From NCBI GenBank assembly GCA_951828585.1, contig OX639991.1, positions 744,001 through 808,000 on the forward strand: a stretch of DNA of 64,000 bases, in the 5' to 3' direction. The notes under the pieces are model-generated. The model saw only the letters and a list, made by a program, of their open reading frames with translations, had not been told where the DNA came from and ran no database searches. Each line of letters opens with the position of its first letter. Position 1 is the stretch's first letter. The position numbers and the translations under genes were made by a program. Shown piece after piece: positions 1-64,000 of the stretch. Source of the DNA: Longimicrobiales bacterium. Its GTDB lineage: Bacteria > Gemmatimonadota > Gemmatimonadetes > Longimicrobiales > Gaopeijiaceae.

Positions 1-476
1 ACGACCTGCATGAGCATGGTGAGGTCGGTGTCCAGGTCGCCGCTGTCCGCGACGCCCTCCTCCTTCTCCAGATCAAGGGAGAACGCAATGTCGTCGAAGG
101 TGAGCTTCATCGCCCCCACGAACCCCGCCAGGGCTCTCCGGGCACGCTTTGCCAGTTCCCTGGCGGCGGCGCCGCGGCTCATACGGATAAGAGCCGAGTT
201 GAGCGGCCCCGCCAATGTGCCCGGCAGCGAGCGGTCCTCCGGAGCCTCGATCAGAATACACTCGAAACCCCTGCCGCCGGCGTCGACGAGAAGCCGGTTC
301 AGGAGGACCGTCTTGCCGACCCCTCGCAGGCCGACCATGAGAAGGCTCTTGGCCGCGAGCCCGTTGCGGAGCCGGTCAAGCGCGATCTCGGCGTCCTCGA
401 TCAGCTCGTCGCGGCCAACCAGTTCGGGAGGCGGTGTGCCCGCGCCAGGCGCGTAGGGGTCGGTTCGGCGGTCCAT
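1..476 (-). CDS. AAA (Orc1-like, AAA_16) ATPase, C-terminus cut by window edge
   Basis: The minus strand reads open from an ATG at 476 to the left edge, giving 158 residues of an incomplete protein. After a Pro-rich start with an LVGRDEL motif there is a clear Walker A, GLRGVGKT, near residue 51. This layout is typical of Orc1/Cdc6-like AAA_16 ATPases, a broad class of regulatory or stress ATPases whose substrates are mostly unknown. The residue stretch SGDLDTDL near the cut is also usual in this group. Walker B and the C-terminal domain lie outside the window. A 7-bp inverted repeat sits 12 bases upstream and may be its operator. The family call is firm; the function is unknown. Confidence 0.8.
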   Translation of the reverse strand, partial: MDRRTDPYAPGAGTPPPELVGRDELIEDAEIALDRLRNGLAAKSLLMVGLRGVGKTVLLNRLLVDAGGRGFECILIEAPEDRSLPGTLAGPLNSALIRMSRGAAARELAKRARRALAGFVGAMKLTFDDIAFSLDLEKEEGVADSGDLDTDLTMLMQV

Positions 477-488
477 TTATATCGAAGT

Positions 489-508
489 TATCGAGGTTTA
501 TCTCGATA
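489..508. promoter_or_regulatory. Inverted repeat upstream of the AAA ATPase
   Basis: TATCGAG and CTCGATA form a perfect 7-bp inverted repeat around a 6-base spacer in an AT-rich island, just upstream of the ATG at 476. A half-site-like TATCGAA lies between the repeat and the start codon. The position suits an operator or promoter element; the bound factor is unknown. Confidence 0.45.
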
Positions 509-644
509 GACAACGACTTGGAGCGACTCCACCGGCGTCGGAGCCATCACGCTCAGGGGCCATGCAGCCACACTGTCATGAGCGTCGCTCGATGATCGGA
601 GACATCCGCGACGACTCCTGGTTTCGCACAGGCGGCGACTTCCG

Positions 645-740
645 GAGCCGCATCACGGGGCGGCGTTCTACAGGTTGCTGGACCGGGTCATGCCGGACTG
701 GGCGGGGCGGAAGGGGCGGCTGGAGGAGCGGATGGCGTAG
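645..740 (+). pseudogene. 3' fragment of a YgjP-like (M48/DUF45) metallopeptidase gene
   Basis: Read on the plus strand, these 96 bases encode a C-terminal tail, HHGAAFYRLLDRVMPDW followed by RKGRLEERMA and a TAG stop. This matches the end of YgjP-like zinc peptidases just after their HExxH...H site. No upstream part of the gene is attached, so it is a remnant. A second, longer decayed copy lies at 4089-4306, and the shared 95 bases are about 92 percent identical by eye. The stop codon directly abuts the end of the HEPN gene. YgjP-like genes often accompany type I restriction loci, so this may mark an old defence site. Confidence 0.75.
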
Positions 741-1886
741 TCAGTCCCAGTAGCTCTTGCCGATGGCCTGGAGTAGGTGGTCTTCGTACGTTCCCAGGTT
801 TTCTTGCAAAGCGTTTTCCAAGATTGCTCGCAAGGAAGAATCATCCGGTTCTGGCGTCGGCTCCAGCGGCCAATGTTCTTCGAGGTAGGCCGTCAGGGCC
901 GTACGATAGATGGTGGAAGCAAGGGACAGCAACGGAGGAGCTTCGTCGCCAGTCGTCAAGAGGAGTTTGGCCGACACCTTGCCTCCGTGTACGAACGAGC
1001 TTCTCGCATCGTACAAACGCAAGAAGATTCTCTTGGCAAGAGTCATATGGCTGCGGCCTTGCTTGGTCTTCACCCAGCATTTCCTCCACCTAAGTGCAGG
1101 GACCGAGAACTCGTGTTGTCCGATGAGCCGCGTGCAATGCCATTTGCTCACTCTGCCCTTATCGGGGGATGCGAGGACTTCAATAGCGGTCGCCCACGGC
1201 ACGGCATTCAGTCCGACTTCATTCAAGGAGGAGTAGCTCCGGAATCGGATTCCCAGTGCTTCATAAGCCGTTTCAAGAGACCGGAAGACCCTCGCACTCT
1301 TCCGTTTCTCCCTTCCTCGCCTATACCGAAGATACCACACTCGCCCGAGCCGCTCGGCCAGCCGTTCATCCACGTGACGAAGTTCGGTTCGAGGAACACG
1401 CAAATCGGGTGTCAGGGAAAGGCCGTCCAAACGAAATCCCATGGAGTTGAGCGCGGGCGTCCAGGAATCGAACTTCGTGCCGTCGAGCCGAAGCTGAGCC
1501 GGGTGGTAGTCGAAGCTCTCGGACCAGGACACACCCGACCAGCCATCACTTTGCCATTGCGCCCTGAAGGGCAAGATGGAAGCAATGGCAGCGGCATTGC
1601 GGAAGGCGATCACGGGCTCGGGGTTCCCGACAATGTCCGAGTGCCAGTCCTCTCGGACGATCAAGGCAGCAGGCTGAGTTTCCCTGCGATTGCCATCGTG
1701 GAACGAACCGAGAAACCGCCTTGCAGCCTTCGACCACTCCGCTATTTCGGCTACCCGTGGATCCGAAGCGGGCACAATCGCGATCCCCTCAAGCCCAAGG
1801 GTAAGCTCCGAGGGAGAAAGCTCGTGCCGCCCCAGACAGAGGTTCGGTAACACAAAGGCAAGCTGCCAGTCCGGTGCTGTGGACAC
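741..1886 (-). CDS. HEPN (Apea-like) domain protein, third gene of an AAA-TOPRIM cassette
   Basis: A 381-residue protein if the GTG at 1886 is the start; a TTG at 1952 would add 22 residues and overlap the upstream gene by 23 bases, but lacks a ribosome site. The N-terminal 250 residues are not recognised. The C-terminal part carries LYDARSSFVHGG near residues 291-302, an R-x4-H motif in the context usual for Apea-like HEPN domains, followed by helical sequence with many Leu residues. HEPN proteins with this motif are often RNases in toxin or abortive-infection systems. Here it is the last gene of an operon with a TOPRIM protein and an AAA ATPase, so an effector role is a reasonable inference. 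RNase activity is not shown by sequence alone. Confidence 0.7.
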   Translation of the reverse strand: MSTAPDWQLAFVLPNLCLGRHELSPSELTLGLEGIAIVPASDPRVAEIAEWSKAARRFLGSFHDGNRRETQPAALIVREDWHSDIVGNPEPVIAFRNAAAIASILPFRAQWQSDGWSGVSWSESFDYHPAQLRLDGTKFDSWTPALNSMGFRLDGLSLTPDLRVPRTELRHVDERLAERLGRVWYLRYRRGREKRKSARVFRSLETAYEALGIRFRSYSSLNEVGLNAVPWATAIEVLASPDKGRVSKWHCTRLIGQHEFSVPALRWRKCWVKTKQGRSHMTLAKRIFLRLYDARSSFVHGGKVSAKLLLTTGDEAPPLLSLASTIYRTALTAYLEEHWPLEPTPEPDDSSLRAILENALQENLGTYEDHLLQAIGKSYWD

Positions 1887-1929
1887 TACGGAATCCCGCT
1901 TTCCCGGGAATGAAGAAAAAGACGTACGC

Positions 1930-2571
1930 TCACCGATCGGGACGCTTCCCAAAGAGTCGATGAAGCCAAGTCGTCAACTCAACACAGGTAGCCACCTCAA
2001 CGTCCAGATCCCCCGCCCCGATAGCCAGCCCCATCGGACGGGGCCGCTCCCTCGCCGCCAGCCAAGCGTGAACTTTGGCTCGCAGCTCCTTCTTCGACCT
2101 GAACAGCCTGCTCTCGGCGGGAATCCCGTCGATATAGGCCTTGGACAGAGGCCAGACGGAATCATCGCGCGGAATCATGGCCGCAATGAAGTCCTCAAGC
2201 TCACCCTGGGATCGGTTGTCGGGCATGATCCACACGCCGACATCCGGGTCCGGTGGAACAGCACGTATGACGGTGCCCCCGGGACCTCGGTTGTCGGTTT
2301 CGATCCCGGCTCGCCGCAGCCGATCCGCCACGGCTGCCCACCTAACCTCGATATCATCGTTCGCTTCAACCATGATCCCGACGGCCCGACGGCCAGGAAC
2401 CTTGAGTTCCGACCCGATGGACGACATGAGCTCGTCCAAGCCTCCTTTTTCCACGATCTGAAAGTTCGATTCACCGCGGCTACGTCGACGGATGTGATCC
2501 ACGACATGCCGGTCATCCCGGCCCTCAACGAGCAAGACACGGTCGGGTACCGGGCCCGTCAGCAAGGCCAT
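1930..2571 (-). CDS. DUF3226-type TOPRIM protein
   Basis: 213 residues. The N-terminus holds LLVEGRDDRHVV (Glu16, Asp19, Asp20), the first acidic site of a TOPRIM fold. A second acidic cluster, EANDD, lies near residues 69-73, and VWIMPDN with GELEDF follows at 113-128; that last block is characteristic of DUF3226. TOPRIM proteins of this group pair with OLD/AAA15-type ATPases in anti-phage loci such as PARIS, where the TOPRIM protein (usually DUF4435) is a nuclease. The gene starts 6 bases after the ATPase stop, so the two are almost surely co-translated. The nuclease role here is inferred from those relatives. Confidence 0.8.
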   Translation of the reverse strand: MALLTGPVPDRVLLVEGRDDRHVVDHIRRRSRGESNFQIVEKGGLDELMSSIGSELKVPGRRAVGIMVEANDDIEVRWAAVADRLRRAGIETDNRGPGGTVIRAVPPDPDVGVWIMPDNRSQGELEDFIAAMIPRDDSVWPLSKAYIDGIPAESRLFRSKKELRAKVHAWLAARERPRPMGLAIGAGDLDVEVATCVELTTWLHRLFGKRPDR

Positions 2572-2577
2572 GCCGGG

Positions 2578-3702
2578 CTATCTGACCTCGATGCCCTGCT
2601 CGGCCGCAACGGCCAAGTCTTCCCCATCGTACTCCACCGCCCGAAGTCGGCCATTGGCCCCCTCGAGGCGTACCAGCACGCCCTCCAGGCCCGTGGCGCC
2701 TGCCGCCTTCGCGAACCCGCGGACACAGTCCCAACTGTGCGTGGTCGCCAGAACCTGCACGCCGTCGCGGTGCGCGGTACGGAGGACCATCTCCCACATG
2801 GCGGGCTGGACGGAATGGTGGATCCCGTTCTCGGCCTCGTCGATCAACAGGAAGCCGTCTGCGGCGTTGGCCAGAAACATCGCGATTCCGAATAGGCGTA
2901 CCGCTCCGTCGCCGAGACTCTGCAGGGAAACCGGGCTGCCGCGTCCCTTGATCCGAACAGCGACGCGCCGCACATGTCGGTCGGCTCGGCCACCGCCCAG
3001 CATTGCCACGCGTTTCACCTCGTCCCCAAGCACGAGGTTGAGTGCGGCTACCGCGAGGTCCTCCTGTTCCGTTAGCGCGATGTTGTCCCAAAGACGCGCC
3101 GCGTCCTCGGCTGTTAGCGATTCCGGCCCGATGGATTCGCACTTGGCCGCTGGAGGAAAATCCTGTCTGTCGTCGAAGCTGGGGCGGCTAAGCAGGGTCG
3201 GGTTCTTCATCCAGCCTTGGTTGAATTCGGCCGTGTACAGCGAGTCGATGCAATCGAGAAAAGAGACCTCCAGGACCTGAGTGGTGCAGAAAGAGGCCAG
3301 CTCAGCCACTCCGGCTGAAGAAAACCCTCGACCCCTGGGTTTCTCTTCAATCCGGAGTACTTCGTCGTCGCCAACCGGCCCGACCCGGATGGGAATCGTG
3401 TCATTGCGGTTCCCTCTATGGAACAGGGTACTGAAATCGAGCGGTGCCACTGCGCCACCGGCGCCTGGCAGCGGTCCGGCCAGAACCTCGCGGCGCTCGA
3501 TGAGCTGGGCCAGCGCGTACCGATGGCCCCTCGCGGCATAGAGGCGGACTGCGTCGAGCACCGTGGTCTTTCCCACCGCATTGCGACCCGCAAAGAGGGT
3601 CACGCGCCCCAATCGCGGGATGGTCAGCTCCCCGATCCCGCGGAAACCACGGATCTGGAGGTCCGGCAGCTGCGACGCGTTGGGTGACGGCTGCTCAGTC
3701 AT
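2578..3702 (-). CDS. OLD/AAA15-like SMC-family ATPase
   Basis: 374 residues. An N-terminal beta-rich segment (LQIRGFRGIGELTI) precedes Walker A AGRNAVGKTT at residues 38-47. A signature-like LGDGAVRLFGIAM lies near 262, Walker B FLLIDEAENGIHHS near 284, and a switch block ATTHSWDC near 315. This is the order and length of the single-domain AAA15/AAA21 ATPases that lack the fused TOPRIM of OLD nucleases; here TOPRIM is supplied by the next gene. First gene of a three-gene operon with DUF3226 and HEPN proteins. By analogy with AriA of PARIS it may sense infection and hold its effector inactive. That role is inferred. Confidence 0.85.
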   Translation of the reverse strand: MTEQPSPNASQLPDLQIRGFRGIGELTIPRLGRVTLFAGRNAVGKTTVLDAVRLYAARGHRYALAQLIERREVLAGPLPGAGGAVAPLDFSTLFHRGNRNDTIPIRVGPVGDDEVLRIEEKPRGRGFSSAGVAELASFCTTQVLEVSFLDCIDSLYTAEFNQGWMKNPTLLSRPSFDDRQDFPPAAKCESIGPESLTAEDAARLWDNIALTEQEDLAVAALNLVLGDEVKRVAMLGGGRADRHVRRVAVRIKGRGSPVSLQSLGDGAVRLFGIAMFLANAADGFLLIDEAENGIHHSVQPAMWEMVLRTAHRDGVQVLATTHSWDCVRGFAKAAGATGLEGVLVRLEGANGRLRAVEYDGEDLAVAAEQGIEVR

Positions 3703-4088
3703 CGGCGAAAACCCGGAATCCTCTCAAGCGAAAAGGTCCCCGCTACCGCAGTGGGCGGGTGGCTGCATTAGGGTAATGCCCCCAATTCGCCACGTGAAGT
3801 CCCTCGCCCCAGCGCGAGCAGGGTGCTCCGTCGGCTGAAGGTGGTCCGAACCGTCTTGACCAGTTTGACCAAACCCGTCGTCCGAGACCGGGGTCCGGCA
3901 GCTCGCCGAGGAGGGCTCCTATTCGGGTTCGACGGGTCGTTGTTGCCACGGCCATACACTACGGCCCGCTCGGCCTCGTCGAACGACCGGTGCTCCCCGG
4001 GTGCGTCGTTGGCTCCGCCGACGAGGGCCAGGTTGGCTAGCCGGTAGCGCCATGCCAAGTGCTTTTCCTCGAAGGGTCTGATCGTCCG
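3703..4088. other. Intergenic stretch with no supported gene
   Basis: About 390 bases between the ATPase start and the decayed metallopeptidase. Short overlapping frames exist on both strands but none has a recognisable domain or a good start. It probably contains the promoter of the three-gene cassette near 3703-3780 and eroded 5' parts of the metallopeptidase gene. Confidence 0.4.
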
Positions 4089-4306
4089 CCGGAGGAGAAA
4101 CTGTGGGGATCGCTGTCGCCGTCGGGGCTGCTGCTGCTCAACCGCCGGCTCATCGAGGCTCCCGTTAACACGATCGACTAAGTGATCGCGCACGAGCTCT
4201 GCCACATGGCCGAGCCGCATCACGGCGCGGCGTTCTCAGGCTGCTGGGCCGGGTCATGCCGGATTGGGCGGGGCGGAAGGGGCGGTTGGAGGAGCGGATG
4301 GTGTAG
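4089..4306 (+). pseudogene. Decayed YgjP-like metallopeptidase gene (stop codon plus frameshift)
   Basis: The plus strand encodes LWGSLSPSGLLLLNRRLIEAP, then IDxVIAHELCHMAEPHHGAAF and, after a frame change, RLLGRVMPDW and RKGRLEERMV. This is the zinc site (HELCH plus downstream His) and tail of a YgjP-like M48 peptidase. The Tyr codon normally found before VIAHE has become TAA at 4179-4181, and one base is missing after GCGTTCT compared with the copy at 645-740. The gene is therefore dead twice over. It forms the right bracket of the AAA-TOPRIM-HEPN cassette and points the same way as the left fragment. Confidence 0.8.
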
Positions 4307-4336
4307 GAGCTGGGCAGGCTTCCCGAGGAAGTCGGC

Positions 4337-4810
4337 TCAGTCCGGCGTCGCCGCCTGGTCGATCCGTTCGTACCGGAACCACACTCCGTCCAAATGCTCG
4401 AAGTCGCCATCCGTTGACAGGAGAATCGCACCGCTGGCGTGCGCCGTAGCCGCGATCCAAAGGTCGTTCTTCCCCATCGGCATCGCTGGTTTGGGTGGAG
4501 GGGCCTCGCCGGGGGCGGGCACCGACTTCCCAGAGCTCCATGCGTCGATCAGGGCGTATGCGCGCAGGATGTTTGGATCCTTGATCGGAAGGTCAGGAAA
4601 CTCGCGGAGCATCCGCTCGAGTGTCGTTCTCTTCTTCGGGCCCCATCCATTCCTTTCTGCGATCGCGAGGATCTCGCCCTTGCAAACAACGGACGTGAAG
4701 GAGATCGCGTCAGGGTCACCCAGATGGAATCGGGTGTACGTCCAGCGTGCCCAACGGGCTTCGCGGGTGAGGCCCAGCAGTATGTTCGTATCCAGCAGGA
4801 AGCGTCGCAT
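4337..4810 (-). CDS. PIN-domain (VapC-like) ribonuclease toxin
   Basis: 157 residues with the four acidic positions of a PIN nuclease: Asp7 in LLDTNILLG, Glu46 in CKGEILA, Asp116 in KNDLWIAA, and Asp134/Asp136 in LLSTDGDF. PIN toxins cleave RNA with bound magnesium or manganese. The gene follows a 331-residue unknown protein by 12 bases on the same strand, where a VapB-type antitoxin would normally be. No small antitoxin is visible, so the large partner may fill that role or the pair may be something else. The domain call is firm; the physiological target is unknown. Confidence 0.88.
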   Translation of the reverse strand: MRRFLLDTNILLGLTREARWARWTYTRFHLGDPDAISFTSVVCKGEILAIAERNGWGPKKRTTLERMLREFPDLPIKDPNILRAYALIDAWSSGKSVPAPGEAPPPKPAMPMGKNDLWIAATAHASGAILLSTDGDFEHLDGVWFRYERIDQAATPD

Positions 4811-4822
4811 GAGGCTAGGTGA

Positions 4823-5818
4823 TCAGTCGAGCTGAGCCAGCAGTTCTTCGATCGGCTCGTCACCGGGCCAAGTGCCCCACAGGATCATGGGATCCACATG
4901 GCGCATCGCCTTGCCCAGGGTGCCGGCCACGGGGCTGGAACGCTCCGGTTCCATCACCGCGTCGGCCATCGTTCGAACATCGATTTCGACCTCCGGCATC
5001 GTCTCGAAGATCATGTCGCCCTTGGTATGCGCGCTTATCCGGCGAGCCACGATCAAGCGCGCTTGGCCATTGGACTTGAAGTGGACGACGCCCTGCACCG
5101 TGGCCAGTTTGCCCCAGAGCGGGCGTAGCAGCTCCACATCGAGATAGGTGCGGTCGAGTCGACCGGGCAGGGACCCTCCGTCCAGCAAGAGTTGAAACCG
5201 TCCCAACCCATGTCCGATCTCGTCAAGCCGACCACTCACCACGAAAGCACGCGGGGCAGGAATGAGGTGGAGACGTTCCTCGATCTCCGGGCAGGTCGAC
5301 GCGTCAAGGGCGAAACCGATTCCTGCTTGGTCCTCCGGGATCAGTTCGTACCGGACTCCCGGGGTTCTGACGGCTCTTCCGAGCCCGAGAATCGCTCGGA
5401 GGACATTCCTGTCGAAGTAGTCTCCGGGTGCTGCGGAACTCTGGACCTCTGCCGTCGCACGCGCGCCGAGATCTAGCGAGGTGTCCTCCGTGCTCGGCTG
5501 CGCAAGCCACAGGTCCTGCTGCGCAAGATCGAGATCCAGAACGTCACCCAGCCGGGGAGCATCGATCGTGAGAGCCGTAGAGCCGGCCTCCAATCCCGTA
5601 ACGGTGAAATCGAGAGCTGCCTTGAGCCAACGCGGCTTGGCCCCTCGTCCGCCGCTACGACCCGTGGCCGCCAAGCGGGTAGCGCTCTCGGCAGTCTTCA
5701 CCAAGGCCTTCAACGCCCGGATCAGAGAATCCACCCTGATGTGCCCTTCGGCCTCGTCGAGGCCGCAGAGCCGGAATTTGTACGATTGCTTGATCAGTGG
5801 GCGATCTCCTGGGTTCAT
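4823..5818 (-). CDS. Unknown 331-residue partner of the PIN toxin
   Basis: Starts at ATG 5818 (MNPGDRPLIKQSYKF) and ends 12 bases before the PIN gene. I do not recognise the family. The N-terminal half looks alpha/beta with an RALKALVKTAES helix, and Arg-, Gly- and Lys-rich sequence lies near residues 49-62. The middle repeats Asp/Leu-rich strands, and the C-terminus ends in an acidic helix EPIEELLAQLD. There is no signal peptide or membrane segment. The C-terminal stretch EVEIDVRTMADAV and the final acidic helix could contact a toxin, but this is a guess from position. It is over four times the length of usual VapB antitoxins. Confidence 0.7.
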   Translation of the reverse strand: MNPGDRPLIKQSYKFRLCGLDEAEGHIRVDSLIRALKALVKTAESATRLAATGRSGGRGAKPRWLKAALDFTVTGLEAGSTALTIDAPRLGDVLDLDLAQQDLWLAQPSTEDTSLDLGARATAEVQSSAAPGDYFDRNVLRAILGLGRAVRTPGVRYELIPEDQAGIGFALDASTCPEIEERLHLIPAPRAFVVSGRLDEIGHGLGRFQLLLDGGSLPGRLDRTYLDVELLRPLWGKLATVQGVVHFKSNGQARLIVARRISAHTKGDMIFETMPEVEIDVRTMADAVMEPERSSPVAGTLGKAMRHVDPMILWGTWPGDEPIEELLAQLD

Positions 5819-5960
5819 TCCCGCAGGCCGGAGGAAGGTGGCTGGCCTCCACTGCGGAGGCGGCTTGGGACAGTACGTCGGTGAGCCACTATGGTCCAGC
5901 TTCCCGGCACGGCGTCAGCGATCCAACAAGACCATCGCATGAGCGGTAATAGTCAAGCAA

Positions 5961-5999
5961 TGTAAACACTGGTTTACACGATGACAACCGGAGTTTACA
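5961..5999. promoter_or_regulatory. Operator-like palindrome upstream of the PIN module
   Basis: TGTAAAC-ACTG-GTTTACA is a perfect 7-bp inverted repeat at 5961-5978, and another GTTTACA follows at 5993-5999. The minus-strand reading GTTGTCAT-N2-TGTAAAC (5972-5988) recurs almost unchanged upstream of the propeller genes at 12.6 and 17.1 kb. It lies about 150 bases before the start at 5818. A PadR- or BlaI-like repressor would suit such a site, but no such regulator is encoded here. Confidence 0.5.
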
Positions 6000-6000
6000 G

Positions 6001-6345
6001 GGATGCGCTCGGTCAAGAGGGCTGCGCGGCCCGGCCCGTCGTCCCCATCCTCGTCCTCTGTCAGCGCCTCAACTGACGCGGACCCAAGCGCCACCGAGTG
6101 TCTGGAGGCCGCACCGAACCGTCACCCCTTCGACGACTGCTCGATCCGGGCCCTCCAGACTGGCGGTTTTGGACGACGGACGGGATTGGCAACTCCAAGT
6201 CCCGCGAGATCGTCACCCGGGTCGTGGTCGGTGGTGAGCCGGACTGCGACGAGGGCGAGGTCTCTCGCGGCTCTCCGATCGGCTTCTGTTCCGGACTCCC
6301 ACCGGCCCGCGCGGGGAGAGGAAGAGTTCGATTTCGGACTGCCCC
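6001..6345 (+). pseudogene. Decayed copy of the HsdR-N/Gre-like gene
   Basis: On the plus strand, translated pieces match the intact gene at 10287-11324. HPFDDCSIRALQ near 6122 equals HPFDDFSIQAVQ there. REIVTRVVVGGEPD followed by GEVSRGSPIG near 6205-6285 equals REIIVRVVVGREPD and GEVSRDSAVG. The pieces are in different frames and the segment between them (about 140 residues) is missing, so this is a deletion remnant. It lies directly beyond the end of the GHKL ATPase gene, in the same orientation as the intact copy on the far side of the module. Confidence 0.7.
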
Positions 6346-6348
6346 CCC

Positions 6349-8550
6349 TCACCTCCCCGGCGCCATCAACCCGTGCGCCTTCGGCAGAAACTCCGACATC
6401 ATTCTGGCAAAATGCCGGTAGTACTCGTCCCAGGACATTCCCTCGAAGTCCCGCGGATTCGCCTCGATGTTCCCCTGCAGCCGCCGCGCACACAACGCTT
6501 CCGCCACCACTTCCGCCAACAACACCCGAAAATGAAGCTCATCCTGCCCCGGATACTGCTCCGACTTCGGTCCCAGATACCGCTTGAGCGCCGGGTGCCG
6601 CGCTCCGATCTCGAGAACGTTCTTGTTCCACCGATACCGCAGCGCGCCATGGTCCACGTCTTCCAGCTTGATGACGATGCCCGCCCCCGCGGCAGGCGCG
6701 GCCCGCAGTTCAGTCTCCGCCTCGTGGTCCCCGAGGCGCGCGATCAACCTGGTCGGCGCGGCGTCATCGTCCAGCACTGCCACGGTGAGCTTGCACACGG
6801 CAACCCCGAGGGTGGCGCTCAGGACCAGCTTTCTGGCCCCCGAGATACGGAAGTCGTCCGAGGACAGCTCGAGATCGAACTCGCGGCCGGCCGAGCGGGC
6901 CAGCGCCGTCGGGGCCAGGAGCCGGATGCTTCTGCGGGAGCCGCCACGGATGCGATAGCGTTTGCGCTCGAACTGGAGCTCCGTGACGTCCGTGTACCTC
7001 TCGGCCTCCGAAGCGAGCACCGCGATCGTCGATTCCGCCTTGATGGGACCGACACGCGCTTCCAGGCCGGTTGCCGACGTTTCCGTCAGCGCCTTGACCG
7101 ACCAGGTCGCGCGCAACGCACCCTCCTGTGCCTCGACGGGTTGCAGTGGGACGTTGGGACGCTCTGCCTGGATGTCGTCGGTCAGGCACTCAACCTCCAC
7201 GAGCTCGCCTTCGCCGATCTCCGGGAAGGCCTTGGACCGCACCGTAAGCCAGCACTTGAGGGATTGCTCCCGGACCACCTGCGCGTACTGCGGGCTGAGC
7301 GAATACCCATGGATCTGAAACTGGCTTCCCCTCTCCTTCCGTTTCGGATCGCGGGACATCTCCTCGTCGGAGTAGTCATCCATGAACTGATTCGCCGCCC
7401 TTTCGAGGGCGTCGAGGCGCTTGCGCGTCTTGTGGCTCTCGACGGTGCGCGCCCGCTCGCGTTGCTCCCGGGTCCGTTCCTCTTCGACCAATGGGCGGAG
7501 CAGTGTGAGCGCCCGTTCGTAGAGGGCCGCCACGAAGGGGTGGTCCGGGATCAGGCCCGACTTGCGTGAGGGGTCCAGGATTGGAACCGGGTTGTTTTCC
7601 GGATGCCGCTTGCCCCGGGCTTGGCGTTCGTCGTATTCGTTCCACAGATCGTCAATCGCTTCGCAGGTGAGCCGGCCGTAGAACCACTGCGCGTGCGCGT
7701 CCCATTCCAGACTCCGGTCGAAGAGCGTCGCCTCGTGAATCGCGTGCCTCGACTTGACCAGTATCCCCCCGAGCCGGAACCGGTTTGTTCCCGACTGGAA
7801 TTTCCTTCTCGCTCGATGGATGACCAGCTTGGCCTTCGCACCGGGATACCCCGGCACCGCGAACGTCCTGGAAACGCGCCTCTTGCCGGCGGGCCGGTGA
7901 AGACTGACCACGCGGTCCTTCCCTTTCTTCAGGCCCCGGGCCACCAGCGTGGTCTGCTTCTGCCAGACGATGTCGCGAAGGCGCACCAGTCTGGCCACAT
8001 TGGGCACGAGCGTGTCGATCTTGGGGATCCGGTGGCTGGGATCAATTTCGATCGTCACCACCGTGCCGGTGCCCTCGCCGATCCCCAGGCGCTTTCGGAC
8101 TGCCGAAGTGACCTTGCGCGAGTTGTCGGCCTCGTACTCCATGTTCGGAAAGATCCGGCAGGTGTGCATGCGCCCATCGCCCGCGATCGACTCGAAGGTG
8201 ACCTTTCCGAGCGCCGCGATGTCCTTTGCGCCGCGGGAATTGGTGCCGCGTACCGCCTTCCCTTCCTCCATTCCGCTCACCCGTCCGCCGATCCGGCCGA
8301 GCTTGCGGTTCATCTGCCCGGTGGTCATGCCGTCCGCGAAGTCGCGCACCCGCAGGATCGACGACCGGCCCCTTCCCCGGCGTCCCAGTTCGATCTCGAC
8401 TCGTCCCGAAGACCCGAGAATCTGGTAGCGATCGTCGGAGTTCGTGACGAGCTCCACGATGGCGTCATAGACATCCCGGATGGCCAGCTTCGCGTCCTGA
8501 ACGACGCGTCTGGACGCTACTTCCAGCTGTCTTCGCTTGACGGCGGCCAT
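6349..8550 (-). CDS. GHKL (HSP90/histidine-kinase-like) ATPase of unknown function
   Basis: 733 residues from ATG 8550 (MAAVKRRQLEVASRR); an open upstream extension exists but lacks family features. The N-terminal 170 residues carry the Bergerat nucleotide fold: N-box VELVTNSDD at 32-40, G1-like RDFADGM at 69-75, lid RGTNSRGAKD at 101-110, and TGTVV at 161-165. The rest is not recognised; it includes a charged helical region (about 400-450) and beta-rich segments. GHKL ATPases lacking kinase or MutL domains occur in several defence-type loci, such as MORC-like proteins. The gene is divergent from the AlbA_2 ATPase gene, with a shared 118-base promoter region. ATPase fold: confident. Job: unknown. 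Confidence 0.78.
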   Translation of the reverse strand: MAAVKRRQLEVASRRVVQDAKLAIRDVYDAIVELVTNSDDRYQILGSSGRVEIELGRRGRGRSSILRVRDFADGMTTGQMNRKLGRIGGRVSGMEEGKAVRGTNSRGAKDIAALGKVTFESIAGDGRMHTCRIFPNMEYEADNSRKVTSAVRKRLGIGEGTGTVVTIEIDPSHRIPKIDTLVPNVARLVRLRDIVWQKQTTLVARGLKKGKDRVVSLHRPAGKRRVSRTFAVPGYPGAKAKLVIHRARRKFQSGTNRFRLGGILVKSRHAIHEATLFDRSLEWDAHAQWFYGRLTCEAIDDLWNEYDERQARGKRHPENNPVPILDPSRKSGLIPDHPFVAALYERALTLLRPLVEEERTREQRERARTVESHKTRKRLDALERAANQFMDDYSDEEMSRDPKRKERGSQFQIHGYSLSPQYAQVVREQSLKCWLTVRSKAFPEIGEGELVEVECLTDDIQAERPNVPLQPVEAQEGALRATWSVKALTETSATGLEARVGPIKAESTIAVLASEAERYTDVTELQFERKRYRIRGGSRRSIRLLAPTALARSAGREFDLELSSDDFRISGARKLVLSATLGVAVCKLTVAVLDDDAAPTRLIARLGDHEAETELRAAPAAGAGIVIKLEDVDHGALRYRWNKNVLEIGARHPALKRYLGPKSEQYPGQDELHFRVLLAEVVAEALCARRLQGNIEANPRDFEGMSWDEYYRHFARMMSEFLPKAHGLMAPGR

Positions 8551-8668
8551 GGGTACAAGGTCGGAAGGCCGTCCGCCGTTTTCAAGCTGCGGATGGGTGA
8601 GGGGCAAATGAGTGGGGTGCCTTGAACCACGACCGGAACACCTCCGCCGACGCGTTAGCTTTCTCTGC

Positions 8669-10234
8669 ATGACGACTCCCCCGGACACCGGAGCAAGCCG
8701 CTTGAGCGAAGGACAGCACCTCGAGTGGAAGACCGCCTGGCGCGACGACCACCTGAAATCGCTGTGCGCCTTCGCGAATGCGGATGGCGGCACGCTGGAG
8801 ATCGGCCGTGACGACGACGGAAATGTCGTCGGAGTCGCCGCCCGGGAGCGTCGCCGATTACTGGAGGAGTTGCCGAACAAGCTCCGCGACCTCCTTGGCA
8901 TCGTTGCCCCGATGGACGTTCGCGAGGATGACGGTGTCCCCTACCTGCGCATCGTCGTCGAACCGTATCCGGTGGCGATCAGCTACCGGGGCGTCTACTA
9001 CCAGCGCAGCGGAAGCACGAACCAGATGCTCCGCGGCCCCGCCCTCGACCGCTTCCTGCTCGGAAAAACCGGAAGGTGCTGGGACGGGATGCCGGACCCG
9101 CGGGTTGCGCTGGATGACCTTGATCCAGCCGCGATAGCGGGGTTTCGCAAGCAGGCAGGCAAGGAGAAGAGGATTTCGGGCGACGCGCTCGACGAGGACA
9201 ACGCCGGTCTCATCGAGAAGCTGCGTCTCACGCACGGCGACTACCTGACCAAGGCGGCTATTCTGCTGTTCCATCACGATCCGGAGCGGTTCGTGGCGGG
9301 TGCGCACGTGAAGGTCGGCTACTTCCGAAACGACTGGGACGTGCGCTTTCACGATGTGATTTCCGGCGATCTCTTTGCCCAGGTCGACAAGACCATGGAG
9401 CTGCTGCTCTTCAAGTACCTGAAGGCGGGCATCGGCTACGACGGAATCTACAGGGTCGAAAGCTACCCGATGCCCGAGCCGGCGCTGCGGGAGTCGCTCC
9501 TCAATGCAGTCGTCCACCGGGACTACGCGGTTCCCGCCCCGATCCAGATTCGCGTGCACGATGACCGCCTGCGCATCTACAATCCAGGCACACTCCCCGA
9601 GGGTTGGACACTGGAGAAGCTGCTCGGCCCGCATCCGTCCCAGCCCTACAACCCGGACATCGCGAACGCGTTCTTCTGGGCGGGTAAGATCGAGACTTGG
9701 GGACGTGGGATCGACCGCGTTCTTCGCGCTTGCAGGAGGGCCGGGACACCGGAACCGGAGATCCGATTGGAGCCCGGCGGCCTCTGGTTCGAGTTCAGGT
9801 TCTCGGATGACTACCTGGAGAGCGTGGGCGCGAAGCGAGAGCGGGGCGAGGATTCGGGCGCAACCACCGAGGGACCGGGTCGGGACCAGGTCGGCACCAA
9901 GTCGGCACCAAGTCGGCACCAAGTCGATATTCTCCGTAAGTCGTTGGCGGCGCAGCCCATCACGAAACTCATGGCGGTGGTGGGAAGAAAGGACCGCACC
10001 AAGTTCAGGAACCAGGTTCTCAGGCCGTTGCTCAACGCTGGATGGATCGAGATGACCATTCCCGACAAGCCCACGAGCAGGATGCAGAGGTATCGGACCA
10101 CCATCGCCGGGAGAGAAGTGCTGACGGCGGTGGAGGGCGGTGGGGAATTGGGACGATACCCGGTGCGGGGGACTTCGGGGGACGAGGGGCTGCCCATGGT
10201 GAGATCGTCGCGAAGAGAGTGGCCCGATGAATAG
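8669..10234 (+). CDS. AlbA_2/Schlafen-type ATP-binding protein with winged-helix tail
   Basis: 521 residues from ATG 8669. The AlbA_2 domain opens with LEWKTAW and CAFANADGGTLEIG (residues 18-44). An HATPase_c_4 module follows, with ESLLNAVVHRDYA near 273 and LRIYNPGTLPEGW near 305, then WGRGIDRVL. The last 120 residues look like a winged helix (ILRKSLAAQPITKLMAVV). This architecture is annotated as RecG-like or Schlafen-type ATP-binding proteins; some relatives are regulators and others act in antiviral loci. An 11-bp tandem repeat lies in the linker before the winged helix. The next gene starts 52 bases downstream, suggesting co-transcription. Confidence 0.82.
   Translation: MTTPPDTGASRLSEGQHLEWKTAWRDDHLKSLCAFANADGGTLEIGRDDDGNVVGVAARERRRLLEELPNKLRDLLGIVAPMDVREDDGVPYLRIVVEPYPVAISYRGVYYQRSGSTNQMLRGPALDRFLLGKTGRCWDGMPDPRVALDDLDPAAIAGFRKQAGKEKRISGDALDEDNAGLIEKLRLTHGDYLTKAAILLFHHDPERFVAGAHVKVGYFRNDWDVRFHDVISGDLFAQVDKTMELLLFKYLKAGIGYDGIYRVESYPMPEPALRESLLNAVVHRDYAVPAPIQIRVHDDRLRIYNPGTLPEGWTLEKLLGPHPSQPYNPDIANAFFWAGKIETWGRGIDRVLRACRRAGTPEPEIRLEPGGLWFEFRFSDDYLESVGAKRERGEDSGATTEGPGRDQVGTKSAPSRHQVDILRKSLAAQPITKLMAVVGRKDRTKFRNQVLRPLLNAGWIEMTIPDKPTSRMQRYRTTIAGREVLTAVEGGGELGRYPVRGTSGDEGLPMVRSSRREWPDE
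9878..9921 (+). repeat. Four 11-bp tandem repeats inside the AlbA_2 gene
   Basis: The unit AGTCGGCACCA occurs twice exactly (9900-9921), once with one mismatch (9889-9899) and once with two (9878-9888). The unit is not a multiple of three, so gain or loss of one copy would shift the frame and remove the winged-helix end of the protein. Confidence 0.75.
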
Positions 10235-10286
10235 CGGTGCTCCAGGAAGGGAGAGACCTGCCTCCGACCGATGACTGCCTCAGGCG

Positions 10287-11324
10287 ATGGATCAAACGAG
10301 CAGCGTAGTGGACGCGGACAGACCGCATGACCCCGGCGGAGAGCCGCGCCCCGTGGACGATCCGGCGGGTGGGCTGCCCCTCTTCGACCGCCGTCTGCGC
10401 ATCGAATCCCTCACCGAGAAGCTCAACGGCCTTGTGGATGACCTCGAGCAGCGGAGCATCGCGACCCGGACCCGGCGCGATGTCGCGGACGGCGTCCTCC
10501 TCCCTCTCCTGCGGCATCTCGGTTGGGATGTCGCGGACAACACGGCGGTCACGCCCGGTTTCAAGACCCCGGCCGGCGCCGTCGACTTCGCACTCTCCCA
10601 TCCTACCGGCGATCCACGGATTCTCATCAGGATCGGAGAACTCCCGGGACCGGCGGCCACCCCCGGCGATCATCCTTTCGACGACTTCTCCATCCAGGCC
10701 GTCCAGCTGGCGGTCTCGGAGGACGGTCGCGGCTGGAGATTCCATTTCCCGGCGGGCCGGGGGAGCATCCGCAACCGGGAGTTCGCCCGCTTCGACATCG
10801 TGGCCGACGCGAACGAGGCCATCGCCGAGATCCTCGACGCATACCTGTCGTTCCACGCCGCCAAGTCGGGACAGAATTTCCGCGAGGCCGCATGGGACTA
10901 CGGCAAGAGACGCTTTCCGGCCGAGGCTCACCGGGCGTGGCGGCGTTCCGTGGCCGGGCGCGAGGTTTGGCGCCGCTTTCTGCGGGAAATGGAGGAGACC
11001 ATTGGCGTTCCAGCCGACCGAAGGCGGGCTATGGGCTTTGTCCGCGGCCAGCTCAGCTCGATTCTCTGGCCGCCGGACCCCCCGGATGCGAAACCCGCCC
11101 GCCGGGTCGGGGTGGGCGACAGGGTGTGGGTGTACGACTTCGAGGCCCGTGAAATCATTGTCCGAGTCGTGGTTGGCCGGGAGCCGGACTGGGAAAAGGG
11201 GGAAGTCTCTCGCGACTCCGCCGTCGGCCATGCGCTGCTCGGGGCCCGCGAGGGAGAGGAGAGGGAAGTCGTCCTGCCGGGCGGAGACGCCACGCGCATT
11301 CGAATCGTTCTGATTCGGGGTTGA
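10287..11324 (+). CDS. HsdR-N-like domain joined to a GreA/GreB-like C-terminal domain
   Basis: 345 residues. After an unordered start, residues 55-120 (TRRDVADGVLLPLLRHLGWDV, then FALSHPTGDPRILIRIG) resemble the N-terminal nuclease-type domain of type I restriction HsdR subunits. The catalytic core is altered: the usual D-x-E-x-K is not clear. The last 75 residues (VGVGDRVWVYDF, GEVSRDSAVGHALLG, EREVVLPGGDATRIRIV) resemble the C-terminal FKBP-like domain of GreA/GreB, which binds the RNA polymerase secondary channel rim. I know no named family with this pairing. It follows the AlbA_2 gene by 52 bases. Decayed pieces of the same gene lie at 6001-6345 and 13622-13695. Domain assignments are by eye and moderate. 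Confidence 0.6.
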   Translation: MDQTSSVVDADRPHDPGGEPRPVDDPAGGLPLFDRRLRIESLTEKLNGLVDDLEQRSIATRTRRDVADGVLLPLLRHLGWDVADNTAVTPGFKTPAGAVDFALSHPTGDPRILIRIGELPGPAATPGDHPFDDFSIQAVQLAVSEDGRGWRFHFPAGRGSIRNREFARFDIVADANEAIAEILDAYLSFHAAKSGQNFREAAWDYGKRRFPAEAHRAWRRSVAGREVWRRFLREMEETIGVPADRRRAMGFVRGQLSSILWPPDPPDAKPARRVGVGDRVWVYDFEAREIIVRVVVGREPDWEKGEVSRDSAVGHALLGAREGEEREVVLPGGDATRIRIVLIRG

Positions 11325-11383
11325 GGGAAGCAGAAGTAGTCCTGCCAGGCCGCGAGTGGCGACTTACGGGCCATGCGCCCTCA

Positions 11384-12595
11384 TCACCCACCCACCACAA
11401 TCCGAAACCGCACCACCCGCTGCACCTCCAGCTCATCCCGGGTCACGCCCCAGACGTAGTCACCGTCGAAGACCGAGAGCGAGACACCGCCCGGCGGCGC
11501 CACGGCCCCCAGGTAGGTCCCGTCGGGCTCGAAGACATCGAAGCGCAGCGGCGTTCTCCACGACACGGGCACCGAAGAGGGATCCTCCGGGTCGTGATCC
11601 TCGTTGTCGACCGGGTATCCTTCGGCCGCCACCCTCACCCAGATGCGTCCGTCCCGGCCGGTCAGGAGTGCGCTGAAGAACGGCTTGTGATCCGGTACCG
11701 CCGGACCGCTCCAGCTCCAGTCCGGGTCCCTCTCGCGCATGGAGCGCTCCATCTGTTCTCGAGCGTAGGCACCCTCCTCCTCGAGGACCGGGACCGGATC
11801 CACAGCGCGTTCGATTCGGAGCACGCCGTCGTCCCGGGCAAGGTCGATCCGGTACTCGGAGGGCATGCCGGTGAGGAAATGGCCGCTGGGGTGGACCGTC
11901 CATTGGAACATGGGGCTGAAGGGCCCGAACCCGGTCGTCGATGGGCTCGTCGGTTGAGGGAGCGTGTCCACGGGAGTCCCGTCCGGGCCCAGCACGAGCA
12001 GTTGCGTGACGAGACTGCCGCCGCCGGAGGACGGGTACCGGGATCGGTCGACTATGGACACCATCGTACGACCGTGCATGTCCGTGTACAGCGGTGTAAC
12101 CGAGTGCAGGCCCCCCGCGGGGTATCCCCACTGCTCCGTGTGGCCGGGTTCCGGACCGAAGACCTCGATGCGCTGGTTGCCGGGATTGCGCACCACCAGC
12201 CGCCCGTCCGGCAGCATCGCGATGGCCTCGGCGCGGTTGAACTCGCCCGGTCCTTCACCCGGCCTGCCCAGCGTCTCGACGTGATTCCCCTCAGCGTCGT
12301 AGACGCCGACATGCTGGGCCTGGTAGTCGAACACGTAGACGTTGCGATCATCGTCCACCGCGATCGAGAAGATCCATCCGAAGAGATACTCGTCGGGGCC
12401 GTCGAGTTCGCCGATCGAGACCTCGGGAACCAGGGTCGCCTCCGCACCCCACACGCTTCCCGACAGAGTGCGGACCACGGTCGTGTCGCCGATGGTTTCG
12501 ATGACCACGTCCGGTCCGTCCGCGGAAGGGTCCGCGTCGGATGCGCAAGCCGCGAGAATGAACGGCGTCGTCAAGAGCAGGAAATGGGTTCTCAT
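11384..12595 (-). CDS. Six-bladed beta-propeller lipoprotein (subfamily A, copy 1)
   Basis: 403 residues. A lipoprotein signal ends in FILAAC with Cys17. The body has repeated propeller blades: NVYVFDYQAQHVGVYD, LPDGRLVVRNPGNQRIEVFG, DGRIWVRV and the closing DGDYVWGV. GEGPGEF is the hallmark of this NHL-like six-bladed family. It should sit on the outer or inner membrane facing the periplasm or outside; the ligand is unknown. It is one of three close paralogs in the same orientation (others at 13780 and 15779). A conserved operator-like sequence starts 33 bases upstream of the start codon. Confidence 0.88.
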   Translation of the reverse strand: MRTHFLLLTTPFILAACASDADPSADGPDVVIETIGDTTVVRTLSGSVWGAEATLVPEVSIGELDGPDEYLFGWIFSIAVDDDRNVYVFDYQAQHVGVYDAEGNHVETLGRPGEGPGEFNRAEAIAMLPDGRLVVRNPGNQRIEVFGPEPGHTEQWGYPAGGLHSVTPLYTDMHGRTMVSIVDRSRYPSSGGGSLVTQLLVLGPDGTPVDTLPQPTSPSTTGFGPFSPMFQWTVHPSGHFLTGMPSEYRIDLARDDGVLRIERAVDPVPVLEEEGAYAREQMERSMRERDPDWSWSGPAVPDHKPFFSALLTGRDGRIWVRVAAEGYPVDNEDHDPEDPSSVPVSWRTPLRFDVFEPDGTYLGAVAPPGGVSLSVFDGDYVWGVTRDELEVQRVVRFRIVVGG

Positions 12596-12627
12596 CGTCC
12601 GGTCCTCCCTTTACCAGGTGAACTGTA

Positions 12628-12644
12628 GTTTACATTATGGAAAC
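12628..12644. promoter_or_regulatory. Recurring 17-bp operator/promoter motif
   Basis: GTTTACATTATGGAAAC, an imperfect dyad (GTTT-N9-AAAC), lies 33 bases before the propeller start at 12595. It overlaps the stop codon of the upstream small gene. Nearly the same 17-mer sits 32 bases before the paralog start at 17044 and in the region upstream of 5818. Confidence 0.55.
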
Positions 12645-13024
12645 TGTGGTTGATGTTTTCGGGTCCGCCGCTGACCGTCCGGCAATTCCGCGCGAACCCG
12701 CCGCTCCAGCGCCCGTTCGAAACTGACCAGCCGGCGGATGAGCGCATTGTAGCGGGAATGCGCGTCCCCGGGATGGTCGGCGCCGATGGCGAGGTAGAGC
12801 GATATCTCGGGTGGGTGCGGCAGCGGTGGCGCGGGAGGAATGTCCAGTCCCGCCGCCCGCAGCCGCGTCGCTCCCACGGAGACGAGGAGCGCCTCGACAG
12901 TCGTTTCTCCGCTACGCAGCGCCCGGATCCCCTTGGCGACGAGGTCCGCGCCCGGTAGATCGCCGGGAACGGCCGCCGCAGCCGTCGCCGTGCGGCCGGC
13001 CGCCGCATCGCCCGTGGACGTCAT
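12635..13024 (-). CDS. Small unknown protein coupled to a nucleotidyltransferase
   Basis: 129 residues. Its ATG overlaps the stop of the upstream nucleotidyltransferase gene by 4 bases (ATGA), so the two are translationally coupled. The N-terminus is Ala-rich; the middle reads GIRALRSGETTVEALLVSVGATRLRAAGLDIP and the end is basic (RRLVSFERALERRVRAEL). No family is recognised. Pairing with a minimal nucleotidyltransferase suggests a two-component module like other MNT-type toxin-antitoxin pairs, where one protein modifies or restrains the other. This is inferred only from coupling. Confidence 0.65.
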   Translation of the reverse strand: MTSTGDAAAGRTATAAAAVPGDLPGADLVAKGIRALRSGETTVEALLVSVGATRLRAAGLDIPPAPPLPHPPEISLYLAIGADHPGDAHSRYNALIRRLVSFERALERRVRAELPDGQRRTRKHQPQFP

Positions 13025-13569
13025 GGCCGGATCTCCGCGATCGCGCGACTCACTTTCAGCCGAAAGCTGGGCGGGTCAATGGCGGGGTAACGTTCGAGAT
13101 CCGGGTAAATGGCGTCGAACAATTCCGCCAATCGCCCCGGCTGGATCAAGCTCCGGCGCGCCATCTCGCCGACATCGAAAAGGTCCAGTTCATGTCCGCG
13201 CTCGATCTTCGCGAGAGCCTGCGCATGGAAGTCATAGTGATAGTAGTCGACCCGGCCGTGCCTGACGATGAACCGGCTCCGCTCCCGCCAGCCCGGAAGC
13301 GCGGGGATGAAGTCGTCGGGGGCGGCAAGCTCGATGTTGATGGCGAGCGCGTCCTTCGCCCGCGCGATCGCGGCGAACACGCCGGGCGGTTCGGGGTCGA
13401 GCTTGAGGTCGATGTCCACCGTGGTCTCCCTCCACCCCAGCAGCACTGCCGAGCTGCCCCCGACCAGGTATATCCTGCCCTCCCCGCGGGCGGCGTTCCC
13501 GAGGCGCCGCATGAGAGTGCGCACCTTCTCCGCGCCGGCAGGGGGGCGCATGGCTCGGTGTCTGCCCAT
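13021..13569 (-). CDS. DUF6036-like minimal nucleotidyltransferase
   Basis: 182 residues from ATG 13569. The fold signature is IYLVGGSSAVLLGW (GGSS at 37-40) followed by the metal-binding VDIDLKL (Asp52, Asp54). The rest is helical with IERGHELDLFDVGEM. This matches short antitoxin- or resistance-type nucleotidyltransferases such as DUF6036, which may transfer AMP or another nucleotide. The downstream small protein overlaps it by 4 bases. The pair is wedged between two propeller paralogs on the same strand. Fold assignment is firm; the substrate is not known. Confidence 0.8.
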   Translation of the reverse strand: MGRHRAMRPPAGAEKVRTLMRRLGNAARGEGRIYLVGGSSAVLLGWRETTVDIDLKLDPEPPGVFAAIARAKDALAINIELAAPDDFIPALPGWRERSRFIVRHGRVDYYHYDFHAQALAKIERGHELDLFDVGEMARRSLIQPGRLAELFDAIYPDLERYPAIDPPSFRLKVSRAIAEIRP

Positions 13570-13621
13570 TTGCGAATGCCCGGCACTGGTTTGCTTGCAC
13601 GTCCCCTGGCTACCAGTCTAG

Positions 13622-13695
13622 CAGGAATCGCGAGTTGCCGCGCGGATGCCGTCGTGCTTCCTCTTCTGCGGCATCTCGGTTGGGTTGCCGGGCCA
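13622..13695 (+). pseudogene. Short fragment of the HsdR-N/Gre-like gene
   Basis: The plus strand contains VVLPLLRHLGW, matching VLLPLLRHLGW of the intact gene at 10287-11324, with about 50 bases of close DNA identity (compare 13640-13685 with 10492-10535). Only this piece of the HsdR-N-like domain remains and no start codon or downstream part is present. Confidence 0.6.
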
Positions 13696-13779
13696 GGGAG
13701 AGGATCCTGGAATCGGGGCGGTGGCGGGATCTCCGCTTCGTGCGCTTCCGGGATCGTTTTCGTTTTCGGGCCAGCGTGC

Positions 13780-15048
13780 TCAGCCCCCGCTCACCACAAT
13801 CCGAAACCGCACCACCCGCTGGACCCCCAACTCGTCCCGGGTCACCGCCCAGACGTAGTCCCCGTCGAAGACCGGTTCCACATAGGGCGTGAAATCGTCC
13901 GGCGGCGCCACGACTCCCAGATAGGTCCCGTCGGGCTCGAAGACATCGTAGCGTACCAGTTCTCTCCAGAACACGGGAATCGAAGAGGGATCCTCCGGGT
14001 CGCGATCCTCGTTCTCGACCGCGCGTGCCTCGGCAGACAGCCTCACCCAGATGCGTCCGTCCCGGCCCGCCAGCAGTTCGTGAAAGAACGGCTTGTGATC
14101 GGGGATCGGCGGGCCGTTCCAGTTCCAGTCCGGGTCCACGTTCCGCATTCCCCGCGTTGTGCGTTCGCGTTCGGAGGCGCGCTCCTCGTCGTTCACCGGA
14201 ACCGGATCCGCGGCGCGTTCGATCCGGAGCACGCCGTCGTCGCGGGCGAGGTCGATCCGGTATTCGGAGGACAGACCGGTCAGGAAATGGCCGCTGGGGT
14301 GGACCGTCCAGAGAAACACGGGGTTGAACGGCACGGGTGTTGTCGTCGAAACATGCGTGGGTTGTCCACTCGCGTTGACACCTCTTCTCTCGGCACTCAG
14401 CATCGGGGGCTCATGGGTGCTCGAGGGATCCGGGAGGGAGTCGACTTGCGTTCCATCCGGTCCGAACACGATGAGGTACAGTCCGTCGTCCCGAGACAGG
14501 ACGCCGGTACGCACGAGCGTGCGTCCGTTCACGTCGGTGTACAACGGGAAGGACGAGTGTAATCCACCTGCGTTGTACCCCCATTGTTCCGACTCGCCGG
14601 TGGCGGGAACGAAGACTTCTAGCCGCTGGTTTCCGGGATCGCGCACCACCAGCCGGCTGTCCGGCAGCAGCGCGATGGCCTCGGCGCGGTTGAACTCGCG
14701 CGGACCCTCTCCGCGTCTGCCCAGCGTCTTCACGTAAACCCCGGCCGAGTCGAAGACGCGCACCTCCTGAGCCTGGCCGTCGAACACGTAGACGTTGCGG
14801 TCATCATCCACCGCGATCGAGAAGATCCAACCGAAGAGATATTCCTCGGCCCCGTCGAGTTCACCGATTGAGACGTCGAGGACCAGGGTAGCTTCCGTGC
14901 CCCAGACGCTTCCCGACAGGGTGCGCACCACGGTGGTGTCGCCGATGGTTTCGGTGACGACCTCGGGTTTGGCAACGGGAGGCACCGTTTCGGCTTCGCA
15001 GGCCGCGAGAATGAACGGCGTCGTCAACAGCAGAAAACAGGTTCGCAT
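13780..15048 (-). CDS. Six-bladed beta-propeller lipoprotein (subfamily A, copy 2)
   Basis: 422 residues with the lipobox ILAAC at the end of the signal (Cys17). Sequence tracks copy 1 closely through TIGDTTVVRTLSGSVWG, SIAVDDDRNVYVFDGQAQ and RIWVRLSAEA, and ends FDGDYVWAVTRDELGVQRVVRF. It carries an extra loop near residue 230 (ERRGVNASGQPTHVS). The upstream DNA keeps the CACCTGGTGAAGG-like leader of copy 1 but has lost the 17-bp motif; instead a lipoprotein gene ends 43 bases before it, so it may be transcribed with that gene. Function of the propeller is unknown. Confidence 0.88.
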   Translation of the reverse strand: MRTCFLLLTTPFILAACEAETVPPVAKPEVVTETIGDTTVVRTLSGSVWGTEATLVLDVSIGELDGAEEYLFGWIFSIAVDDDRNVYVFDGQAQEVRVFDSAGVYVKTLGRRGEGPREFNRAEAIALLPDSRLVVRDPGNQRLEVFVPATGESEQWGYNAGGLHSSFPLYTDVNGRTLVRTGVLSRDDGLYLIVFGPDGTQVDSLPDPSSTHEPPMLSAERRGVNASGQPTHVSTTTPVPFNPVFLWTVHPSGHFLTGLSSEYRIDLARDDGVLRIERAADPVPVNDEERASERERTTRGMRNVDPDWNWNGPPIPDHKPFFHELLAGRDGRIWVRLSAEARAVENEDRDPEDPSSIPVFWRELVRYDVFEPDGTYLGVVAPPDDFTPYVEPVFDGDYVWAVTRDELGVQRVVRFRIVVSGG

Positions 15049-15090
15049 CGTCCGATCCTCCCTTCACCAGGTGAACTGTCCGGGCCCGGC

Positions 15091-15663
15091 TCACCATGAC
15101 GCACCCGGCCCGTAGTACTTGACCCGTTCTTTCTCCAGAATCTCGCGCAAGCCGCCGGGAGTACTCTTCACCAGGTTCCGGAAATCCTGCCACTCTACCG
15201 AGCTTGGGATGTTAGCCGGGACATCCACCACCCCGCGCAGCGACGCCGGAAGCTCGCTTTCCAGGTCGGATGCCCAATGCCCACGTCCACCCCCGGAGCC
15301 ATAATGATCGAGCCTCGCCGGCAAATGGCCCACATAGATATTCGTGAAGCCGTAGTCGAACCCGGCCACGAACGGCAGCACGGCGCCGCTTTGGCCCACC
15401 ACCCATACCACGCCCATTCCCCATTTGCTTCCGTATTTCCGGCTCAGCTTTCTCCACTGGACCCCCGTCACTGTATCACCCGGCTCCAGCGGCCAGTTCG
15501 GGAGCGCGTAGTTGGTGATCTCCGGTGACGCCCGCATGACGCGCGGGTAGTCACCATCCAGCGCTGCCTGCGCTATCGGATCGTTGGGCGGGACGCTGGT
15601 CGACTTCGGAGGTTCCTGGCACCCCGTCAGCGCGGTGAGGAGGAAGGGTAGTGCTAGTCGCAT
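15091..15663 (-). CDS. Putative lipoprotein, unknown
   Basis: 190 residues. The signal ends LLTALTGCQEP, a good lipobox with Cys15. The mature part has an aromatic-rich beta segment (WGMGVVWVVGQSGAVLPFVAGFD) and a Gly-rich loop, and ends with a helical FRNLVKSTPGGLREILEK. I do not recognise the family. It lies between propeller copies 2 and 3 on the same strand, 43 bases ahead of copy 2. It may be a lineage-specific envelope protein. Confidence 0.68.
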   Translation of the reverse strand: MRLALPFLLTALTGCQEPPKSTSVPPNDPIAQAALDGDYPRVMRASPEITNYALPNWPLEPGDTVTGVQWRKLSRKYGSKWGMGVVWVVGQSGAVLPFVAGFDYGFTNIYVGHLPARLDHYGSGGGRGHWASDLESELPASLRGVVDVPANIPSSVEWQDFRNLVKSTPGGLREILEKERVKYYGPGASW

Positions 15664-15778
15664 TTCGAGCCTCCCAGATGATACGGCTGTTCACCTGTCC
15701 TACATCTCGGCGACTCCGGCGATGACTCCGGATGCCGCGATGAAGATCGCGTTCGAACGGTTCCGCGCCAAAGTCGAC

Positions 15779-17044
15779 TCACCCCCCACCCACCACAATC
15801 CGGTACCGCACCACCCGCTCCACCCCCAGCCCGTCCCGGGTCACCCCCCACACGTAGTCCCCATCGAAGACCGGGTTCACGAACGGCGTGAAATCGTCCG
15901 GCGGCGCCACCACCCCCAGATACGTCCCGTCGGGCTCGAAGACGTCGTAGCGCAGCGGCTCAACCCAGGTCACCGGCGCCGGTGAGGGATCGTTCGGATC
16001 GTGGTCCTCGTCTTCCACGGCGTGTGCCTCGGTCCACAGCCTCACCCAGATGCGGCCGTCCCGTCCAGCCAGCAGTTGCTGGTAGAACGGCTTGTGTTCC
16101 GGGATCGAGGGGCCGTCCCAGCTCCAGCCTGGAATGTTGGATTGCAGGCGCCGTTCGACGCTTTCGCGCCGCCGGGCGCCCTCGTCGGCGTGGACCGGTG
16201 CGGGATCCGTGGTCCGTTCGATTCTGAGTATGCCGTCGTCGCGGTTGACGTCGATCCGGTAGTCGGCGGGCAGGCCGGTGACGAAATGGCCGCTGGGGTG
16301 GATGGTCCACTGAAACGAGGGGGCGAAGGGTACCGGTGCGGTGTACCTCGCATTTCCTCCCTCGACCTCGCCCTCGGCCACCACGACAGGAGGCTCGTAA
16401 GGGCTCGTGGGTTCAGGGAGCGTATCGAGGTGCGTCCCGTCCGGCCCCAGCACGATGATGTGCCAGACCCAATCAGTGCTCGACAGATCGCGGGTGATCA
16501 GATATGTGCGGCCGTGCGTGTCGGTATGAAGAGGGGAATTCGAACCGGAGTTCCCCGGATCGTATCCCCAGTGGTCGGTCTCTCCGGCACCGGGACCGAA
16601 GACGGCAACCCGCTTGTTCCCGATATCGCGCACCAACAGTCGGCCATCCGGAAGAATGTCGATGGCCTCGGCGCTTCTGAATTCGCCCGGCCCCTCTCCC
16701 CGGCGTCCCAGCGTCTCCACGTATGCACCCTCGGAGTCGAAGACGCGGACGTGGTGAGCCTGTCCATCGAACACGTACACGTTGTGTTCATCGTCCACCG
16801 CGATCGACCAGATGTTGCCGAAGAGGTACTCCTCGTCCCCCTCGAGTTCGCCGATCGAGATTTCGGGCACCAGGGCCACCTCCCCCTCCCACACGCTCCC
16901 CGACACGGTGCGGACCACGGTCGTGTCACCGATAGTCTCGGTGACGACATCCGGTCCCGCAGCGTTCGAGCCGGTGTCGGTCTCACAGGCCGCAAGGCCG
17001 ACTGCGCCCGCCGCGGCGCCCACCAACAGAAGATTGCTTCTCAT
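15779..17044 (-). CDS. Six-bladed beta-propeller lipoprotein (subfamily A, copy 3)
   Basis: 421 residues. The signal peptide differs from copies 1 and 2 (LLLVGAAAGAVGLAAC, Cys20) but the body is clearly paralogous: TIGDTTVVRTVSGSVWEGE, NVYVFDGQAHHVRVFD, GEGPGEF, RIWVRLWTEA and FDGDYVWGVTRDGLGVERVVRY. The conserved 17-bp motif lies 32 bases upstream of the ATG, the same distance as in copy 1. The M49-like peptidase gene ends 60 bases upstream on the same strand. Ligand or partner unknown. Confidence 0.88.
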   Translation of the reverse strand: MRSNLLLVGAAAGAVGLAACETDTGSNAAGPDVVTETIGDTTVVRTVSGSVWEGEVALVPEISIGELEGDEEYLFGNIWSIAVDDEHNVYVFDGQAHHVRVFDSEGAYVETLGRRGEGPGEFRSAEAIDILPDGRLLVRDIGNKRVAVFGPGAGETDHWGYDPGNSGSNSPLHTDTHGRTYLITRDLSSTDWVWHIIVLGPDGTHLDTLPEPTSPYEPPVVVAEGEVEGGNARYTAPVPFAPSFQWTIHPSGHFVTGLPADYRIDVNRDDGILRIERTTDPAPVHADEGARRRESVERRLQSNIPGWSWDGPSIPEHKPFYQQLLAGRDGRIWVRLWTEAHAVEDEDHDPNDPSPAPVTWVEPLRYDVFEPDGTYLGVVAPPDDFTPFVNPVFDGDYVWGVTRDGLGVERVVRYRIVVGGG

Positions 17045-17075
17045 CCCCCAAGCCTCCCTGCTCAGGTAAATCGCA

Positions 17076-17092
17076 GTTTACATTATGACAAC
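17076..17092. promoter_or_regulatory. Recurring 17-bp operator/promoter motif
   Basis: GTTTACATTATGACAAC lies 32 bases before the ATG at 17044. It differs from the copy at 12628-12644 at two positions and from 5972-5988 at two positions. Constant spacing to the start suggests a promoter-linked site. Confidence 0.55.
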
Positions 17093-17104
17093 TCTGCTTG
17101 TCAT

Positions 17105-18784
17105 TTATTCCCCAAACAACACGCTCACCCCCTGTTCGAACACGATATCACGCGGAATCCCCGCCGCATCCAGCCGATCCAGGTCCGCCTGCAGATCCGG
17201 CGGCACGATCCCCTTCTCCTCGATCAGCTGGGCGACTCCCTCATAATCCCCATCCCCCTGAAGCGTCAGAATCAGGTTGCTCAGCCCCGCCACCGCCTCC
17301 CGCATCGCCTCGAAGTCGACCCGGTACTTCCCCGTCGCCTCGTCCCGGCTGAAGGCGCCCTGCTCCCGGAAGTAGTTGAACCGCACCATGTTCGCGCGGC
17401 CGTGGGCACTCGCGGCGCCGAAGCGGACCGAACGAAAGATCCCCGCCAGGAACGTCACGTAGTGGTGCTCGACCGAGTGTTCGGTCAGCTCGCCGCGCTC
17501 GAACAGCTGGGTCACCATATGGAGCCCGACCACGTCCGCCTTCCCCTCCTCCATCGGTGACGCGTGCTCGCGCAGCGCCTCGCGCACCGTCCCCTGGCCG
17601 TTGATCGTGTTCTTGACGCCGAGCCCGTGGGCGACCTCGTGGAACATCGTGTTGCCGAAGAAGGCATCGAAGACGACGTACTGCTGCTGGTCCTCGTCGA
17701 TCAGTTCCTCCGCGATCCCCACCATGATCTTGTCGAACTTGGCCTGCATGGCGTTCTTGAGCTGAAGGCGGCGGGTCCCCTTGGCGAGCTGGACCTCCTC
17801 GTCGTTGGGGAGGTTGATTGCGATCGTCTTGGCGCCCGCGTTGGCGTCGCCGGCGTAGTAGACTGCGTCGTACGCGTTCAGGTCGGAGTCGGTGCCCGGA
17901 GTCTCGGTCTTGTACTCGTCCGCGACGGGAAGGCTCTCCTGGAGGCTGGGAAGCAGCGCCGCGAAACGCGCCAGCCTCTCGCTCCACGCCATGTCCTTGA
18001 TCAGGACGAAGCCTTCGTGTGCGGCCTTCGCTCCGAAGAGCTGGTCCTCGTACGTCTCGATCGGGCCGATCACGACGTCGATCGGGTTCTGCTTCATGTC
18101 GAGCCAGGTCATGTCGCTCGGCTGGTAGTCGTCGGTCTCGAGGGCGTCGGCGCGGAGCATGAGGTAGTGGGCGAGGGCGGGGTCGCTGGCCAGTTCGGCG
18201 GCTTGGCGGAGCCTGGCGGCGGCGGCCATGTGGGCCTCGGCGAAGGCCTCGTGGTAGGGCTGTGCGACCAGCGCGCCGTCGTCGTTGCGGCGCACGAGGG
18301 TGTAGAGGGAGCGGAGGGCCTCGTTGTCGGCGGCCGCGGCCTCGAATTCCTCGGCAGTCATGTCGGCGGGGTAGAAGTTGGCCCCTGCCGGCTTGTCGCC
18401 CACGCCTTCGATGAAGGGGCCGTCGCCGCGCAGCCGGTCCCAGGGCCCGTAGTTGATTTCGATGAAGCGGCGGGTGGCCGCGTCGCCGTTCGCGAGCGCG
18501 AGCGCGGCCTCCTTGTCCCCGTACGCCTCCTGCCAGAAGACGTGTTCCATCGGCTGCGCGGCCTCGATCAGGAGTCGCACGACCTGCTGGTCGTTCTCGG
18601 ACAGGTGGGAGAGGTCGGCCTCGAGGCGGAAGACAGCGTACTGGTCGACGAGGGCCTGCATGGAGGATCCGTCGTCGGCGGGTGCGGCCTCGTCGGGGGC
18701 GGGGTCGGCGCAGGCGGCGAGGGCGAGGGAGAGGAGGAGGGCGGCTGAGACCCCTGAATGGGCGACTTGCGAGCCGGTGGTCAT
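17105..18784 (-). CDS. M49-like (dipeptidyl-peptidase III-type) zinc peptidase lipoprotein
   Basis: 559 residues from ATG 18784, chosen because a perfect AAGGAG lies 6 bases upstream. The signal ends LSLALAAC (lipobox). The zinc site is HEVAHGLG near residue 381, with the third ligand in MEEGKADVVG near 409. The short spacing between them matches bacterial M49-like Zn-dependent hydrolases rather than classical DPP III. These enzymes release dipeptides from short peptides. The lipoprotein anchor puts it in the envelope, probably for peptide scavenging. It precedes propeller copy 3 on the same strand. Confidence 0.8.
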   Translation of the reverse strand: MTTGSQVAHSGVSAALLLSLALAACADPAPDEAAPADDGSSMQALVDQYAVFRLEADLSHLSENDQQVVRLLIEAAQPMEHVFWQEAYGDKEAALALANGDAATRRFIEINYGPWDRLRGDGPFIEGVGDKPAGANFYPADMTAEEFEAAAADNEALRSLYTLVRRNDDGALVAQPYHEAFAEAHMAAAARLRQAAELASDPALAHYLMLRADALETDDYQPSDMTWLDMKQNPIDVVIGPIETYEDQLFGAKAAHEGFVLIKDMAWSERLARFAALLPSLQESLPVADEYKTETPGTDSDLNAYDAVYYAGDANAGAKTIAINLPNDEEVQLAKGTRRLQLKNAMQAKFDKIMVGIAEELIDEDQQQYVVFDAFFGNTMFHEVAHGLGVKNTINGQGTVREALREHASPMEEGKADVVGLHMVTQLFERGELTEHSVEHHYVTFLAGIFRSVRFGAASAHGRANMVRFNYFREQGAFSRDEATGKYRVDFEAMREAVAGLSNLILTLQGDGDYEGVAQLIEEKGIVPPDLQADLDRLDAAGIPRDIVFEQGVSVLFGE

Positions 18785-18890
18785 CGGATGCTCCTTGCGT
18801 GAATCTCGTCGGTGTCCCGCCCGGGGTGGTTGCCAGGATGGGCGGATCATTTGGGGACCGGATGAGAATAGAGGACGCGCGGGGAATCTG

Positions 18891-19685
18891 CTACGGGTAG
18901 CGGCGGACGATCACCTCATGAGAAATGCTTGACGACGGGTGGCGGAGTCCCTCGTAGTTGATCTCGATGAGGTTGCGGGTCGCGTCGGAAAAGATCACCT
19001 TCAACCCCTTCGAGCAGTTGTTGGCCAGATGGTACTCCGCAGTGTGGGACACGCCGCACAGGCCAAAGTACGGCTTGCCCGGGTCTGCCAATTCTCGGTA
19101 GGGCACCCAAAGGTAAATGGTATCACTCGGCGCCATGTTGTGGAGATGCACGTGAAAGTCCCCTTCAAGAACCGAATCGGCAACGGTGATGACCGAGTCG
19201 CTCGATACGCGCACGCTCCATGTGGACAACCTGGCATGAGTGCTGCCCACATTGCCGATCTCGAAATGCAGTTCGAATCGGTCGTCCTGGACGGTCTGCG
19301 AATCGGGCCAGGCCACCAGGACGGCAAGGTCGTGACGACCCCGAACCGTCACCTCCACCTCTTCCACGGCATACAGCCCGGTGGGGTCGGTCGCGGTCAC
19401 CGTGACAGGCAATGGGGCGTGCTCGTCCTTCCCGTGGATCGTCACGGTCTCGCCGGACACGGATGCTGTCGCAAAAGCCTGCTGATGATGGGCCACCTCG
19501 GCGCTGATGGTGAGAGGGTCCGCGTCCGGGTCCGTGAAACAGGGCATGAACGAGACCGAATCGCCGATGTCCACGGTCTGGGGTGGCGTCGGACCGCATG
19601 AGAACGGAGCCTGGTTCGGCTCGCTGCACGCGGCCGTCCAGGCGATCGTGGCGACGACCAGGCACGTGGACGCCGAGCGGTTCAT
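18891..19685 (-). CDS. Lipoprotein with Ig-like/CARDB-like domains
   Basis: 264 residues. Signal and lipobox are WTAACSEP (Cys20). The first half resembles a cadherin/Ig-like repeat (PQTVDIGDSVSF, DPDADPLTISAEV, VTATDPTGLYAVEEVEVTV). The second half resembles a CARDB-type beta sandwich (FELHFEIGNVGSTHARLSTWSVRVSSD). Such domains mediate adhesion or scaffolding on the cell surface. It is 106 bases upstream of the M49-like gene on the same strand. Domain calls are by eye. Confidence 0.7.
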   Translation of the reverse strand: MNRSASTCLVVATIAWTAACSEPNQAPFSCGPTPPQTVDIGDSVSFMPCFTDPDADPLTISAEVAHHQQAFATASVSGETVTIHGKDEHAPLPVTVTATDPTGLYAVEEVEVTVRGRHDLAVLVAWPDSQTVQDDRFELHFEIGNVGSTHARLSTWSVRVSSDSVITVADSVLEGDFHVHLHNMAPSDTIYLWVPYRELADPGKPYFGLCGVSHTAEYHLANNCSKGLKVIFSDATRNLIEINYEGLRHPSSSISHEVIVRRYP

Positions 19686-19761
19686 TGCGCGCGGAACCGG
19701 TTCAGCGAGTACGTCCGCTCTTCAATGACCATCGTGCCCTGCATCCGATCCCTCCCGTCGT

Positions 19762-20271
19762 TCACTCCAGAATCAGGTCCCCGATCACATGCGTCGCGTG
19801 CTCCCACGCATCCAGCGGCGCCTTCCAGTCCCGGTCGCGGATCCGGCGCAGGTAGGTCATCTGCGCCAGGTGATACAGATAATGTTGCGCCATGTGGATC
19901 ACGTCCACACCCATCCGCGCCCCCTTCTTCCCGTCGAGCGAAGTGCGCTCCGCCATCAGCTCCTCATCGCTCTCGCACCCCTCCACCTCGGCCATCACCT
20001 GCTCCTGGATCCGGCGCATCCGTCCGGCGATCTCATCGGCCGTCCCCGGCGCGTCGTGCGAAATCACCGGCTCGATCCCCAAGCGCTTCAGGAACCAGAT
20101 GTCCACCCGGTACATGTGGCGGCAGATCTTGCCGATGCCTCGCGATCCCGGCGCGGGGTTCCAGTCGAGATCGTCCCGCGCGATGCCGTCGAGCACCGTG
20201 AAGAGCGGCCGCCGCGCGGCCTCGAAGATCTCGAGGGTGCGGTTGATTCGGGTCCGGCCGTGACTGCTCAC
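19762..20271 (-). CDS. DinB-family protein
   Basis: 169 residues from GTG 20271, where a GGGGGAG precedes the start by about 9 bases and the upstream gene ends 14 bases away. The four-helix DinB/YfiT-like fold is suggested by the His-containing helices ICRHMYRVDIWFLKRLG and VIHMAQHYLYHLAQMTYLRR, giving metal-ligand-like His positions. DinB-like proteins are often thiol-dependent S-transferases or unknown metalloenzymes. Here it ends an operon with a small alpha/beta protein and a phosphodiesterase. Confidence 0.75.
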   Translation of the reverse strand: MSSHGRTRINRTLEIFEAARRPLFTVLDGIARDDLDWNPAPGSRGIGKICRHMYRVDIWFLKRLGIEPVISHDAPGTADEIAGRMRRIQEQVMAEVEGCESDEELMAERTSLDGKKGARMGVDVIHMAQHYLYHLAQMTYLRRIRDRDWKAPLDAWEHATHVIGDLILE

Positions 20272-20285
20272 TCGTGTGCTCCCCC

Positions 20286-20606
20286 TCAAAGGTGATGCGC
20301 CATCTTCAACCGATCCACCGTCTCGGCGAAGGTATGTATCGGCACGATCCGGATCGTGTTGAACGAAGCGAGGCCGGTATCGATGCCGAACGCCTCGATC
20401 AGGTGAGGTTGTTCCGCTTCGACGATCCACAGGAAGGTGTGTTCCAGAGCGGAATGATACTGGGCCTCGATCTGGCGGATCCCGTAGGCTGTGGCCAGCT
20501 CCTCCGGTTCGAGTTCGGCGATGTCCACGAAAACCTGGGCGTATTTCACAAAGTAGAGGGGACAGGTTTCCGGGGTGTGACTTCCGTAGATTCCGTATCG
20601 TGCCAT
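20286..20606 (-). CDS. Small alpha/beta protein (DUF3303/dimeric-barrel-like)
   Basis: 106 residues. The centre, EHTFLWIVEAEQPHLIEAFGI followed by NTIRIVPIHTFAETVDRL, has the pattern of a small ferredoxin-like or dimeric alpha/beta-barrel protein and recalls DUF3303. No catalytic motif is evident. It lies 22 bases after the phosphodiesterase gene and 14 before DinB, all on the minus strand. Confidence 0.65.
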   Translation of the reverse strand: MARYGIYGSHTPETCPLYFVKYAQVFVDIAELEPEELATAYGIRQIEAQYHSALEHTFLWIVEAEQPHLIEAFGIDTGLASFNTIRIVPIHTFAETVDRLKMAHHL

Positions 20607-20628
20607 GGTGGGGACTTTCCTTCGGTGT

Positions 20629-21576
20629 CTACCGTTTAGTTCTCAGCGGCATTCCGTCCAGTTCCCACTCCGGGTCGATCCCGATGCCGAGGTGGTCCAG
20701 GGCGGTGACCGCGACATCCACAATGAAGGCGGGACCCGGATCCGGCCAGTCCGCGGTCGCCGGGCCGCTCGCCAGGATGAAGATCGTCATCTCTTCGGGG
20801 GAATCGCCGCCGTGGCCGCCGTCGGGGCGCCGGCCGTGGTCGGTGCTGATGAGGATCAGCCAGTCCTCGTCGGCGTATGTGTACCGCGCGCGGACCGCGT
20901 CCATGAGCATGCCGACGTGGCCGTCCGACAGCGCGATGGCGTCCCGGTATTCGGCGCCGATCGAGCCGTTCTGGTGACTGGTCTCGTCGGGGTTGCCGAG
21001 GTAGACGAAGAGGGCGTCGGGATCGGCTTGGGCGATGTGCTCCACGGCCTGCGCGGTGACCATCCCGTCGGCTTCCGCCCAGCCGTGCTCGTAGCCGTCG
21101 AGCGTGATGCGCGTGTCGATGGCGGGGGGGAGGAGGGGGGTGGGGTCGTCGGGCAGCTGGGCGAGGGGGAGCCAGTCGAGCGCGGCGAAGGTGGCCAGTT
21201 CGGGGCGGACCTGTTCGACCCGGGTGAGGAATGAGGGGTACTGGGCGTAGTCGCGTCCCGTGAAGTTGTTGTTGGTGACGCCGTGCTTTTCGGGCCACAC
21301 GCCGGTGAGCATCGAGGACCAGGAGGGGCCGCTGACGGAGGGGGTGGTGGTGCGGGCCTGGTCGGTATACCAGCCGGCGTCGGCGAGCGCGTCGATGTTG
21401 GGGGTGGGGACTTCGGCGAGGACATCGGGGCGCACGCCGTCGATGCCGATCAGGAGGACCTTGGGGGTGCCCTGGGATTCGTCGGCGTTCGATGGCTGCC
21501 CGTCGCCGCAGGCGGGGACCAGGAGGGATGTGAGCAGGGCAAGCGCAAGAACCGCGCGATACGTGATTTTGGCCAT
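20629..21576 (-). CDS. Alkaline-phosphatase-superfamily lipoprotein (nucleotide pyrophosphatase/phosphodiesterase type)
   Basis: 315 residues from ATG 21576. The signal ends LLVPACGDG (lipobox Cys23). Metal-binding and catalytic blocks are in the expected order: LLIGIDGVRPDVL, the nucleophile region TTTPSVSGPSWSSMLTGVWPEKHGV, GNPDETSHQNG and ISTDHGRRPDGGHGG. These mark a two-zinc type I phosphodiesterase/nucleotide pyrophosphatase. It likely acts outside the cytoplasm on phosphodiesters or nucleotides. First gene of a three-gene operon; 59 bases separate it from the divergent zinc-ribbon gene. Confidence 0.85.
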   Translation of the reverse strand: MAKITYRAVLALALLTSLLVPACGDGQPSNADESQGTPKVLLIGIDGVRPDVLAEVPTPNIDALADAGWYTDQARTTTPSVSGPSWSSMLTGVWPEKHGVTNNNFTGRDYAQYPSFLTRVEQVRPELATFAALDWLPLAQLPDDPTPLLPPAIDTRITLDGYEHGWAEADGMVTAQAVEHIAQADPDALFVYLGNPDETSHQNGSIGAEYRDAIALSDGHVGMLMDAVRARYTYADEDWLILISTDHGRRPDGGHGGDSPEEMTIFILASGPATADWPDPGPAFIVDVAVTALDHLGIGIDPEWELDGMPLRTKR

Positions 21577-21635
21577 GGTGACGCTTACGATGAGGCGCGT
21601 TGGCCGAAGTGTCCAGTAGCACACCGCGAGAATCC

Positions 21636-22655
21636 ATGTACCAGACCTGCATCTTCTGCACCAGGCCCCTCGGCTCGAACCAGTTGGTCGAGCACTTCCC
21701 TGTGGGGCGCCGCCTCGCATTCGACGGTGAGAAGGGGCGGCTGTGGGTGATTTGCCGTAAGTGCCTCCGCTGGAACCTGACGCCGATCGAGGAACGCTGG
21801 GAGGCGATCGAGGAATGCGAGCGGATCTTCCGCGACACCCCCGTGCGGGTATCGACCGAGAATATCGGGATCGCGCGGCATCCCGGGGGACTGGATCTGG
21901 TGCGGATCGGGAGGGCGCGGCGCCGCGAGTTCGCGGCCTGGCGGTATATGCAGCGGTTCAGGCGGCGTATGTTTCGCACGAACGGTGCGTTCGTCACCTA
22001 CTATGCGGCGATCTTTGCCCTGGATGCAGGTGTCCTTGTGCTGCCTACAGGCCTCTTGCCCGTCACCGGCGCGGCAGGCCTCGCCTGGCTTCTCCTGCGC
22101 ACAGTCGGCAGGGTCCGGGTTGGCGGCGGTGTCGACGAAGATGGCGCAAGAGAACGCCGCGATATCATCAGATTCAGATTCAAGGACGACTGGTCGATCC
22201 GCCTGTTGCCCGACGACGGAGAGCCCGGATTCGGAGTGGAGGTCCACAAGCTGACCCGAAAGGCGTGGTTCAGGGGCGAAGACGCCAGGCGCGTCGCCGC
22301 CGCCGTCATCCCGGCGTTTAATCCCGCCGGCGGGACTCGGTACAAGGTCGAGTGTGCGGTGGACGAGATCGCCCGCAGCGGCCACCCGAGCCGGTTCATC
22401 ACCGACACGGCGAACAAGGGCCACCGCGGCTTGAGGTTCCGCAAGGGACATATTCGGTCGTTCCCGCAAACCACCAAGCTCGCCCTCGAAATGGCCCTTC
22501 ACGAGGAACAGGAACGGCGTGCCCTTGAAGGCGAACTCTGGGTCCTGGAGCAGGCGTGGAAGGAGGCGGAAGAGATCGCCGCGATTTCGGACAACCTGTT
22601 GCTGCCGGCGGGGACCGGCGCGTTCTTTGAGAGGCACGGGCGGGAGGGTGATTGA
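21636..22655 (+). CDS. Zinc-ribbon protein with a membrane hairpin (copy 1)
   Basis: 339 residues from ATG 21636, the start that gives the conserved MYQTCIFC opening. Cys5/Cys8 and Cys40/Cys43 (VICRKCLRW) form a zinc ribbon. Residues about 122-153 form one or two membrane helices (FVTYYAAIFALDAGVLVLP and an Ala/Gly/Leu stretch). The C-terminus has a conserved helical block, LALEMALHEEQERRALEGEL, then LPAGTGAFFERHG. A paralog with the same layout lies at 24473-25495. I know no named family. It could be a membrane-anchored regulator; this is only a guess. Confidence 0.75.
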   Translation: MYQTCIFCTRPLGSNQLVEHFPVGRRLAFDGEKGRLWVICRKCLRWNLTPIEERWEAIEECERIFRDTPVRVSTENIGIARHPGGLDLVRIGRARRREFAAWRYMQRFRRRMFRTNGAFVTYYAAIFALDAGVLVLPTGLLPVTGAAGLAWLLLRTVGRVRVGGGVDEDGARERRDIIRFRFKDDWSIRLLPDDGEPGFGVEVHKLTRKAWFRGEDARRVAAAVIPAFNPAGGTRYKVECAVDEIARSGHPSRFITDTANKGHRGLRFRKGHIRSFPQTTKLALEMALHEEQERRALEGELWVLEQAWKEAEEIAAISDNLLLPAGTGAFFERHGREGD

Positions 22656-22685
22656 TCGGTTCAGAGAGCAGAGGAGGGGATCGAA

Positions 22686-23918
22686 ATGAGGAATCGCAAT
22701 CGAATGGGGGCTCTCTTCGTGGCCTTCGTCGCCATGGGGTTGTTGGCCTGTCAAGGGGACCGGGAGGGGGCTGACGGGCTGCGCGCCGGACAGGTGCGCG
22801 ACAGCGCCGGCATCGAGATCGTCGAAAACGCCAGCCCGCCCGAAGGGTCGCGGCTGGGATGGCGGATCGGGCCCGAGCCCTCCCTGTCGATCGGCAAGTT
22901 CGACGGGGAAGATCCGTACATCTTCTACCGGGCACTCGACGCCCACAGGCTTCCCGATGGGCGAATCGTGGTGGCGCACCGGAGTTCAGGCGAGCTGCGA
23001 GTGTTCGACGCGTCCGGAATCCATCTTGAGTCATGGGGACGAGCAGGCGAGGGACCCGGAGAGTTCGAACCAGGTTACCTAGCGGCGGTCGAGCCCTGGC
23101 AGGGTGACTCGATCATGGCGTGGTACTCGGGGTTCGCCGGTATGGTCTCCATTTTCGACACCAACGGAAACTTCGGGCGCTCTTTTCGCCTGGGGGGCCT
23201 GCCACCAGACACCCGGTGGCCCAGGGCCTCGCGCGCGGACGGCACGATCCTTGTAACCGTCAACGAGGAACCGGTCTCTTCCGGAATCGAGATCTGGAAC
23301 GGCGACGCTACCAGGTCCGCCTACCTCGGAAGCTATTCTGAGTTCGAGACGTACCAGGTTTTCTTCGAACGCGAACAGGAGTCCCATCCCTACTCGGTGG
23401 TCTACAGCCGGACCCTCGAGATGGGGCTTTGGGGCGATCTCGTCTTCGTGGGCCTTTCCAACCGCTACGAGTTCAAGGCGTTCCGGGCGGACGGCACCCT
23501 CGCACGGATCATTCGGCTCGACCATGACCCCCGCCCCACGACGCAGGCCGACCACGACCGCTACGTCGAACAGGAAATCGCCATCCTCAAGCGCCGGAAT
23601 CCACCGGTGAGCGCGGACCTGCTGAAAAGAGAGCGCGAGTTCCACGAATCCGCGCAGATGGCGAAGACCTTCCCGGTTTTCTCCCAGGTCATGGGTGACG
23701 CCGCGGGCTACCTCTGGGTCCGGGAATACGACTTTCCCGGAGAGGAGAGACCGGCCCCGCTCTGGACCGTCTTCGATCCCACGGGGCGGGTGCTGGGGTT
23801 TGTGGAGACTCCCCGGTCTCTCGTGATCAAGGAGATTGGCGAAGACTACATCCTGGGGAGGACCAGGGACGAGCTTGGGGTGGAGTCGATCCAGATGTGG
23901 CCGTTGAGACGGGGGTGA
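22686..23918 (+). CDS. Six-bladed beta-propeller lipoprotein (subfamily B)
   Basis: 410 residues, with AGGAGGGGATCGAA just before the ATG. The signal ends AMGLLACQG (lipobox Cys22). The mature start RDSAGIEIVENASPPEGSR and LGWRIGPEPSLSIG define the B-type propellers seen again at 51468, 60398 and 63017. Blades follow as LPDGRIVVAHRSSGELRVFD, GEGPGEFEPGY, YLWVREYDF, LWTVFDPTGRVLGFVETP and IGEDYILGRTRDELG. It is 30 bases downstream of zinc-ribbon copy 1, so the two may be co-transcribed. Ligand unknown. Confidence 0.9.
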   Translation: MRNRNRMGALFVAFVAMGLLACQGDREGADGLRAGQVRDSAGIEIVENASPPEGSRLGWRIGPEPSLSIGKFDGEDPYIFYRALDAHRLPDGRIVVAHRSSGELRVFDASGIHLESWGRAGEGPGEFEPGYLAAVEPWQGDSIMAWYSGFAGMVSIFDTNGNFGRSFRLGGLPPDTRWPRASRADGTILVTVNEEPVSSGIEIWNGDATRSAYLGSYSEFETYQVFFEREQESHPYSVVYSRTLEMGLWGDLVFVGLSNRYEFKAFRADGTLARIIRLDHDPRPTTQADHDRYVEQEIAILKRRNPPVSADLLKREREFHESAQMAKTFPVFSQVMGDAAGYLWVREYDFPGEERPAPLWTVFDPTGRVLGFVETPRSLVIKEIGEDYILGRTRDELGVESIQMWPLRRG

Positions 23919-23919
23919 T

Positions 23920-24363
23920 TCAGCGGACCGTCACCAGGTCCGCGAGCCTGTCCAGACAGATCTTCCACCCCTCCTCGTGACCGTCCACGTCGCTCGGCGT
24001 GGGGAAGCTTTCGTGAGCCAGCCGGATCTCGGTCCCGCCCTCTACCGGCACCAGTTCCACCGTCACCAGAGTCTCCTCTCTCATCGGGTGGGTCTCTTCC
24101 TTCCAGCGCCAGGTGTAGACCAGTCGGCGCGGCGAGTCGACCACGCGGTAAGTGCCGAGAGCGGTGAAGGGTCCGCCCTCGGCGTCCATGCGAATGGAGT
24201 AGTGTCCGCCTGCCCGCAGGTCGATGTCGACTTCCACCGCCGCGTTCGGGTCGGGGCAGGTCCAGCGTTTCAGTTGATCGGCGACGGTCCAGGCGTCGAA
24301 GATCCGGGCGGGGCTGGCCGCAACGGTACGCGACAGGTGCAGTGCGAGTGGGTTGGTGGTCAT
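23920..24363 (-). CDS. SRPBCC/AHSA1-type protein
   Basis: 147 residues from ATG 24363. It opens with the typical LHLSRTVAASPARIFDAWT helix-grip start, followed by LKRWTCPDPN, DLRAGGHYSIRMD, GTYRVVDSPRRLVYTWRW and HEEGWKICLDRLADLV. This is the Activator-of-Hsp90-like SRPBCC fold that binds hydrophobic ligands or acts in stress responses. It converges on the propeller gene, with one base between stops, and diverges from zinc-ribbon copy 2. Confidence 0.88.
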   Translation of the reverse strand: MTTNPLALHLSRTVAASPARIFDAWTVADQLKRWTCPDPNAAVEVDIDLRAGGHYSIRMDAEGGPFTALGTYRVVDSPRRLVYTWRWKEETHPMREETLVTVELVPVEGGTEIRLAHESFPTPSDVDGHEEGWKICLDRLADLVTVR

Positions 24364-24472
24364 ATGTTTCGGGCTTTCGTCAGGTGGGGGATGTTGGGGG
24401 CTGCCGGCTTGCCGCAGTCTCGTCCCCTCTTCCAATGTGGACGGGCGCAATAATAACGGGGAGGCGCAATCC

Positions 24473-25495
24473 GTGTACCAGACCTGCATTTCTTGCACCA
24501 GGCCGCTCGGGTCGAACGAGGTGGTCGAGCACTTCCCTGTCGGGTGCCGCCTCGCGTTCGACGGGGCGAAGGGACGGCTCTGGGTCGTGTGCCGGAAGTG
24601 CAGGCGCTGGAACCTGACGCCGCTCGAGGAGCGGTGGGAGGCGATCGAGGAGTGTGAGCGGTTCTTCCGTGACACGCGCACGCGGGCGTCGACCGAGAAC
24701 ATCGGCATCGCGCGCCACCCCGAGGGGCTGGAACTTGTACGAATCGGGAAGCCGCTGCGTCCGGAGTTCGCCGCCTGGCGGTATGGGGATCAGTTGGGCG
24801 AGCGGATGCGAAGAATGGCCGGGATGACTGTGGTCGGGATACCGGCAGGTGCCGCGTTGTACCAGGTAATCGCCTTTTCCGGTACGCTCCTGCTGCTTCC
24901 GGCCGTCTTCGGCCTGGCGTACTGGGCTCACCGTAGCCCGGTCGCCAAAGTGCGTGTCGGGCTGGCTGCGGCCGACGCTTCGGTCACGCCGGAGACTGTC
25001 GCCAGGTTCCGCGCTGGCGACCTGGAAACGATCAGGGTCCTGCCGGACGACCACCAGCCCGGGTTCCGCGTCGAAATCCGCCAGGGAAAGCGAACGGCCG
25101 GTTTCGAGGGGGAGAACGCACGGCGGGTAGCCGGGGCGATCGTTCCCTTCGTCAACGGATGGGGCGGGGCACGGGGGACGGTCCGGGCCGCCGTCGCCGA
25201 GATCGCATCACACCGTCACCCCGGAGGGTTCCTTTCAGCGGTCGCCCGGCAACGGCACACCGACCGGGCGGGCCGGACGGGGTATGTCAAGAGCATGCCG
25301 AAGCCCACCAGACTCGCCCTCGAAATGGCCCTTCATGAAGAACGGGAACGGCGCGCGCTCGAGGGCGAGCTCTGGGTCCTGGAGCAGGCCTGGAAGGAAG
25401 CCGAGGAGATTGCCGGGATTGCGGACAGCCTGCTGCTGCCGGCGGGGACCGACGAATTCTTTGAGCGGCATGGGCGGAGTGCTTCGAACGGGTAG
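24473..25495 (+). CDS. Zinc-ribbon protein with a membrane hairpin (copy 2)
   Basis: 340 residues from GTG 24473, with GGGGAGG 8 bases upstream and the conserved opening YQTCISC. Cys pairs, the membrane segment near 120-155 (AGAALYQVIAFSGTLLLLP) and the C-terminal LALEMALHEERERRALEGEL block all match copy 1 at 21636. DNA identity near the 3' ends is high, so duplication is likely. The two copies have the same orientation and bracket the propeller and AHSA1 genes. Role unknown. Confidence 0.77.
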   Translation: MYQTCISCTRPLGSNEVVEHFPVGCRLAFDGAKGRLWVVCRKCRRWNLTPLEERWEAIEECERFFRDTRTRASTENIGIARHPEGLELVRIGKPLRPEFAAWRYGDQLGERMRRMAGMTVVGIPAGAALYQVIAFSGTLLLLPAVFGLAYWAHRSPVAKVRVGLAAADASVTPETVARFRAGDLETIRVLPDDHQPGFRVEIRQGKRTAGFEGENARRVAGAIVPFVNGWGGARGTVRAAVAEIASHRHPGGFLSAVARQRHTDRAGRTGYVKSMPKPTRLALEMALHEERERRALEGELWVLEQAWKEAEEIAGIADSLLLPAGTDEFFERHGRSASNG

Positions 25496-25525
25496 GCGAG
25501 TCAATTGCGGCGCGCCTCCCCCCCT

Positions 25526-25625
25526 CTACCCCCGCAACAACTCCAGCAGCTCATCCGTCCCCAGCCGCGCGGGCGCGTCCGCCCCTTCCAGCAACCGGTC
25601 CGCCAGTTCGCGTTCCTGGAAGACC
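25526..25625 (-). pseudogene. C-terminal fragment of a SNF2-type helicase gene
   Basis: The minus strand encodes ERELADRLLEGADAPARLG and then TDELLELLRG with a TAG stop. This matches the very end of the intact SNF2 helicase at 35643-39863 (KRELADLLLEGADAPARLS, TEELLGLLRG). No other part of the helicase is present nearby. It marks the left edge of the island that ends at the intact helicase, in the same orientation. Confidence 0.75.
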
Positions 25626-25629
25626 CAAG

Positions 25630-26106
25630 CTACGAGGGCGGTTTGGCGGGCCGCCGGAATTCGCTGCTCAGCGGCGCGCGTCCTCCCGATTCCCGGAAGC
25701 CGTCTGCTCGGTACATGGCCATGATGCTGTCGGCGTCCGCGCTTCCGCGCTTCGTGGGGGCACCGGTTCTTGAATCTGTTCTGATGGCCGCGGTGACGCT
25801 GAGCGAGGCCGAGCCTGTCGTGTCGTCGTCGAAAACCGTAGCGGTGAGTACATCGCGCTCATTCGTGCCGGGGAGGAAGAACATCTCCTCAGCGGTCAGT
25901 TGCTTCTCGCCTCGCACGAAGCCGACCACGCCGTCCCCCGCTTCAATCGTGTAGCCGAGAAGGATGAGTTGTTGGGTGGCGCAGTTCAGAGCCTGACTTT
26001 TTCCTGCCGGCGCCACCCCCTGCAGGGACATCGGCGCCCCGGTGATACAACCGGTGAGGGCTGCAGCCGTGGCGGCGATGGCAAAGATGGGGATTCTCGG
26101 GTGCAT
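25630..26106 (-). CDS. Putative small lipoprotein
   Basis: 158 residues from ATG 26106, with a perfect GGAGG 6 bases upstream. The signal ends AAALTGCITG (lipobox Cys20). The mature part reads SQALNCATQQLILLGYTIEAGDGVVGFVRGEK, then LTATVFDDDTTGSASLSVTAAI. It resembles short envelope lipoproteins with a beta-rich core, but no family is recognised. It lies between the SNF2 fragment and the broken helicase. Confidence 0.7.
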   Translation of the reverse strand: MHPRIPIFAIAATAAALTGCITGAPMSLQGVAPAGKSQALNCATQQLILLGYTIEAGDGVVGFVRGEKQLTAEEMFFLPGTNERDVLTATVFDDDTTGSASLSVTAAIRTDSRTGAPTKRGSADADSIMAMYRADGFRESGGRAPLSSEFRRPAKPPS

Positions 26107-26264
26107 TCTCGTCCTCCGGAAGAGCTCGGGGGGTCCGGTTCCTGGGTGGGGTCGGCACGTGGGCTTACCCAACTTACCCTGCTGGCAATCGTGTGGTTCC
26201 CGGCGGTGGATTCATGCGGAAGTTCCGCAGGTAAGGCTGCCGTAAGGCGGAATCGCGTTGTTTC

Positions 26265-29200
26265 TCACGACGGCTCCCCCGCCCGCGCCAACAGATCCGC
26301 GAAGCTGTAGTTGACGCTGCTCGCCCCGAAGTCCGGCTCCCGCTGGAAGGGCTGCCGCAGATAGTGAACCCGGTGCCCCCCCTTCTCCAGGAACTCCACG
26401 ATCGCCAGGACGAAGTCGTCCGGCTTGTTCAGTGAGAACAGAATCTCGTTCCGGGTAACCGTGATCGTCGGCGCCCTCTCCACCCGCCCCTTCACCTCGA
26501 TGAACCGGAGTTTCCCCGTTTCGGGAACCCGGCTCTCAACGTCGTATCCCAGCTTCTCGAACTCCCGGTCGGTCGGTTCGTAACCCATCCCGCGCTCCAC
26601 ATCCATGACGATGTTGCGGGCCTTTGCCGCGATCGCCTGGGTGTCCGTGGTCACCGCGTCTTTCTTCGCCTTGAGGCCAGCGATCCTGTCGAGTACCCCC
26701 TTGGGCACGACCAGCATCCCACCGAGCACGACCGGCGCCCCCGCAGAGATGCGCCGCTGCAGGTTGAGCTCCTCAAGCCGGTCCCCGAGCCTGGCCTGAA
26801 GCTGGTCGGCCCTCTTGGCCGCCTCCCCTGAGTTCACGCGGGCGTTGGTCCGACCGGCCCTCTCCGCAAGCTTCAGCGTCTCGGCACGGTGATCCCAGTA
26901 GGAAATCTCCTTTGTGAGCCGGTCCTTGACCGCCGCCTCGGTCTTGTCGATGGCGGACATTCTCACTTCGCGAACCTCCGACAGATGCTCGGCCACGACA
27001 TTCTCGGTGGCGTAACCCTCTGCCCTCTCCTCAAGTCCCCGATCGATCCATGCACACTCCGGGCGACCGAGTATCTCATCTGGACGCGGTTCGTCCGCCC
27101 CAAGCGGCCGGAAATCAAGGTAGGGAGCGTACCGGACGTGTCCCCGCGCACCGTCTGGACCGAAATCGAGGTAGATCATCCGCTTCGAGATCACCCGGTC
27201 GCCACCGGCTTGCGTCGGGCGGGCGTCGTGCACCGCATGCTCCAGGTAGAGGAGAACGTGCGGCTCCACACCATGGTCGCGGTCGTCGACCAGCACCGCG
27301 CCGCGCTTCAGGAGCGTGCGGTTCCGTTCAAGCGTCAAGTCCAGCACGGCGTCGAGGAGCGGGTGTCCGGGACAAACGAACGCCGCGTGCGGCTGTCCCC
27401 GGGGCGCGACGAGAGACTTCTCGAAGGCGATGCGCTGGTAGCGTGGGGACACCGGCTCTGCGGTAACTATGTCGTCGGCCCGTCTTCGCACCACCGCGGG
27501 CACCCGGGAGATCTGATACCGCCGCGGCTCCCGCTGCCTGGCGGCCCCGCCCAGGTGCTTGAAGGCCTCCAGGAAGAACAACTCGATGAAGTGGGGTTGC
27601 AGCCGTCTCGCGTCCGCGCGCTCCATCTCCTCCCGGACCGCGTGCAGACGGCTGGTGTCCATCGTGTCCCGGGCCAGCGCGTGCTGGTTCATGAGCCCGC
27701 GCAGCACATCCCGGTCGAGCGCCTCGCCGACAACCGTGTCCAGATGGGATCGGATCTCCGCGGTGGATGCGCCCGAAGCGCTGCTCCAGCCGGTTGGGAT
27801 TCCACGGCAGGTCGTAGTTCACCATCAGGTGCGCGCGCTGCAGGTTGATTCCTTCGCCCGCTGCGTCGGTGGCCAGCAGCACCTTGACCGTGGGATCGTT
27901 GCGGAACGCCTCCTGTGCCTTCAGCCGATCGCGCCGGTTCAACCCGCCGTGAATCACAACCACAGCCTCCGACTGCCCAACCAGCGTGGTAATGCGGTCG
28001 TGCAGGTAGTTGAGGGTGTCCTTGTGCTCGGTGAAGACGACGAGCTTCTGGCCCGGGGAGGGCTGGGGAGGCGGAATGTCCCCGGCTCCGTATTCGGCCT
28101 CGGGCTCCTTGATCCGGGAGGCCAGGCCGGCGGGCGTGAAGATCTTGTTCAGAAGACCTGCCAGCTCCCGCCATTTGGTGTCGTCGCTTCGGTTCAGTAC
28201 GTCGCGCGCCAGCCGTTCGAGCCTCCTCAGGGTGTCGATTTCCGCACGCAGCTCCCCGCTCGACTGAGCGGCGGTGGCCTGGTCCAACACCTCGGCTTCC
28301 GCGGCCTCGGCTTCATCCTCGGGGACGTCTTCCAGGTCCTCCAGGTCTTCCAGATCCAGCTCGGGACCGTCAAAGGCGAACTGCGGTTGGGCACCACCGG
28401 TCCGGAGGAACTCTTCCAGCTCCTGAAGCCGGGTCTGGAGGCGCCCTCGGCGCCGGCGCAGGGACCGGTAGATCGCCGCGGGCGAAGATGCGAGACGGCG
28501 TTGGAGGATCGTCAACGCGAACCCGATGGTCGTCCGCTTTTTGCCTCCCAGGGCGTCCGCGCGATTGAACTCCTGCTTCACATATTGAGTAACCGCGTCG
28601 TACAGCGAGGCCTCGGCCTGCGAGAGTCGGTAGGGGACGGTGTAGGCCCGGCGCACCGGGAAGAGAGGTGTGCCGTCGAACTTCAGCAGCTTCTCCTTGA
28701 CCATGCGTCGCATCAGGTCGGAGGTGTCGGCACGGTGAACGCCGGAACGGAAACGGCCCTCGAACCGGTCGCCGTCGAGCAGCGCCATGAAGAGCTGGAA
28801 GTCGTCCTCCTTGCCGTTGTGGGGCGTCGCCGTCATGAGCAGAAAGTGGCGGGTGAGGCGGCCAAGTAGCTGCCCCAGCCGGTAGCGCTTCGTGTACTTG
28901 ACCTTCCGGCCGAAATAGGTGGCCGACATCTTGTGGGCTTAGTCACAAACCACGAGATCCCAGCGGCAGTCGGGTGCCTGGAGCAGTTCCTGGACTTCCT
29001 CGTTGCGGGAGAGCATGTCGAGGCGCGCGATCACCAGGTCGTTCTTCTCGAACCAGTTGTCCGGGCGTGCCGCCTGAAGCGCGTCGCTGGTGTAGACGGT
29101 GAAGGGGAGATGGAACCGGTGCTCCAACTCGTCCTGCCACTGCTCGGCGAGGCTGCCGGGGCACACGACCAGACAGCGCTCGAGGTCGCCCCGGGCGATC

Positions 29201-29634
29201 AACTCCTTCATGAGCAGCCCCGCCATGATCGTCTTGCCGCTGCCGGGATCGTCGGCGAGGAGGTAGCGGAGGGGCTGGCGGGGGAGCATTGACTCGTAGA
29301 CGGCCGTGATCTGGTGGGGCAGGGGCTCGACGAGGGAGGTATGGACCGCCAGGAGGGGATCGAATAGATGGGCGAGACGGATGCGGTGGGCTTCTGAGAC
29401 TAGGCGGAAGAGTGCGCCGTCGGCGTCGAAGGTCCAGGGGATGGGCTGGGAGAGGGGTTCGAGGGTGTCCTCGTCGGTTCGGTAGAGGATCTTGGTATGT
29501 TGACCGCCCGATGGGGTCTTGTAGGTGATCTCGATGGCTGCGGATCCCAGCCACTTTGTGGCAACTACGGTGACCGGGCCGTCGGGGCGGATGCCACCCA
29601 CTTGGGCGTGAGGCTGAAGGTCTTCGAGTTTCAC
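26265..29634 (-). pseudogene. Broken DUF3883-type DEAD/DEAH helicase of an anti-phage locus
   Basis: Three stretches of one helicase remain. The N-terminal part (GTG 29634, VKLEDLQPHAQV) contains Walker A DDPGSGKTIMAG and ends LVVCD. The next codon, expected to be the Glu of DEAH, is TAA at 28939-28941; AHKMSATYFGR then continues in the same frame. The second part runs to NPNRLEQRFGRIHR near 27760. There the frame changes and roughly 70-80 residues, including the IGQ motif VI, are missing before EIRSHLDTVVGEALDRDVL. The C-terminal part ends with a DUF3883 domain (LGYDVESRVPETGKLRFIEVK, TRNEILFSLN). Intact relatives accompany DUF1156 methyltransferases or DISARM-like loci. It is inactive. Confidence 0.85.
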
Positions 29635-29749
29635 AGGGTGGGGTCGTTCTGGCTGTGGAGTTGCTGTGGGCGTGGCGATTGACGGGGTTCCCGGCACCAA
29701 CGAAGATAGGGGGCGGTGGAAGCTCTCGGGATGCCGGTGCTGGGATTGC

Positions 29750-29783
29750 CGTATCACCATATAGATGATATGGTCATATGTAT
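29750..29783. promoter_or_regulatory. vapB operator/promoter
   Basis: ACCATAT-N5-ATATGGT (29756-29774) is a perfect 7-bp inverted repeat that ends 7 bases before the vapB ATG, with CATATG overlapping the spacer to the start. Autorepression by the VapBC complex at such a site is the rule in this family. A closely related sequence lies at 34669-34710. Confidence 0.65.
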
Positions 29784-30021
29784 GAAGACGACTCTGAACA
29801 TAAACGACACGGTCATGCGGCGGCTGCGCGAGGAGGCGGCGCGCCGCGAGACCACGATGTCTTCGCTGGTGGAGGCAGGGTTGAGGCACGTACTCGCCGA
29901 CTCGGACGCGGAAGATGACGAATCGGAACCCTTGCCGCCTCTCCCATCCTGGAAGAGCGGCGGCCAGCGGGTCGACATCTCGAACCGCGAAGAGCTGTAT
30001 GCGGTGATGGAGGGCGAGTGA
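29782..30021 (+). CDS. vapB: VapB-type antitoxin (ribbon-helix-helix)
   Basis: 79 residues from ATG 29782 (MKTTLNINDTVMRRLREEA). The start is a ribbon-helix-helix DNA-binding unit: strand KTTLNI, then helix VMRRLREEAARRE and TTMSSLVEAGLRHVL. The acidic C-terminus (DSDAEDDESEPLP, then a Trp-containing tail) would wrap the toxin. It precedes the VapC-like gene by one base. The operator lies directly upstream. An upstream ATG at 29716 would break the operator and was not used. Confidence 0.88.
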   Translation: MKTTLNINDTVMRRLREEAARRETTMSSLVEAGLRHVLADSDAEDDESEPLPPLPSWKSGGQRVDISNREELYAVMEGE

Positions 30022-30022
30022 G

Positions 30023-30457
30023 GTGCTGGTCTTCGACACGAACGTGCTGCTCTATGCGGCGGACGAGGACTCTGAGCATCATGAACCGTGTCGGCGACGG
30101 ATTGAGGCTGCCCGGCGCAGTCCGTCCCCCGCCTTCCTCACCTGGAATATCTGCTATGAGTTCCTTCGGGCCAGCACCCATCGTCGGGTCTTCCGTTTGC
30201 CGTGGACTCCGGGTGAAGCTCGTGGCTTTGTCGCGGCACTGGTGGGAGCGCCGGGGATCAGCCTGCTTCTCCCGACGCGTCGTCACGCGCCGGTGCTGGA
30301 GCAGACGATTGCGGAACTGCCGGACGTTCGCGGCAACCAGATGTACGACCTCCAAACGGCGGTCCTCATGCGGGAGCACGGGGTGAGTCGGATCTGTACG
30401 CGCGATACCGGGTTTCACCGGTTTCCATTTCTCACCGTGGTCGATCCGCTGAGGTAG
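30023..30457 (+). CDS. vapC: VapC-type PIN-domain toxin
   Basis: 144 residues from GTG 30023. The PIN acidic tetrad is complete: Asp5 (VFDTNVLLYA), Glu46 (NICYEFLRA), Asp109 (MYDLQTAVL) and Asp128 (ICTRDTGF). Such toxins are site-specific RNases. It starts one base after vapB and ends 12 bases before the TrlF gene, so the toxin pair probably shares a transcript with TrlF and the AlbA_2 gene. Confidence 0.9.
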   Translation: MLVFDTNVLLYAADEDSEHHEPCRRRIEAARRSPSPAFLTWNICYEFLRASTHRRVFRLPWTPGEARGFVAALVGAPGISLLLPTRRHAPVLEQTIAELPDVRGNQMYDLQTAVLMREHGVSRICTRDTGFHRFPFLTVVDPLR

Positions 30458-30469
30458 GGGGGTGGAAAG

Positions 30470-33331
30470 ATGACCAGTTCCTCCCATCGGGACCCCGGAT
30501 GGCCGTACCCAGGCGCACGTTGGTGGAAGTTTGACTTCCATACGCATACACCAGCTTCGGTGGACTATGGAGAAGGGTCGCAACAGGATTCCATCACGCC
30601 ATCGGAATGGCTGCTTCGGTTCATGCGAGCGGGGATCGACTGCGTAGCCGTCACAGACCACAATTCCGGCGACTGGATCGACAGGCTGAAGGCGGCGCTC
30701 GCGGCCATGGAGGCGGAGCCGACCGAAGAATTCCGGCCGTTGTACCTGTTCCCCGGCGTGGAACTGTCAGTAAATGGTGGCTTTCATCTCCTGGCGATCT
30801 TCGGTCTGGAGACAACCACGGCGGACATCGATGCTCTACGGGGTGCAGTGGGGTGCGACGGAACCAAGGGTGACAGCGACGGCGTCACCGGGAAGTCGGG
30901 AGCCGAGGTCGTGAGGACGGTGCTGGAGCAGGGAGGCATTCCGATTCCCGCGCATGCCGATCGCGACAAGGGGCTGTTCCGGCTCGACACAGGGGCAGAT
31001 GGGACTGGACGCAGTACGGCACTCGATCCGAACACGACCGCTCAGGTTCTCGATTGCGACGGGATTCTCGCCATGGAGATCGTCGATCGCACTGCACCAA
31101 GGCCGGAGATATACAGTCAGCGCAAGCTCGGTTGGACAGAGGTTATCGGAACGGACGATCATGGCGTCCCCGGAAGCGACCGATCGCCCGGTTCACAGTA
31201 CACGTGGGTCAAGATGGCCGAGCCGTCGTTGGAGGGATTGCGTCTGGCCCTGCTGGACGGCGACGCGTCTTCGATCATTCGGAGCGACGAGGAAGAACAC
31301 GGTCATGCAAACTCGACGCCGCAGTTCTTCCTGGAGTCCGTTGAAGTCCGCAATGCCCGCTACATGGGACGGGGAAAGCCCGCTACGTTGCGATTCAGTC
31401 CTTGGATGAACGCGCTGGTGGGGGGGAGAGGTACAGGCAAGTCCACCGTGATTCACTCGCTACGGCTGGCCCTGCGTCTGGAAGATGATCTGAGTCGGCT
31501 GGAGAAGGGGAGCGATACCCGTACGGTGTTCGAGCGGTTCAACCGAACTCCCCAGGATCGCTCTGACGACGGCGGACTCACGAAAGACACGGAAATAGTC
31601 GTCATCGTGAGGCGGAAGGGCGTCCGACATCGTTTGACTTGGCAAGGGGATAGCGGTGAGCCATCAGTGGACGACGAGGAAGGGGGAGGGTGGATCCCAT
31701 CAGCATCTCAATCGGTAGCTCGCGCACGGTTTCCGGTACGGATTTTCAGTCAGGGGCAGATCGCGGAAATGGCCGGCAAGGACCAAAGTGCCTTGTTGCA
31801 TGAGATCGACAACGCCTCCGGTGCAGCCGAGCGACGGAACGACATGCGGCGGGCGCGTGAAGCATTCCTTGCGACGAGAGCGCGGATTCGGGCACTCGAC
31901 ACCGAGATGTCAGCAGATGCCGACCAACTCGTGGTCAGTCTGGAGGACATCGAGCGGCAACTCAAGGGTTACGAGCAGGCTGGACACGCCCGGATCCTGC
32001 AAGAGTACCGGCAGAGAAGTCGTCAGCGGGCTGAACTGGAACGGCATTTCGAGACCACCGAGAAGGCTGCGCACCGGATCGCCCGAACCGCGTCGGAACT
32101 CCTTCCCGATGATCTAAGGGCCGGGCTGTTCGACGAGGCAGCGCCGGAAGACGGAGAGGCGCTGGACGTAGTGGAGGTCCTGGACCAGGCTGTGCGCTCA
32201 GCGTCCGCGAAGCTCCAGAACGAAGGAGATAGGCTGCGGCGGGCGGTCGCGCGCCAGCGTAATGTCTTGGAAGAGAGCAGGTGGCGCGATGCATTGGACC
32301 GTGCTCGCTCCGAGTACAGCTCTTTCGTAGATGACGTTCAAGAGGGAGTCGAGGACCCGGGCCAATATGGCCGCTTGGTGCAGGAGCGCACGAACCTGCG
32401 CGCCGAACAGCGTCGCCTGGCGTCGAAGAAGGAAGAGCGTGATCGGCTGATGGCCCTGGGGGAGCAGCAATTCGGCGAACTTTTGAGCGCTCGCCGGGCG
32501 GTGACCGATTGCCGGGTGGAGTTCCTGGAATCGGCTTTGAGGACGAACGAATTCGTGAGGATCGAAGTTTGCCCGTACGGCGTGGTCCCGATCGTCGTCG
32601 AGCGATCTTGGCGGAAAGCACTGGGGGTTGAGGACGACCGGTTCACCGACGACATCCTGAGGATGGAGGACGGACGGGCCGTGAAGGGAATCGTTGCTAG
32701 ACTCCTTAACGGGCTACCGCGCAATCTGGTGGACCGGCGACTAGCAGTTGAGGATCGGCTGGAGACCCTCAAACAGGACTTGGCCGCCGCCGCCGGCGGG
32801 CAGCCCAGATTCGGCGGCTACTTCAACAAGCACCTCATGCGGAGGAGAATGGAGGATTCCGGGTTTCTCGAGCGGTTGATGACCTGGTTCCCGGAGGACG
32901 GTTTGACGGTGGAGTACAGTCGGTCGGGCAAGGGAACAGACTTCCACCCGATCAGCCAGGCGTCTGCCGGCCAACGGGCGTCGGCGATGTTGGCGTTTCT
33001 TCTGGCTCACGGTGAGGAGCCGCTCGTGCTGGATCAGCCGGAGGACGATCTTGACAACCATCTGATCTACGATCTGGTTGTGCAACAAATGCGGCAAAAC
33101 AAGATGCGGTGCCAGCTGGTTGTTGCGACCCACAATCCGAATATCGTCGTGAACGGGGATGCCGAAATGTTGCACGCACTCCGTTTCGAGGCAGGACAGT
33201 GCAAGGTGCATCGGTCCGGCTCGCTACTACAGGACGCTATGCGCGAGGAGGTCTGCCGCGTCATGGAAGGAGGCCGGGAAGCGTTCCGACGCCGGTATCG
33301 TAGGCTGGGGCGGGAGGTCGCCGGTGTTTGA
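30470..33331 (+). CDS. TrlF-family PHP-AAA (SMC-like) ATPase
   Basis: 953 residues. The PHP domain (about 15-270) shows FDFHTHTP (His24, His26), VAVTDHNSG, PIPAHADRDKG and VIGTDDHGV, the metal-binding set of PHP phosphoesterases. The SMC-like ATPase follows: Walker A VGGRGTGKST near 318, a charged helical/coiled-coil arm (about 430-720), signature-like SAGQRASAML near 831, Walker B PLVLDQPEDD near 850, and ATHNPNIV near 886. This is the TrlF architecture, likely a nucleic acid-processing sensor or nuclease. Stop overlaps the AlbA_2 start by 8 bases. Anti-phage use is inferred from the setting. Confidence 0.88.
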   Translation: MTSSSHRDPGWPYPGARWWKFDFHTHTPASVDYGEGSQQDSITPSEWLLRFMRAGIDCVAVTDHNSGDWIDRLKAALAAMEAEPTEEFRPLYLFPGVELSVNGGFHLLAIFGLETTTADIDALRGAVGCDGTKGDSDGVTGKSGAEVVRTVLEQGGIPIPAHADRDKGLFRLDTGADGTGRSTALDPNTTAQVLDCDGILAMEIVDRTAPRPEIYSQRKLGWTEVIGTDDHGVPGSDRSPGSQYTWVKMAEPSLEGLRLALLDGDASSIIRSDEEEHGHANSTPQFFLESVEVRNARYMGRGKPATLRFSPWMNALVGGRGTGKSTVIHSLRLALRLEDDLSRLEKGSDTRTVFERFNRTPQDRSDDGGLTKDTEIVVIVRRKGVRHRLTWQGDSGEPSVDDEEGGGWIPSASQSVARARFPVRIFSQGQIAEMAGKDQSALLHEIDNASGAAERRNDMRRAREAFLATRARIRALDTEMSADADQLVVSLEDIERQLKGYEQAGHARILQEYRQRSRQRAELERHFETTEKAAHRIARTASELLPDDLRAGLFDEAAPEDGEALDVVEVLDQAVRSASAKLQNEGDRLRRAVARQRNVLEESRWRDALDRARSEYSSFVDDVQEGVEDPGQYGRLVQERTNLRAEQRRLASKKEERDRLMALGEQQFGELLSARRAVTDCRVEFLESALRTNEFVRIEVCPYGVVPIVVERSWRKALGVEDDRFTDDILRMEDGRAVKGIVARLLNGLPRNLVDRRLAVEDRLETLKQDLAAAAGGQPRFGGYFNKHLMRRRMEDSGFLERLMTWFPEDGLTVEYSRSGKGTDFHPISQASAGQRASAMLAFLLAHGEEPLVLDQPEDDLDNHLIYDLVVQQMRQNKMRCQLVVATHNPNIVVNGDAEMLHALRFEAGQCKVHRSGSLLQDAMREEVCRVMEGGREAFRRRYRRLGREVAGV

Positions 33332-34601
33332 TGGCCGGGGGCAGCTGCTGGAGGCGATTCGGCTGGGAGAGACGACGTTCCTGGAGTTCAAGGAGGTTCG
33401 CTTCGCGGGCGGGAAAGTGCGCGGCCCGGAGCGGCGGGATCTGGCCGACGAGATGGCGGCGTTCGCCAACGGTCGGGGCGGTGTCTGTGTACTGGGGGTG
33501 AACGACAAGTCTCGCGAGATCGTGGGAATCCCCGAGGATCGTATCCAACAGGTGGTCGCTCTTGTTCGCGAGGTTTGCACGGACTCAATCGAGCCCCCGC
33601 TCGCTCCCGTCATCGACACTCTTCGCCTGCCCTCGGACACCGGCGAGGAGTTGCCGGTGGTCAAAGTAGAGATCGAACGCAGCCTGTTCGTGCACCGGAG
33701 CCCGGGAGGACACCTGCATCGTGTCGGCGATTCCAAGAGGGCGATGTCGCAGGACTACTTGGCGCGGCTGTTTCAGCAGCGAAGTCAGACGCGCATTATT
33801 CGGTTTGACGAACAGATCGTCCACCAAGCCCGCCTGGATGCGTTGTTCCCCGGGTTGTGGGAGAGGTTCCGGACCGCCCGAACAGGTGATGACCGAGACG
33901 CCCTGCTGTCCAAGCTTCACATGGCTCGGAGAGACGAAAGCGGAGTGCTCAGACCGACCGTCGCTGGAGTCCTAATGGCGTCCAGAGATCCGCGCGAGTG
34001 GCTTCCCAACGCCTTTGTCCAGGCGGTCGCGTACCGAGGCAAGCGAGTGCGGCCGCGCGGGTGGGATACGCCCTACCAGATGGATGCGTCGGACATATCG
34101 GGACCGTTGGACCACCAGGTGGAGCAGTCGTGCCGTTTCGTTGCCAGAAACATGAAGGTGCGGGGCTTCAAGGAGCTAGGACGCGTCGACCGCCCGCAGT
34201 TCGACATGACGGCCGTCTTTGAAGCCCTGGTCAACGCCGTGGCCCACCGAGACTACTCTATCCACGGCTCCAAGATACGGCTGCGGCTCTTCGACGACCG
34301 CCTGGAGATATCTTCGCCGGGTTCCATTATGAACTCAATGACCGCCGATAATCTCGTTCACCTTCAGGCGTCGAGGAACGACGTGGTCACGAGCCTGCTG
34401 GCCAAGTGCCCCGTTCCGGCCAACATACCGTGGCTGGAAACGGACCGTGAAACGTTGATGGACCGGCGAGGCGAGGGCGTGCGCATCATTCTGGAGAACA
34501 GCCTTCAGCTGTCGGGACGGGATCCTGAGTACCGGCTTATCGATGATGCCGAACTGCTGTTGACCATTCATGCGGCGCGTGCCAACTCGGACGACGGGTA
34601 G
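33324..34601 (+). CDS. AlbA_2/Schlafen-type ATP-binding protein coupled to TrlF
   Basis: 425 residues from GTG 33324, inside the end of the TrlF gene (8-base overlap), with GGGAGG 6 bases upstream; the longer frame opening at 33159 lies within TrlF. AlbA_2 opens with TFLEFKEVRFAGG and MAAFANGRGGVCVLGV. The HATPase_c_4 part has EALVNAVAHRDYSIHG near 303 and LEISSPGSIM near 330. Tight overlap implies translational coupling and likely a joint function with TrlF, perhaps as an RNA-binding or effector subunit. That role is inferred. Confidence 0.85.
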   Translation: MFDGRGQLLEAIRLGETTFLEFKEVRFAGGKVRGPERRDLADEMAAFANGRGGVCVLGVNDKSREIVGIPEDRIQQVVALVREVCTDSIEPPLAPVIDTLRLPSDTGEELPVVKVEIERSLFVHRSPGGHLHRVGDSKRAMSQDYLARLFQQRSQTRIIRFDEQIVHQARLDALFPGLWERFRTARTGDDRDALLSKLHMARRDESGVLRPTVAGVLMASRDPREWLPNAFVQAVAYRGKRVRPRGWDTPYQMDASDISGPLDHQVEQSCRFVARNMKVRGFKELGRVDRPQFDMTAVFEALVNAVAHRDYSIHGSKIRLRLFDDRLEISSPGSIMNSMTADNLVHLQASRNDVVTSLLAKCPVPANIPWLETDRETLMDRRGEGVRIILENSLQLSGRDPEYRLIDDAELLLTIHAARANSDDG

Positions 34602-34903
34602 ATCCTGACCCGCGCCGGTACGCCTGACGTGGTGCCCGCAATCCGCTGATCCCGGGACCGGTAACGGTCGTATGACCATATACCCATAGGTATCGTATGG
34701 ACATATGTATCGTCGTACGGCTCATGGCCTTGGTGACGCTCGGGGAAACGGGTGCGGTGCGATGTGTGACCGATCGGACGAGCCGCCTTGCCGACTCTTC
34801 GCCGCCCGTGACAACCACGCGTGGGGTTTGCGGGGTGGGCCTTGGGGTAGGGCGGCTGCACCGGCGATGGCAGGACCCAGATCAGGACGATGAAGAACAC
34901 CCC
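34602..34903. other. Intergenic stretch with one operator-like repeat
   Basis: About 300 bases between the AlbA_2 gene and the DUF1156 fragment. It holds the vapB-operator-like sequence at 34669-34710. I see no supported gene; frames on both strands lack recognisable domains. Confidence 0.45.
34669..34710. repeat. Second vapB-operator-like sequence closing the VapBC-TrlF cassette
   Basis: CGTATGACCATATA (34669-34682) matches CGTATCACCATATA at 29750 in 13 of 14 bases. TATGGACATATGTAT (34696-34710) matches TATGGTCATATGTAT at 29769 in 14 of 15. The inner part differs and contains its own ATACC-N4-GGTAT dyad. Same orientation as the vapB operator; no antitoxin gene follows it. Confidence 0.65.
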
Positions 34904-35125
34904 GTAGCGGGTGTATATGGCCATGCCGGGGCCGATGGCGGCTTGGGCGAGGTCGACGGGGGCGATGTTGCCGGATTGGAGGAGGTGGAGGGCCGGGGGG
35001 AGCTCGGAGCGTAGGGCGGTGAGAAATTCGCGGCGGGTGGCGAGGGGGGCGTTGGTGGGGCGGCGGCGGCAGACGAGGACGATGGAGGAGGCGAGGGCAG
35101 CCACATTCTTCTTGAGCGCAGCCAC
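34904..35125 (-). pseudogene. Fragment of a DUF1156-type adenine-specific DNA methyltransferase
   Basis: The minus strand encodes ALASSIVLVCRRRP, TRREFLTALRSELPPAL and GNIAPVDLAQAAIGPGMAI, then YTRYG. These blocks are characteristic of the C-terminal half of DUF1156-domain methyltransferases found in anti-phage loci with DUF499 proteins and DUF3883 helicases. The catalytic and N-terminal parts are missing. The reading runs into unrelated sequence at both ends, and the Fic fragment abuts it in another frame. It points the same way as, and upstream of, the broken helicase at 26265-29634. Confidence 0.75.
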
Positions 35126-35150
35126 GTTTTCGGTCCGAATTGGCCATGTG

Positions 35151-35585
35151 CCGCCGGGTCGTCGATGCTCCTTCCAGCTGGCTTGACCGTATTGCTTCCT
35201 CCACGATCGAGTTCGCGAGTAGGTGTTTCCTGCCGTGTCCCTCGACCAGATCCCGGACCTCGGAACGCGGGCCCGACATTCCCAGCTTCCGGTCGATCTC
35301 GTGAAGACCCTGCCGAACCGGCGCGGCGTGGACGAGCGAGAAGGGATTTCCCTCCTTGCTCCTGAAGGGCACCGTCTCTCGTGCGGAGAGACGGGAAATC
35401 CGCGTGCCGAGCCACCACTCCTGGTGGGAAAGACCCTCCGGGGGCTCCCGGTGGCGCACGTTGTCCCAGTGGAGATATCGGCCCGCGACCAGCATCGATG
35501 TCGCGCGGATGATCTCGGCGAGGCGTTCGGGAGTCGTCCTGCCGAGCTGGAACGTGATGTCAGGTGGCGTTGCGGGGATCTTCAT
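35151..35585 (-). pseudogene. Truncated Fic-family gene (N-terminal part only)
   Basis: From ATG 35585 (GGGGAGG 6 bases upstream) about 145 residues are Fic-like: LAEIIRATSMLVAGRYLHW, DLVEGHGRKHLLANSIVEEAI and the inhibitory-helix motif RSSQLEGASTTRR. The catalytic core HPFxxGNGR that should follow is absent, because sequence switches to an out-of-frame DUF1156 methyltransferase fragment near 35140. Fic proteins normally transfer AMP to targets; this one cannot. Its promoter region and ribosome site look intact, so a truncated protein could still be made. Confidence 0.75.
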
Positions 35586-35609
35586 TTTGGACCTCCCCTA
35601 CATGAACTG

Positions 35610-35628
35610 TCAATTTACTGGCAATTGA
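35610..35628. promoter_or_regulatory. Inverted repeat upstream of the truncated Fic gene
   Basis: TCAATT-N7-AATTGA lies 25 bases before the Fic ATG, between it and the 3' end of the SNF2 helicase. It is a plausible operator for the former Fic gene. Confidence 0.4.
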
Positions 35629-35642
35629 TAATTCACGTCCCC

Positions 35643-38600
35643 TCACCCCCGGAGCAACCCCAGCAGTTCCTCCGTGCTCAGCCGTGCCGGCGCGTCCGCC
35701 CCCTCGAGGAGCAGGTCGGCCAGCTCCCGCTTGCTGCGGTGAAGCTCGACGATCCGCTCCTCGATCGTGCCCTTCGTGACCAGCCGGTAGATGGTGACCG
35801 GGCGCGTCTGGCCGATGCGGTGGGCGCGGTCCGAGGCCTGGTCCTCCGCCGCCGGATTCCACCACGGGTCCATGTGGATCACGTAGTCGGCCGCGGTCAG
35901 GTTGAGGCCCACGCCGCCGGCCTTGAGCGAAATCAGGAATGCGTCGCCCTCGCCCGCCTGGAATGCGGCGATCCGCTGCGATCGCGCTTTCGCCGGGGTG
36001 GATCCGTCGAGGTACTGATACGGGATGCCCGCTTCCGTGAGGTGTTCCTCGATCAGCTTGAGGTGGCGCACGAACTGGGAGAAGACGAGAACCTTGTGCC
36101 GTCCCTGGCGCAGCTCTTCAAGGGTGGTGGCAAAGGTCCGCATCTTGGAGCTGGGTGGTCCCCCGGGGTGCACCAGGCGCGGGTTGCAGCACGCCAGCCG
36201 CAGCCTCGTCAGGTGGGCCAGCACCTGTAGGCGCCGCCGGCCCCGCTCCTTTCCGGCCGCCGGCCGGCCTCCGTCCCGCGCCAGGGCCTCCAGGTCCTCC
36301 ATCGCGCGTTGCCGCAACGCCTCGTACAGCGTCTCCTCCTCCGGCGACATCTCGACGTGGAGCGTGACCTCCGTGCGGGAAGGCAGGTCGTCCAGCACGT
36401 CGGCCTTCACCCGGCGCAGGACGAAGGGCGAGATGAGGCGGCGGAGGCGTGTCCGGGCGGCCGGATCCCGGTCGCGTCCGGCCGGCAGCGCGAAGTTCTC
36501 GCGGAAGTGCTTTTGGGAACCCAGCATCCCCGGGTTGAGGAAGGCGAAGAGCGAATAGAGATCGACCAGGTTGTTCTGGATCGGCGTGCCCGTGGTGACG
36601 ACGCGGAACCCGGCCTTGAGCTTGCGGGCGGCGCGCGCGCGCTTGGTGGCCGGGTTCTTGATCGCCTGGGCCTCGTCCAGCACGGCCGTGTCCCAGTCGA
36701 TGGCGGTCAGGGTTTCGGCGTCGATGTGCAGAAGGCCGTACGTGGTGACGACCACGTCGAAGGGCCCGAGGTCCTCCAGTTGGCGGGCGCGCGCGGCCGC
36801 CTGTCCCGTATAGGATCGAACGTTCAGCGTCGGCGCGAAGCGGCGCGCTTCGTCGAGCCAGTTGTCGACGACCGATGTCGGGGCGACCACCAGCGCGGGA
36901 CCGTTCGTGGCGCGGTCCAGCAGCAGCGCCAGGGTCTGCACCGTCTTGCCCAGGCCCATGTCGTCGGCCAGGCAGGCGCCGGCGCCCCAGTGGCCGAGGC
37001 GGGCAAGCCACCTGAAGCCGTCCTCCTGGTAGGGGCGCAGCTCGGCCTGCAGCGTGCCCGGCAAGCGAGGCTCGAACGAACGGGCGTCGCGGAACCTGCG
37101 GCGCAGGTCGGACCACTGCTCGTCGGCGGCGAGGCGGGTGCCCTCGAAGAACTCCTGGAGCGAGAGCGCGGCCAGGCCGTGGATACGGATGCGCTTCTTC
37201 CCGCTGGGAGCCGACAGGCTGCGCAGATCGTCGAGCTGCCGCCGGAAGGAGGCCGTGAGAGAGACGAAGGCGCCTTCTCCCAGCGGCACGAACCGCGACG
37301 ACGGGTTCCGGTCGATCAGCTCGAAGAGCGCGCGAAGGTCCAGCACGCGGTTCTCATCCACCACGAGCGTGCCCGTGGCGCTGAACCAGTCCGCGGCGGA
37401 CTTCACCTCCAGCCGCAGCGAGTTCGTGTCCGCCCGGGCCACGATCCGGAAGGGCTGTCCCTTCGGCCAGAGGCAGCGCGCGTCGGCCGCGCCGAGCTGG
37501 TCGACGAGCTCGATGCAGTCGTCGGGATCGGGGATGGCCAGCGACATGTCGGGGCCTGCGCCCGAGAGCATGGGGCAGGCACCGACGAGCTCCTGCACGG
37601 CCCCGGACTCGGCGGCCAGGTCGCGCCGTGCCTGAACGGCCCTGCCGTCGATGGTCGCGAACGTCGTGGTGCCGCCCGCACCCGGCTGGAAGTAGGTGCC
37701 CGAATCCGGCACGGGCTCGACCAGCAGGGTCGCGACCAGCCCCGGCCCGCTCGGCTCGAGCCGTACCCAGGGCCGCGGGTCGGCATCGATCTGCATCGCG
37801 ACCTCCGGGGCGCCGCCGATCAGTCCCTGTACCCTGATCCCCTCCGCGAGGGCCGAGACCGCCCCGACCAGCCGTTCCCTGGCTTCGGCCGGCAGCTCGA
37901 TTCCGTGCTCCGGGATGACGTCGCAGAGTGTCCTGTGCTCCTGGGAGAAGCGGGTGACTTCAATGCGCGACTCGCTCGCCGGCTGGGCGAGGAAGGAGCC
38001 CCGGCCGGCCACGCCGGCATGCGGGTGGACTCGCACCAGGAGGGTTCCGTTCCGCTCCCGAACCAGGAGTTCGGGGTCACGGCGCACCACTTCGACGGAG
38101 TCGCCCGCCTCGTTGAAGACGTACGGATGGCCGGCCAGTTCGAACAGCCCCGAGGTGGGAAGGTAGTAGTTGGGGAGGCCGTTCCAGGGCTCGGTGTTGT
38201 GGACGACCCGTCCCGCCGCCGCCCGGTCCTGATCGCTGAGAAAGTCCATCGTGCCCGCCTGCTCCGCCAGCCTCTTGAGCGCAATCACCCGGCCCTTGCT
38301 CCACTTTCCGTTCTTGTATCCGCGCTGCTCTCTGGGCCTGACCGTGAGATGACCCAAGTTGTCGATCTCCAGCACCCATGCCAGACGGCGCTGGGCGGCG
38401 CCCGCGGACCGCTTGCGCTTGCCGGTCTTCCCCCTGGTGTCATGAGCGACCTGCTCGATCCGCTGAAGCGCGTACTCCCACTCCGCCGCCGGCCTGACGA
38501 GGGAGGCCAGGGTCTCGGTGCCCAGGTCCTCGTGCATCGCCGCAGCGAGTTCCTTCGGGCCTGGGGAATCGTCGCCGAGGAGGAGCGCGAGCATCTGCTG

Positions 38601-39863
38601 GAGCTCGCTCCCGTCGCGTCCGTCCTCCCTCCACCATCGCGTGCATACCTCGAGGCACTCGGCTGCCAGCCACCGGTATCCGCAGCGGACCGCCTTCGCG
38701 CCGAAGAACAGCAAGGTGGCGAAACGATCCTCGTCCGCGCCGCCGGGGAACTCCCGCGTCCAGCAGGACAGCAGTCCATCGACCAGGACTTCGAAGTCCG
38801 CGGCCGCGTGGCGACGGTTCGGCGAAAGCTCCCCGCCGCGACGTATGTAGTCGGCCATGTCGACCACGCCGACCAGTGAGGGATCCGTTTCGAACTTGTC
38901 GGCGATCCTGAGCAGGTGGTGCAGCTTCGCCGTGTGGGCCGGCGTGTGGTCCCGGACCAGCGCGAGCAGCGACAGTGTGAAGGCGGCGGACAGGGGAAAC
39001 ACATTCCGTTTGCGCGTACCGGCCTTCTCGCACTTGATGGCGTCCTCGATTCCCGCAACGGCTTCCGCGTCGTTGCCGCGCAGCATGGCCACCAGGGCGC
39101 GAATGGATGCCAGTCCGGTGCGGGCGGGCTTCTTTTTGCGTTCATCCTCCGACAGTTCGGCGAACACGGCCAGGGCCTCGTCGAATTCTCCGCGCATGAC
39201 CTCGATCAACGCCACATCGGCTGCGTGAAGCGCCCGGTCGGCGGTGCTCTCGGCATACGCCCCCAGGATCGGTTCCGGCGGGACCGCCCAACGCACGAGA
39301 GCCGCGAAACACCCGGTGAAGGCAGGATCGATGTGCTTCTCCGGCAGCTTGCCGAGCAGGTGTGCGACTCCGGGACTGGTCAGCCACGCCCACTCATTCG
39401 GTTCGATGTCACCCAGGTGCCGGTCGAGCAGGTCGAACCGGCCCGCCACCGTATGATTCCGCAGGGTCATCGTCGCATCGGCGGCTGCCGCGTCCCAGCG
39501 GCGCGGGCTCAGGTCGCGAAACGACCTCTCGATCCTTTCGAGCCTGCCCTGCCGAAAGGCCTCCAGCGTCAGCCACGGTGCCCAATCCACGGACCCCACG
39601 AGCCCGGCGCGACCCTCGGTGTCGTGCACGATGCCCGCCTCCAGGGGAGCGTCGCAGGCAGCCCTGTACGCCGCATCGCCGATCACCCGGCGTCCCCGCT
39701 TGAACCTGGCCCGTCCCAGAACTCTCGCCAGTTGCGCTCGCGTGAGAGGGTGTGGAAACACGACCCCCAGGGCAACGGTCACGAGCCTCTCGACCGGGCC
39801 GAGGGCACGGTAGGGCGCCAGGAGCTCCGCAAACTGAACCGACTGGTTGGTTGGCACGATCAC
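35643..39863 (-). CDS. Full-length SNF2-type helicase/ATPase
   Basis: 1406 residues from GTG 39863. That start overlaps the upstream stop by 4 bases (GTGA) and has GGGGAGG about 8 bases before it. The N-terminal 900 residues are unassigned, mostly helical. The motor follows: DDMGLGKTVQT near 965, LDEAQAIKN near 1061, TGTPIQNNLVDLY, VLVFSQFVRHLKL, LISLKAGGVGLNLTAADYVIH and DRAHRIGQTRPV. Swi2/Snf2 motors translocate on double-stranded DNA. Large bacterial copies occur as stand-alone genes and in DISARM-like loci. All motor motifs look intact. Coupling to a secreted BNR protein gene is unusual. Confidence 0.87.
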   Translation of the reverse strand: MIVPTNQSVQFAELLAPYRALGPVERLVTVALGVVFPHPLTRAQLARVLGRARFKRGRRVIGDAAYRAACDAPLEAGIVHDTEGRAGLVGSVDWAPWLTLEAFRQGRLERIERSFRDLSPRRWDAAAADATMTLRNHTVAGRFDLLDRHLGDIEPNEWAWLTSPGVAHLLGKLPEKHIDPAFTGCFAALVRWAVPPEPILGAYAESTADRALHAADVALIEVMRGEFDEALAVFAELSEDERKKKPARTGLASIRALVAMLRGNDAEAVAGIEDAIKCEKAGTRKRNVFPLSAAFTLSLLALVRDHTPAHTAKLHHLLRIADKFETDPSLVGVVDMADYIRRGGELSPNRRHAAADFEVLVDGLLSCWTREFPGGADEDRFATLLFFGAKAVRCGYRWLAAECLEVCTRWWREDGRDGSELQQMLALLLGDDSPGPKELAAAMHEDLGTETLASLVRPAAEWEYALQRIEQVAHDTRGKTGKRKRSAGAAQRRLAWVLEIDNLGHLTVRPREQRGYKNGKWSKGRVIALKRLAEQAGTMDFLSDQDRAAAGRVVHNTEPWNGLPNYYLPTSGLFELAGHPYVFNEAGDSVEVVRRDPELLVRERNGTLLVRVHPHAGVAGRGSFLAQPASESRIEVTRFSQEHRTLCDVIPEHGIELPAEARERLVGAVSALAEGIRVQGLIGGAPEVAMQIDADPRPWVRLEPSGPGLVATLLVEPVPDSGTYFQPGAGGTTTFATIDGRAVQARRDLAAESGAVQELVGACPMLSGAGPDMSLAIPDPDDCIELVDQLGAADARCLWPKGQPFRIVARADTNSLRLEVKSAADWFSATGTLVVDENRVLDLRALFELIDRNPSSRFVPLGEGAFVSLTASFRRQLDDLRSLSAPSGKKRIRIHGLAALSLQEFFEGTRLAADEQWSDLRRRFRDARSFEPRLPGTLQAELRPYQEDGFRWLARLGHWGAGACLADDMGLGKTVQTLALLLDRATNGPALVVAPTSVVDNWLDEARRFAPTLNVRSYTGQAAARARQLEDLGPFDVVVTTYGLLHIDAETLTAIDWDTAVLDEAQAIKNPATKRARAARKLKAGFRVVTTGTPIQNNLVDLYSLFAFLNPGMLGSQKHFRENFALPAGRDRDPAARTRLRRLISPFVLRRVKADVLDDLPSRTEVTLHVEMSPEEETLYEALRQRAMEDLEALARDGGRPAAGKERGRRRLQVLAHLTRLRLACCNPRLVHPGGPPSSKMRTFATTLEELRQGRHKVLVFSQFVRHLKLIEEHLTEAGIPYQYLDGSTPAKARSQRIAAFQAGEGDAFLISLKAGGVGLNLTAADYVIHMDPWWNPAAEDQASDRAHRIGQTRPVTIYRLVTKGTIEERIVELHRSKRELADLLLEGADAPARLSTEELLGLLRG

Positions 39864-42800
39864 CCCACCCCCCTCCCCGGCGTCCACGGCGCCCCCGCGG
39901 CCTCCATGTCCCGCTCCAGCCCGGCAAGCTCCCCATCCAGCAGCAACCTCAACGCGCCCGCCACCTCATCAAACCCCTCCCGCGCGATCGCGAGGCTGAC
40001 CCGCTGCGTCTCGGTGGGCGCCTGGCGCGTACCCCAGTGCCCTCCGGCGACCTGCCCGATGCGCCCCAGAATCGAGGGCGCGCCGGGTTCATTGAGTCGG
40101 CGCGGCGCCGGATCGCCCTGGAGCCGCGCCGCGAGCACGGCCAGCCGCGCATCGATGTCCTCGAGGCGCTGGTAGAGGTCCTCGCCCGCTGCGGGCGTCT
40201 CGTCGAGGGCGGCGCGCATGAGGCGGAGACGGTCACGCGCGCGGCCGATCTCGGCGGCGGCGCCCCGTGCGCGGCGCTGCAGGTCGGCGGTCTCCTGCGC
40301 GAAGGCCATCGCGTCGGTGTGGTTGGTTCCGGGGGGGCTGTTGAGCACGGGTTTCACCAGGAAGGACCGGGGCGTTCCGAGCGGCTCCATTCCCGTTTCC
40401 GTGACGAGCGCCATCTCGACGGTGTAGCGTCCCGGCGGGGCGAGGGGGCCGCGTGACGGGCCGGCCCAGGGGGGCGTGAAGCCGGGCGTCGTGAGGTCGA
40501 CGGGGTCGGGGGCGGGGCGGCGGAGGTCCCAGGTGACGCGGTGGAGGCCGCGGGTGGCGGGGCCCATGACGCGCCGTACCGGATTGCCGTCCTCGTCCCG
40601 TACGAGCATTGCGACGCGCGGGCCGCTTTCAATCGCTTCGGCGCGCAGCTGGTCGTAGCCGGGGAAGGCGATGTCCTCGCCGCGCTCGGCGGCCGCCCTC
40701 TCGGTGGCGCGGCGCGCCGCGCGCATCGTCTCGGGCGGATCAGCCAGCCAGTAGGTGAAGGTCGCGCCGAAATCCGGGTTGGGCGCGACGAACGAGGTCG
40801 TGCCGAGGGTCGGCTGGCCGGGGGCCTGCAGCGGGGTGTTGGGGACGTACCACCAGGCGTCCCGCACGGGGAACAGAACGGCTCCCGCCGCAAGCGCACC
40901 GTCGGCCATATCTCTCAGGGGAGCGTAGTCATCGAGGATGTAGAAGCCACGGCCAAAGGTTGCCCCCACCAGATCGCTGTCGCGGCGCTGAATCTCCAGG
41001 TCACGGAACGAGATGGTGGGTGCGCCCGTGCCCAGCGGGATCCAGTTGTCGCCCCGGTTGGGCGTGAAATAGATGCCGTGCTCGGTGCCGAGGAATAGCA
41101 GATCGGGACGCACGTGGTCCTGCTCAACCGACCAGATGACGATGCCGTGGGGCAGGTCGCCGGCGATCGAACGCCAGGTGCGGCCGGCGTCGGTGCTTTC
41201 GAAGAGGTAGGGGGTGTAGTCGCCCTCCTTGTGGTTGTCGGGCGCAACGAAAAAGGTTGCGCGGTCGTGCTGGGACGCCTTGATGTCGTTCATGAAGACG
41301 CGCTCGGAGACGCCCGGGAGCGGGGCCGCCTGGCGCCAGATCTCGCCGCCGTCCTCGGTCACCTGGACCAGCCCGTCGTCGGTCCCGGCGTAGATCACGC
41401 CCTGTGCGACCGGCGACTCGGAAGTGGCGGAAACGGTCGAATACCAGGACATGGCGGTGTTGCCGTACAGGGCGTTCACGCTGCGGACCCGTCCGGCCAT
41501 GGGCAGCTCGTAGCGGTTGTCGTTGCGGGTGAGGTCGCCGCTGATGGCCCGCCAGGAGTTGCCGCGGTCGTCGCTCTGCCACAGGCGCTGCGAGGCGTAG
41601 TAGATCGTGCCCGGCGAGTGGAGGCTCACGATGACGGGGCTGTCCCAGTTCCAGCGTTCGGGAGGGTCGGCGGGCAGGGGCAGCGGGCGGATGTTGATGA
41701 GCTCGTGGCTGCTCAGCTCCAGCCGCTGGAGGTTGCCCTGCTGGGACTGCAGGTAGGCGATGTTGGGGTCGAAGGGGTCGAAGGCCAGGGCGTAGCCGTC
41801 GGCGCCCAGCGGCGCGTACCAGTCGCGGTTGCGGACGCCCTCCAGGTTGAGGGTGCGGGACGGCCCGAGGAGGGTCCCGAGGTCCTGGGCACCTCCCATA
41901 ATATTATAAAATGGTTCAGTGTTGTCAAGGGCCAGCTTGTAGAACTGGGACACGGGGAGGTTGGGGAAGTGGCGCCAGGTGGTGCCCTGGTCGAAGGTCT
42001 CGTAGAGGCCGGCGTCGGTCCCGGCCAGGATATGCCGGCCGTTGGCGGGGTCGATCCAGAAGGCGTGGTTGTCGCTGTGCTTCTCGCGGCCGGTGCCGAG
42101 TTCGGCGAAGGTCGCGCCCCCGTCGCGGGTGACGTGCACGAAAACGTCCATCTGGTAGACGAGGTCCGGGTCGTGCGGGGACGCCTCGATCTCCTGGTAG
42201 TAGTGGGGCCCGGTGCCGCCCGAGATGTAGGAGTTGCGGCGCTCCCAGCTCTCGCCGCGGTCGGTGGAGCGGTAGAAGCCGCGGTCGTCGGGGCCGGCCT
42301 CGATGGTGGCGTAGACGACGTTGCGGTCGGCGGGCGAGACGGCGAGGCCGATCTTGCCCATATCGCTATTGGGTAGCCCGGTGGTCACGCGCCGCCATGT
42401 GCGGCCGCCATCGGTGGACTTGTGGATGCCGGAGCCGGGGCCGCCCGCCAGCAGCGCCCAGACGCTGCGCCGGCGCTCGTAAGTCGCCGCGTACATGATG
42501 TCGGGATCGGCGGGGTCGAACTCGATGTCGGTGACGCCGGTGTTCTCGTCGATGGTGAGGACCGCTTCCCAGGTAGCGCCGCCGTCCTCGGTGCGATACA
42601 GCGCGCGGTCGCCGCCCGGTGACCAGAGGGGACCCTCGGCCGCCACGAACACCGTGTTCCCGTCGCGTGGATCGACCAGGATCTTGCCGATGTGCTCCGA
42701 CGCCGTGAGGCCCATGTGCTGCCAGGTGCGGCCCCCGTCGCGGCTCCTGTAGACACCGTCGCCCCAAGCCACGTGGCGGCCGCTCACGTTTTCGCCGGTG

Positions 42801-43180
42801 CCGACCCACACAATGTCCGGATCGGTCGGGTCGAGGGTGACGTCGCCGATGGAATAGGAGGGCTGGTCGTCGAAGATGGGGGTCCAGGTGATGCCCGCGT
42901 TCGTGGTCTTCCAGACGCCGCCGGAGCCGACCGCGAGGTACCAGGTGGTGGGGTCGGCGGGGTGGACGGCGATGTCGGCGATGCGGCCGCCCATGAGGGC
43001 TGGGCCGATTCCGCGGAGAGCGAGGCCGTGGGCGGCTTCGGCGATGAGGGTGGGGTCGGGTTTGGTGGTCTGTGCGGAGGTGTCGGCAGGGGTGCCGAGT
43101 GCGAGGGTGGTGGGGATGAGCGCGGAAAAGGCAGCCGTGACGGTGTGATCGAGCACGGGTCGAATCGTGATGCGAAGCAT
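39860..43180 (-). CDS. Large BNR/sortilin-like (VPS10-type) propeller protein, secreted
   Basis: 1106 residues from ATG 43180, which gives a signal peptide (AFSALIPTTLALGTPADTSAQ). Many Asp-box/BNR blades follow: GGVWKTTNAGITW, GVYRSRDGGRTW, ALYRTEDGGATW and others, spaced as in sortilin/VPS10 ten-bladed propellers and glycosyl hydrolase-like repeat proteins. No glycosidase acid pair is evident. The C-terminal 250 residues include a TNF/Ig-like beta part and coiled helices (DLQRRARGAAAEIGRARDRL). A paralog is at 47558. It is exported; the substrate is unknown. Confidence 0.85.
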   Translation of the reverse strand: MLRITIRPVLDHTVTAAFSALIPTTLALGTPADTSAQTTKPDPTLIAEAAHGLALRGIGPALMGGRIADIAVHPADPTTWYLAVGSGGVWKTTNAGITWTPIFDDQPSYSIGDVTLDPTDPDIVWVGTGENVSGRHVAWGDGVYRSRDGGRTWQHMGLTASEHIGKILVDPRDGNTVFVAAEGPLWSPGGDRALYRTEDGGATWEAVLTIDENTGVTDIEFDPADPDIMYAATYERRRSVWALLAGGPGSGIHKSTDGGRTWRRVTTGLPNSDMGKIGLAVSPADRNVVYATIEAGPDDRGFYRSTDRGESWERRNSYISGGTGPHYYQEIEASPHDPDLVYQMDVFVHVTRDGGATFAELGTGREKHSDNHAFWIDPANGRHILAGTDAGLYETFDQGTTWRHFPNLPVSQFYKLALDNTEPFYNIMGGAQDLGTLLGPSRTLNLEGVRNRDWYAPLGADGYALAFDPFDPNIAYLQSQQGNLQRLELSSHELINIRPLPLPADPPERWNWDSPVIVSLHSPGTIYYASQRLWQSDDRGNSWRAISGDLTRNDNRYELPMAGRVRSVNALYGNTAMSWYSTVSATSESPVAQGVIYAGTDDGLVQVTEDGGEIWRQAAPLPGVSERVFMNDIKASQHDRATFFVAPDNHKEGDYTPYLFESTDAGRTWRSIAGDLPHGIVIWSVEQDHVRPDLLFLGTEHGIYFTPNRGDNWIPLGTGAPTISFRDLEIQRRDSDLVGATFGRGFYILDDYAPLRDMADGALAAGAVLFPVRDAWWYVPNTPLQAPGQPTLGTTSFVAPNPDFGATFTYWLADPPETMRAARRATERAAAERGEDIAFPGYDQLRAEAIESGPRVAMLVRDEDGNPVRRVMGPATRGLHRVTWDLRRPAPDPVDLTTPGFTPPWAGPSRGPLAPPGRYTVEMALVTETGMEPLGTPRSFLVKPVLNSPPGTNHTDAMAFAQETADLQRRARGAAAEIGRARDRLRLMRAALDETPAAGEDLYQRLEDIDARLAVLAARLQGDPAPRRLNEPGAPSILGRIGQVAGGHWGTRQAPTETQRVSLAIAREGFDEVAGALRLLLDGELAGLERDMEAAGAPWTPGRGVG

Positions 43181-43351
43181 GTGTGCGGCCTTGGTTGGGG
43201 GGGTGCGGTGTACGGGTGGGGTAGTGGCCGGTTGGGGTGGAAATGGACCGCGCGGGTGTGGGAGCCGCAAGGAGGGGTTGGGATGGGGGGGTGCTCACCC
43301 TCGGAGAGGAATCCGCTTCGATCACGATTCCGCAGTTGACGGGGCCATTGG

Positions 43352-44140
43352 GTGGCGACATCACCACGACAGGGCACGGGCGAGCAATGGGCTGAGAAGA
43401 TAGCTGCCGAAGTAGCGAGGGTGCTGGGAATTCCGCACGCGACCGTTGAGCTTGCGGAGTTTCGGGAGGAGCACCAGAAGCGGCGCGGGTCGGCGTCGGA
43501 GTCCTTCGTCGCCGACGACCAGGAGCTGTGGCACGGGAACCAGATCATGGAATGGACAGTGGCTGAATACGACCCGAACATCCGTCGTGGCCAAGCGGAT
43601 CATTCGTTTGAGAACATCTGGAGTTCTTTCGAGCGGATCTTCAACGAGCGGAGGGTCGCCAGAAAGAACGGGACAGTGTTTGCCGGGTACTTGATACTGG
43701 ACGCGGTGATCGGCAACACGGATCGGCATCACGAGAATTGGGGCCTCTTGCGGCGTTAGGTTGAAGGCCGATGGAAAGGGCGTCTGGCTCCGTCTTTCGA
43801 CCACGCTTCCTCGGTGGGGAGGGAAATGCTCGACGACAGGCGTATTCTACTGCTAGAGGAGAAACGAGTGGGCTGGTATTCGGAAAGGGGGCGTGGAGGA
43901 GTGTACTGGGGGCGAAATACGCAGAGTGGTCTGAGCCCACTTGATCTGGTGCGAAGAGCGGCCGAGGCGTATCCGTCCTACTTCACCTCGGCTCTGGCGC
44001 GGTTGGCGGGATTGCGCGATTCGCTGGTGAACGAGATCGTCAATCGCGTCCCGACCGAATGGATGTCGGTTCCGGCACGGGCATTCGCGATCAACCTGAT
44101 TTCGTACAATCGGACCCAGCTGATGGAACTGAGGAAATGA
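43352..44140 (+). pseudogene. HipA-like kinase gene with an in-frame stop
   Basis: The frame opens at GTG 43352 with GTGEQWAEKIAAEVARVLGIPHATVELAEF, the N-lobe of a HipA-like protein kinase. It continues to GYLILDAVIGNTDRHHENWGLL, the catalytic loop, then hits TAG at 43757-43759. The same frame then continues with RLAPSFDHASSVGREMLDD to a stop at 44140 that overlaps the HIRAN start (ATGA). Upstream, a stop at 43337-43339 also cuts off the usual first 20-40 residues. Either a recent pseudogene or a base error at the TAG. Active HipA kinases phosphorylate translation factors to cause dormancy. Confidence 0.78.
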
Positions 44141-44886
44141 ACCAGAAAACGCTGTTCTTGGCGTGGCAGGACAAGGCGAATAGTCGGCAGTGGTTTCCGA
44201 TCGGAAGGCTGGATGCCGACCTGGGGCGGCCCGCGTACCGCTTCCGGTACACCGGCGGAGCTGTACGAGCACAATCCGAAGCAGGATTTCCACTCCTCGT
44301 CGAATTCCCGGAGATGGAATGGGACTACAGGGCTCGGCGCCTGTTTCCCCTGTTTCGTAACCGCGTGATCAACCGCAGAAGGCCGGACTTGAGGAACTAC
44401 CTTCGCACTCTTGATCTCACCGAGGGAGCGGATCCCTTTGAAATCCTGTCTACCAGCGGCGGCTATCGGGCTACCGACGCCTACGAGGTCTTCCCAAAGC
44501 TGGTCAAGGGTCCCGACGGATCATTCAAGTGTCGATTTTTCCTGCACGGCTGGCGGCACGTCAACCCAGGCGCGCAAGAACGTCTGAGGGACTTGGCGCC
44601 AAGGGAAAAGCTCTACGTCACCCTGGAGCTGACCAACCCGAGCACCCGGTTGGCTGTTCAGATCCAGACGACGGACTACCAAATGATCGGGTGGGCCCCG
44701 CGCTACCTGGTTCGTGACCTGGCCCGGGCGATGACCGAAGGACCCCGCGACTACGTTGCCAGCGTGGTACGTATCAATCCACAGCCGGCACCGTCGAAGC
44801 AGCGCGTCCTCATCGAGATGCGCGGGAAATGGGACGGCTATGAGCCTATGGAGGGCGTCGACTACAGGCCGGTGGTGGGGGACTGA
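44137..44886 (+). CDS. HIRAN-domain protein coupled to the HipA-like kinase
   Basis: 249 residues from ATG 44137, overlapping the kinase stop by 4 bases. It opens QKTLFLAWQDKANSRQWFPIG and continues YRFRYTGGAVRAQSEAGFPLL and LFPLFRNRVINRRRPD, typical of bacterial proteins encoded beside HipA-like kinases. The C-terminal half, KCRFFLHGWRHV followed by LYVTLELTNPSTRLAVQIQT, is a HIRAN domain, known to bind DNA ends. It is likely the antitoxin-like or targeting partner of the kinase. It looks intact although the kinase is broken. Confidence 0.8.
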   Translation: MNQKTLFLAWQDKANSRQWFPIGRLDADLGRPAYRFRYTGGAVRAQSEAGFPLLVEFPEMEWDYRARRLFPLFRNRVINRRRPDLRNYLRTLDLTEGADPFEILSTSGGYRATDAYEVFPKLVKGPDGSFKCRFFLHGWRHVNPGAQERLRDLAPREKLYVTLELTNPSTRLAVQIQTTDYQMIGWAPRYLVRDLARAMTEGPRDYVASVVRINPQPAPSKQRVLIEMRGKWDGYEPMEGVDYRPVVGD

Positions 44887-45048
44887 CCTCGGGCGACGAT
44901 GCCCGGAAAGAGGCATGGCTGAGGAACCGCCGATCTGGGTGTGGTCCGGGGCTTTGGGGGAATCCGCCGGCGCCGTGTTGGGGAATCGCGTTCGACGACC
45001 TGGACCCTCGGAGCCCGCCGTCATGAGAATTCCCTTCGTTAGCAGCGA

Positions 45049-45084
45049 TTTGTCCGCCACTAACCCCCGAAAGTGGCGGACAAA
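45049..45084. repeat. Perfect 13-bp inverted repeat
   Basis: TTTGTCCGCCACT and AGTGGCGGACAAA flank a 10-base spacer, in a 280-base gap after the HIRAN gene. There is no T-run after it, so a classical terminator is unlikely. It may be an operator or a small-element end. Confidence 0.6.
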
Positions 45085-45165
45085 CGCCCGAAACCGCGGA
45101 CAGCGCCCCTGAATTCCGCCTCCATGGTCGCGATCTTCGTCACCGGCTGATAAGCTCGTTTCACC

Positions 45166-46365
45166 ATGTCCGACTCATCCGCTCAGAACGACGACGCCCG
45201 CGCGGCGCCCTCCCCGACCGTCTGCCCGAACTGCGGCAACGTGCGCCCCAGCCCGTTCTGTCCCGAGTGCGGGCAGAATGACCGCAACTACGCACGCGGC
45301 CTCGCCACGGTGGTATGGGAGTTCGGCCGGGAGGCCTTCGAGATGGACTCGAGGTTTCTCCAGACCCTGAAGCTCCTGCTCTTCAAGCCCGGCAGCCTGA
45401 CGAACGAGTTCTCCCGCAACCGGCGCGCCCGCTACATGTCGCCGATCAGGCTGTATCTCTTCACCAGCTTCCTCTTCGTGCTGGTGCTTTCGTTGGCGAT
45501 GCCGGACTCGTGGTCGGAGGGGGCGGCAATGATGGGTGGGGACTCGGAGGAGGTGCCCGAGGAGATTGTCGTGCCGGCCGGCGACTCGCGGGAGACACCG
45601 CCGGTGGATGAAGAGGCGGCGGACGATGACGCGGACGAGTCACCGCGGGTGGATGAAGAGGTGACGGACGACGCGGACGAGTCACCGCGGGTGGCCGGGC
45701 AGACCCCGCGACGCAACTTGGACCTGTCCATCGACGTGCCGGTGAGCGAGGGGCAGATCGAAGCACTGAGGGTGGCCCTGGGGCCGACGCATGGCCGCAA
45801 GCTGGACGACATCCTGGGGCGTCCGGACGACAATGCCTTCAAGAAAGTTGCGCTGCTGATCGCTGGAATGATGTCCTCCGAGGAAGCGGATCGCGCGGTT
45901 TCCCGGCTGGCCGGCGAGGAGGACCCGGACAGGACCAATTTCTTCGTCAGAATGCTGCTCTCCAGCACGATCGACTTCCTCCACGACCCCGAGGTCTTCG
46001 TACAGCGTGCGGTGGGAAACCTGCCGATCGCGATGTTCTTCCTTCTTCCGTTCCTGGCCCTGGCCCTCGGTTTCTGCTATGTCCGCAAGAAGCGTTTCTT
46101 TGTCGAGCACCTGGTGTTCGGAATGCACAACCAGACCTTCACCTTCCTGTGCCTTGCCGCCGCCCAGCTCACCCCAGGCGGATCGGTCGGAGGGTGGCTC
46201 CGGGTGTTCTTCCTCGTGGTTCCCCAGGTGTATTACCTGATTGCCCTCCGCAGGTACTACCGCGACGGGTGGATCCGGACCATCCTCAAGGGGTCGATCG
46301 TCTGGTGGCTGTATATGATGGTCCTGCTCCCGGGGTTCCTGTTCGTTCTCTTCCTGACGGCGTGA
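45166..46365 (+). CDS. DUF3667 membrane protein
   Basis: 399 residues. A zinc ribbon at the N-terminus (Cys20, 23, 32, 35: CPNCG and FCPECGQ) is followed by FKPGSLTNEFSRNRRARYMSP, the DUF3667 hallmark. Membrane helices follow at about 96-112 (LYLFTSFLFVLVLSLA) and in the C-terminal third (AMFFLLPFLALALGFCY, FLCLAAAQL, WLYMMVLLPGFLFVLF). The loop between them is acidic with tandem PPVDEEAADDDADES-like and PRVDEEVTDDADES units. DUF3667 proteins are of unknown function. Confidence 0.88.
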   Translation: MSDSSAQNDDARAAPSPTVCPNCGNVRPSPFCPECGQNDRNYARGLATVVWEFGREAFEMDSRFLQTLKLLLFKPGSLTNEFSRNRRARYMSPIRLYLFTSFLFVLVLSLAMPDSWSEGAAMMGGDSEEVPEEIVVPAGDSRETPPVDEEAADDDADESPRVDEEVTDDADESPRVAGQTPRRNLDLSIDVPVSEGQIEALRVALGPTHGRKLDDILGRPDDNAFKKVALLIAGMMSSEEADRAVSRLAGEEDPDRTNFFVRMLLSSTIDFLHDPEVFVQRAVGNLPIAMFFLLPFLALALGFCYVRKKRFFVEHLVFGMHNQTFTFLCLAAAQLTPGGSVGGWLRVFFLVVPQVYYLIALRRYYRDGWIRTILKGSIVWWLYMMVLLPGFLFVLFLTA

Positions 46366-46412
46366 AGCGGGGTCGTCATGGGGTGTGCCCGAGCGGCTGT
46401 GTCCACGGACTG

Positions 46413-47363
46413 TCAACCCTCCCGCTGAAAACCCCTGAACGCGCTCGGAAGAGGTTTCGGGCTCGAGAACGTCCCACCGGTTTCGATGTCGACGGCGATC
46501 GCGCCAAGCAGGTCCCGGATAGCCTTCTCCCCACGGCGCAACGCATAGCGATACAACCTGCGGTAGCCCAACATGGCCAACCCGCCGAACGATGCTCCAA
46601 GGAAGCCCACGACTACCGCACCGACTGCGAGGCCCCCAATCCCGAAAGCGACGGCCGTGGCGCCGCCTGTAAAGGCACCACCGACCCCGCCCAACGCCGC
46701 GACAAGCCCCGAGAGGCTAGCGCCGACCCACATATTCTTCCGGTGGCTGTAGGTCAGGCTCGCGCGAACGGTCAACTCGGTGGCGGGCGGACTTGTGTCC
46801 AGGCGCCGGAGGCTGAAGACCAGTTGCTTGAGGTCTGCCCAGAGCATCTCGTACGCGAACGACTGGTCGGCCGCGGTTGCCGTGTACGAGTAGGCAGGCA
46901 CCTTGAAGACCAGCATGCCCCCGTCGATCGGATCGGCACCGTGGTGATCGATGAGGCTCAGGTGAAACGGGCGCTCCGGAAGAACCCGTTGCATGGCGGC
47001 GTAGACCTCCTCGGCCGGTGCGTGGATCACCCGCGAGACCTCGATCGCACGGGGCGGTTGGCCAAGGAAACTGGCCGCCATCGCCGATGGCTGCGCGTCC
47101 GCTCCTTCGACAACGGCCCTGTTGCGGGATTCCACGAGCGCATGATCGAGGAACTCCGGCGAGATCCCGGCGTCTTCCGCAGCGGCCCGGACATCCGCGA
47201 GGCGGTACCCGTCGGCTTCCACCGTATCCGAAGTTTGCTCCCGGGGGGCCAGTTGTCGCGAACGCTCCTCGAGGCGGCGAGCGGCATCGGCCTGCAGCTC
47301 GGCCGCGCGGCGCCAGAGTGCGCGTGCCTCCTCCTCGGAAATGCGGGTTTCGTCCTGGCTCAT
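46413..47363 (-). CDS. Unknown protein with a C-terminal Gly/Ala membrane hairpin
   Basis: 316 residues from ATG 47363 (MSQDETRISEEEARALWRRA). The N-terminus is a charged helix with AAELQADAARRLEERS. The middle (AIEVSRVIHAPAEEVYAAMQRVL) has the look of an SRPBCC-like start. The C-terminal third has one Gly-rich hydrophobic stretch (VALAVGAVVVG-like, about 225-285), then RLYRYALRRGEKAIRDLL. It may be an envelope-anchored ligand-binding protein. No named family recognised. Confidence 0.7.
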   Translation of the reverse strand: MSQDETRISEEEARALWRRAAELQADAARRLEERSRQLAPREQTSDTVEADGYRLADVRAAAEDAGISPEFLDHALVESRNRAVVEGADAQPSAMAASFLGQPPRAIEVSRVIHAPAEEVYAAMQRVLPERPFHLSLIDHHGADPIDGGMLVFKVPAYSYTATAADQSFAYEMLWADLKQLVFSLRRLDTSPPATELTVRASLTYSHRKNMWVGASLSGLVAALGGVGGAFTGGATAVAFGIGGLAVGAVVVGFLGASFGGLAMLGYRRLYRYALRRGEKAIRDLLGAIAVDIETGGTFSSPKPLPSAFRGFQREG

Positions 47364-47557
47364 GGGATCGTGGCGAGGGATTGATTGCCGCGAGAACATA
47401 CATCACAGTTGAGACGTGAGACCAGCGCTGTTGCAACACCGCCAGCTGCCGGCATCTTACCGCGGAACGACCACCGCGACAGGATCGTACTATCCGTCGG
47501 GGCTTCTGATTCTGACCGGCCCCCTCATCCTGTCGAACATAACCGGAGCAACTCATC

Positions 47558-50500
47558 GTGACGACTCGCCGAAAATTCCTGGATGGCGTCCAAGTCGACG
47601 CCTGCCATCTCGCGCTGGCCGTTTCTCTCGCGGCCCTGACCACCGTATTCACGACCACCTCCCCCCTCACCGCCCAGTCCCGCATCGCCGCCGCCCTCCA
47701 GTGGCGCTCCATCGGCCCCGCCATCGCCGGCGGCCGCATCAGCGATATCGAGATCGTGCCCGGCACCCAGTCGCACATCTACCTGGGCGCCGCGTCGGGC
47801 GGCGTGTGGGTGAGCGTCAACCACGGCACCACCTGGAGGCCGCTCTTCGACGAGCAGCTCAACCTGTCCGTCGGCGACATTGCGCTGTCCCCATCCGATC
47901 CAACGCAGGTGTGGGTCGGGACAGGCGAGCCCAACAACCGCAACAGCTCGCCGTGGGGACAGGGGGTCTACCACTCCGGCGACGGCGGCGAAACCTGGCG
48001 GCTGACCGGCCTGGAGGAGACCCGGCACATCGGCCGCATTGTCGTTCATCCCACCGATCCCAACACGGTGTGGGTCGCCGCCCTCGGCCACCTCTTCGGC
48101 CCCAACGAGGAGCGCGGCGTCTACCGCACCACCGACCGGGGCGCCACCTGGGAAAAAGTCCTTCACATCGACGACAACACCGGCGTCGTCGACCTTGCCA
48201 TCGACCCCTCCGACCCGGCCACCCTTTACGCGGCCGCCTACCAGCGCCAGCGGCGCGCATGGGGGTTCATCGGCGGCGGGCCCGGCAGCGGCCTCTACAA
48301 GAGCACCGACGGCGGCGACACCTGGCGCGAGCTCACCGAAGGCCTGCCCGAGGGCGACAAGGGGCGCATCGGTCTCGCGGTCTCGGCACGCAACCCCGAA
48401 CTCGTCATGGCCGTGGTCGAAGCCGAGGACGGCGGAATCTTCAAGTCGACCGACCGCGGCGAGTCGTGGACGCGCATGAACGAGCTCAACCAGCGTCCCA
48501 TGTACTACAGCCAGCTGCGCCTCGATCCCAACGACGACCAAACCGTGTACTTCGTGGCGGGTTCGCTGCACCGCTCCACCGACGGCGGCGAGACCTTCAA
48601 CACGGTCGCGCGCGAGGTCGTGTACAACACCGGCGTGCACGTCGACCACCACGACCTCTGGATCGACCCCGCGAACTCCGACCACATGATCCTGGGCAAC
48701 GACGGCGGTCTCTACTCCACCTGGGACAACGGCGACAACTGGACCTTCATCTCCAACATCCCCATCGGGCAGTTCTACGATGTGGATCTGGACATGGCCG
48801 ACCCGTACAACGTCTACGGCGGCCTGCAGGACAACAACTCGTACCGGGGGCCGAGCCGCACGGACCGGTATCACGGCATCCTCAACCGCGACTGGCAGGT
48901 GATCGACTACGGCGACGGCATGTACGTCGAGACGGATCCGTCCAACCTGGGCACGGTCTACGTCACGTCGCAGAACGCGGGCATCATGCGGGTGAACCTG
49001 GCGACGGGGGACCGCAAGGCGCTCCGTCCCTTCCCACGCGACACCGCCGACGAGTACCGCTTCGACTGGAAGTCGCCGATCCTCGTCTCTCCGCATGACG
49101 ACAACCGCGTCTATCTGGGCGGCAACCGCCTCTTCATCTCCGACGACCGGGGCGAGAGCTGGCGCGCCACCGAGGACCTGACCCGGGGGCTCCACCAGGA
49201 CAGCCTGCCGATCATGGGGATCCTTCCGGACTCGACAACGCTCTCGAAGCATGATGGCGCATCGGGCTATGGCGAGATCACAGCGGTTTCCGAGTCGCCG
49301 GTTACCGCGGGTATCCTGTGGGTCGGGGCGGATGACGGCACCGTTCAGGTGAGCCGGGACGGGGGCGAGAGCTGGACGGGTGTGACCGAGGGTATCGTGA
49401 GCGCGTGGGGCGGGCCGCCCTTCCCTTACTACGTGAGCTGGGTCGAGGCGTCGCACCACGAGGCGGAGCGGGCGTACGTCAGCCTCGATGGGCATTGGGA
49501 TGACGACTACGAGCCGTACATCTTCGTGACCGAGAACCTGGGGGCGTCCTGGCGGTCGATCGGCGACAGGATGGGCGGCGCCACCGTCAACGTGATCCGG
49601 GAGCACCATGTCAATCCGAATGTCCTGATCGCGGGCGCGGAAGACGGCGTCTTCGCGTCCACCAACCGCGGGAGCCGATGGGGCCGCCTGGGTTCGGGAA
49701 TGCCGGCCGCCCCCGTCGACGACATCGAGATCCACCCGCGCGACAACGACGTGGTGGCCGGGACGCACGGCCGCGGCATCTGGATCCTGGACGACATCGG
49801 GCTGATCACGCCGAACGTATGGGTGGGCCGTGGGGAGGTCGCCATGCGGGTGACCGGGGTGGACGAGCCGGTCTTCTCGCCGCTCCGCCCCGCCACCCTC
49901 TTCCAGTACCGCACCGACGTGCCGTCCCAGGGGCAGGGGATCTACCAGGCCCCCAATCCGCCCTACGGCGCCCACTTCGACTACTGGCTGCCCCGCGCGG
50001 TCGAAGACGGTGTGCGCATCACGATCCGGGACGCGGACGACGCGGTGGTCCGCACTTTCGAAGGTCCCGGCGCCCGTGGCCTCAACCGCGTCCACTGGGA
50101 CCTGCGCCACGACCCGATCCCCCATGACACCGCCCGCTACGACGTGCCCACCCTGGACGCGGGTCCGGGCGGCCCGCTGGTCCTGCCCGGCGAGTTCCGC
50201 GTCTTTCTCGAGGTGGGAGACGAACGGCGCTCACAGCTGCTGACCGTGCGTCCCGACGACCGGCTCGACATCTCGGCCGAGGAACGACGGGCGCGGTACG
50301 ACTTCACCATGGAGCTGCACGAGTTGCAGGGCTTCGCCTACGAGCAGGGGGTGGCGGCGTACGACGCGCAGCGGGCCGCGGATGAAGGGGTGGAGGCGAT
50401 GGCCGAGGTGGAAGGGGTGGATGCGGGGGATCTGGAGCGCGCCGCGGAGCTGGCTGCCGAGATCAAGGAAGTGGCGGACGAGTGGCGGCGCGTGAACCGC

Positions 50501-50728
50501 GACATCCGCGGCTGGTGGAGGGGACTGCGCGGCCAGTTCGACGGGGGGCCGTCCACGATGGGGTCGCTGACGGGGCCGTCGGATGACCAGCGTCGGAGGT
50601 TGGCCAAGGTCTGGGAGGAGGCTCGGGCCGCGGAGGAGCAATTGCGTGAGGTGGAGGCCGAGGTGGTGCCGGGGTTGAATGAGTTGCTGGATCGGGCAGG
50701 GGTAGAGGTAGAGCGCGGCTCATTGTGA
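47558..50728 (+). CDS. Large BNR/sortilin-like (VPS10-type) propeller protein, secreted (paralog)
   Basis: 1056 residues from GTG 47558, with a signal-like LALAVSLAALTTVFTTTSPLTAQ. Asp-box repeats run through the first 750 residues: GGVWVSVNHGTTW, GVYHSGDGGETW, GVYRTTDRGATW, GLYKSTDGGDTW, LHRSTDGGETF. A beta domain follows near 760-880 and ends in helices rich in Glu/Ala, RAAELAAEIKEVADEWRRV. It parallels the protein at 39860 in order and length. The two genes are 4.4 kb apart in opposite orientation, with the HipA/HIRAN and DUF3667 genes between. Confidence 0.85.
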   Translation: MTTRRKFLDGVQVDACHLALAVSLAALTTVFTTTSPLTAQSRIAAALQWRSIGPAIAGGRISDIEIVPGTQSHIYLGAASGGVWVSVNHGTTWRPLFDEQLNLSVGDIALSPSDPTQVWVGTGEPNNRNSSPWGQGVYHSGDGGETWRLTGLEETRHIGRIVVHPTDPNTVWVAALGHLFGPNEERGVYRTTDRGATWEKVLHIDDNTGVVDLAIDPSDPATLYAAAYQRQRRAWGFIGGGPGSGLYKSTDGGDTWRELTEGLPEGDKGRIGLAVSARNPELVMAVVEAEDGGIFKSTDRGESWTRMNELNQRPMYYSQLRLDPNDDQTVYFVAGSLHRSTDGGETFNTVAREVVYNTGVHVDHHDLWIDPANSDHMILGNDGGLYSTWDNGDNWTFISNIPIGQFYDVDLDMADPYNVYGGLQDNNSYRGPSRTDRYHGILNRDWQVIDYGDGMYVETDPSNLGTVYVTSQNAGIMRVNLATGDRKALRPFPRDTADEYRFDWKSPILVSPHDDNRVYLGGNRLFISDDRGESWRATEDLTRGLHQDSLPIMGILPDSTTLSKHDGASGYGEITAVSESPVTAGILWVGADDGTVQVSRDGGESWTGVTEGIVSAWGGPPFPYYVSWVEASHHEAERAYVSLDGHWDDDYEPYIFVTENLGASWRSIGDRMGGATVNVIREHHVNPNVLIAGAEDGVFASTNRGSRWGRLGSGMPAAPVDDIEIHPRDNDVVAGTHGRGIWILDDIGLITPNVWVGRGEVAMRVTGVDEPVFSPLRPATLFQYRTDVPSQGQGIYQAPNPPYGAHFDYWLPRAVEDGVRITIRDADDAVVRTFEGPGARGLNRVHWDLRHDPIPHDTARYDVPTLDAGPGGPLVLPGEFRVFLEVGDERRSQLLTVRPDDRLDISAEERRARYDFTMELHELQGFAYEQGVAAYDAQRAADEGVEAMAEVEGVDAGDLERAAELAAEIKEVADEWRRVNRDIRGWWRGLRGQFDGGPSTMGSLTGPSDDQRRRLAKVWEEARAAEEQLREVEAEVVPGLNELLDRAGVEVERGSL

Positions 50729-50783
50729 CCTGATTGTTACACAACCGTCGCGTTTCCGTGCGCCTGGGCTTCGAAACTCAGGC

Positions 50784-51341
50784 ATGCAGACAAGCGCAAT
50801 CCCTGTCAGCAGACGCTCGGGCCGACGCAGTTCCGGGCCGCCCAACGTAGTCCCGTTCCTCTCGGCCACTCGCCGCGATGGTTGCAGTTCCCTGCAGCTT
50901 GCCGCCGCCCTGCGTCGCCTGCACCAGGCGGGGCTGCGCGGCGGGTTCGTTCTGGTGGTGCCGGTGTCCGGTGACTCGGCATCGGGGGCTGCTCATAGGG
51001 ACGTGGCCTGGTGGAGTAAACTCTGTGGCCGAATCAGGGAGCGAACCCGGCTGCGTGTGGCGCTTATGGACGTGCCGTCGGGCGCCAGCATGGCGTCAGC
51101 CGTCGCCGATGGAACCCTGCGGCGGGCGCGCGTGATTGACGAAATCGGTCCGGGCGAGAGAGTTGCCCTGATCGAGCTATCGCGCGGGCTGTGCACCTCC
51201 GACCCGGATCTGCTCGCCGAAGCTCGAGCGATGGGAATACCGGCGCTCGGACTCGATGAGCTGGATGCTGCCCTTCGGAACGGGACGCTCACCGACCTGT
51301 TCGCACACCCGATCACAGCGACGTTGCCAGCCTCCGCCTAG
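50784..51341 (+). CDS. Unknown 185-residue protein
   Basis: Starts 55 bases after the BNR gene. The N-terminus is Ser/Arg-rich (RRSGRRSSGPPNVVPF) and no signal peptide is clear. The rest alternates strand and helix: GGFVLVVPVSGDSASG, LRVALMDVPSGASMASAVADG, RVALIELSRGLCTSDPDLLAEARAMG. This is a Rossmann-like pattern without a P-loop or known motif. I do not recognise the family. Codon use is like its neighbours. Two strong palindromes lie in the gap that follows. Confidence 0.6.
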   Translation: MQTSAIPVSRRSGRRSSGPPNVVPFLSATRRDGCSSLQLAAALRRLHQAGLRGGFVLVVPVSGDSASGAAHRDVAWWSKLCGRIRERTRLRVALMDVPSGASMASAVADGTLRRARVIDEIGPGERVALIELSRGLCTSDPDLLAEARAMGIPALGLDELDAALRNGTLTDLFAHPITATLPASA

Positions 51342-51398
51342 CCCGTCTGGCCCCGGAGGTGTTCTTCCCGCGTTGGGTCGGTCATCTCACTCCGGTCA

Positions 51399-51437
51399 TG
51401 TAATGTCAACATTACAAAATGTAAAGTACAGTTTACA
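51399..51437. promoter_or_regulatory. Two adjacent palindromes in a convergent gap
   Basis: TGTAATGT-CA-ACATTACA (51399-51416) is a perfect 8-bp inverted repeat. TGTAAA-N6-TTTACA (51420-51437) follows at once. Both resemble the operator-like sites at 5961 and 12628. They lie between the 3' ends of two converging genes, so they control no visible gene; a lost or very small transcript is possible. Confidence 0.55.
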
Positions 51438-51467
51438 AACGTGAACGATCTTGGGCCCGTGCCCCCG

Positions 51468-52760
51468 TCAACCCGACCGCGCCAGCTCCCGGATATGCAC
51501 ATACTCCACCCCCAGTTCGTCCGTGGTTGAACCCAGAATGTAGTCCTCGCCGATCTCGAAGATACTCAATCCGGCGGGCGTCTCCACGAACCCCAGCGCA
51601 CGCCCCTCCCCGTCGAAGACCGTCCACAACGTCCCGTCGTATGCGGCGTCGGGAAGCTTGAACTCGGCGACCCAGAGGTGGCCCAGCGCGTCGCCGCGGA
51701 GTCTGGAGTAGGCCGGGAAGCTCTCCACCAGAGGGACATCGGCGGCGACCGCCATCCTGGGTTCGCGGTCTTCCTCCGCGAGTCCGGCGAACCGGTCGCG
51801 AAAGGCCTTGTCCTGCTCGGACTGTGTCGGAATCCTCGTCTCGTGGTCGCGGCGGACGACCCGGGCCAGCGATCCGTCGCTGCGGTAGGCCCTGATCTCG
51901 TAGGTCTCGGTGTCGCCGATCGCGGCCAGATCCCCCCATGCGGCGGTGACAGTCGTCTTGCCGAAGGGGTGCCGCAGCGGAATGACGGCAACAGTCCGGT
52001 CATCCTGTGGGTAGAACGCGGAGAAGGTTTCGGTGCCGAGGTAGTCGCCGAGCGACGCGAGGGTGGATCCATCGGCGCCCATCAGCGCATACGAGGATTC
52101 CCATCGGTAGAATCCCTGGGCGTAGCCCCTGGGGGTCCGAGTGAGCAATGTGCCGTCGGGCAACACGCGGAGTACGACGTGAGGCTCGACGTCGACGGGT
52201 CCGGCGTCCGCCGCCTGACCCGCCGCCGCCATCTCCCGCGTGGTAGCATCGGGTGGGCCGCGCAACGACATCGTTCGACCGTGTGCGCCGGCCAGGTCGA
52301 AGATGGACGCTCTGCCCTGCTGCGAGTCCCCTGCGATCAGGGAGTCCCCGGGCCACGGACCCACGGTGGAGAGGTCCCAGAACTCTCCGGGTCCATCGCC
52401 CTGGCCCGCCCAGACGTCGAGGTGGTTCCCGTCCGCGTCGAAGACCAGCAGCTCGTTCGAGCCGCCGTTGGCGACCACGATCCTTCCGTCGGCGAGCCTG
52501 GTCGCGTCACCGACCCGGTAGAACTGGAAGACGTCGGAGGCGTCGCGGGTGCCAATGGACACGACGGGCTCGTCGCCGATCACCCATCCCAACCGTGAAC
52601 CGCGTGCCGGTGCCCGACTTTCGACGATTGGGATGCCGGCGCTGTCGTAAACTTCCGCGCCGACGGGCTCCTGAACTTCCGGCGGGCTGTTGTCTGGGCG
52701 GTCACAACCCACAAACGCGACAACTCCCAGCAGTCCGGGGATACATGCACTCGTCGACAT
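51468..52760 (-). CDS. Six-bladed beta-propeller lipoprotein (subfamily B)
   Basis: 430 residues from ATG 52760. The signal ends VVAFVGCDR (lipobox). B-type features are plain: YDSAGIPIVESRAPARGSR, LGWVIGDEPVVSIG, IVVANGGSNELLVFDADG, GDGPGEF, LWTVFDGEGRALGFVETP and IGEDYILGSTTDELGVEYV. The RidA-like gene ends 5 bases upstream, making this the third gene of an amidohydrolase-RidA-propeller operon. Hence its ligand may be the substrate or product of the amidohydrolase; this is inference from position. Confidence 0.88.
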   Translation of the reverse strand: MSTSACIPGLLGVVAFVGCDRPDNSPPEVQEPVGAEVYDSAGIPIVESRAPARGSRLGWVIGDEPVVSIGTRDASDVFQFYRVGDATRLADGRIVVANGGSNELLVFDADGNHLDVWAGQGDGPGEFWDLSTVGPWPGDSLIAGDSQQGRASIFDLAGAHGRTMSLRGPPDATTREMAAAGQAADAGPVDVEPHVVLRVLPDGTLLTRTPRGYAQGFYRWESSYALMGADGSTLASLGDYLGTETFSAFYPQDDRTVAVIPLRHPFGKTTVTAAWGDLAAIGDTETYEIRAYRSDGSLARVVRRDHETRIPTQSEQDKAFRDRFAGLAEEDREPRMAVAADVPLVESFPAYSRLRGDALGHLWVAEFKLPDAAYDGTLWTVFDGEGRALGFVETPAGLSIFEIGEDYILGSTTDELGVEYVHIRELARSG

Positions 52761-52765
52761 CCTGG

Positions 52766-53260
52766 CTACTTCCCTCTCGCGATACACTCGATCTCCACCT
52801 TGGCCTCAAGCGCTAGCCCGCTCCCGGCCATGGCCGAACGAGCAGGCGGCTCCATGCCCTCGAAGTACGTGACGTAAACCTCGTTCATGGCGGCGTAGTC
52901 GGCAATGTCGGCCAGGAAGACCGTGCACTTCACCAGGTCCTCGAAGCCGAGCCCGGCTGCCTTCAGGACGCGGCCGATGTTGTCCATGGTTGCGCGCGTT
53001 TCAGGGCCGACGCCGCCCTCCACGATGCGCAGTTCGCCGCTGGGTGGGGTGCCGATTGCGCCGGAGAGGAAGACAAGGTCGCCAACGCGGACCGCCGGGG
53101 TGAAGACTGGCAGACGCGCGACGCCCTCGGGGACGATGTGTTCGATGGGGGTGGGTTCGGCCATTGCGCCGCCCTCCTGTTGTGGGTCTTCGCCGGGTGA
53201 AGGGGGTGACTCGCAGGCGATGATCGTGATGAGCGTGGCCAGGGAGAGGCTACCGCGCAT
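52766..53260 (-). CDS. RidA-family protein with lipoprotein signal
   Basis: 164 residues from ATG 53260, which overlaps the amidohydrolase stop by 11 bases. The signal ends TIIACESP (lipobox), unusual for RidA, which is normally cytosolic. The RidA core is complete: VRVGDLVFLSGAIGTPPSG, ETRATMDNIGRVLKAAGL, DLVKCTVFLADIADYAAMN, the Arg in PPARSAM, and VEIECIA with the conserved Glu. RidA enzymes hydrolyse reactive enamines/imines to ketones and ammonia. Here an exported version works beside an exported amidohydrolase. Confidence 0.87.
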   Translation of the reverse strand: MRGSLSLATLITIIACESPPSPGEDPQQEGGAMAEPTPIEHIVPEGVARLPVFTPAVRVGDLVFLSGAIGTPPSGELRIVEGGVGPETRATMDNIGRVLKAAGLGFEDLVKCTVFLADIADYAAMNEVYVTYFEGMEPPARSAMAGSGLALEAKVEIECIARGK

Positions 53261-55064
53261 ACCGCACCTCCCCACCCACGATCGTCACGTCCACGCGCAC
53301 ATCGGCCAGCTCGGCGTCCGGCACTGTCAGGATGTCGCGGTCGAGCACTACCACATCACCCAGCTTCCCCACCTCGATCGACCCTTTGTACGCCTCCTCG
53401 AAGGCCGCGATCGCGTTGTTGATCGTGTAGCTGCGGAGCGCCTCGGTGCGGGTCATGTTCTGCTCGGGGTAGAAGATGGACCCGTCGGCGGTCTGGCGCG
53501 TGACCGACGAGCGGAAGTTGGCGAGTGGGCTGATGTCCTCGACGGGAACATCCGTTCCGTTGTTGATGGGCACGCCGGCGTCCATGAACGCGCGCCACAG
53601 GTAGGTCCGATTCTCGGCGCGATCGTCGCCCAGGCGGGCCGGGATCCAGGGCCCGTCGGAGGTGGCGTGAACGCCCTGCATGGAGGCGAATACGCCCAGT
53701 TCGGCGAAGCGGGGAATGTCGTCGGGGTGGACGTGCTGCGCGTGCTCGATGCGCCAGCGCAGGTCGTCGGCGCCGCCCGCCGAGTCGAATACGGCCTGGT
53801 AGATGTCGAGGACTTCGCGGTTGGCGCGGTCCCCGATCGCATGCGTGTTGACCTGGTAGCCGTGCTTGATGGCGACATGCGCGGTTCCGGTGATGTCCTC
53901 GACGGTTTCAAGCACCAGCCCGGTCGATTCCGGCTTGTCGTCGTACGGCTCCAGCAGCCACGCCCCGTGCGAGCCCAGCGCCCCGTCGATCTGGCGCTTG
54001 ATGGAGCGGACGGTCAGGTAGTCGTCGCCCTCGGACGGCATGTAGTAGTCGGCCAGGCGCGCGTCCATCTGCTCGTTGGACTGGCCGCGCACCATGATGT
54101 AGAGGCGGACCGGGAGCGCGCCCTCGTCTTCCAGTTGCTTGAGCCGGTCAATGGTCGAAAAGGACGTGCCGGCGTCCTGAAACGAGGTGACGCCCTTCGA
54201 GAGGGCTTCCTCGGCGGCGAGGGCGACCTCGCGGCGGAACTGTGCGTCGACCTCCTCCGCCGTGCGGCCAGACTGGGAACGGGCGAAGGCGGCGGAGACG
54301 GGGCGTTGGGCGGTCTCGCGCAGCAGGCCGGTGAGCTCGCCGTTCTCGTCGCGGACCAGTTCGCCGCCGGGCGGGGGTTCGGAGTCGCGGTCGTAGCCGC
54401 CGGCAGCCAGGGCCGCGGCGTTGGCGAAGCCGGCGTGCCCCGAGGCGTGGCCAAGCAGCACAGGGTTGTCGGGGCTCACGACCGAGAGCGAGGCGTGGGT
54501 TGGATTGCCCTCGACGACGGGATCCGGCGGCCGATCCCACTTCTCCTGGTGCCAGCCGCGCCCGCGTATCCATTGACCGGGCTCGGCGTTTGCAACCGCC
54601 TCCGCCACCATCTTCACGATGGCGTCCCAGTTGGCGGCGCCGTTCAGGTCCAGGATCGTCTTGCTGTTGCCCAGGCTCATGTAGTGGCCATGTCCCTCGA
54701 TGAATCCGGGCGCGGCGAAGCGGCCGTCGAGCTCGATGACCTCGGTCTCGGGGCCGACGTAGGCGTCGACCTCATCGTTGCTGCCGACCGCCACGATCCA
54801 GCCGTCGGCGATGGCGAGCGCTTCGGCCATCGAGTTTTCGGCGTCGACAGTCGCGACGGTACCGCCGCGGAGGACGAGGTCGGCGGAGGTGTCGGCGCCC
54901 GGCTGTGAATCGGTGCAAGCAGCGAGCAGAATGACGGCGCCGACAAGGGAGGCCGTGAGCACGGGCTTGGCGGCAGGTGTTGCCATCCCGGCGTCTCGAC
55001 ATTCTCGGGGCTTGCGCGGGCTTATCCGCGGACTGCTGGGAATCCACGGTGCGGGGAGTCTCAT
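53250..55064 (-). CDS. YtcJ-like amidohydrolase (family 3), lipoprotein
   Basis: 604 residues from ATG 55064, preceded by AGGAAGAG. A second start at 54986 gives the tidier lipoprotein signal ILLAACTDS and may be the real one. The amidohydrolase fold is typical: LVLRGGTVATVD, FAAPGFIEGHGHY (first metal ligands), TSFQDAGTSF, VNTHAIGDRANREVLD, IEHAQHVHPDDIPRFAELG and NNGTDVPVEDISPLANF. YtcJ-like enzymes hydrolyse amides, often of small or N-acyl compounds; the substrate here is unknown. It heads an operon with RidA and a propeller. Confidence 0.87.
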   Translation of the reverse strand: MRLPAPWIPSSPRISPRKPRECRDAGMATPAAKPVLTASLVGAVILLAACTDSQPGADTSADLVLRGGTVATVDAENSMAEALAIADGWIVAVGSNDEVDAYVGPETEVIELDGRFAAPGFIEGHGHYMSLGNSKTILDLNGAANWDAIVKMVAEAVANAEPGQWIRGRGWHQEKWDRPPDPVVEGNPTHASLSVVSPDNPVLLGHASGHAGFANAAALAAGGYDRDSEPPPGGELVRDENGELTGLLRETAQRPVSAAFARSQSGRTAEEVDAQFRREVALAAEEALSKGVTSFQDAGTSFSTIDRLKQLEDEGALPVRLYIMVRGQSNEQMDARLADYYMPSEGDDYLTVRSIKRQIDGALGSHGAWLLEPYDDKPESTGLVLETVEDITGTAHVAIKHGYQVNTHAIGDRANREVLDIYQAVFDSAGGADDLRWRIEHAQHVHPDDIPRFAELGVFASMQGVHATSDGPWIPARLGDDRAENRTYLWRAFMDAGVPINNGTDVPVEDISPLANFRSSVTRQTADGSIFYPEQNMTRTEALRSYTINNAIAAFEEAYKGSIEVGKLGDVVVLDRDILTVPDAELADVRVDVTIVGGEVRYAR

Positions 55065-55157
55065 GAGTTGTTCTCTTCCTGTTGATTGCGAATTGCCTGG
55101 CGCCCATCGTCCGGCTTGCGCGCGAGAGTCGCTCTGGGTGTTCCCAGAGTCACTCAA

Positions 55158-55186
55158 ATGTAATGTGTGATTTCCATTATGTAATG
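55158..55186. promoter_or_regulatory. Operator-like dyads upstream of the amidohydrolase operon
   Basis: ATGTAATGT (55158-55166) and the palindrome CATTA-TG-TAATG (55175-55186) lie about 95-120 bases before the start at 55064. They share the TGTAATG core with 51399-51416 and a 13-of-17 match with the motif at 12628. The only operon they can serve reads leftward. Confidence 0.5.
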
Positions 55187-55293
55187 CATGATTGACATTC
55201 GGGCAATGCCGCGTTTCGAGCTAGCCAAGCCAGGCGGCCTGAGGATCGATGGACCCGCCGGGCAGAAACTGGCTCGACATCGGCTTACTCGTC

Positions 55294-56466
55294 TCACCCT
55301 GCCCGCCGAAACGCCCGCCACAAATCCAGCACCTCCCGCTCCCTCTCCGCGCTCACCCCCGCCCGCAACGCCGACTGCCGCTCCGCGGACCGCGAAAAGT
55401 GATACTCCAGCGTAGCCGCCGTAGTATCCGCCAGCGACCGAAATGTCAGCCCCTTCTCCACCTCGGGCGTCAGGTCGAACCGCGCAAACCCCTCCGCCCC
55501 ATCCCGCGCCGGCCTCCACACGGGCAGCTCCCGGTACGGACGCAGCCCCGCGTTGATCAGGAAGTCGGTGTCCACCCACGTGAAGGTCGACTCGGCGGTC
55601 GTCACGGCCCGAATCCCGTACAACAGCTCCGCCATCGGACGCGGCGTGCGCGGCCCGACGACGTTGTAGGTCCCCGATTCCCCCGCCTCCGCCATCTCGA
55701 CCAGCCACTCCCCGAAGTCGCGCACATCGATGATCTGCACGGGGTCGGTCCCGTCCCCCGGCGCGAGGACCTCGCCGCCGCGATGTATGCGCACGGGCCA
55801 GTAGGTGAAGCGGTCCGTCGTGTCGCCCGGACCGATGATCAGGCCGGGCCGGAAGACGAGGGTGCGGTCGGGGCCGAAGGCGTCCCGGGCGATCTGCTCG
55901 GACAGCGCCTTGGCGAGCCCGTAGGGCAGCCGCTCGGCACCCGGATCCACATTGGCACTCTCATACGTCCAGACGGGCGCGGCAATGGTCATCGGGACCC
56001 GACTCGTGTCTGCGTACACCGATCGCGTCGAGACGAAGATGTAGCGCTCGCAGCTGTCCTTCAGCAGGTTCGCGCTGAGTTCGACCCACTGCGGGGCGCT
56101 GGTCGCCGAGTTGTCCACCACCGCGTCCCAGCTTCGGCCCTCCAGCGCGGATAGATCGTTCGCGCGATCCCCGACGAGCTTCTCCACCCCGGGGAAGAGG
56201 TGCGTGTTCGTGCGTCCCCGGTTGAAGAGGGTGACTTCGTGGCCGCGCGAAAGCGCGTACTCGACCTGGTGGGGGCCGATGAAGCCCGTGCCGCCGAGGA
56301 TGAGGATCTTGAGGGCGCGGGGGGATGGGGAGGGGAGGTGAGGGTGCACGGGTGGAGCGGTGACCGGGGAGGTGCCCGCTGCCTTGCCGGACCCCGCCAG
56401 CCCCGCGGCCACGGCCCCGCCCGCCACCGCCGTGGTCTTCAGAAAACTCCGCCTGCTCGCGTCCAT
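55294..56466 (-). CDS. Tat-exported NAD-dependent epimerase/dehydratase-like protein
   Basis: 390 residues from ATG 56466 with GGAGG 8 bases upstream. The start ASRRSFLKTTAVAGGAVAAG is a twin-arginine signal. The Rossmann part reads ILILGGTGFIGPHQVEYAL (Gly-x-x-Gly-x-x-Gly), then RYIFVSTRSVYAD and PYGLAKALSEQ, where the Tyr and Lys are positioned near the active site. The order ILGG...YxxxK fits the extended SDR family. Export of a folded cofactor-bound enzyme explains the Tat signal. Substrate unknown, perhaps a nucleotide sugar or isoflavone-like compound. Confidence 0.85.
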   Translation of the reverse strand: MDASRRSFLKTTAVAGGAVAAGLAGSGKAAGTSPVTAPPVHPHLPSPSPRALKILILGGTGFIGPHQVEYALSRGHEVTLFNRGRTNTHLFPGVEKLVGDRANDLSALEGRSWDAVVDNSATSAPQWVELSANLLKDSCERYIFVSTRSVYADTSRVPMTIAAPVWTYESANVDPGAERLPYGLAKALSEQIARDAFGPDRTLVFRPGLIIGPGDTTDRFTYWPVRIHRGGEVLAPGDGTDPVQIIDVRDFGEWLVEMAEAGESGTYNVVGPRTPRPMAELLYGIRAVTTAESTFTWVDTDFLINAGLRPYRELPVWRPARDGAEGFARFDLTPEVEKGLTFRSLADTTAATLEYHFSRSAERQSALRAGVSAEREREVLDLWRAFRRAG

Positions 56467-56543
56467 CGTCTGTTGCCTCCGCCATTTGGATGTTTCCGGC
56501 ACACCGTGAGCGCGCCGCGGGGCGGAACACCCCCGCAGGAGCG

Positions 56544-57368
56544 CTACAGGTCGCGCTTGCGCATGCTCAGGAATGCGATCACGAGGAAAATGGCGGTATA
56601 GGCCAGAGCCGCAATGGCGAGCACCTTGACATCGAGGAATTCCAGCGGCGGGAGTCCGCGTTCGGCGCGGAAGGCGTTCTGCGCGGCGAGCGCCTCCGGA
56701 TAGTGCACCAGATTCTCGCCAAGATCCTGGGCCACGTTGAACGGAAAGTACTCGGTGACGCCTCTGATTGTCTCGCTCCCACGCGCAATCAGCTCGCCGA
56801 TCGCCTGCTCGATAATGACGTAGAGGAAGAGGACTCCCAGCGCCGGACCGGCGGAACGGACGAGCGCCGAGAGCATGAGCGCGGCGCTTCCGAAGAGCAG
56901 GAGGTTCAGGGCGCTACCGCCCAGAAAGCTGAGATCGGTGGATCGGATGATCTCGGGGCCGCCTTCGCTCGGGCTGAACAGCGTGCCGCCGACACCGATG
57001 ACGATGGGCGTGGCCAGAAAGAGCAGGACAAGTCCCGCGAGCACGATGACCTTCGCCGCGTAGAGCCTCTCCTTGCTGAGTCCGTCGATCACGTTCTGCC
57101 GACCGGTGCGCCAGGAGAACTCGGGGGCGAAGAGCAGGATCATCACCACGGCGGCGAAGAACAGTGCAGGTCCGGATGCCCCGAAAAGAATGTCCGGCCA
57201 GCTATCGGGCAGCGCGAAGGTCATGTTCGGATATCTCTGCGCGGTGCGGACGCCGTCGACCGTGGAAATCGTCTGGATCGCGGCGAAGATCCCCACCGCC
57301 ACCCAGAAGGCCCGCCGCTTGGCCGTCTTGAGCAACTCGATCCGCAGAAGCACGCTCAGAGTCTTCAT
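56544..57368 (-). CDS. ABC-2-type transporter permease
   Basis: 274 residues; its ATG overlaps the ATPase stop by 4 bases (ATGA). Six hydrophobic segments are visible, for example AFWVAVGIFAAIQTIS, ALFFAAVVMILLFAPEF, VIVLAGLVLLFLATPIVIGVG, LLLFGSAALMLSALV, ALGVLFLYVIIEQAIG and VLAIAALAYTAIFLVIAFL. The FSWRTGRQNVIDGLS stretch after the second helix is typical of ABC-2 permeases that export lipids, drugs or peptides. The substrate cannot be told from sequence. Confidence 0.87.
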   Translation of the reverse strand: MKTLSVLLRIELLKTAKRRAFWVAVGIFAAIQTISTVDGVRTAQRYPNMTFALPDSWPDILFGASGPALFFAAVVMILLFAPEFSWRTGRQNVIDGLSKERLYAAKVIVLAGLVLLFLATPIVIGVGGTLFSPSEGGPEIIRSTDLSFLGGSALNLLLFGSAALMLSALVRSAGPALGVLFLYVIIEQAIGELIARGSETIRGVTEYFPFNVAQDLGENLVHYPEALAAQNAFRAERGLPPLEFLDVKVLAIAALAYTAIFLVIAFLSMRKRDL

Positions 57369-58303
57369 GAGGCGATCTCCGTCATCGAGTCGAAATCTCC
57401 CCTGGTGAGGTCGATGAAAACGTCCTCCAGGCTCTGCCGGTGCGGCGCCAGGTGGGACAGATGGATCCCCTGCCCGGCCAGGTAGCGGTTGAGCGCGGCG
57501 AAGTCGTCGCTGCCCAGGCTCACAAGGACGCCGTCGTCCGATCGCCTGACCGAGGTCGCCTCCGGGTAGCCTTCCAGCGCGGCCACCAGCGCATCCTCGT
57601 CCGCGGCGCGCAACAGCACCGAAGTCCCCCCGCTTACCACCTCCTCCACCGTGCCCGACGCCACAATCCTCCCCTTGCGCACGATCGCCACATGCGAGCA
57701 CGTCCGCTCCACCTCCCACAGCAGATGGCTGGACAGAAAGATCGTCTTGCCGCGCCCGGCCAGGATATGGATGATCTCGCGGATCTCGCGCATCCCCTGA
57801 GGGTCCAACCCGTTGGCCGGTTCATCCAGGATGATCAACTCGGGGTCGTTGAGCATGGTGGCCGCCAACGCGAGGCGCTGCTTCATGCCGAGCGAATAGG
57901 TGGCAAAGCGGTGCTTCGCGCGGTCGGCCAGACCGACCAGCTCCAGGCACTCCTCGATTCGCGGCCGGCCCACCCCCTTGATCGCGGCCGCGATGCGCAG
58001 GTTGTCCCGGCCGCTCATGTACGGGTAGAAGTTCGGCGTCTCGAGGGTGGCGCCGACGCGCGAGCGGGCGGCCAGGAGGCCCTTCGGGTCGGAGGCGCCG
58101 AAGAGCTGGAAACTCCCCCCGGTCGGGTTGATGATGCCGACCAGCATCCCGATGGTCGTGGTCTTGCCGCTGCCGTTCGGGCCCAGGAAGCCGAAAACCT
58201 GACCCTCCTCGACGGCGAAGGAGACCTGGTCCACCGCCAACACGGACTTCGCGGCGCGCCTCCCGTAGCGTTTGGTGAGTTCGTGGGTCTGTATGATGGG
58301 CAT
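57365..58303 (-). CDS. ABC transporter ATP-binding protein
   Basis: 312 residues. Walker A GPNGSGKTT at 41-49, signature YSLGMKQRLALA near 138, Walker B LIILDEPANGLDPQG near 157, and the switch FLSSHLLWEVERTC follow the standard order. The C-terminal 90 residues are the extra domain usual for ABC-2 exporter ATPases of the CcmA/DrrA type. It is translationally coupled to the permease. The upstream gap to the divergent TPR gene is about 180 bases. Confidence 0.92.
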   Translation of the reverse strand: MPIIQTHELTKRYGRRAAKSVLAVDQVSFAVEEGQVFGFLGPNGSGKTTTIGMLVGIINPTGGSFQLFGASDPKGLLAARSRVGATLETPNFYPYMSGRDNLRIAAAIKGVGRPRIEECLELVGLADRAKHRFATYSLGMKQRLALAATMLNDPELIILDEPANGLDPQGMREIREIIHILAGRGKTIFLSSHLLWEVERTCSHVAIVRKGRIVASGTVEEVVSGGTSVLLRAADEDALVAALEGYPEATSVRRSDDGVLVSLGSDDFAALNRYLAGQGIHLSHLAPHRQSLEDVFIDLTRGDFDSMTEIAS

Positions 58304-58487
58304 GGCTGAATTCCATGTGTTTCGAGTGACGTATGGGGATTAGAAAAACTACGCTGTCCCCGAGGCCGCCGGTTTCGCCGACCCCCCCTTGGGTCTCCCC
58401 CGCCCCAACACCTCGCCCCATCTTGATGTCCTACTACAGTAGACCGAATCAACCACCCACGGCCCGCGGCCACCCACGAGAACCGAA

Positions 58488-60395
58488 TTGACGGACCAGC
58501 AACCCGAGAGCCGGCAGCCCAACACCTTCTGGGCCGAAGGGCGCCGTCGCGGCGTCTTCCGCGTCGGCGGACTCTACGTCGCCGGGGCCTTCGTGGTCCT
58601 GCAACTGGGCGAGATCGTGCTGCCGGCCTTCAACGCGCCGGACTGGGCGCTGCAGACGCTGGTCGTCTTCGTCTTCCTCGGGCTCCCCGTCGCGCTCGCG
58701 TTCTCGTGGGTCTACGACCTCAGCCCCGAAGGACTGAAGCGCACCCGCAGCCTCGTACCGGTCGGGGGACGGTCGCTCGTCCCCGGCCTCGCCCTGCTCG
58801 GCGTGACCGCCCTCTCGGCGGGGCTCGGCGCCTGGTGGTTCAGCCGGAGCGCCATGGGTGCTCCCGACACTGGCACCGAAACCCCTTCGTCATCCCCCGC
58901 CACCTTCGCCTCCGACGACCCCGCCGCCCCCATCACCGCCATCGCCGTCCTTCCCCTGGCCCATTTCGCCGAGGGCGACGATCTCTTCGCCCGCCAGCTG
59001 CACGACGAGATCATCACCCGTCTGAGCGAGCTGACCAGCCTGCGCGTTGTGTCGCGCACCTCGGTCGAGCGCTACCGCACCACCGACATGCTGCTTCCGG
59101 AGATCGCGGCCGAACTCCGCGTGCAGGCGATCGTCACCGGCTCGGTCGCCATGACCGGCGAAAGCGACAGCGTGCGGATCTCGATCCAGCTTCTCCACGC
59201 GCCGTCGGACACGCACATGGAGTCGCTCTCGTGGCAGCGCGAAATGAGGGACATCCTGCGTCTGCAAACCGAGATCGCGGTCGAGATCGCGACGCTGGTG
59301 CAGGGCGAGCTGGGCGCGGAAGTCATCGAGGATGTCGACCGGATCGCGCAAGTGGACCCCGAGGCGCACCGGGCCTTCCTGCGGGGACAGCAAGAGCTGG
59401 ATCGCGGGACCCCCGAGGCGCGGCAAGCAGCCCTGGCGTGGTTCGACCAGGCCGTCGAACACGACTCGGAGTTTGCCCCGGCGCGTGCCTGGAGGGCCGG
59501 AGCCCGTTTGCTGGGGCTGGCCGTTGGAGACTCGATTCCGGCCGGCATGATCGCCAGGATACAGGAGGATCTTCTGCAAGCGGAGGAGTTGGGGGGCGCC
59601 ACCGACGAGGTCGCGACCGCGATGGTCATCCTTGAAGACCACCTGGGAGAAGGCGTCGAGGGAGCACTCGAATCACTTACGCCGGCGTTGAGAGACGCGA
59701 TTTCCGAGGTCAGGACTTCCGTCGAAGCGACCGACTCGATCCGTCGCCAGTACCTGCTCGACGCGACACGGTTCGGCCGCTCGCTCGGCCCGCGGTCCCC
59801 CCTGATGGTCGCCCGTCGCCACGTCGAGACCGAGAGGTATGACAGTGCCGAGTCGGTGTACCGGCAGATCCTCGAGGACGATCCGTCGGTCGTCCCGGCC
59901 TGGGCGGGTCTGGAGGACCTGTATCTTCGGCAGGGTGACTTTGCCGAGGCGATCGGGGTCCGGGAAGCCTGGATTCTCGCGACGCGTGGCGATACACCCG
60001 CCTCCCGTGCCGCCGTGCAGCAGTTGCGAACGGCCTTCGCGCCGGAGGACCCATCGACCTATTGGCAGTGGCGCCACGACTACAGTGCCGATCGCCAGGC
60101 CCGCGGAGAGCGGGTCTCGGAGGTGGAGTTGGCGATGGTTGCGGTGGGGATGGGTGATGCGGAGGCCGCGCTGGATCATCTTCGAGCAGCGGTGGACAGA
60201 CGGGATCCGGCCCTCATGACGCTCAGAACCAGTCCCGTCTGGGATCCCCTGCGGGACGATTCCGGGTTCCGAGAGATCGTGCAGCAGGCGCGGGAGCTCT
60301 GGCGGGGCGGAAGAGGGCAGGGGCGGGGTCCGGGCAGAGAAGGGGAGCGGGGGCCGCGGCGACCGGGGGAGCGGGGGGCGGAGGGCCGGCGGTAG
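58488..60395 (+). CDS. Membrane-anchored TPR/FlgO-like protein
   Basis: 635 residues from TTG 58488, the only start near the conserved opening RRRGVFRVGGLYVAGAFVVLQ. Three membrane helices lie at about 27-45, 57-75 and 95-118. A FlgO-like alpha/beta part follows (ITAIAVLPLAHFAEG, FARQLHDEIITRLSELTSLRVVS, ELRVQAIVTGSVAMTG). The last 250 residues are TPR-like (FLRGQQELDRGTPEARQAALAWFDQAVEHD, AWAGLEDLYLRQGDFAEAIGV). Proteins of this build often sit beside adenylate cyclase or kinase domains. Function unknown. Confidence 0.82.
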   Translation: MTDQQPESRQPNTFWAEGRRRGVFRVGGLYVAGAFVVLQLGEIVLPAFNAPDWALQTLVVFVFLGLPVALAFSWVYDLSPEGLKRTRSLVPVGGRSLVPGLALLGVTALSAGLGAWWFSRSAMGAPDTGTETPSSSPATFASDDPAAPITAIAVLPLAHFAEGDDLFARQLHDEIITRLSELTSLRVVSRTSVERYRTTDMLLPEIAAELRVQAIVTGSVAMTGESDSVRISIQLLHAPSDTHMESLSWQREMRDILRLQTEIAVEIATLVQGELGAEVIEDVDRIAQVDPEAHRAFLRGQQELDRGTPEARQAALAWFDQAVEHDSEFAPARAWRAGARLLGLAVGDSIPAGMIARIQEDLLQAEELGGATDEVATAMVILEDHLGEGVEGALESLTPALRDAISEVRTSVEATDSIRRQYLLDATRFGRSLGPRSPLMVARRHVETERYDSAESVYRQILEDDPSVVPAWAGLEDLYLRQGDFAEAIGVREAWILATRGDTPASRAAVQQLRTAFAPEDPSTYWQWRHDYSADRQARGERVSEVELAMVAVGMGDAEAALDHLRAAVDRRDPALMTLRTSPVWDPLRDDSGFREIVQQARELWRGGRGQGRGPGREGERGPRRPGERGAEGRR

Positions 60396-60397
60396 GG

Positions 60398-61693
60398 CTA
60401 CCCCGACCGATCCAGCCCCCACACCTGCACATACTCCACCCCCAGCTCGTCCCTCACCTTGCCGAGGATGTAGTCTCCGCCGATCTCGTAGATCTCCAGA
60501 CCCTCGGGCGTCTCGATGAAGCCCTGAACCAGCCCATCCGGGTCGAAGACGGTCCACAGGGTGCGGTTCCCGTCTTCCGGGAGATTGTATTCGCGCACCC
60601 AGAGATTGCCGGGTGCGTCGACCACGATGGCTGAGAAGGCGGGGAAGGATTCGGGGAGCGGCAGGGCGTCGATGGCGGCGTTCCGCTTGATCGAGAAGTT
60701 TCTGCCTGAGTTCGGGGACCGGTTCTCCGCGCGGTAGCTGTCAAGATCGGCCTGCGTGGGGGTTCGCACGTTGTTGTCGCGCCGCACGATGCGCGCGAGA
60801 GAACCGTCGGAACGGTAGGCCCGGATTTCGTAGAGGTCGGTCGGGCTGACGACCATCTGGTCGCCCCACGCGGCCCAAAGAACCGTCGGCTGGAAGGGCG
60901 GGTCCATGATGAGGAACGAATCGTTGGGATCGTCCTCCCAGTGCCAGAACATCGCCGCTCCAGGGTGCTTTCCGAGGGAACGCCGGCGAGAACCCTCCGC
61001 ATCCACGAGGAAGAATTCCACTTCGGAGCGGCGGAGGCCGGTTTCGGGGATTCCCGTCGGAGAGCTGAGCAGGGAGGGCGCAGAGCTGGCGAGAATCGTC
61101 CCGTTGGCGAGCACGTCCCTGCATTTGGGCACATCGTTGCCGGGTGCCAGGTCGGCCAGATTGAGGGTGCGCCCGTGATGACCTTCGGTGTCCCAGATGG
61201 AAAAGACGTGGCGGCCTCCCGTGAAGGTCCCATGGCAGACCGCCAGCGAGTCACCGGGCCAGGGCTCCATCCAGAAGACGCCCGGACGTCCGAGCCCGTC
61301 ACCGCCGTAATCGCCACCGAAGTCTCCCGGGCCCTCGCCTTTCTGTCCCCAAGCCGTCAGGTAGTTGCCGGCCTCGTCAAAGCCCAGTAACTGGTGCGAG
61401 CCCCCGTTGGCGACAATGATCCGTCCGTCGCGCAGCTTGAGCGCGTCGTCGACGCGGTGAAGCTGGAAGTCGTCCCCGCCTTCGACGGTGCCGATGGAGA
61501 TGACGGGCTCGTTGCCGATCCGCCAGCCGAGGCGGGAACCGGGGGCCGGGCGTGGATTCTCGATGATCCGGATGCCGGCGCTGTCCTGGATCCGGTGCCG
61601 GGCCTCGGTTGTGGTGTCGGACTCGCCTTCGCAAGCGATGGCCGCGAGCGCGAGCGGCGCGAGGCCGATGATGGTGGCCGACATTCTGAGCAT
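60398..61693 (-). CDS. Six-bladed beta-propeller lipoprotein (subfamily B)
   Basis: 431 residues from ATG 61693, with AGGAGGG about 9 bases upstream. The signal ends LALAAIACEG (lipobox). QDSAGIRIIENPRPAPGSR, LGWRIGNEPVISIG, IIVANGGSHQLLGFDEAG, GEGPGDF, LWVREYNLPEDGNR and LGKVRDELGVEYVQVW place it with the B type. It is close to the truncated copy at 63017, so the pair around the DUF4143 gene likely arose by duplication. It converges on the TPR gene with two bases between stops. Confidence 0.9.
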   Translation of the reverse strand: MLRMSATIIGLAPLALAAIACEGESDTTTEARHRIQDSAGIRIIENPRPAPGSRLGWRIGNEPVISIGTVEGGDDFQLHRVDDALKLRDGRIIVANGGSHQLLGFDEAGNYLTAWGQKGEGPGDFGGDYGGDGLGRPGVFWMEPWPGDSLAVCHGTFTGGRHVFSIWDTEGHHGRTLNLADLAPGNDVPKCRDVLANGTILASSAPSLLSSPTGIPETGLRRSEVEFFLVDAEGSRRRSLGKHPGAAMFWHWEDDPNDSFLIMDPPFQPTVLWAAWGDQMVVSPTDLYEIRAYRSDGSLARIVRRDNNVRTPTQADLDSYRAENRSPNSGRNFSIKRNAAIDALPLPESFPAFSAIVVDAPGNLWVREYNLPEDGNRTLWTVFDPDGLVQGFIETPEGLEIYEIGGDYILGKVRDELGVEYVQVWGLDRSG

Positions 61694-61744
61694 TATCAGT
61701 ACCCTCCTGCGGGCTCGTCGCAAATTCACGCCCGCGTACCGACG

Positions 61745-62911
61745 TTATTCCGCCCCGATAAGCCTTCCCATCAGCGCGGGCAATGAAATCGCCGTGACCC
61801 CCTCCCCCAGAGGGTAGGTTTCAGTCCCCGGACAAACAATGAAGCGACGGGTCGCCCCGACATCTTCCGTCGCGATCCGGAACCCCTTCGGCACCCGCGG
61901 AGCGGTGGACCGCTTCACCTCGATGGCCCACGACTCCAGGTTTGGCAGATGCAGAAGCAGGTCGATCTCCGCTCCCGCCCGCGTCCGGTAGAAGAAGGCG
62001 TCCGTGCCCTGTGGCGCAGCCCCGACGAGGTTCTCAACCACGAGCCCCTCCCAGCTCGCGCCGGCCACGGGGTGACCCAGAAGGTCGTCCAGTGAGCGGA
62101 TGTTCAGGAGAGTGTGGACCACGCCGCTGTCGCGGATGAACAGCCTGGGCGTTTTGATGAGCCGCTTGCGCACATTCACAAACAAGGGCTGCACCCGGCG
62201 CAGAAGCATCAGGTCGACCAGGGTGTCGGCATACCGGTTTACCGTGGGTGCCGAAACCCCCAGGCTGCGCCCCAGTTCGGCCGCGTTGAAGATCGAGCCC
62301 TGGCGATGGGCGAGCATCGTCCAGAATCTGCGCAGCGTCTCCGCCGGCGCCCTCAACCCGGCCTGCGGAAGATCGCGCTCCAGATAGGTGCGGATGAAGT
62401 TCGCGCGCCAGCGCATGCTCAGGTCGTCGCTGGCGGCGGTGACGCTGTCGGGGAAGCCGCCTCTCAACCAGGTGCGATCCAGATCCGGGCCGGTTTCGAG
62501 TGCGTCGAGCCCGGGCAACTCGTGATAGGCCACTCGCCCCGCCAGGGACTCGGCGGACTGTTGGAGGAGGGAGCCGGATGCGGAGCCCAGGAGGAGGAAG
62601 TGGCAGGCCCTGCGCCCGTCACGACGGCGTGCATCGATCTGTCCGCGCAGAACCTGAAAGAGCCTGGGCATGCGCTGGACTTCGTCGAGGATGACAAGGC
62701 GGTGGCGGTGCAGGTCGAGGTAGCGGCGGGGGTTCGTGAGCCGGGCGGCGTCGGAAGGGTCCTCCAGGTCGAGGTAGAGGGAATCCGGCACCTCGCACGC
62801 GAGCTCCCGGGCGAGCGTGGTCTTGCCCACCTGGCGTGGTCCGAGCAGGACGACCGAGGGGAAATCGGCCAGATCGCGGTGGATCAGGTTCTTGTGACGT
62901 CTGGTGATCAT
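61745..62911 (-). CDS. DUF4143-type AAA ATPase
   Basis: 388 residues from ATG 62911. Walker A VVLLGPRQVGKTT (24-32), Walker B LVILDEVQRMP near 74, and sensor LLLGSASGSLLQ give the AAA core. A winged helix (FNAAELGRSLGVSAPTVNRYADTLVDLML) and the DUF4143 nuclease-like end with FFYRTRAGAEIDLLL and WAIEVKRST (the E-x-K of a PD-(D/E)xK fold) follow. Such ATPases are widespread and poorly understood, sometimes linked to toxin-antitoxin function. Nested palindromes lie right at its start. Confidence 0.88.
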   Translation of the reverse strand: MITRRHKNLIHRDLADFPSVVLLGPRQVGKTTLARELACEVPDSLYLDLEDPSDAARLTNPRRYLDLHRHRLVILDEVQRMPRLFQVLRGQIDARRRDGRRACHFLLLGSASGSLLQQSAESLAGRVAYHELPGLDALETGPDLDRTWLRGGFPDSVTAASDDLSMRWRANFIRTYLERDLPQAGLRAPAETLRRFWTMLAHRQGSIFNAAELGRSLGVSAPTVNRYADTLVDLMLLRRVQPLFVNVRKRLIKTPRLFIRDSGVVHTLLNIRSLDDLLGHPVAGASWEGLVVENLVGAAPQGTDAFFYRTRAGAEIDLLLHLPNLESWAIEVKRSTAPRVPKGFRIATEDVGATRRFIVCPGTETYPLGEGVTAISLPALMGRLIGAE

Positions 62912-62912
62912 G

Positions 62913-62948
62913 CTTGCTAATATCTAAGGGATATTTGTGATTAGCAAG
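62913..62948. promoter_or_regulatory. Nested palindromes at the DUF4143 start
   Basis: CTTGCTAAT (62913-62921) and ATTAGCAAG (62940-62948) form a perfect 9-bp inverted repeat, with AATATC-N5-GATATT (62919-62935) inside it. The site begins 2 bases before the ATG at 62911, so binding there would block transcription or translation. Self-repression is plausible, though the protein lacks an obvious separate DNA-binding regulator. Confidence 0.6.
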
Positions 62949-63016
62949 GATCAAGAGCCATCGTCTCTGCCCGGCAACCCGATCTCGACCATCTTCCGGA
63001 CGGAACGGGCGACCCT

Positions 63017-64000
63017 CTACCCAACCCGGTCCAGGCTCCACAGCTGGACATACTCCACTCCCAGGTCATCCTCCACCTTGCCCAGGATGTAGTCCTCGCC
63101 AATCTCGTAGATCACCAGTTCCGGGGGCGTCTCGACAAACCCCAGGGCAAGCCCTTCCGGGTCGAAGACCGTCCAGAGCGAGCGGTCCTCCTGACCGGGA
63201 AGGTTGTATTCGCGGACCCACAGGTTGCCGAGGGCATCGACCTCGATGGCCGAGATGGCGGGGAAGGACTCGGGGAGGGAGAGGGCATCCAGGGCGGCCA
63301 CGAAGAGGCGTGCGCCTTGGGCAGACCACCCCTCGGCTTCGCGTCGCCCATCGGCCCGATAGCGGTCCAGATCGGCCTCGGTGGGACTGCGCACATCGTT
63401 CTCGCGCCGCACGATACGCGCCAGGGACCCGTCGCGGCGGAAGGCCTTGAGTTCATACAGTTCCGTGGCCGCCACGATCACAAGTTCGCCCCAGGCGGCC
63501 CACACCAGCGATTTCTGGAAGGGCGGTTCCGGGATGAAGAATGCGGTACCGTCCGTCCGGAAATCCTCCCAATGCCAGAAGTTCTCGGCGCCGGGATGGA
63601 GGCCGAGCGAGCCCCACGGAGACCCGTCTCCGGCTACGACGAAAAGTTCCACGTCGGCCTGGCGGCTCAGGCCCTTCACCTTGTCCAACGCCGGTACCGG
63701 AGTCCAGTGGAGGGTCAGGATGTCCCCGCCGGGCAGCGCTTCCAGACAACGGGGGACACGGCCGTCGCGGCCCAGATTCAGTCTGCGACCGAAGTTCCCC
63801 CCGGTGTCCCAGATCGATACGAATTGCTTGGCGCCCGCTACGGTTACCCCGTGGCACACCGCCAACGAATCACCCGGCCAGCGTTCCATCCGGAAGAGGT
63901 GCGCCGGCCCCAGTCCGTTGGTTCCCCACGCACCGCCGAAGTCTCCCGGGCCCTGGCCGCGCCGTCCCCACGCCGCGAGGTAGCGCCCGGCCTCGTCGAA
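63017..64000 (-). CDS. Six-bladed beta-propeller protein (subfamily B), N-terminus beyond window
   Basis: The minus strand is open from 64000 to the stop at 63017 (327 residues), so the signal peptide and first blades are outside. Visible blades are FDEAGRYLAAWGRRGQGPGDF, WPGDSLAVCHGVTVAG, FWHWEDF, VWAAWGELVIVAATELYELKAF, LWVREYNLPGQEDR and IGEDYILGKVEDDLGVEYVQLW. The order and wording follow the copy at 60398 very closely. Seventh propeller of this class in the window. Confidence 0.88.
   Translation of the reverse strand, partial: FDEAGRYLAAWGRRGQGPGDFGGAWGTNGLGPAHLFRMERWPGDSLAVCHGVTVAGAKQFVSIWDTGGNFGRRLNLGRDGRVPRCLEALPGGDILTLHWTPVPALDKVKGLSRQADVELFVVAGDGSPWGSLGLHPGAENFWHWEDFRTDGTAFFIPEPPFQKSLVWAAWGELVIVAATELYELKAFRRDGSLARIVRRENDVRSPTEADLDRYRADGRREAEGWSAQGARLFVAALDALSLPESFPAISAIEVDALGNLWVREYNLPGQEDRSLWTVFDPEGLALGFVETPPELVIYEIGEDYILGKVEDDLGVEYVQLWSLDRVG

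Follow-up and report, generated by a model that had tools for sequence, protein, structure and literature searches.

Kaur et al. (2021; PMC8195603) predicted a set of conflict systems, TPR-GreA/B-C-PIN, that engage RNA polymerase (RNAP) through a GreA/B C-terminal domain and in which a REase is one of the variable N-terminal effectors. The sequence-only reading of the gene described here held that, to its knowledge, no known defence system had been described in which a nuclease-like or DNA-binding domain is brought to transcribing polymerase, which was too strong given that GreA/B-C conflict proteins with REase effectors had been predicted in that work. In the open-access literature covered by our searches, no description of an HsdR-N-like domain joined to a Gre C-terminal domain came up. 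For E. coli GreA, the S121P substitution abolishes RNAP binding both in vivo and in pull-down, and specific binding seems to need both Gre domains (PMC7527559).

The gene lies in a 64-kb window (the whole stretch of DNA analysed, whose coordinates are used below unless another locus is named), which sits within a complete genome of 4.47 Mb. It is laid out as follows.

10287..11324, plus strand: fusion gene, 345 aa, with an ATG start and a TGA stop; start and length are conserved in orthologs
10389..10856, plus strand: restriction-endonuclease-fold (HSDR_N-like) domain, residues 35-190, from homology to HSDR_N proteins and a fold match
10857..11060, plus strand: helical region, residues 191-258, common to stand-alone relatives and not a Gre coiled coil
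11094..11315, plus strand: GreA/GreB C-terminal (FKBP-like) domain, residues 270-343, from PF01272 and a GreA/Gfh1 fold match

The proposal that an HsdR-N-like domain is fused to a Gre C-terminal domain was borne out by Pfam for the tail, by homology for the front half and by AlphaFold2 folds. Over residues 270-343 the tail scored 40.6 bits with PF01272 (GreA_GreB), whose cut-off is 26.9, and the protein stops two residues beyond this match. No Pfam family, HSDR_N and HSDR_N_2 included, matched the front half directly with the threshold relaxed to E 0.1, and its assignment came from relatives: residues 39-258 are homologous to stand-alone proteins of the phylum (tblastn, best match 36% identity, E 3e-34), and the scanned stand-alone homologues match HSDR_N and/or HSDR_N_2 and have no Gre tail. 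HSDR_N and HSDR_N_2 each matched eight of the 18 members of the alignment. No PADLOC model matched the fusion protein, and a PDB sequence search with a profile of the nuclease half returned no match, the restriction fold being seen only by fold comparison. A spurious open reading frame was rejected on the grounds that orthologs keep both frame and start, that dN/dS is mostly below 1, and on the codon score.

Structure prediction, suggested earlier as a check on both halves, gave a Gre/FKBP fold for the tail and a DrdV/BpuSI/HsdR nuclease fold for the front, so that the outcome of neither fold did not occur. The pLDDT was 83.6 in the AlphaFold2 model of the whole fusion protein and 88.2 in that of the front half by itself. 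In VIA-align comparisons, residues 271-344 superimposed on GreA with a Z of 12.7 (rmsd 1.6, 73 aligned residues) and the tail on Gfh1 with a Z of 12.2. Residues 41-199 of the whole model matched DrdV (Z 10.2), as did the front half alone (Z 10.4, rmsd 3.0, 125 aligned), which also matched BpuSI (Z 9.3) and the HsdR subunits of V. vulnificus (Z 8.3) and EcoR124I (Z 7.7). The AlphaFold2 input alignments include relatives, and the models are thus partly dependent on the homology argument, while the Pfam match of the tail is independent of it. A viral structure library gave no match at E <= 0.001. The fold of residues ~41-199 is common to the type IIL/IIG enzymes DrdV and BpuSI and to type I HsdR; unlike these, the fusion protein has lost the catalytic residues and carries neither methyltransferase nor motor domains.

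GreA/GreB, Gfh1 and Rnk share the FKBP-like C-terminal domain with the fusion protein, the solved structures being 22-32% identical to it over 68-75 residues. Identity to Gemmatimonadota GreA is higher, about 36-47%, and the resemblance to the GreA of the phylum extends to the domain junction, where the fusion reads PARRVGVGDRV and the GreA encoded in this genome PADRVGFGSRI. The serine of the RNAP loop is kept.

11208..11219, plus strand: RNAP-binding loop S308-R-D-S311, which corresponds to S121-S124 of E. coli GreA by alignment to 1grj

S308 and S311 align with S121 and S124, respectively. Since the tail keeps both the Gre fold and the serine equivalent to E. coli GreA S121, it is reasonable to suppose that it brings the front domain to RNAP; because both Gre domains seem to be needed for specific binding in E. 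coli, a lone C-terminal domain may bind only weakly. In GreA/GreB, Gfh1 and Rnk an N-terminal coiled coil with an acidic tip precedes this domain, whereas the fusion protein has the restriction-fold domain in its place. The family of the Gre coiled coil with its two acidic tip residues (PF03449, GreA_GreB_N) did not match the fusion protein and, in a genus-wide search, matched only at separate greA genes. An ordinary two-domain GreA is present, one each, in 22 of the 23 genus genomes, and in nine genus genomes the fusion contributes the sole additional Gre C-terminal domain above cut-off. In one draft genome (G021, locus L039; 98% complete) no canonical GreA was found and the fusion holds the only Gre C-terminal domain, which may reflect an assembly gap.

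The nuclease half was compared at its active site between ten fusion sequences and eight stand-alone relatives. All eight stand-alone proteins kept D...E-x-K and Q-x-x-x-Y in the alignment. The corresponding positions in the window are given here.

10584..10586, plus strand: Asp100, the sole canonical catalytic residue still invariant (10/10 fusions)
10629..10637, plus strand: lost E-x-K site, here R115-I-G117, from the alignment with stand-alone relatives
10671..10685, plus strand: H129-P-F-D-D133 (HPFxD), in place of Q-x-x-x-Y by alignment

The D-x-E-x-K site proposed for inspection is not there: the glutamate is Arg115 and the lysine Gly117 in the window's protein. Across the ten fusions the glutamate position reads R, R, K, K, E, S, T, G, K and K (lost in nine, Glu in all eight stand-alone proteins), and the lysine position holds Gly or Glu throughout. 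This loss of E-x-K across 10/10 fusions led us to reject an active HSDR nuclease in canonical form; the term 'nuclease-like' suits the fold and ancestry of the domain but does not extend to catalysis of the canonical kind. H129, P, F and D133 were invariant in the ten fusions, at the place where the eight stand-alone relatives have Q and Y. The alignment thus argues for a pocket that was rewritten rather than merely decayed; with its own strict signature, HPFxD, a new job, either binding or altered chemistry, is favoured over simple decay. Both halves are mostly under purifying selection, with dN/dS among genus members mostly 0.2-0.5 for the front half and 0.13-0.42 for the Gre tail, and a single outlier of 0.78 at low dS.

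We found 11 fusion relatives, all in Gemmatimonadota. Of the 23 genus genomes, nine carry a fusion, full or broken, and 14 have none; one further genome of the family carries a fusion cut by a contig end (G359), and one genome of another family (G149) carries one that is 45% identical. A scan of an 84,980-species collection, which detects close relatives only, returned two Gemmatimonadota loci, both of this genus. An origin in phages or plasmids was rejected, as tblastn against phages and plasmids and a scan of viral contigs gave no relative. Each half formed a single clade against its relatives (support 100/100 and 100/99), a result compatible with one fusion event as judged from these trees. 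The frame is intact in eight members from two families, frameshifted in one genus member (G007) and internally deleted in another (G022), so the gene is dispensable. In the latter (L042, 9471-10319) about 38 residues are lost, including the E-x-K and HPFxD region, and the frame is open with the Gre tail kept. The window itself holds traces of further copies.

6108..6273, plus strand: decayed second fusion copy, adjoining the 3' end of the GHKL-like gene
13641..13690, plus strand: short N-terminal-domain remnant of a further fusion copy (84% over 50 bp, E 2e-9)

The evidence for the decayed copy is a DNA match at 6192-6273 (76% over 82 bp, E 1e-10), protein fragments at 6108-6231 and a piece of the Gre tail.

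The fusion gene occupies a variable island that holds defence candidates, the following among its neighbours.

8612..10234, plus strand: SLFN_AlbA_2/HATPase_c_4/Fic-like_C protein, upstream of the fusion on the same strand and 52 bp from it
6349..8901, minus strand: GHKL-type ATPase-like gene, by motif only, with no Pfam match
4337-4810: PIN gene in the window's island
1930-3702, minus strand: PDC-M38-like ATPase and DUF3226 TOPRIM pair

The last of these, in which a DUF3226 TOPRIM gene (PDC-M38B, E 9e-31) comes after that of an AAA ATPase (PADLOC PDC-M38A, E 1.5e-68), is a candidate anti-phage pair. A DUF6036-like nucleotidyltransferase and a small partner gene (13021-13569 and 12635-13024, minus strand) form a toxin-antitoxin-like pair that recurs in L035 and L043, and three lipoprotein-like 6-bladed beta-propeller paralogs (11384-12595, 13780-15048 and 15779-17044, minus strand) are likewise seen in the surroundings of several further fusion loci. 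The GHKL-like gene repeatedly has a pair of AAA/STAND-like ATPase and AAA-TPR genes nearby (L039, 6210-9958; L070, 1702-5705). Genes of 470-530 aa beside three fusions (L035, 7845-9266; L037, 8005-9477; L038, 2-1588) were rejected as partners because they carry a C-terminal transposase-type DUF772 domain. The SLFN_AlbA_2 protein is in the same island in five of the nine fusion genomes.

Instead of working as an ordinary nuclease, the fusion protein is probably seated on the transcription machinery in a sensing, adaptor or regulatory capacity. The best overall reading, which we put forward tentatively, is of a chromosomal accessory protein tethered to RNAP by its GreA C-terminal domain, in which a restriction-fold module with a rewritten pocket and a dismantled canonical catalytic site fills one of these roles, plausibly for defence. 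The Gre tail would dock at the secondary-channel rim, on the beta-prime coiled coil, in competition with GreA, and the restriction-fold module would thereby be held beside the transcribing polymerase, where it may bind nucleic acid or a partner in a sensing, adaptor or regulatory role, plausibly to counter invaders. Having neither the Gre coiled coil nor its acidic tip, the protein should be unable to stimulate transcript cleavage. Docking, competition with GreA, the ligand and the role in defence are what we infer. The absence of the gene from 14 of the 23 genus genomes, its breakage in two (G007 and G022) and the absence of a strictly conserved operon partner count against this reading.

It could be that HPFxD forms a new active site, and the label 'non-catalytic' would then be wrong. 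The corresponding alternative, that D100 together with the new H129 and D133, as catalytic residues that have migrated or been substituted, cuts the transcript or the template at the RNAP secondary channel, would draw on the invariance of all three residues (10/10), on the location of H129 and D133 at the Q and Y positions of the pocket-lining Q-x-x-x-Y, and on the proposal by Kaur et al. of a nuclease at the secondary channel in the related TPR-GreA/B-C-PIN proteins. It is unlikely, as every member lacks the lysine in its canonical place and the helix that bears Q-x-x-x-Y in active relatives is nearly absent from the model, in a region where the pLDDT is about 64-68. The broader proposal that these residues form a new active or ligand-binding site, kept at the channel by the Gre tail, making the protein a transcription-coupled restriction effector on invader transcripts or DNA, seems improbable.

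Nor do we give much credence to the fusion being a regulatory partner of the SLFN_AlbA_2 or GHKL-like defence gene, a dead nuclease that would keep hold of the partner or silence it, linking it to transcription. A GHKL-like gene or a close SLFN ortholog occurs in all nine fusion genomes of the genus and in five of the 14 others (Fisher p 0.003), in an either-or grouping that was chosen after seeing the data and an association that may reflect one shared hotspot. The 3' end of the GHKL-like gene faces an intact, convergent fusion in L038, L039 and L042, and a decayed fusion piece in the window and in G015 (L074), where the intact copy lies elsewhere. However, neither gene accompanies the fusion throughout, their orientation and distance differ between loci, genes with DUF772 lie in between, and the member from the other family (L041) adjoins neither SLFN nor GHKL. 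It is quite unlikely, too, that the gene is an evolutionary relic or a selfish passenger of the island, in which a degenerate piece of a restriction protein captured a GreA tail without a selected function at RNAP. The patchy distribution, the frameshifted and internally deleted copies and the additional, decayed copies of the window and of L074 would fit such a gene, but dN/dS mostly well below 1 in both halves, the invariance of the derived motif and the eight intact frames across two families would not.

The closest relatives of the front half are the stand-alone HSDR_N/HSDR_N_2 proteins of the same phylum (L044-L051), which share the nuclease domain and the helical region with the fusion up to residue ~258. 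In these proteins D...E-x-K and Q-x-x-x-Y are intact, the C-terminus bears DUF4268 or another domain, and there is no Gre domain; one of them, L044, with DUF4268, is PDC-S11-like by PADLOC. These stand-alone relatives with intact motifs are a matched control for mutational work, for which the invariant HPFxD motif provides the handle.

With the TPR-GreA/B-C-PIN proteins the fusion shares a Gre C-terminal domain that addresses RNAP, a conflict-type module placed before it, and occurrence mostly as a stand-alone gene. Unlike them, it has no TPR match before the Gre domain and no PIN domain after it, and its REase-fold module is fixed, not variable, and has lost E-x-K. Because TPR and PIN are absent and the REase pocket is non-canonical, we do not regard the fusion as a member of that group. 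The logic of riding on transcription has so far only been predicted, for the TPR-GreA/B-C-PIN proteins, and if the fusion protein binds RNAP it would be a small (345 aa), concrete and testable example of restriction machinery repurposed to ride the transcription apparatus.
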